From Treponema sp. (lineage in GTDB: Bacteria > Spirochaetota > Spirochaetia > Treponematales > Treponemataceae), in the NCBI GenBank assembly GCA_003455655.1, contig DMQP01000207.1:1-16012 (forward strand): a stretch of 16,012 bases of DNA. Reading direction: 5' to 3'. Shown here piece by piece: positions 1 through 16,012 of this stretch. Each line of letters opens with the position of its first letter. The first letter of the stretch is position 1. The notes under the pieces were generated by a model. It had not been told where the DNA came from. It worked only from the letters and a program-made list of their open reading frames with translations, and did no database searches. The translations under genes and the position numbers were made by a program.

Positions 1-325
1 TGTACAGGTTTGCAGTTGCACAAAGCGTTAGCCCATAAGGAACATAATCTATTAAAATGGGAATAGAAGCGCCAGAATATATTTCTTCACTGGTAATTTC
101 TTTTACCACTCCATCGGAGTAGCCATCTCCAAAGAGCGAAACTACCAAATAAGATACCAACTCTCCGTTAGGATTCTGCGGGTCATAACTGATTGTCACA
201 TCGCGTGCTAAAGAGCTTGCATCAAAGGAAAGCATAACTGTTGTAGAATTACTTACTTGAGCACATGAAACCAAAGTAAGAGCCATTAAAGCTAAGCCTA
301 CAAAAAAGAATCTTGCCTTTTTCAT
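1..325 (-). CDS. Lipoprotein of unknown function (N-terminal 108 residues, runs off the window)
   Basis: The reading frame opens at an ATG at 325-323 and stays open to the window edge, so only the first 108 residues are visible. The N-terminus has two lysines, a hydrophobic stretch (residues 5-20) and a lipobox L18-V19-S20-C21, so it is probably a lipoprotein exported and lipidated at Cys21. The mature part is rich in Ser, Val, Tyr and acidic residues, with an alternating pattern that suggests beta structure (for example around residues 57-66). I do not recognise the family. A clear Shine-Dalgarno GGAGG (complement of 334-338) precedes the ATG by 8 nt. The gene follows fabF by 28 nt on the same strand with no visible terminator, so it may be the last visible gene of a mraY-fabF unit. 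The lipoprotein call rests on the signal peptide alone. Confidence 0.75.
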   Translation of the reverse strand, partial: MKKARFFFVGLALMALTLVSCAQVSNSTTVMLSFDASSLARDVTISYDPQNPNGELVSYLVVSLFGDGYSDGVVKEITSEEIYSGASIPILIDYVPYGLTLCATANLY

Positions 326-353
326 ATTCAGCACCTCCGTTATTATGTTAAGT

Positions 354-1616
354 TTAACCTATATATTTCGTTATGACAAGGCATGCATTGTGACCCCCAA
401 AGCCCAAAGAGCAAGAAGCAGTTGCGGTAATAGGAAGACTTATTCCCACATTTGGGGTGTAGTCAAGGTCGCAACCGTTTTCAATGTCGGGGTTGTCTAA
501 GTTTATGGTTGGGGGAATAAAGCTGTCGTTTATGGCTTTTACACAAAAGAGTGCTTCTATAGCTCCAGCGGCACCTATCATGTGACCGGTCATGCTTTTG
601 GTTGAAGAAATGTGCAGTTTTTTTGCATAGTCTCCAAAAACCATTTTAAGCACTTTGGTTTCGCAAATGTCGTTTGCTCGGGTTGAAGTTCCGTGTGCAT
701 TGTAATACTGTATGTCTTCTGCTTTGAGGTTTGCGTCACGAAGGGCTTCTTCTATTGCAAGTTTGGCAATTTCTCCGTCTTTACGAGGGGCTGTTATGTG
801 GAAGGCATCGCTTGATGAACCGTAGCCTGCTATTTCTGCATAAATTTTTGCGCCACGTTTTTTTGCATGTTCTAGTTCCTCAATAATAAATACTGCTGAA
901 CCTTCTCCCATAACAAAACCGTCTCTGTCTTTGTCAAAAGGACGGCTTGCTTTTTGAGGAGTGTCGTTGTAATGCGTAGAAAGTGCTTGAAGTGTTGCGT
1001 AAGAGCCTACTCCAAAACCAGTAATAGACGCTTCTGTTCCGCCTGTAAGACATACATCAATTCTACCGCCGCGTATTAAATCTACTGCTTGTCCAATTGC
1101 ATCTGAACCAGAAGCACAAGCTGTTCCTATGGTAAGGGCAGGACCGTGTAAGTCAAAGTACATGCTTACATTTGCAGCTGCTTCGTTTGAAATAGCAAGT
1201 GGCATAGTAAGGGGTGGAATGCGTGACACTCCAGACTGTGGGTCAAAGAACTTTTTGTAACCTTCTTCATAGGCATCAAGTCCGCCCATACAAGCGCCAA
1301 CAACAATGCCATTTTTTTCTTGAGAAAGACTTTCTTTTGTGTAACCTGAATCTTTTATAGCCTGAGCACTTGCGCACAGCAAAAACTGTGTAAAGCGAGC
1401 CATTTTTCGTAAGGCTCTGTGTTCAACTCCGTAGTCTTCGGGGGTAAGATTTTTTACTTCTGCAGCAATGGTTACTGGGTAGTCACTTGTGTCAAAGAGA
1501 GTAATAGGACCTGCACCACTTACGCCTTTTTTTGCAGATTCCCATGCTGCTTCGGGTGAGTTTCCTATAGGAGTTACGGCTCCCATTCCGGTAATGACAA
1601 CTCGTCTTCTTTGCAT
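354..1616 (-). CDS. fabF: 3-oxoacyl-[acyl-carrier-protein] synthase II (KAS II)
   Basis: 420 aa, normal for FabF. It catalyses decarboxylative condensation of malonyl-ACP with acyl-ACP in cytoplasmic fatty-acid elongation. The thiolase-fold active site is complete: nucleophile C167 in GTACASG, H308 in NAHGTST, K340 in SSTKSMTGH and H345, and a C-terminal GFGGHN motif at 405-410 that is typical of the family. The N-terminus (RRVVITGMGAVTPIG) is also typical. The ATG at 1616 is preceded by GAGG (complement of 1622-1625), 5 nt away. It lies 11 nt downstream of mraY on the same strand, so the two are probably cotranscribed. No acpP, fabD or fabG is next to it, unlike the common fab cluster arrangement. 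FabF is preferred to FabB from its length and its similarity to FabF proteins around the active site. Confidence 0.95.
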   Translation of the reverse strand: MQRRRVVITGMGAVTPIGNSPEAAWESAKKGVSGAGPITLFDTSDYPVTIAAEVKNLTPEDYGVEHRALRKMARFTQFLLCASAQAIKDSGYTKESLSQEKNGIVVGACMGGLDAYEEGYKKFFDPQSGVSRIPPLTMPLAISNEAAANVSMYFDLHGPALTIGTACASGSDAIGQAVDLIRGGRIDVCLTGGTEASITGFGVGSYATLQALSTHYNDTPQKASRPFDKDRDGFVMGEGSAVFIIEELEHAKKRGAKIYAEIAGYGSSSDAFHITAPRKDGEIAKLAIEEALRDANLKAEDIQYYNAHGTSTRANDICETKVLKMVFGDYAKKLHISSTKSMTGHMIGAAGAIEALFCVKAINDSFIPPTINLDNPDIENGCDLDYTPNVGISLPITATASCSLGFGGHNACLVITKYIG

Positions 1617-1627
1617 TGTAACCTCGC

Positions 1628-2698
1628 TTATCGGATTTTAAAGAAAATGCCCAGCAGTGCAACGGTTATAAGCAACTGTAGGGTAATGAATTTAATAAGA
1701 ACTTGTGTTGGTGACCAGCCACGGTTTTTACGCATGTGGTCGTGTAAGGGAAAGCGCACATTCTCAAATATGCTAATGTGACAAAAGCGTTTGAGTGCAA
1801 CTTTCAAAAGACCCATTCCTCCGTCAATAAAAATAATTGAAGAAGTGGCAAGGAATATAAATGGGTTTTTCGTTACCAGAACAATAACGCCAATGTAGAA
1901 TCCCAAAGCGCGACTTCCTGCATCTCCCATAAGAACAGAACTGGGGAAGGCATTGTGCCATAAGTAACCCATAAGAACTCCAGCTAAGCAGAAGGTCATG
2001 ATTGCCCATGATGCTCCGTCTGCTAAGTGGGGTACTAAAAGGTATTCAGAAATGTCTACATGTCCTAAAACAACATAGAAAATTACGCCTAAAACCAAAA
2101 GTGCCAGCAGTACTAACGAAGAACTTAATCCGTCAACGCCATCGGTACAGTTGGTGGTGTTTACCGAAGCCCACAAGAGAATGACGACAATAACAACATA
2201 AAGCCATACTGGAACAGGTACATTGCCAGAAATAAAGGGCAACCAGAAAAATAAATTGCCATCTGGAGACTGAGAGCGTAACTGCCATGCAAGTAACAGT
2301 GCTGCTGCTAAGGCAATAATAAAATCAAGCAGGGCTTTAATATATTCTCCCCAGCCTTTTTCACTTCGGTCATCAAGATAGCCGGTAAGCATCATAAGCC
2401 AGGTAAGTACTAAAGTTCCCACTTGAAGAGTATCGAGAGGAACAAAAACAAAACTTAATATGACAAAAATACTTATAAAGACAATACCGCTTCCAGTAGG
2501 TTTTCCTTTTGCGGCTTCTTTGGTAAGTGTAAACTCACGGCCTCTGTCTGTAGGCAAAAACCGATACAGTTTTGGAAGCAGTTTTACGGTAATGAAAAAT
2601 CCTGAATACAGTGCCAGCGCAATCAAAACTGCATGTGATTGCAAAAGACGTGCTGGTCCCCAATAATTAGTAAGAAATCCACCCAAATAATACAGCAT
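1628..2698 (-). CDS. mraY: Phospho-N-acetylmuramoyl-pentapeptide-transferase (lipid I synthase)
   Basis: 356 aa polytopic membrane protein with about ten hydrophobic segments. MraY transfers phospho-MurNAc-pentapeptide from UDP to undecaprenyl phosphate on the inner face of the membrane, giving lipid I. Visible family motifs are GKPTGSG (65-71), the Asp pair D109-D110 in GYLDD, NCTDGVDGL (183-191), GDAGS (258-262, with the conserved D259) and FPLHDHM (317-322). In most MraY proteins the last motif reads PLHHH; here the middle His is Asp320. An in-frame TAG lies two codons upstream, so the ATG at 2698 is the earliest possible start. There is no Shine-Dalgarno, and a promoter ends only about 8 nt before the ATG. 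The gene sits with fabF rather than in a division/cell-wall cluster with murE, murF or murD. The family call is firm. A WecA/TagO-type transferase is less likely because of the PLHxH loop. Confidence 0.9.
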   Translation of the reverse strand: MLYYLGGFLTNYWGPARLLQSHAVLIALALYSGFFITVKLLPKLYRFLPTDRGREFTLTKEAAKGKPTGSGIVFISIFVILSFVFVPLDTLQVGTLVLTWLMMLTGYLDDRSEKGWGEYIKALLDFIIALAAALLLAWQLRSQSPDGNLFFWLPFISGNVPVPVWLYVVIVVILLWASVNTTNCTDGVDGLSSSLVLLALLVLGVIFYVVLGHVDISEYLLVPHLADGASWAIMTFCLAGVLMGYLWHNAFPSSVLMGDAGSRALGFYIGVIVLVTKNPFIFLATSSIIFIDGGMGLLKVALKRFCHISIFENVRFPLHDHMRKNRGWSPTQVLIKFITLQLLITVALLGIFFKIR

Positions 2699-2706
2699 AT
2701 TGTTCT

Positions 2707-2735
2707 ATAGTAGCATAAGACCCCCAATGTTGCAA
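2707..2735 (-). promoter_or_regulatory. Promoter of mraY, sharing its -35 with the aroA promoter
   Basis: Reading the minus strand: -35 TTGCAA (2735-2730), 17 bp spacer, TGC extended -10 and -10 TACTAT (2712-2707). Transcription would start at about 2700, one or two nt before the ATG at 2698, so the mRNA is predicted to be leaderless or nearly so. TTGCAA is its own reverse complement and also serves as the -35 of the opposite-facing aroA promoter. An alternative -10, TATAGA (2709-2704), would need a 20 bp spacer. Confidence 0.5.
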
Positions 2736-2758
2736 GTAAGCGCCCTGTATGCTATACT
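2730..2758 (+). promoter_or_regulatory. Promoter of aroA (leaderless geometry)
   Basis: -35 TTGCAA (2730-2735), 17 bp spacer, TGC extended -10 and -10 TATACT (2753-2758). Exactly 6 nt separate the -10 from the ATG at 2765, so transcription should begin at or next to the A of the start codon. There is no Shine-Dalgarno in the 6 nt. Confidence 0.7.
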
Positions 2759-2764
2759 AAGTCT

Positions 2765-4150
2765 ATGCAAATTAGATCTTCTTGCAGTAACCTTTCTGGT
2801 GCTGTTAGGGTTCCCGGTTCAAAGTCTCATACTATAAGAGCCTTGCTTTTGGCTTGTCTTTCTGAGGGAACATCACATATATATAATCCTCTTCCCAGTG
2901 CAGACTGTTTAAGTACCGCTGCTGCAGTTCCGCTTATGGGTGCTTCTGTCTCCTATACAGACGCTGAGGGGCACCTTCTTGAAACATGGACTGTTGACGG
3001 TGCGGGTAAAAAACTGCATCTTCCCTCAGATGTTGTTAATGCGGGTAACAGCGGTTCGCTTTTGTACTTTCTGTCACCCATTGCTTCTACTTTTGACGGT
3101 TGGTCTGTTTTTACTGGCGATGACAGTTTGCGTTCTCGTCCTGTACAGCATGTGGCAGATGTGCTTACTCAGTTGGGAGCAAAAGCATATTGTGCTGTTC
3201 CCCAAACAAATACCTGTCCTCTTGTTATTCAAGGAAAAATTCACGCGGGAACAGTACACACAGAAGGTTCGGTTTCAAGTCAGTACATTACGGGGCTTAT
3301 GCTTGCTGCTTTGCGTTTAGACGGAACTTTACAAATTGAACTTTCTGATCCGAAAGAAACGCCTTACCTTACGATGACCGCAGAGTGGCTTAAAAAAGTT
3401 GGTGCAGAAGTTAGTGTCAGTTCAGACTTTCATCACATTAGCGTAAAGGGGCCTCTTGTTCCTAAAGCTTTTGACTGTACTATTCCCAGTGACTGGGAGG
3501 CAGTTGCTTTTCCGCTTATAGCTGCTTTAATAACAGACAGTAGCATCACAATAGAAAATATAGATGTAGGCGGAACTCAAGGTGATGATGCCATTGTTGA
3601 TGTTTTGCGTCAGGTAGGGGCAGACATTCGCTTGGACAGTCAGAAAAAATGTCTTTCTGTTTACGGAAAATCATGTGCTCAAGATGGAGTGGGGCGGCTT
3701 TCTACCGAAAAATGTCCTAATGGTCAGTTAACAGTAAATCTTTCTGGCTTCCCCGATGCCATTTGTGCACTTGCTGCAATAGCTTGTTTTATTGAAGGAA
3801 CAGTTGTCTTTGAAGATATTGCGGTGTGCCGTCGCAAAGAGACAGACCGTATTGCTGTTCTTACAAAGGAGCTTACAAAGTTGGGTGCCCAGGTAAAAGA
3901 AGAAAGCGACCGTCTTACTATTTACGGACATTCCCCCTTGCGAAAAGATGGCAGTGCTAATCCTGATTTTTGTCTGCATGGTGCTACGGTAGAAAGTTAT
4001 AAAGATCACCGTGTTGCAATGTCTCTTGCCTGCATGGGACTGGGACTTACTCAAGATCAAACGGTTATAGTAAACGATGCTGAATGTTGTGCAGTAAGTT
4101 TTCCGCGCTTTTTTGAAGTTATGTGTACTTTGGGGGCAGCATTTAAATGA
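2765..4150 (+). CDS. aroA: 3-phosphoshikimate 1-carboxyvinyltransferase (EPSP synthase) family protein, divergent active site
   Basis: 461 aa, full length for AroA, which joins phosphoenolpyruvate to shikimate-3-phosphate in the shikimate pathway. The fold and many ligands are kept: K20-S21...R25 in GSKSHTIR, R125 in SRPV, S171-S172-Q173, Y201, D331, K358-E359-T360-D361-R362 and H415-R416. Several canonical positions differ. Taking E. coli numbers from memory, K411 aligns with V444 (ECCAVSFP instead of CxxKTFP), N336 with V354, S197 with E198, and the signature Arg of GNAGTxxR with Y101. There is also an insertion-like stretch around 303-320. It may therefore be a relaxed or re-specialised EPSP synthase. 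The membership is clear but activity is uncertain. The ATG at 2765 is chosen because the promoter ends 6 nt upstream. The next gene overlaps by ATGA (4147-4150). Confidence 0.82.
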   Translation: MQIRSSCSNLSGAVRVPGSKSHTIRALLLACLSEGTSHIYNPLPSADCLSTAAAVPLMGASVSYTDAEGHLLETWTVDGAGKKLHLPSDVVNAGNSGSLLYFLSPIASTFDGWSVFTGDDSLRSRPVQHVADVLTQLGAKAYCAVPQTNTCPLVIQGKIHAGTVHTEGSVSSQYITGLMLAALRLDGTLQIELSDPKETPYLTMTAEWLKKVGAEVSVSSDFHHISVKGPLVPKAFDCTIPSDWEAVAFPLIAALITDSSITIENIDVGGTQGDDAIVDVLRQVGADIRLDSQKKCLSVYGKSCAQDGVGRLSTEKCPNGQLTVNLSGFPDAICALAAIACFIEGTVVFEDIAVCRRKETDRIAVLTKELTKLGAQVKEESDRLTIYGHSPLRKDGSANPDFCLHGATVESYKDHRVAMSLACMGLGLTQDQTVIVNDAECCAVSFPRFFEVMCTLGAAFK

Positions 4151-4608
4151 ATAGTCGCACTAAGGGATTTATACGGACAGTTGAAACACCTCGTAAAAGT
4201 TCTACCGCTCGCATTGTTGTCTTTAGTGTTTTGGCGGCACTTTCCTTTGTACTCTACGGCATTCTTTTGGTAAGTTCTCCTTCGCTGCCTTTGACTGTAG
4301 CCTTTGCAACATTTGCATTCTTTCTCCTGTGTGTGTCTATTTGGTCAGTGTCTTCTAAAACGCGTCCTGTAAGTGACAGTCAGTTTGTAGTAGCAATGCC
4401 TTTTCATGCTGCTGTTCGTCCTCGATTAAGCTATAGACTAAGTCGTTTTTTTATGGTGCTGTCTGTGCTTTTGTTTTGCGCGGGTAACTGTGTGCTTTGT
4501 CTTTTTGAACTTCACCAACCCTTGTGCACTTTAGCTTTTTGTGCTTTTGCGGCAGTAGCTATTGTGTCTTACGGTCGAACACTTTTTTACGAAAAATCTG
4601 CTGGATAA
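4147..4608 (+). CDS. Small four-helix membrane protein, unknown function
   Basis: 153 aa. A basic N-terminus is followed by hydrophobic segments at about 22-43 and 48-68, a polar loop of about 30 residues (69-100, several Arg, Pro and Ser), then segments at about 101-121 and 126-142, with a short charged tail. This predicts four transmembrane helices as two hairpins. I recognise no family motif. Its ATG overlaps the aroA stop as ATGA (4147-4150), so translation is probably coupled to aroA and the two share a transcript. Its last 22 bp overlap the 3' end of the opposite-strand HD-GYP gene. A role tied to AroA cannot be inferred from sequence alone. Confidence 0.75.
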   Translation: MNSRTKGFIRTVETPRKSSTARIVVFSVLAALSFVLYGILLVSSPSLPLTVAFATFAFFLLCVSIWSVSSKTRPVSDSQFVVAMPFHAAVRPRLSYRLSRFFMVLSVLLFCAGNCVLCLFELHQPLCTLAFCAFAAVAIVSYGRTLFYEKSAG

Positions 4609-6245
4609 TTTTTTTTGAGGTAACGCATAAAGGCTTCAAAAATTTCTTTTGTGTAGTGAACTCCTGTCTGCTTTTTTAATTCAACAATACTTTCTTTTAT
4701 GCTTAAGGCTTTGCGGTAGGGTCTGTCTGAAGTAAGAGCGTCAAAAATATCTGCGGCGCTTATAATCATTGCTTCTTCAGGAATTTCGTTTCCTTGCAAA
4801 CCGTAGTAGCCTGTTCCGTTTATTGTTTCGTGATGGTAGCGAATGAAGGTGCTAATGCTTTTGAAAAATGGATTGTTGCACACAATGTTGTAACCAATTT
4901 CGGTATGTGTCTTTATTTCTGCGTATTCGTCTTCGGTAAGACTTGCTGCTTTGTTTATAATAGCATCTGGAATTCCAATTTTACCTATGTCGTGTAGCAT
5001 TGCTCCGTAGCGTAACTGGTGTATTTTTTCTTCTTTGTAGCCTAGTTCTCGGGCAATGCCTTCTGCATGGCGAGTTACGCGGGTAGAGTGACCTTCTGTG
5101 TATGAGTCTTTAGCTTCAAGGGCTCGGGTTAATGATTCTACAATGTTGAAGTTACTTTCATCGAGTCTTGTGTACAGCTGACGGTTTGTTATTTCGCTTG
5201 CAGTAAAAGCACTTGCTATTTCAAGCATGTAGCGGTGTTCCATTCCAAAAGGTTCTGGGTTTTCGGGGTTGCGAATAAGCGTTACCACTCCTAACATTGT
5301 TTTGTCGGTTGAAACAGGAACACAAATTGCAGAGCCTTCAATAAAAGGTTCTTCTTCCATAAGAGCATAGGCAGGATTTGACAGTCTGTCTGGAATATAG
5401 AGTGGCAGTCTCGATTCAAAAACTTGCCCTGAAATGCCCTGTCCAGGTTTTAGAATTTTTGCGTTGCGAATTCCTTTTTTATTAAAGGGAACAAGCTGAT
5501 TTAATTCTTCATCGTAAGCATAACAGATTCCTGCATCAAAAGGAATTTCTTTTACAAGGTCTTTCATTAAGTTATTGTACAGTTCAGTAATGGTTTTGTG
5601 GTGTTGCAGTGACCTGGGATACTGAGCCATGTGCAGCAATTCTCGTAAGCGTTGGTCTGCAACCGATGCCGCATACAGGTTAATGGTAAGACGATCTGTT
5701 AACTGTTTAAGAAGCGAAAGATCTTCTTGAGAAAGGTCTTCGTGTTTTTCTTGAGGCTTGTCGCACAGTAAAAGAAAAGCAAGTAAGTCAAAACGATGTA
5801 CCACAGGAACAATCGTGTGTGCGTGATAGAGCGTAAACAGTACGTGTTCCAGCATGGGAGCATTTATTTGAAAATCTGAAAAGAGACGAGACAAGTCTGT
5901 TGGTTCGCTTATCATGGAAAGACAACCCGCAAACAGAGAGTCATCTGGAATGGTTGCGACCCCCTCTCTGTCTATTTCGCGGTATTCATGCAGTTCTGTT
6001 TCGTGGTAGAAAATGCGCATCTCGTAAGAAGGAAAGGCTTTTCCCGCAAACGAAATCGCAGACTGAATAAGTCCTGTAGTGGTAGTCCAATTGTCTAACT
6101 GATCAAGGCTGAATTCTTCCGCAAGCTGACCCATCAACTCTAAGGCATCGGGGGTCTGGTCAAATTCTGCCAAAACATTTTCCATATACATCATGTTACC
6201 GTATAAATGTTCAAAGTGCAACTGTTTTATTGTATATTGAATCAT
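4587..6245 (-). CDS. GAF-GAF-HD-GYP domain signalling protein (putative cyclic-di-GMP phosphodiesterase)
   Basis: 552 aa, no signal peptide or membrane segment, so cytoplasmic. Residues about 50-195 look like a weakly conserved GAF-like sensor. Residues about 215-355 are a clearer GAF domain (GQGISGQVFESRLPL, CVPV, GVVTL). Residues about 365-548 are HD-GYP: H386 in EGHSTRV, H418-D419 in LHDIGKIGIPD, H447 in KTH, H471-H472-E473, and DALTSDRPYR at 503-512. HD-GYP proteins hydrolyse cyclic-di-GMP using a bound metal pair. The name-giving loop is altered: HHExxDGxGYP reads HHETINGTGYYG, with N476 for Asp and Y481 for Pro, so activity or partner binding may differ. The start at 6245 has a purine-rich GAAAGAAAG just upstream; M18, M19 and M21 are alternatives. 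It is divergent from the thrA-type gene and convergent with the membrane-protein gene. Confidence 0.88.
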   Translation of the reverse strand: MIQYTIKQLHFEHLYGNMMYMENVLAEFDQTPDALELMGQLAEEFSLDQLDNWTTTTGLIQSAISFAGKAFPSYEMRIFYHETELHEYREIDREGVATIPDDSLFAGCLSMISEPTDLSRLFSDFQINAPMLEHVLFTLYHAHTIVPVVHRFDLLAFLLLCDKPQEKHEDLSQEDLSLLKQLTDRLTINLYAASVADQRLRELLHMAQYPRSLQHHKTITELYNNLMKDLVKEIPFDAGICYAYDEELNQLVPFNKKGIRNAKILKPGQGISGQVFESRLPLYIPDRLSNPAYALMEEEPFIEGSAICVPVSTDKTMLGVVTLIRNPENPEPFGMEHRYMLEIASAFTASEITNRQLYTRLDESNFNIVESLTRALEAKDSYTEGHSTRVTRHAEGIARELGYKEEKIHQLRYGAMLHDIGKIGIPDAIINKAASLTEDEYAEIKTHTEIGYNIVCNNPFFKSISTFIRYHHETINGTGYYGLQGNEIPEEAMIISAADIFDALTSDRPYRKALSIKESIVELKKQTGVHYTKEIFEAFMRYLKKNYPADFS

Positions 6246-6258
6246 GGCTTTCTTTCGC

Positions 6259-6287
6259 TTGAAATAGCCCCCTTATTCTGATATACT
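6259..6287 (+). promoter_or_regulatory. Promoter of the thrA-ilvN operon (leaderless geometry)
   Basis: -35 TTGAAA (6259-6264), 17 bp spacer, TGA extended -10 and -10 TATACT (6282-6287). The ATG at 6294 lies exactly 6 nt after the -10, so the transcript should start at the start codon. There is no room for a Shine-Dalgarno, an attenuator leader peptide or a riboswitch upstream of the gene. Confidence 0.75.
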
Positions 6288-6293
6288 CGTACC

Positions 6294-8804
6294 ATGCTTA
6301 CACTTAAATTTGGCGGAACCAGCATGGGTTCTTCTCGCCGTATTCTTGATAGCGTTGATATTATGATTGGTCGCGCAAAAACTGACCGCATTTCTGTTGT
6401 TGTCAGTGCTGTCGCTGGAGTTTCAAATAAGTTGCAGGAAGCAATTGACGCTTGTGTTTCTGGCTCAAGTGCTTTGACTTATGTAGAACAGCTTCGTACC
6501 ATTCATACCGACATTTGTTCAGAAATAAAAAAAGAAGAAGCAGCCTTTGACACAGAGCGTGTTTCTAAAAAAATAGAAGCCTTACTTACCGAACTTAATA
6601 ACCTTTTGTCTGGTCTTGCTACTTTTGGTGAATGCCCTTCGACTGTTCACTGTCGCATTATGGGCATGGGCGAGCTTATGTGTGCTCCCATTGTAGAAGA
6701 AGTGCTTGTTGCAAAAGGTCAGAATGTTCTTTTGTTAGATAGCCGTAAATACATTTACACAACGGGTAATCAAAAAGAGGGTGACCCTGATTACGAACGC
6801 AGTGCAGTCGCATTTCAGGCTTTGCGTGAGGGTGCTCTTAGTTTTACTCAGATTTTCCTTTTCCCCGGATTCATTTGTTCTTGGGTTGGCGGAACTGGCA
6901 TGGAACCGGTTATGGGTCTTTTGGGTCGTAACGGAAGTGACTTTTCTGCTGCAATTGTAGGTTACTCTTTGGGTGCTTCAAAAGTAGAATTCTGGACTGA
7001 TGTTGACGGAATCTACACGGCAGATCCTCGCGTTGTAAAAGATGCCATTTTGGTAAAAGACATGAGCTACGAAGAAGCTATGGAACTTTCCTTCTTCGGA
7101 AGTAAAGTGCTTCATCCTAAAACACTTTCGCCACTTGCGTCTAAAGGCATTGAAGCATGGAGTCTTAACAGTCATAATCCCCAAGCTCGCGGAACAAGAA
7201 TTGGCAAAGGTCCTTTTGAAGACAGCGAGACAGGTCCTGTTCGTGGCATAAGTTGTTTGAAAGACTGTGCTATGATTAGTGTGAGCGGTTCTGGTATGAA
7301 GGGTCGCAAGGGTATGGCAGCTCGTATCTTTAGTGCAGTAAGTAACGCAGGCATTTCTGTTTTGCTTATAACTCAGTCTTCTTCTGAATACACTCTGTCT
7401 TTCTGTGTACGCAAAGCTTATTCTGCAAAAGTGCAAGATGTTTTGAAGGCAGAGTTTGCTCTTGAAATAAGCAGTAAAATTGTTGATGAAATAGAAGTTC
7501 ATGACGACTGTGCTATTGTTTCTATCATTGGCGACAACATGAAAGCTAAGCGTGGTGTTGCAGGAACATTCTTTGACTCTCTTGCAAGCCGTGATGTAAA
7601 CATTCTTGCTATTGCTCAGGGTTCAAGCGAACGCTCTATTTCTGCGGTAATCAACGCTGCAGACGGAGATATGGCAGTACGCATTGTACACCAGTTCTTC
7701 TTCAATACCGTTCAGTCAATTCAAGTCTTTGCTTTTGGAGCAGGAACTATTGGCGGAACTATGATTGACCAAATTCGCGACCAGCATGATGCTCTTCTTG
7801 AACAAGGCATAGATGTTCGTGTTATGGCCATTACTACAATCGACGGTATGATTTTAAGTGAAGAAGGTCTTGATCTTTCTAACTGGCGTGACCAAATGAA
7901 AAATCCTCAGTTTGAATTCAATTCAGACAAAAATGTGGATGACATCATTGCTTTTGTTCAAGATAAAAAACCGCTTAATCCTATCTTTGTTGATTGTACT
8001 GCAAGTTACGATTTGCCCGACCGCTATCTTGATATTCTTAAAGCTGGCATGAGCATTGCAACTCCTAACAAAAGAGCTAACTCTAAAGACATGGCTTTTT
8101 ACAAAAAGTTGCGTCAGACTGCAAACGAAATGCATGTACGCTTTTTGTACGAAACAAATGTTGGTGCTGGTCTTCCTATCATCGATACACTGCAAAATCT
8201 CTTTAAATCAGGCGACCGTCTTACTGCTTTCAATGGCATTATGTCTGGTAGCCTTAGTTACATTTTTGGAAAACTGGATGAAGGTAAAAAGTTTAGTGAA
8301 GCCGTTCTTGAAGCAAAACAACTTCGCTACACAGAACCAGATCCTCGCGATGACCTCAAAGGAACAGATGTTGCTCGTAAGGCGCTCATTATTGCCCGTG
8401 AGTCTGGAATGGAACTAGAACTTGACGACATAGAAATGCGTTCTATCTTCCCCGCAGATTTTAATCTCGAAGGTACTACCGAAGAATTCCTTAAGAAACT
8501 TCCCGAACTGGATTCCTACTTTGCAAACAAAATGGCAGAACTTAAAAAAGAAAATAAAGTTTTGCGTATGGGAGCAAGCATAAAGGACGGAAAAGTTTCT
8601 GTTGGTATGCTTGAAGTTGGCCCCGATGATCCGCTCTATGGTGTTCGTGGTGGAGAAAATGCTTTTGTATTTACCACTGCCCGTTACACACCCATTCCGC
8701 TAACTGTTCGTGGTTATGGTGCTGGTGCTGGTGTTACCGCTGCTGGTGTATTTGGTGACATTTTGCGTACAGTCAGTTGGAACGTTATGCGTCCTAACGC
8801 GTAA
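6294..8804 (+). CDS. thrA: Bifunctional aspartate kinase / homoserine dehydrogenase
   Basis: 836 aa, the usual size of the fused ThrA/MetL-type enzyme. The N-terminal kinase phosphorylates aspartate; the C-terminal dehydrogenase reduces aspartate semialdehyde to homoserine, feeding Thr, Met and Ile. Kinase motifs: KFGGTSMGS (5-13), GRNGSDFSA (211-219), FWTDVDGIYTADPR (233-246). Two ACT domains follow (about 325-395 and 405-470; ISVLLITQSSSE and VNILAIAQGSSE), the usual allosteric sites. Dehydrogenase: nucleotide fold FGAGTIGG (481-488), ATPNKR (589-594), and EPDPRDDLKGTDVARK (681-696) with the presumed catalytic D692 and K696. Both halves look intact. The start has no Shine-Dalgarno but a promoter ends 6 nt before it. 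It leads an operon with the 8817 and 10771 genes. ThrA versus MetL cannot be told from sequence alone; the gene symbol reflects the fusion type. Confidence 0.93.
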   Translation: MLTLKFGGTSMGSSRRILDSVDIMIGRAKTDRISVVVSAVAGVSNKLQEAIDACVSGSSALTYVEQLRTIHTDICSEIKKEEAAFDTERVSKKIEALLTELNNLLSGLATFGECPSTVHCRIMGMGELMCAPIVEEVLVAKGQNVLLLDSRKYIYTTGNQKEGDPDYERSAVAFQALREGALSFTQIFLFPGFICSWVGGTGMEPVMGLLGRNGSDFSAAIVGYSLGASKVEFWTDVDGIYTADPRVVKDAILVKDMSYEEAMELSFFGSKVLHPKTLSPLASKGIEAWSLNSHNPQARGTRIGKGPFEDSETGPVRGISCLKDCAMISVSGSGMKGRKGMAARIFSAVSNAGISVLLITQSSSEYTLSFCVRKAYSAKVQDVLKAEFALEISSKIVDEIEVHDDCAIVSIIGDNMKAKRGVAGTFFDSLASRDVNILAIAQGSSERSISAVINAADGDMAVRIVHQFFFNTVQSIQVFAFGAGTIGGTMIDQIRDQHDALLEQGIDVRVMAITTIDGMILSEEGLDLSNWRDQMKNPQFEFNSDKNVDDIIAFVQDKKPLNPIFVDCTASYDLPDRYLDILKAGMSIATPNKRANSKDMAFYKKLRQTANEMHVRFLYETNVGAGLPIIDTLQNLFKSGDRLTAFNGIMSGSLSYIFGKLDEGKKFSEAVLEAKQLRYTEPDPRDDLKGTDVARKALIIARESGMELELDDIEMRSIFPADFNLEGTTEEFLKKLPELDSYFANKMAELKKENKVLRMGASIKDGKVSVGMLEVGPDDPLYGVRGGENAFVFTTARYTPIPLTVRGYGAGAGVTAAGVFGDILRTVSWNVMRPNA

Positions 8805-8816
8805 GGCAAGCGGCCT

Positions 8817-10748
8817 ATGGTCATTGTTTTAAAACCGTCGATTACTCAAAGTGAAAAGACTCAGCTTAAAAACTATCTGACCAAACGCAATTTTAAATTA
8901 AACGAAGTGCGCGGAGAAGAAGAGACAGTTCTTGCTGCGGTAGGTAAACTTTCTCTTGATGTTCGTGAAGTACAAATGCTTCCTGGCGTAAGTCGCGTTA
9001 TTCCTATTTCTAAACCCTATAAACTTGCAAGTCGAGAGTTTAAACGAGACAACACGGTTATTACACTCAATGCCTCTGGACAAAACCTTCGATTAGGTGC
9101 AAGTCGAGTTTGTGTTATTGCGGGGCCTTCTGCTATTGAAAGTAAAGAACAACTTTTTTCTGTTGCACAAAGTCTTTCTGCAAGTGGAGCCGGAATTCTC
9201 AAAGGTGGTGTTTTTAGATCGACACTTTCGCCTTATGAATTTCAGGGCTTAGGTAAAAAAGCTGTAAAGTGGCTTTCTTTAGCAGGAAAAGAATTTGGTC
9301 TTCCTACTTGTACCGAAGTAAGCAGTGCTGAACAAGTTACGCTCGTGCAAGATTATGTTGATGTGCTTTTAGTCGGTTCAAAAAATATGGCAAACGGTGA
9401 ACTCTTAAAAAAGGTGAGTGCATCGGGTAAACCAGTTATTTTGTACCGTTCTTCCAGTGCAACTATAAAAGAGTTTTTGCTTTCTGCCGAATGTCTTTTG
9501 GCTAATGGTTCTGAACAAGTAATTTTGTGTGAAAGCGGAATACGCACTTTTGAAGGAACAACACGAAGTACACTTGACCTTTCTGCTGTTCCACTTTTAA
9601 AAGAGTTAACACATCTTCCTGTTATTGTTGACCCATGCAGTGCTGTGGGAAGTAGAGATAAAATTCCTTCTCTTGCCATTGCCGCTATAGCTTGTGGTTC
9701 CGACGGACTGGTGCTTGATGTTCATGCAAATCCAGATGGAGCTGTTTGTGACGGAGCTCAGTCTTTGTATGTGCAACAGTTTGACAAAGTTATGCACGAC
9801 ATTCAGGCTTTGTGCCCCGTTGTAGGAAAAGTTGTTTCTCGTGTGCATGAAGTAAATAAAAGTGCAAAAAAAGTTACTCGTGCAAAACAAAAGCAAGTGT
9901 CTTGTGCGTATTCAGGAACTCGTGGTGCTTATGCTGAACAAGCAATAAGTCGCTATTTTGACGGTCTTGATGTAAAGAGTGTCGCATTAGATTCTTTTGC
10001 ACAAATTTTCCAACAAGTAACTGACGGTAGTGTTCAATACGGAATGGTTCCCATTGAAAATTCCCTTGCAGGTTCAGTCTTCCAAAATTACGACAACTTT
10101 CTTCGCTTTGAAGATGTAAGCATTGTGGGAGCAGTAACACTTAACATTCGTCACGCACTCTTGGCTGTAAAAGGTGCTACTTTTGATGATATAAAACATG
10201 TGTATTCGCATCCCCAAGGATTTGCTCAGTGTAAAAAAATTCTTGATGCACATTCTGGCTGGACTCACATAGATGCTGTTTCAACGGCAACTGCAGCAGA
10301 CTTAGTTCATAAGGCAAAGTCAAAAGCTAATGCTGCCATTGCAAGTGAAGTAAATGCTTCTTTGTATAAACTTTCTGTTCTTGCGCAAGATATAGCAGAT
10401 GATCCGGGTAACTTTACACGCTTTGTTGTTATTGCAAAAGAAGGCAAAAAGTCTTCTCGAAAATTACAAAAGCCTAACATGGCAAGCTTTTTGTTTAAGT
10501 GTAAAAATGAACCTGGTGCACTTTGTCGTGCTCTTGGAGTTCTGGAGTCATACAAACTTAATTTGACTCGTCTTGAAAGTCGGCCCATTCCCGGAGAACC
10601 TTGGCGCTATTGGTTTTACGCAGATGCTGACATGCAAAAAAATGAAGTTGACAATCCCAGCACATACATAGACACCGTGCTTGATTCTCTGTCTAAAACA
10701 GTTGAACAGGTGCGTCTGTTGGGATTATATTCTGAAATAAGGTTTTAA
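8817..10748 (+). CDS. DAHP-synthase-like (probably inactive) / prephenate dehydratase / ACT fusion
   Basis: 643 aa with three parts. Residues 1-75 match the ferredoxin-like regulatory domain and about 76-335 the barrel of type I-beta DAHP synthase (as in Thermotoga maritima), in register over its whole length. The catalytic residues are mostly gone: Cys of AGPCS is S105, KPRTSPY reads RSTLSPY (134-140), GARN is GSKN (187-190), LKRG is LYRS (209-212), CERG is CESG (238-241), DPSHA is DPCSA (272-276), EVHP is DVHA (301-304). Only the last metal Asp (D312) remains. Residues about 360-540 are prephenate dehydratase with PIENSLAGSV (412-421), SHPQG (464-468) and the catalytic NFTRF (532-536). The ACT domain (about 553-635) keeps GAL (567-569) and ESRP (587-590), typical of phenylalanine sensing. 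There is no chorismate mutase. So it probably makes phenylpyruvate, with the front half as a regulatory or scaffold module. The start lies 12 nt after the previous stop with only a weak AGG. Confidence 0.9.
   Translation: MVIVLKPSITQSEKTQLKNYLTKRNFKLNEVRGEEETVLAAVGKLSLDVREVQMLPGVSRVIPISKPYKLASREFKRDNTVITLNASGQNLRLGASRVCVIAGPSAIESKEQLFSVAQSLSASGAGILKGGVFRSTLSPYEFQGLGKKAVKWLSLAGKEFGLPTCTEVSSAEQVTLVQDYVDVLLVGSKNMANGELLKKVSASGKPVILYRSSSATIKEFLLSAECLLANGSEQVILCESGIRTFEGTTRSTLDLSAVPLLKELTHLPVIVDPCSAVGSRDKIPSLAIAAIACGSDGLVLDVHANPDGAVCDGAQSLYVQQFDKVMHDIQALCPVVGKVVSRVHEVNKSAKKVTRAKQKQVSCAYSGTRGAYAEQAISRYFDGLDVKSVALDSFAQIFQQVTDGSVQYGMVPIENSLAGSVFQNYDNFLRFEDVSIVGAVTLNIRHALLAVKGATFDDIKHVYSHPQGFAQCKKILDAHSGWTHIDAVSTATAADLVHKAKSKANAAIASEVNASLYKLSVLAQDIADDPGNFTRFVVIAKEGKKSSRKLQKPNMASFLFKCKNEPGALCRALGVLESYKLNLTRLESRPIPGEPWRYWFYADADMQKNEVDNPSTYIDTVLDSLSKTVEQVRLLGLYSEIRF
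10702..10731 (+). promoter_or_regulatory. Possible internal promoter for ilvN
   Basis: TTGAAC (10702-10707), 18 bp spacer, TATATT (10726-10731), inside the 3' end of the preceding coding region. It would give ilvN a leader of roughly 30 nt carrying the strong Shine-Dalgarno. In AT-rich DNA such matches occur by chance, so this is tentative. Confidence 0.3.
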
Positions 10749-10758
10749 GATAAATACT

Positions 10759-10763
10759 GGAGG
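10759..10763 (+). promoter_or_regulatory. Strong Shine-Dalgarno of ilvN
   Basis: GGAGG placed 7 nt before the ATG at 10771. It is the clearest ribosome binding site on the plus strand of the window and contrasts with the SD-less starts at the heads of transcription units. Confidence 0.8.
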
Positions 10764-10770
10764 AATTATT

Positions 10771-11262
10771 ATGGAAAAATATGTGCTTTCTGTACTGGTA
10801 GATAACCATGCGGGTGTTTTGAGTCGTGTATCTGGTTTGTTCAGCCGTCGTGGTTACAACATCGATTCTCTTACTGTGTGCGAAACTGGTGATCCTACAA
10901 AGTCACGCATGACCATTGTGGTAACAGGAGACGAATACATTCTTGAACAGATTGAAAAACAACTTTCAAAATTGGTGGAAGTTATTTCTATTGAACACTG
11001 CGATCCTGCAAAGACAACTCAGCGCCAGACTGCACTTATTAAAGTAAAAGCTTCTGGAACAAATCGCTCTGTAATTATTGAACTGTGTAACATTTACCGC
11101 GCACACATTATTGATGTTGCAGAAAATTCTCTTATCATTGAAACAACCGGTAGCGAAGATAAAATTGGTTCTCTTATTCGTATGCTTGAACCCTATGGTA
11201 TTCTTGAAATGCTTAAGTCTGGTCTTGTTGCAATGGACCGCGGAGAAAAAGTAATTCGTTAG
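10771..11262 (+). CDS. ilvN: Acetolactate synthase regulatory (small) subunit
   Basis: 163 aa, the same length and register as E. coli IlvH. The protein activates the catalytic large subunit of acetohydroxyacid synthase, the first common step to Val, Leu and Ile, and confers valine inhibition. The N-terminal ACT domain (about 3-76) contains DNHAGVLSRV, RRGYNIDSLTV and SRMTIVV. The residues matching the IlvH valine site (N12, G15, N30) are present, so valine sensing is expected. The C-terminal domain (about 85-160) ends in the usual SGLVAMDRGEK region. It follows the dehydratase fusion by 22 nt with a strong Shine-Dalgarno. The catalytic large-subunit gene (ilvB/ilvI) is not in this window, unlike the usual adjacent arrangement. 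The TAG stop overlaps the opposite-strand stop codon (TTAG, 11259-11262). Confidence 0.95.
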   Translation: MEKYVLSVLVDNHAGVLSRVSGLFSRRGYNIDSLTVCETGDPTKSRMTIVVTGDEYILEQIEKQLSKLVEVISIEHCDPAKTTQRQTALIKVKASGTNRSVIIELCNIYRAHIIDVAENSLIIETTGSEDKIGSLIRMLEPYGILEMLKSGLVAMDRGEKVIR

Positions 11263-11672
11263 TTTTTTATCTTAAACCACTTTTCGTCAAAGAGTTGCCA
11301 CGTGCACTTATTGACGCTAACCGTCCCTGTTCTAAAAGAATTAACTTTTAACGGAAGTTCTTGTCTTTGGGGCAGGGTAAGGTTAGAAACTTCTTTTTGA
11401 ATGTTTGCAAATTCAATACGAAGTGTTTTTTGACTGCCATCTTCTTTTGTAAAAATTACTGGAAAATAGAGCTTGTTTTTTTGCCTATCATGCAAAGCCT
11501 TTTCAATAACGCAAGCGCTTATTGTTCCCTCGAAAAAAGAATCATCGCAAAAAGCCCACAGCGGAAATGCAGGAAGCGCAAGAATTTCATCTTTGTTGCA
11601 GTACTGAAGAATTTCGTTTTGTAATTTATGCAGGGTAAAGAGAATGTCTTTGTTTGCGGTAAAGGCTTTCAT
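11259..11672 (-). CDS. Hypothetical protein, 137 aa (150 aa from an upstream ATG)
   Basis: Not recognised. From the ATG at 11672 the product is 137 residues, soluble, with no signal peptide or membrane segment. The N-terminal third looks helical (DILFTLHKLQNEILQYC), the middle carries aromatic residues (ALPAFPLWAF), and the C-terminal part alternates polar and hydrophobic residues, suggesting beta strands ending in CTWQLFDEKWFKIKN. ATGs also exist at 11711 and 11678. I prefer 11672 because a -10-like TACACT lies exactly 6 nt before it, the same geometry as other leading genes here, and because the extra residues (MLHFFLILRYTMR) are encoded by the T-rich intergenic stretch. It is divergent from the HExxH lipoprotein gene, and its stop overlaps that of ilvN. 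Confidence 0.65.
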   Translation of the reverse strand: MKAFTANKDILFTLHKLQNEILQYCNKDEILALPAFPLWAFCDDSFFEGTISACVIEKALHDRQKNKLYFPVIFTKEDGSQKTLRIEFANIQKEVSNLTLPQRQELPLKVNSFRTGTVSVNKCTWQLFDEKWFKIKN

Positions 11673-11678
11673 GCGCAT

Positions 11679-11684
11679 AGTGTA
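11679..11684 (-). promoter_or_regulatory. Possible -10 of the 11672 gene
   Basis: TACACT on the minus strand, ending 6 nt before the ATG at 11672. No good -35 is seen at 16-18 bp. It lies in a divergent intergenic region with a T-rich tract (T8 on the minus strand). The call depends on the shared 6-nt geometry. Confidence 0.3.
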
Positions 11685-11705
11685 GCGTAAAATTAAAAAA
11701 AAGTG

Positions 11706-11711
11706 TAGCAT
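11706..11711 (+). promoter_or_regulatory. Possible -10 of the HExxH lipoprotein gene
   Basis: TAGCAT, ending 6 nt before the ATG at 11718, matching four of six consensus positions including the first T, the A and the last T. No -35 match is visible at the right distance. The octamer AGTGTAGC occurs at 11679-11686 and 11702-11709, 23 bp apart, and could be an operator pair. Confidence 0.3.
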
Positions 11712-11717
11712 AGTCTT

Positions 11718-13445
11718 ATGAAGCGATTTGTTTTTATTTGTTCTTTGCTTTGTTGTTTGTGTGCCTGTAACCGTAATTCCTCTTTAATGCTTGAAGGTGA
11801 AAATTTACTTGCTCTTACAAAACAGTCAAAAAGTGGACTCATTGTTTCTGCTCAAACAGATACTCTTTTTTATCGTTTTACTGAATCTCAGCGTTCTCGT
11901 CTTGAAGCTTTAGCTCATTCTTATTCTGGTGCAGCATTAGATTTATTGTGTACAAAAAATGCTAAGCCCGAAACAGAATCGACAACTTTTTACGCAGGAT
12001 TTTTATACGAATCTGATTTTTCTGATGAATATAAACTTGAAGTTGATTTAGATGCACGGCCACAAGTTTCTGGTGTACTGTCACAAATGAAGTTGCCTAA
12101 AGTGCATGTACTTCTTTCGCTTGCACGCAATGCAGAAATTCCTATTGGCTTTTTTGTAAAAGGTGAAGCAGGATTTGCTTTGTCTTCTGTTTCTTTTACT
12201 TCTGCAAAAATGGGCTACGATTTTAGAGAAGCAATTCCGCTTTTTGCCTTTGGTCCTGACGGTGGTGGCATTGACCCTGAATCTCGTAACTTTAATTTTA
12301 CCGGTGGCTCTTCTTTGTTTGTTACAGAAAAATCTGGTCAGACTTTGCTTCCCTACATTTATGTTGAGTTTGCTCCCACACAAGATATAGGAACTCAAAG
12401 CAAGCAGCTTACTGTTCGTGCTTCTTATGCAGGTGAAGATTTTCTTTTGCGTCGTTCTCCTTCTTGCAATAGTCTTACTTTACAGACGGCAGCTTTTAAT
12501 TCTGCTTTTGGAAAACTTTCATTTACTTCTCACAAAGAATCTGTTTTGTGCGCTTTGCTTTTGCCTAATTCAGAAAAGTGCTTTGCTTTACAAGATGGAA
12601 TTGTTCAAGAACCCTTAGTAAGTGACTTGGGCTTTATGTTTGACTATCCAACTGCTTCTTGGCGTAACCGCGAGTACGAATTGTTCCGCTGGGAAGAGTT
12701 TCCTTCTGTTTTACTTTTTACTTTCAGAGACTATGCAATTCAAGATCAGTTCTTTACTCGACTTGCATACTATGTAGAAAAAACAGGTTACAAAGGAACT
12801 TTTGTTGATGATCAGTTTATTCTTACTGAACATGGCTACAATGCACATGACTACAAAGCAGATGATCTTGCACGCTTTTTTACAGATGCTGCAAAGAAAA
12901 AGGTAAAACTAAATAAGCATGAACTGCTTTTAAAAGATATTTTGCTTTACAACGGAATAATTGTTGCTGATGGTTCTGACGCATATAAAGCAGGAAGTGG
13001 TTGTATTATTTCTTTTAGCATGGAATCTGAACCGTACTTGCGCTATCAGCTTCTTGCACATGAAGGTTGGCACGGTATTTATTTTGGTGATGAAGATTTT
13101 CGCGATACTGTTGCAATGTGTTACCTGATGTTTGACCCTGTATACATGGATTTTTTGCAAACCTATTGGGCAACATACGCATCTCTTCAGTATGACCGTA
13201 GTGATGAATACTTAATGCGAAATGAGTTTATGGCTTACCATTTGCAGCAGGCGGTTTCTCAAATTGCAAATTACTTTATAACACGAGCACAGTGGGGTTC
13301 TGTTCAGCGAATACAAAAACAAAATGCAGATTATGTCATTGCAACAAAAGCAGAAGCTTTTACCGACACCGCAACAATGTTAAGTGACTATGTCTTTACT
13401 CGTTGGGGCTTGTGTGCCGGTCGCGTGTGGAATGTAAGTCGTTAG
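11718..13445 (+). CDS. Putative HExxH zinc metalloprotease lipoprotein
   Basis: 575 aa. The N-terminus is a short signal peptide (MKRFVFICSLLCCLCAC) with lipobox L14-C15-A16-C17, so the protein is probably lipidated at Cys17 and exported. Residues about 20-330 are beta-rich and unrecognised. The C-terminal part (about 330-575) is more helical and holds LLAHEGWHGIYFGDEDF, where H448-E449-x-x-H452 fits the zinc-protease HExxH motif. A downstream NEFMAYHLQQ (502-511) offers E503 as a third ligand about 50 residues on, a gluzincin-like arrangement, with H508 also nearby. I infer a cell-surface or periplasmic peptidase; the family is not recognised and the substrate is unknown. The start has no Shine-Dalgarno and a -10-like TAGCAT 6 nt upstream. 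It is monocistronic in this window, ending 10 bp from the convergent hydrolase gene. Confidence 0.75.
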   Translation: MKRFVFICSLLCCLCACNRNSSLMLEGENLLALTKQSKSGLIVSAQTDTLFYRFTESQRSRLEALAHSYSGAALDLLCTKNAKPETESTTFYAGFLYESDFSDEYKLEVDLDARPQVSGVLSQMKLPKVHVLLSLARNAEIPIGFFVKGEAGFALSSVSFTSAKMGYDFREAIPLFAFGPDGGGIDPESRNFNFTGGSSLFVTEKSGQTLLPYIYVEFAPTQDIGTQSKQLTVRASYAGEDFLLRRSPSCNSLTLQTAAFNSAFGKLSFTSHKESVLCALLLPNSEKCFALQDGIVQEPLVSDLGFMFDYPTASWRNREYELFRWEEFPSVLLFTFRDYAIQDQFFTRLAYYVEKTGYKGTFVDDQFILTEHGYNAHDYKADDLARFFTDAAKKKVKLNKHELLLKDILLYNGIIVADGSDAYKAGSGCIISFSMESEPYLRYQLLAHEGWHGIYFGDEDFRDTVAMCYLMFDPVYMDFLQTYWATYASLQYDRSDEYLMRNEFMAYHLQQAVSQIANYFITRAQWGSVQRIQKQNADYVIATKAEAFTDTATMLSDYVFTRWGLCAGRVWNVSR

Positions 13446-13455
13446 AGAGTCATTT

Positions 13456-14031
13456 CTATTTTTGAGCAGCTAGGTCAATGTTGTACATGCGTTCTGCACC
13501 TACCGTTGAAGGCGGTCCATGACCTGGTAAAACAACGCAGTTGTCGTTCTGAGAAAGAATTTTTGTATGAATGTTATTACAAAGCATTCGTTCTGCGTAT
13601 TTACTACCCGTTGAACCAATGGTTCCTGCAAACAAAACATCTCCGGTAAAAAAAACATTTTCAATGCGGAAGACCATACTGTCGCTCGTGTGTCCAGGAA
13701 GAGAAAAATAAGTTATGGTCAATCCTGCTTCAGAAATAGTTCCCTCGCCACCTAATACTGTTGACCAGTTGCCACAAACTTCGTAGTCAGCTGCATATAC
13801 TTTAGGCTTGTAAATGCGTTTTATTGTTTCTAGACCTTTAATGTGATGTTCATGATTGTGCGTTACCAAAACTCCTGTAAGCGTATAGCCACCGTCTTCA
13901 ATTTGCGAAATAAGTTCTGAAGTGACAGCTGCTGGGTCTACAATGAGTGCTTGCATAACATTAGGGTCATCATTAACAACGAGGTATGAATTGGTAAAGC
14001 CGTTTTTGCTTAAGTGATAGTATATTTTCAT
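13456..14031 (-). CDS. Metallo-beta-lactamase-fold hydrolase (glyoxalase II-like)
   Basis: 191 aa, the length of a single-domain MBL-fold hydrolase. Motifs in order: THNHEHHIKG (57-66), LPGHTSDSM (111-119, H114), FFTGDVLFAGTIGST (127-141, D131) and VVLPGHGPPS (167-176, H171). These match the glyoxalase II-like group that hydrolyses thioesters or related substrates with one or two metals. The first motif is unusual: canonical HxHxDH reads H58-N-H60-E-H62-H63, so the Asp that normally binds the second metal is His62. Metal use or substrate may therefore differ. There is no signal peptide, so cytoplasmic. Its ATG overlaps the stop of the upstream pentapeptide-repeat gene as ATGA (14031-14028), which indicates translational coupling and one operon. 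No specific substrate can be assigned. Confidence 0.85.
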   Translation of the reverse strand: MKIYYHLSKNGFTNSYLVVNDDPNVMQALIVDPAAVTSELISQIEDGGYTLTGVLVTHNHEHHIKGLETIKRIYKPKVYAADYEVCGNWSTVLGGEGTISEAGLTITYFSLPGHTSDSMVFRIENVFFTGDVLFAGTIGSTGSKYAERMLCNNIHTKILSQNDNCVVLPGHGPPSTVGAERMYNIDLAAQK

Positions 14032-14696
14032 GCTTCGGCCTCGTCTTCGCTTTCGTCATGCAGGAAAACTTTTGAATTTTTTATGCGGTCAAATAATGCT
14101 TCTCGTGTGTTTGAAAGTTTAAACGAAACTGCTTCTCTTAGTGAATCGTAAAAAATTGTTTTTTTGAGGTTGCAGTTTTTCATTGATGTGTTCATAAGAA
14201 TTGCTTTTATAAACTGACTGTTGTATAAATCACTGTCGTCAAAACTACATTGGTAAGCGGTTGTTCCATTAAAGTTGTTGTTCAATAAGTCGCTTCCTGT
14301 AAAGAGTGTGTTTATAAACTTTGCTCCTGCAAATGAACAGAACTGAAAGTTGCTTTGTAAAAAAGTGCTGTCGGTAAAAGTACAAAAATTGAATACACTC
14401 ATGCGTAGCCGTAAGTTACTTGCATGCATATTTGCAAAGGTGCAGTTTTGTATGCTGCAACCACAAAAGAATTTGTTACTTAGGTCAACGCCAGAAATAG
14501 AAAGACTTTCTATGTTAAGATTTATAATTTTGTCATGCGTAAGAAGATAGTTTCTAATTTTGTTTACTGATTCTGAGGGATTTTCTAAATGTTCAATGCA
14601 GTAGCCGGGTTCGTCTGTTATGTTGCCGTCATCATCTATTTGCGACAGAGCAAGTTTTTTGCAACCCAAGTGCATGCACAAATTCTTCTTAAACAT
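14028..14696 (-). CDS. Pentapeptide-repeat protein with N-terminal Cys/His cluster
   Basis: 222 aa from the ATG at 14696. Residues about 1-40 contain C7-x4-C12 and, 20 residues on, C33-x2-H36 (YCIEH), a likely small zinc site. From about 64 to 195 runs a pentapeptide-repeat right-handed beta-helix, with repeated A/C/S-D/N-F/L-x-x units such as CSIQN, CTFAN, SNFQF, SDLLN and SDLYN and many Phe or Leu at the central position. An acidic tail (HDESEDEAEA) ends the protein. Such proteins range from gyrase-binding DNA mimics (Qnr, MfpA) to scaffolds; no function is assigned here. A longer frame begins at 14723, but the promoter at 14703-14731 lies 6 nt before 14696, so I chose the shorter start. 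It is coupled to the MBL hydrolase and divergent from the zinc-ribbon/murI unit. Confidence 0.82.
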   Translation of the reverse strand: MFKKNLCMHLGCKKLALSQIDDDGNITDEPGYCIEHLENPSESVNKIRNYLLTHDKIINLNIESLSISGVDLSNKFFCGCSIQNCTFANMHASNLRLRMSVFNFCTFTDSTFLQSNFQFCSFAGAKFINTLFTGSDLLNNNFNGTTAYQCSFDDSDLYNSQFIKAILMNTSMKNCNLKKTIFYDSLREAVSFKLSNTREALFDRIKNSKVFLHDESEDEAEA

Positions 14697-14702
14697 ACAT
14701 AT

Positions 14703-14731
14703 ACTGTACGCTATTGAAAACATTTAGTCAA
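14703..14731 (-). promoter_or_regulatory. Promoter of the pentapeptide-repeat/MBL operon (leaderless geometry)
   Basis: Minus strand: -35 TTGACT (14731-14726), 17 bp spacer, -10 TACAGT (14708-14703), then 6 nt to the ATG at 14696. It interlocks with the opposite promoter at 14714-14742, so RNA polymerase can probably occupy only one at a time. It decides the start codon of the gene. Confidence 0.6.
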
Positions 14732-14742
14732 ATGGCTATGAT
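14714..14742 (+). promoter_or_regulatory. Promoter of the zinc-ribbon/murI operon (leaderless geometry)
   Basis: -35 TTGAAA (14714-14719), 17 bp spacer, -10 TATGAT (14737-14742), then 6 nt to the ATG at 14749. Transcription should start at the start codon; no Shine-Dalgarno is present. Confidence 0.7.
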
Positions 14743-14748
14743 AAAATT

Positions 14749-15030
14749 ATGTGTTGGAAATGTGGAACGTTACTTGATGAAAATGAACCTGTCTCTCGCA
14801 GTGCAGAGTGTCCTGTCTGTCATGCAGATGTTCATTCTTGTCGTAATTGTCTTTATTATGAACCCGGAAGTCATTACGATTGTCACGAAACAGTTGATTC
14901 TTTGGTAAGCGACAAAGAACGTTCAAACTTTTGTGAACATTTTAAATTGAACCGTTCGGCATCTTCTTCTGATGCGGCGCAAAAACAAGCTGCGGCAAAA
15001 AAAGCATTTGACTCATTGTTCACTATATGA
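14749..15030 (+). CDS. Small Cys-rich zinc-ribbon protein, unknown function
   Basis: 93 aa. The N-terminus carries C2-x2-C5 and C21-x2-C24, the two knuckles of a zinc ribbon. A second conserved-looking segment follows: SCRNCLYYEPGSHYDC (30-45, with C31, C34 and C45) and KERSNFCEHF (56-65, C62), which could form a second zinc site (C31, C34, C45, C62). The last 30 residues are an Ala/Lys-rich helix. I recall similar small proteins with a CRNCxxYxPG...DKExxNFCxxF pattern annotated as hypothetical in other bacteria. The role is unknown; protein or nucleic-acid binding is possible. An alternative overlapping frame starting at 14714 is a shadow. The gene has its own leaderless-type promoter and lies 3 nt upstream of murI, probably in the same transcript. 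Confidence 0.82.
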   Translation: MCWKCGTLLDENEPVSRSAECPVCHADVHSCRNCLYYEPGSHYDCHETVDSLVSDKERSNFCEHFKLNRSASSSDAAQKQAAAKKAFDSLFTI

Positions 15031-15033
15031 CCT

Positions 15034-15870
15034 ATGAAAGACTATATTGATTTTGCATTTTTAGATAGCGGAACCGGTGGCATTCCCTACATGCTTGAAT
15101 TAAAGAAAAAAAGCCCTGACTCTCGCTGTGTATATTTAGGAGACACTGCACACTTTCCTTATGGAGAAAAAACTTCAGAAGAAATTACTTTGTGTGCTTC
15201 ACAAGCCCTTTCTCTTATTGTAAAAAAATGGAATCCTCGGACTGTCATAATTGCTTGCAATACTATAAGTGTAACTTCTCTTGCAGACTTAAGGGCACTC
15301 TTTCCCAACATTCCCATTGTGGGAACTGTTCCTGCAATAAAACTTGCTGCTTCTGTTACGCACAACAAACGCATAGGACTCCTTGCAACAAATGCAACGG
15401 TTAATCATCCATACAATAAAAAACTTATTCAAGATTATGCAAAAGACTGTCATGTTTTTAACCGTGGCGATCCAGATTTAATTGCTTTTATAGAACACGA
15501 ACTTTTTAACGCAAGTGAAGCAGAAAAGCAAAAAGCAGTTGAACCAGCAGTTTCGTTTTTTTTAGAAAATAAATGTGACACTATTATTTTAGGTTGTACT
15601 CATTTTACTCACATAGCAGAAAATATAGCGAGTGTGGCGGGTAGTGGAGTGCAAGTGGTAGACAGTCGAGATGGTGTTGCAAACCAAGCCCTTCGTGTTG
15701 AACAAAAACAGATAGCAGTTTCTGTTCAACAGAAAGCAAGGTTAGATACTTTGCCACCTGATCAAAGTTTTTTTGTTACTGCCCTGCACAATACAGAAGA
15801 CGATCGTGAGTATGCTGCCCTCTGTAAAAATGCAGGAATTCCTTGGGGTGGATTAATTACAAACGCTTAG
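15034..15870 (+). CDS. murI: Glutamate racemase
   Basis: 278 aa, typical length. MurI interconverts L- and D-glutamate, supplying D-Glu for peptidoglycan precursors in the cytoplasm. Visible motifs: FLDSGTGGIPYM (9-20, with D11 and S12), GDTAHFPYGEK (36-46), IIACNTISV (72-80, catalytic C75) and LGCTHFTHI (186-194, second catalytic C188 with H190). The cofactor-independent two-cysteine site is complete. The region after about 220 is short and less conserved, ending NAGIPWGGLI. The ATG at 15034 lies 3 nt after the zinc-ribbon stop with no Shine-Dalgarno, so translation is probably coupled. Its last 14 bp overlap the convergent isocitrate dehydrogenase gene. With mraY it is the second peptidoglycan gene in the window, in a separate unit. 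Confidence 0.93.
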   Translation: MKDYIDFAFLDSGTGGIPYMLELKKKSPDSRCVYLGDTAHFPYGEKTSEEITLCASQALSLIVKKWNPRTVIIACNTISVTSLADLRALFPNIPIVGTVPAIKLAASVTHNKRIGLLATNATVNHPYNKKLIQDYAKDCHVFNRGDPDLIAFIEHELFNASEAEKQKAVEPAVSFFLENKCDTIILGCTHFTHIAENIASVAGSGVQVVDSRDGVANQALRVEQKQIAVSVQQKARLDTLPPDQSFFVTALHNTEDDREYAALCKNAGIPWGGLITNA

Positions 15871-16012
15871 CAATTTCGTCAATAAATTCCCAAGAGTTCA
15901 AAATCTGAGTTGCCTTAGGTTCGGCTAAAGCTGCTAAGTCGCCAGTCATAATTCCATCTTCAATTACAGACAGTGTTGCTTTTTCCAGTTTATGTGCAAA
16001 GTCTGCAAGGTC
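15857..16012 (-). CDS. icd: Isocitrate dehydrogenase, C-terminal 51 residues (partial)
   Basis: A minus-strand frame open from the window edge to a TAA at 15859-15857. The visible 51 residues contain LEKATLSVIEDGIMTGDLAAL and end SWEFIDEIAKRL. This resembles the C-terminus of the NADP-dependent isocitrate dehydrogenases of the eukaryote-like/Thermotoga type (xxATxExxExGxMTxDLAxL...TxxFLDxIxxxL), which convert isocitrate to 2-oxoglutarate in the cytoplasm. The active site lies outside the window, so the call rests on the tail pattern only. The last 14 bp overlap the murI 3' end. A related beta-decarboxylating dehydrogenase is the main alternative. Confidence 0.7.
   Translation of the reverse strand, partial: DLADFAHKLEKATLSVIEDGIMTGDLAALAEPKATQILNSWEFIDEIAKRL

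Follow-up and report, generated by a model that had tools for sequence, protein, structure and literature searches.

DAHP synthase (DAHPS) is the first enzyme of the pathway in which prephenate dehydratase (PDT) leads to phenylalanine. Among the titles and abstract openings of the open-licence PMC literature, the sole direct precedent for a PDT-DAHPS fusion or a DAHPS pseudoenzyme came from Shewanella oneidensis, where one paper describes an AroQ-PheA protein with a C-terminal AroA-I-beta "pseudogene," briefly called bizarre (Song et al. 2005, PMC1173090). In that account a defunct type I-beta DAHPS part is joined to a prephenate dehydratase, as in the locus described here, although the domain order is different, an extra chorismate mutase (CM) domain is present, and the DAHPS part is treated as a pseudogene (PMC1173090). 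In the DAHPS of T. maritima, the ferredoxin-like (FL) domain is described as binding Phe or Tyr and restricting access to the active site, and the CM domains of Listeria and Bacillus DAHPS are described in the same paper as regulatory, their own CM activity being low or absent (PMC5526877). These domains, and that of Geobacillus, which is reported there to be active, unlike the reduced or lost catalysis in Bacillus and Listeria, resemble our case in that a pathway enzyme domain is fused to another and has a regulatory role (PMC5526877). They are nevertheless its mirror image, as CM regulates DAHPS in those proteins, whereas here the DAHPS is very likely dead and the PDT residues are present. 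In mycobacteria, chorismate mutase is reported to be activated over 100-fold by MtDS, so that DAHPS provides both activation and feedback for an enzyme further down the pathway, although two proteins are involved and DAHPS there is the pathway's first enzyme (PMC4281200).

The stretch of DNA analyzed here (16,012 nucleotides, referred to below as the window) belongs to a gut treponeme. Positions 8817 to 10748 of its forward strand form a single uninterrupted ORF of 643 amino acids, with the domain order, from the N to the C terminus, of FL, type I-beta DAHPS barrel, PDT, and ACT. The FL regulatory domain (residues 1 to 66, 8817 to 9014, +) was recognized by Pfam (DAHP_snth_FXD, PF18152, 1.5e-12) and is followed by the barrel (residues 67 to 335, 9015 to 9821, +; DAHP_synth_1 at 96 to 325). 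A variable linker (residues 336 to 361, 9822 to 9899, +), with pLDDT below 50 at 349 to 356, leads to the PDT domain (residues 362 to 545, 9900 to 10451, +; PF00800 at 364 to 542, 5.2e-58), which also passes NCBIfam PRK11898 (228.8 versus 219 bits). The C-terminal segment (residues 546 to 643 and the stop codon, 10452 to 10748, +) holds the ACT domain, matched by PF01842 at 559 to 604 (1.8e-5) with a score slightly under the cut-off (24.8 versus 27 bits). An earlier sequence-only reading had placed the feature at 8817 to 9836 (+), which is right for the DAHPS part, ending at residue 340, while the protein itself runs to 10748. That reading had also aligned the N-terminal part with type I-beta DAHPS including its FL domain, and we found the same: residues 1 to 338 align to T. 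maritima DAHPS (1rzm, E value of 2.9e-74; 1vr6, 3.3e-74), and the predicted structure of FL plus barrel superimposes on these two over 337 residues at 1.8 Å. Both the FL domain and the (beta/alpha)8 barrel are thus related to T. maritima DAHPS, making this part a type I-beta DAHPS by descent; the T. maritima protein is, however, an active enzyme, while the window protein is without the site and bears PDT-ACT.

The gene lies 12 bases downstream from that of a bifunctional aspartate kinase/homoserine dehydrogenase I (6294 to 8804, +; NCBIfam PRK09436, 996 bits) and is followed by the gene of the acetolactate synthase small (regulatory) subunit (10771 to 11262, +; PRK11895, 208.7 bits). The window and contig L001 of RUG11131, a metagenome-assembled genome of an uncultured Spirochaetaceae (G001), are collinear across the 13 genes compared, the first of which is truncated where the locus ends. 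The same two neighbors recur in the few loci compared for them, both in L001, L267, and L274 and the downstream one in L002. All named relatives were Treponema or Spirochaetaceae.

Nine of the ten conserved catalytic-site residues are replaced in the window barrel. The metal ligands Cys (Tm C102), His (Tm H272, in the DPSH motif), and Glu (Tm E298) have become S105 (codon TCT, 9129 to 9131, +), S275 (codon AGT, 9639 to 9641, +), and D301 (9717 to 9719, +), leaving D312 (Tm D309, 9750 to 9752, +) as the sole retained ligand. The set that we take to bind PEP and E4P (Tm Arg126, Lys131, Arg133, Arg186, Lys207, and Arg237) is replaced as well, with K129 for R126 (9201 to 9203, +), R134-S135-T136 for the K-P-R of the KPRTSPY motif (Tm K131, P132, and R133; 9216 to 9224, +), K189 for R186 (9381 to 9383, +), Y210 for K207 of the LKRG motif (9444 to 9446, +), and S240 for R237 of the CERG motif (9534 to 9536, +), so that a positive charge persists at three of the six positions. 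Of the nine replacements, four (R126K, K131R, R186K, and E298D) are mild and the other five are not. All the substitutions named in the sequence-only reading were correct, and only K129 had to be added. A sequencing or frame error, which that reading had given as a possible refutation, can be discarded, because the same state was found in homologues: P0001, which is 99% identical and comprises 18 member sequences, does not differ from the window protein at any of the ten sites, and L006, the fusion of the RUG11131 genome (85% identical to the window protein), is changed at nine of the ten sites too, with P0002 in agreement. Judging from these residues, the DAHPS domain is very likely, and nearly certainly, catalytically inactive. 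The pocket itself varies among the window protein, L006, and P0003 (K, C, and R at 129; T, A, and N at 136; Y, C, and C at 210; S, A, and M at 275). Since the old pocket is not conserved among them, a new ligand site there is unlikely in this clade, and so is the earlier idea that the domain senses an intermediate. As had been anticipated, the protein is nonetheless prone to misannotation, clearing two curated NCBIfam DAHP synthase cut-offs (365.4 versus 335 bits and 300.1 versus 267.75 bits), and a flux model relying on such annotation would assign to it a reaction that is very likely beyond it.

To compare the domains, we took as reference the positions conserved in at least 95% of 114 canonical fusions, that is, those intact at all ten sites. 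The window protein keeps all of these positions in FL (19/19), PDT (44/44, including T534-R535-F536), and ACT (19/19, including E587-S588-R589-P590) but only 100 of 137 in the barrel. The earlier statement that the TRF motif of the dehydratase and the GAL and ESRP motifs of ACT are intact therefore stands; G567-A568-L569 and ESRP were invariant across an alignment of 55 sequences. Mean identity to the canonical fusions gave a similar picture, with 60.4% (FL), 55.2% (barrel), and 58.7% (PDT) for the window protein versus 63.2, 78.5, and 61.1% for its intact sister L112, which departs at only 7 of the 137 barrel positions. Relaxation in the window protein was thus limited to the barrel, and its losses were enriched in the active-site motifs (19/45 versus 18/92 elsewhere, one-sided P = 0.005), a set defined by hand in which motif membership was used in place of distances to the active site. 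When 15 altered rows, the window among them, were compared in this way, 11 showed the enrichment at P < 0.05, and in the other four (L172, L100, L139, and L138) it was not significant.

Comparison with L006 indicates that this erosion came as a burst and then stopped. Thirty-six of the 37 barrel losses of the window protein are common to both, with the same residue in 26, and only one is private to the window and none to L006; P0003, a more distant member of the clade (65% identical overall), shares 27. Between the window protein and L006, dN/dS was 0.064 in the barrel, 0.066 in FL, and 0.043 in PDT, values that are rough because dS is high (pS of 0.42 in FL and 0.61 to 0.70 in the other three domains), in agreement with the purifying selection expected from the sequence alone. 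Without correction, pN/pS of the barrel (0.171) equaled that of ACT (0.171) and was twice that of PDT (0.085). Three pairs of canonical fusions gave lower barrel dN/dS values (0.009 to 0.032), so the barrel is relaxed in comparison with working enzymes, yet far from neutral. The ORF is open in the window, P0001, P0002/L006, and P0003, while none of 1,000 runs of a neutral simulation remained free of stops at any of three distances. Stops, frameshifts, and a neutral rate, the marks of a pseudogene, are thus missing, and the features seen are those of a pseudoenzyme, with the fold kept (in the model), nine of ten catalytic residues gone, selection at the dN/dS given above with its high dS, and shared losses. 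The linker was the least similar of the five segments between the window protein and L006 (65.4% identity).

To place this protein in its family, we used 274 genomes from the family of the window's nearest relative. Of these, 261 matched the type I profile PF00793, which covers KDO8P synthase too, and 155 fusions were read from 154 genomes, with further ones present in pieces in G006, G080, and G115. The DAHPS site was altered in 40 of the 154 fusion-bearing genomes. Including the window, there were 156 rows, of which 114 had canonical residues throughout the ten sites and 42 were altered, a class that takes in L168, with a single different site; a strict definition that requires loss of Cys or His leaves 33 of 153 rows. 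A tree of 153 rows was built from PDT residues only, which keeps the DAHPS part from biasing it, by a quick search with SH-aLRT support only, and was given a manual root on L010/L029 for display. The altered state fell into 8 separate groups on it and required 8 changes, a count independent of the root; when the window row was left out, a second tree required 7. One of these groups, of 28 rows, is unsupported as a clade, but others are well supported amid canonical fusions, such as L143 plus L146 (support of 100), L053 with canonical L126 (99), and L097 with canonical L064/L066 (92). The window and L006 form a group with a support of 100, and their placement beside canonical L112 has a support of 81. 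This distribution suggests that site erasure occurred many times over among related sequences.

We also read 90 further DAHPS-family loci. Two were KDO8P-synthase-like, one was a fusion fragment, one (L218) was a PDT-DAHPS fusion of type I-alpha, and the remaining 86 were separate DAHPS, none of which departs from the canonical residues at any of the ten sites. These 86 are a chosen sample, 34 of them taken from genomes with an altered fusion and 52 from other genomes. Among all sequences read, erasure is therefore confined to fused copies (42/156 altered versus 0/87 for separate ones in a Fisher comparison that includes L218 and treats relatives as independent). The second, intact DAHPS that the sequence-only reading had proposed looking for was located in the nearest relative, G001, whose separate type I-beta enzyme (L003) is canonical at all ten sites; the intact sister genome G156, which carries L112, had no second PF00793 match. 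Separate DAHPS were found in 34 of 40 altered-fusion genomes versus 79 of 114 canonical-fusion genomes (Fisher, one-sided P = 0.039), all 34 copies of the former having been read and found canonical, while those of the latter were read in part of the genomes. The association is a modest one, into which the window's own case fits, and it did not reach significance over independent pairs (4 pairs, median P = 0.25, based on an uncorrected count of 36/40). No separate DAHPS was found in six of the 40 altered-fusion genomes (G127, G136, G137, G197, G200, and G214). Two of them, G197 and G200, run counter to the association, as chorismate synthase and dehydroquinate synthase are present and no DAHPS other than the altered fusion was found, although these assemblies are of unknown completeness and gene absence may mean unsequenced. 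Several candidates were rejected as separate DAHPS: L215 (G214) and L217 (G206) were KDO8P-synthase-like by eye, L164 (G214) was merely 25.7% identical to the window protein, and L216 (G137) was the 5' piece of that genome's own fusion. G206 has a true separate DAHPS as well (L187). A type II DAHPS as a hidden active enzyme was also discarded, with PF01474 found in none of the 274 genomes (it matched 2 of 14 controls).

A query joining PheA and DAHPS retrieved P0189 and, with it, a family of CM-PDT-DAHPS proteins, whose named members include Agarivorans, Ferrimonas, Corallincola, and Alginatibacterium. As in the window protein, a DAHPS barrel is joined to PDT and its site is sometimes altered, although the architecture is a separate one, with the barrel C-terminal and FL absent among the listed Pfam domains. 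Among the 120 proteins listed, 105 were canonical and 15 altered; 12 of the latter were changed at four or more of the ten sites, with all ten altered in P0215 from Alginatibacterium sediminis, and three, including P0189, at one to three. No member named Shewanella was among these 120. In contrast to the way the S. oneidensis case was treated, the domain in the window protein is folded in the model, selected, and within an intact ORF, and its erasure recurs, so that the Shewanella "pseudogene" may be one instance of a repeated process.

Taking these data together, we consider it probable that the window protein is the organism's PDT, carrying a noncatalytic module of FL and type I-beta DAHPS kept as a structural or allosteric platform. 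No PDT besides the fusion was found in 39 of the 40 altered-fusion genomes, which argues that the fusion protein is needed; in G190 there is another PDT, 312 amino acids long, and G178 carries two fusions. The fusion would have started as a working bifunctional DAHPS-PDT, and a separate DAHPS in the cell would have left the fused active site free to be erased. In the window clade, most of the erasure would have taken place in one burst, before the split from the 85% identical relative, and the folded FL-barrel would have been held by purifying selection since then. FL is fully conserved although no site is left for it to block, and the simplest reading is that FL and barrel now serve the PDT, holding the oligomer and relaying an amino acid signal. 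The FL-barrel would then most likely be an oligomeric and amino-acid-sensing platform, with Tyr or Phe presumably bound at FL, that positions and regulates the PDT-ACT half. An allosteric or scaffold role, as the sequence-only reading had also proposed, fits the data.

An unlikely alternative is that the module is a neutral leftover, jobless once a separate DAHPS was present, drifting toward removal and folding only so that the PDT is not spoiled. We searched for excised forms in 80 of the 107 genomes with a PF00793 match but no fusion read; 57 had a PDT match, and 12 of these loci were examined. In G057 (L267) and G159 (L274), PDT stands alone at the same place in the operon (aspartate kinase-homoserine dehydrogenase, PDT, ilvN), without FL-barrel, and each genome has one PF00793 match, in a separate ORF of 351 or 352 amino acids. 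These two loci group beside the altered fusion L139 (support of 100) and are the strongest evidence for a leftover; PDT is also alone in G059 (L265), which groups with the canonical L060 (support of 96). The dead module can thus be dispensable and has been dropped in some lineages. Along the same lines, FL is somewhat relaxed in the other altered fusions (on average 0.936 of conserved positions kept versus 0.992) and P0003 has lost 3 of its 19, and dead barrels may be conserved merely because misfolding would harm the PDT. However, drift toward removal does not agree with the halted erosion of the window clade, nor with an FL as constrained as PDT between the window and L006 (pN of 0.040 versus 0.052). 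Moreover, all 8 altered groups of the tree retain the barrel, even that of L097, the only altered one among the eight fusions with no FL match.

We regard as improbable the possibility that the dead barrel acts in trans, in mixed tetramers with a separate type I-beta DAHPS that it would regulate. There is a model for such behavior in the AdoMetDC prozyme, described as regulating its active paralogue (PMC5201418), and the nearest relative does have a separate type I-beta enzyme (L003), both kinds belonging to one fold family. Yet the FL sequences of the window protein and L003 are dissimilar by eye, and in six altered genomes, as listed above, no separate DAHPS was found. Furthermore, in G195, G102, and G110, the only other match beside the altered fusion was of type I-alpha (subtype judged by match length), so mixed tetramers, conceivable in the nearest relatives, are not the general reason, and the earlier suggestion of binding to a real DAHP synthase fails as a general rule. 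That the site was instead remodeled, whether for a weak metal-free DAHPS activity or so that the old pocket serves a different reaction or ligand, is very improbable. In its favor, KDO8P synthase, of the same structural superfamily, tolerates Asn for the metal Cys (2nwr, C11N, with PEP bound), natural metal-free forms of it work, and a nine-row group outside the window clade has one common altered pattern (RRENRRRHED). Against it, most of the Lys and Arg assigned to PEP and E4P binding are gone from the window protein as well, and its pocket has not been conserved in L006 and P0003.

Returning to the platform reading, its extension beyond the window clade is more tentative. Fusion of type I-beta DAHPS with PDT might be a repeatable route to an allosteric domain, taken separately in spirochetes and in the CM-PDT-DAHPS proteins and passing through feedback control of PDT by the DAHPS half, loss of catalysis when a further DAHPS takes it over, freezing as a purely regulatory module, and sometimes excision; we find this possible, although the odds are somewhat against it. 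What was known before is one Shewanella case, treated as a pseudogene in a 2005 paper, and what is wider here is a spirochete fusion with recurrent erasure. The evolution of pseudoenzymes is usually inferred from one dead copy, whereas close relatives in this family show a single domain intact, partly altered, erased and frozen, or excised, with the FL, PDT, and ACT domains as internal controls. How an enzyme domain becomes a regulator turns into a question testable on sister proteins and, if the proposed route is true, the family would contain each step by which, at the level of a domain, an enzyme turns into an allosteric regulator.

Among the loci read from genomes of the nearest relative's family, L267 (G057) and L274 (G159) encode PDT on its own, without a DAHPS module, in the gene order AK-HSDH, PDT beginning where AK-HSDH ends, and then ilvN, and in the tree they adjoin an altered fusion. 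Genome G192, with a PDT open frame of 349 aa, may be another candidate for this arrangement. Eight fusions (L064, L066, L075, L078, L097, L116, L117, and L157) seem to be without the FL domain, because the match to the window protein begins only at its residue 61 to 66; the canonical site was retained in seven of these eight.

PDT and DAHPS are also joined in other architectures. Among the 120 CM-PDT-DAHPS proteins listed, the DAHPS site is erased in P0201 to P0215, several of which bear the names of marine bacteria, and P0301 (1036 aa) carries an extra PF01063 domain. A third arrangement, PDT fused to a type I-alpha DAHPS, was found at L054 (G153), L055 (G165), and L218 (G164), as open frames of 554 to 561 aa with the ACT domain apparently missing from the PDT part; the DAHPS site of L218 is canonical (10/10 sites). 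Fragmented DAHPS matches were detected at two places on one long contig of G006 (C1, near 692083 to 693503 and 3034802 to 3035514), reflecting either sequencing errors or real breakage.

Elsewhere in the window, a 575-aa putative lipoprotein recognized by eye (11718 to 13445, forward strand) has a 77% identical counterpart in L001 and gave no match in an NCBIfam search. The gene at 14028 to 14723 (reverse strand) encodes a protein that by eye resembles pentapeptide-repeat proteins.

The fusions of L057 (G200) and L058 (G197) are altered at 8/10 sites, and no other DAHPS was found in these two possibly incomplete assemblies; chorismate synthase and DHQ synthase are present in both. Nine fusions (L131 to L137, L165, and L166) have a single altered pattern in common, C102R, K131E, R133N, and K207R, with the His, Glu, and Asp ligands retained, which may represent a site refixed in a new role.
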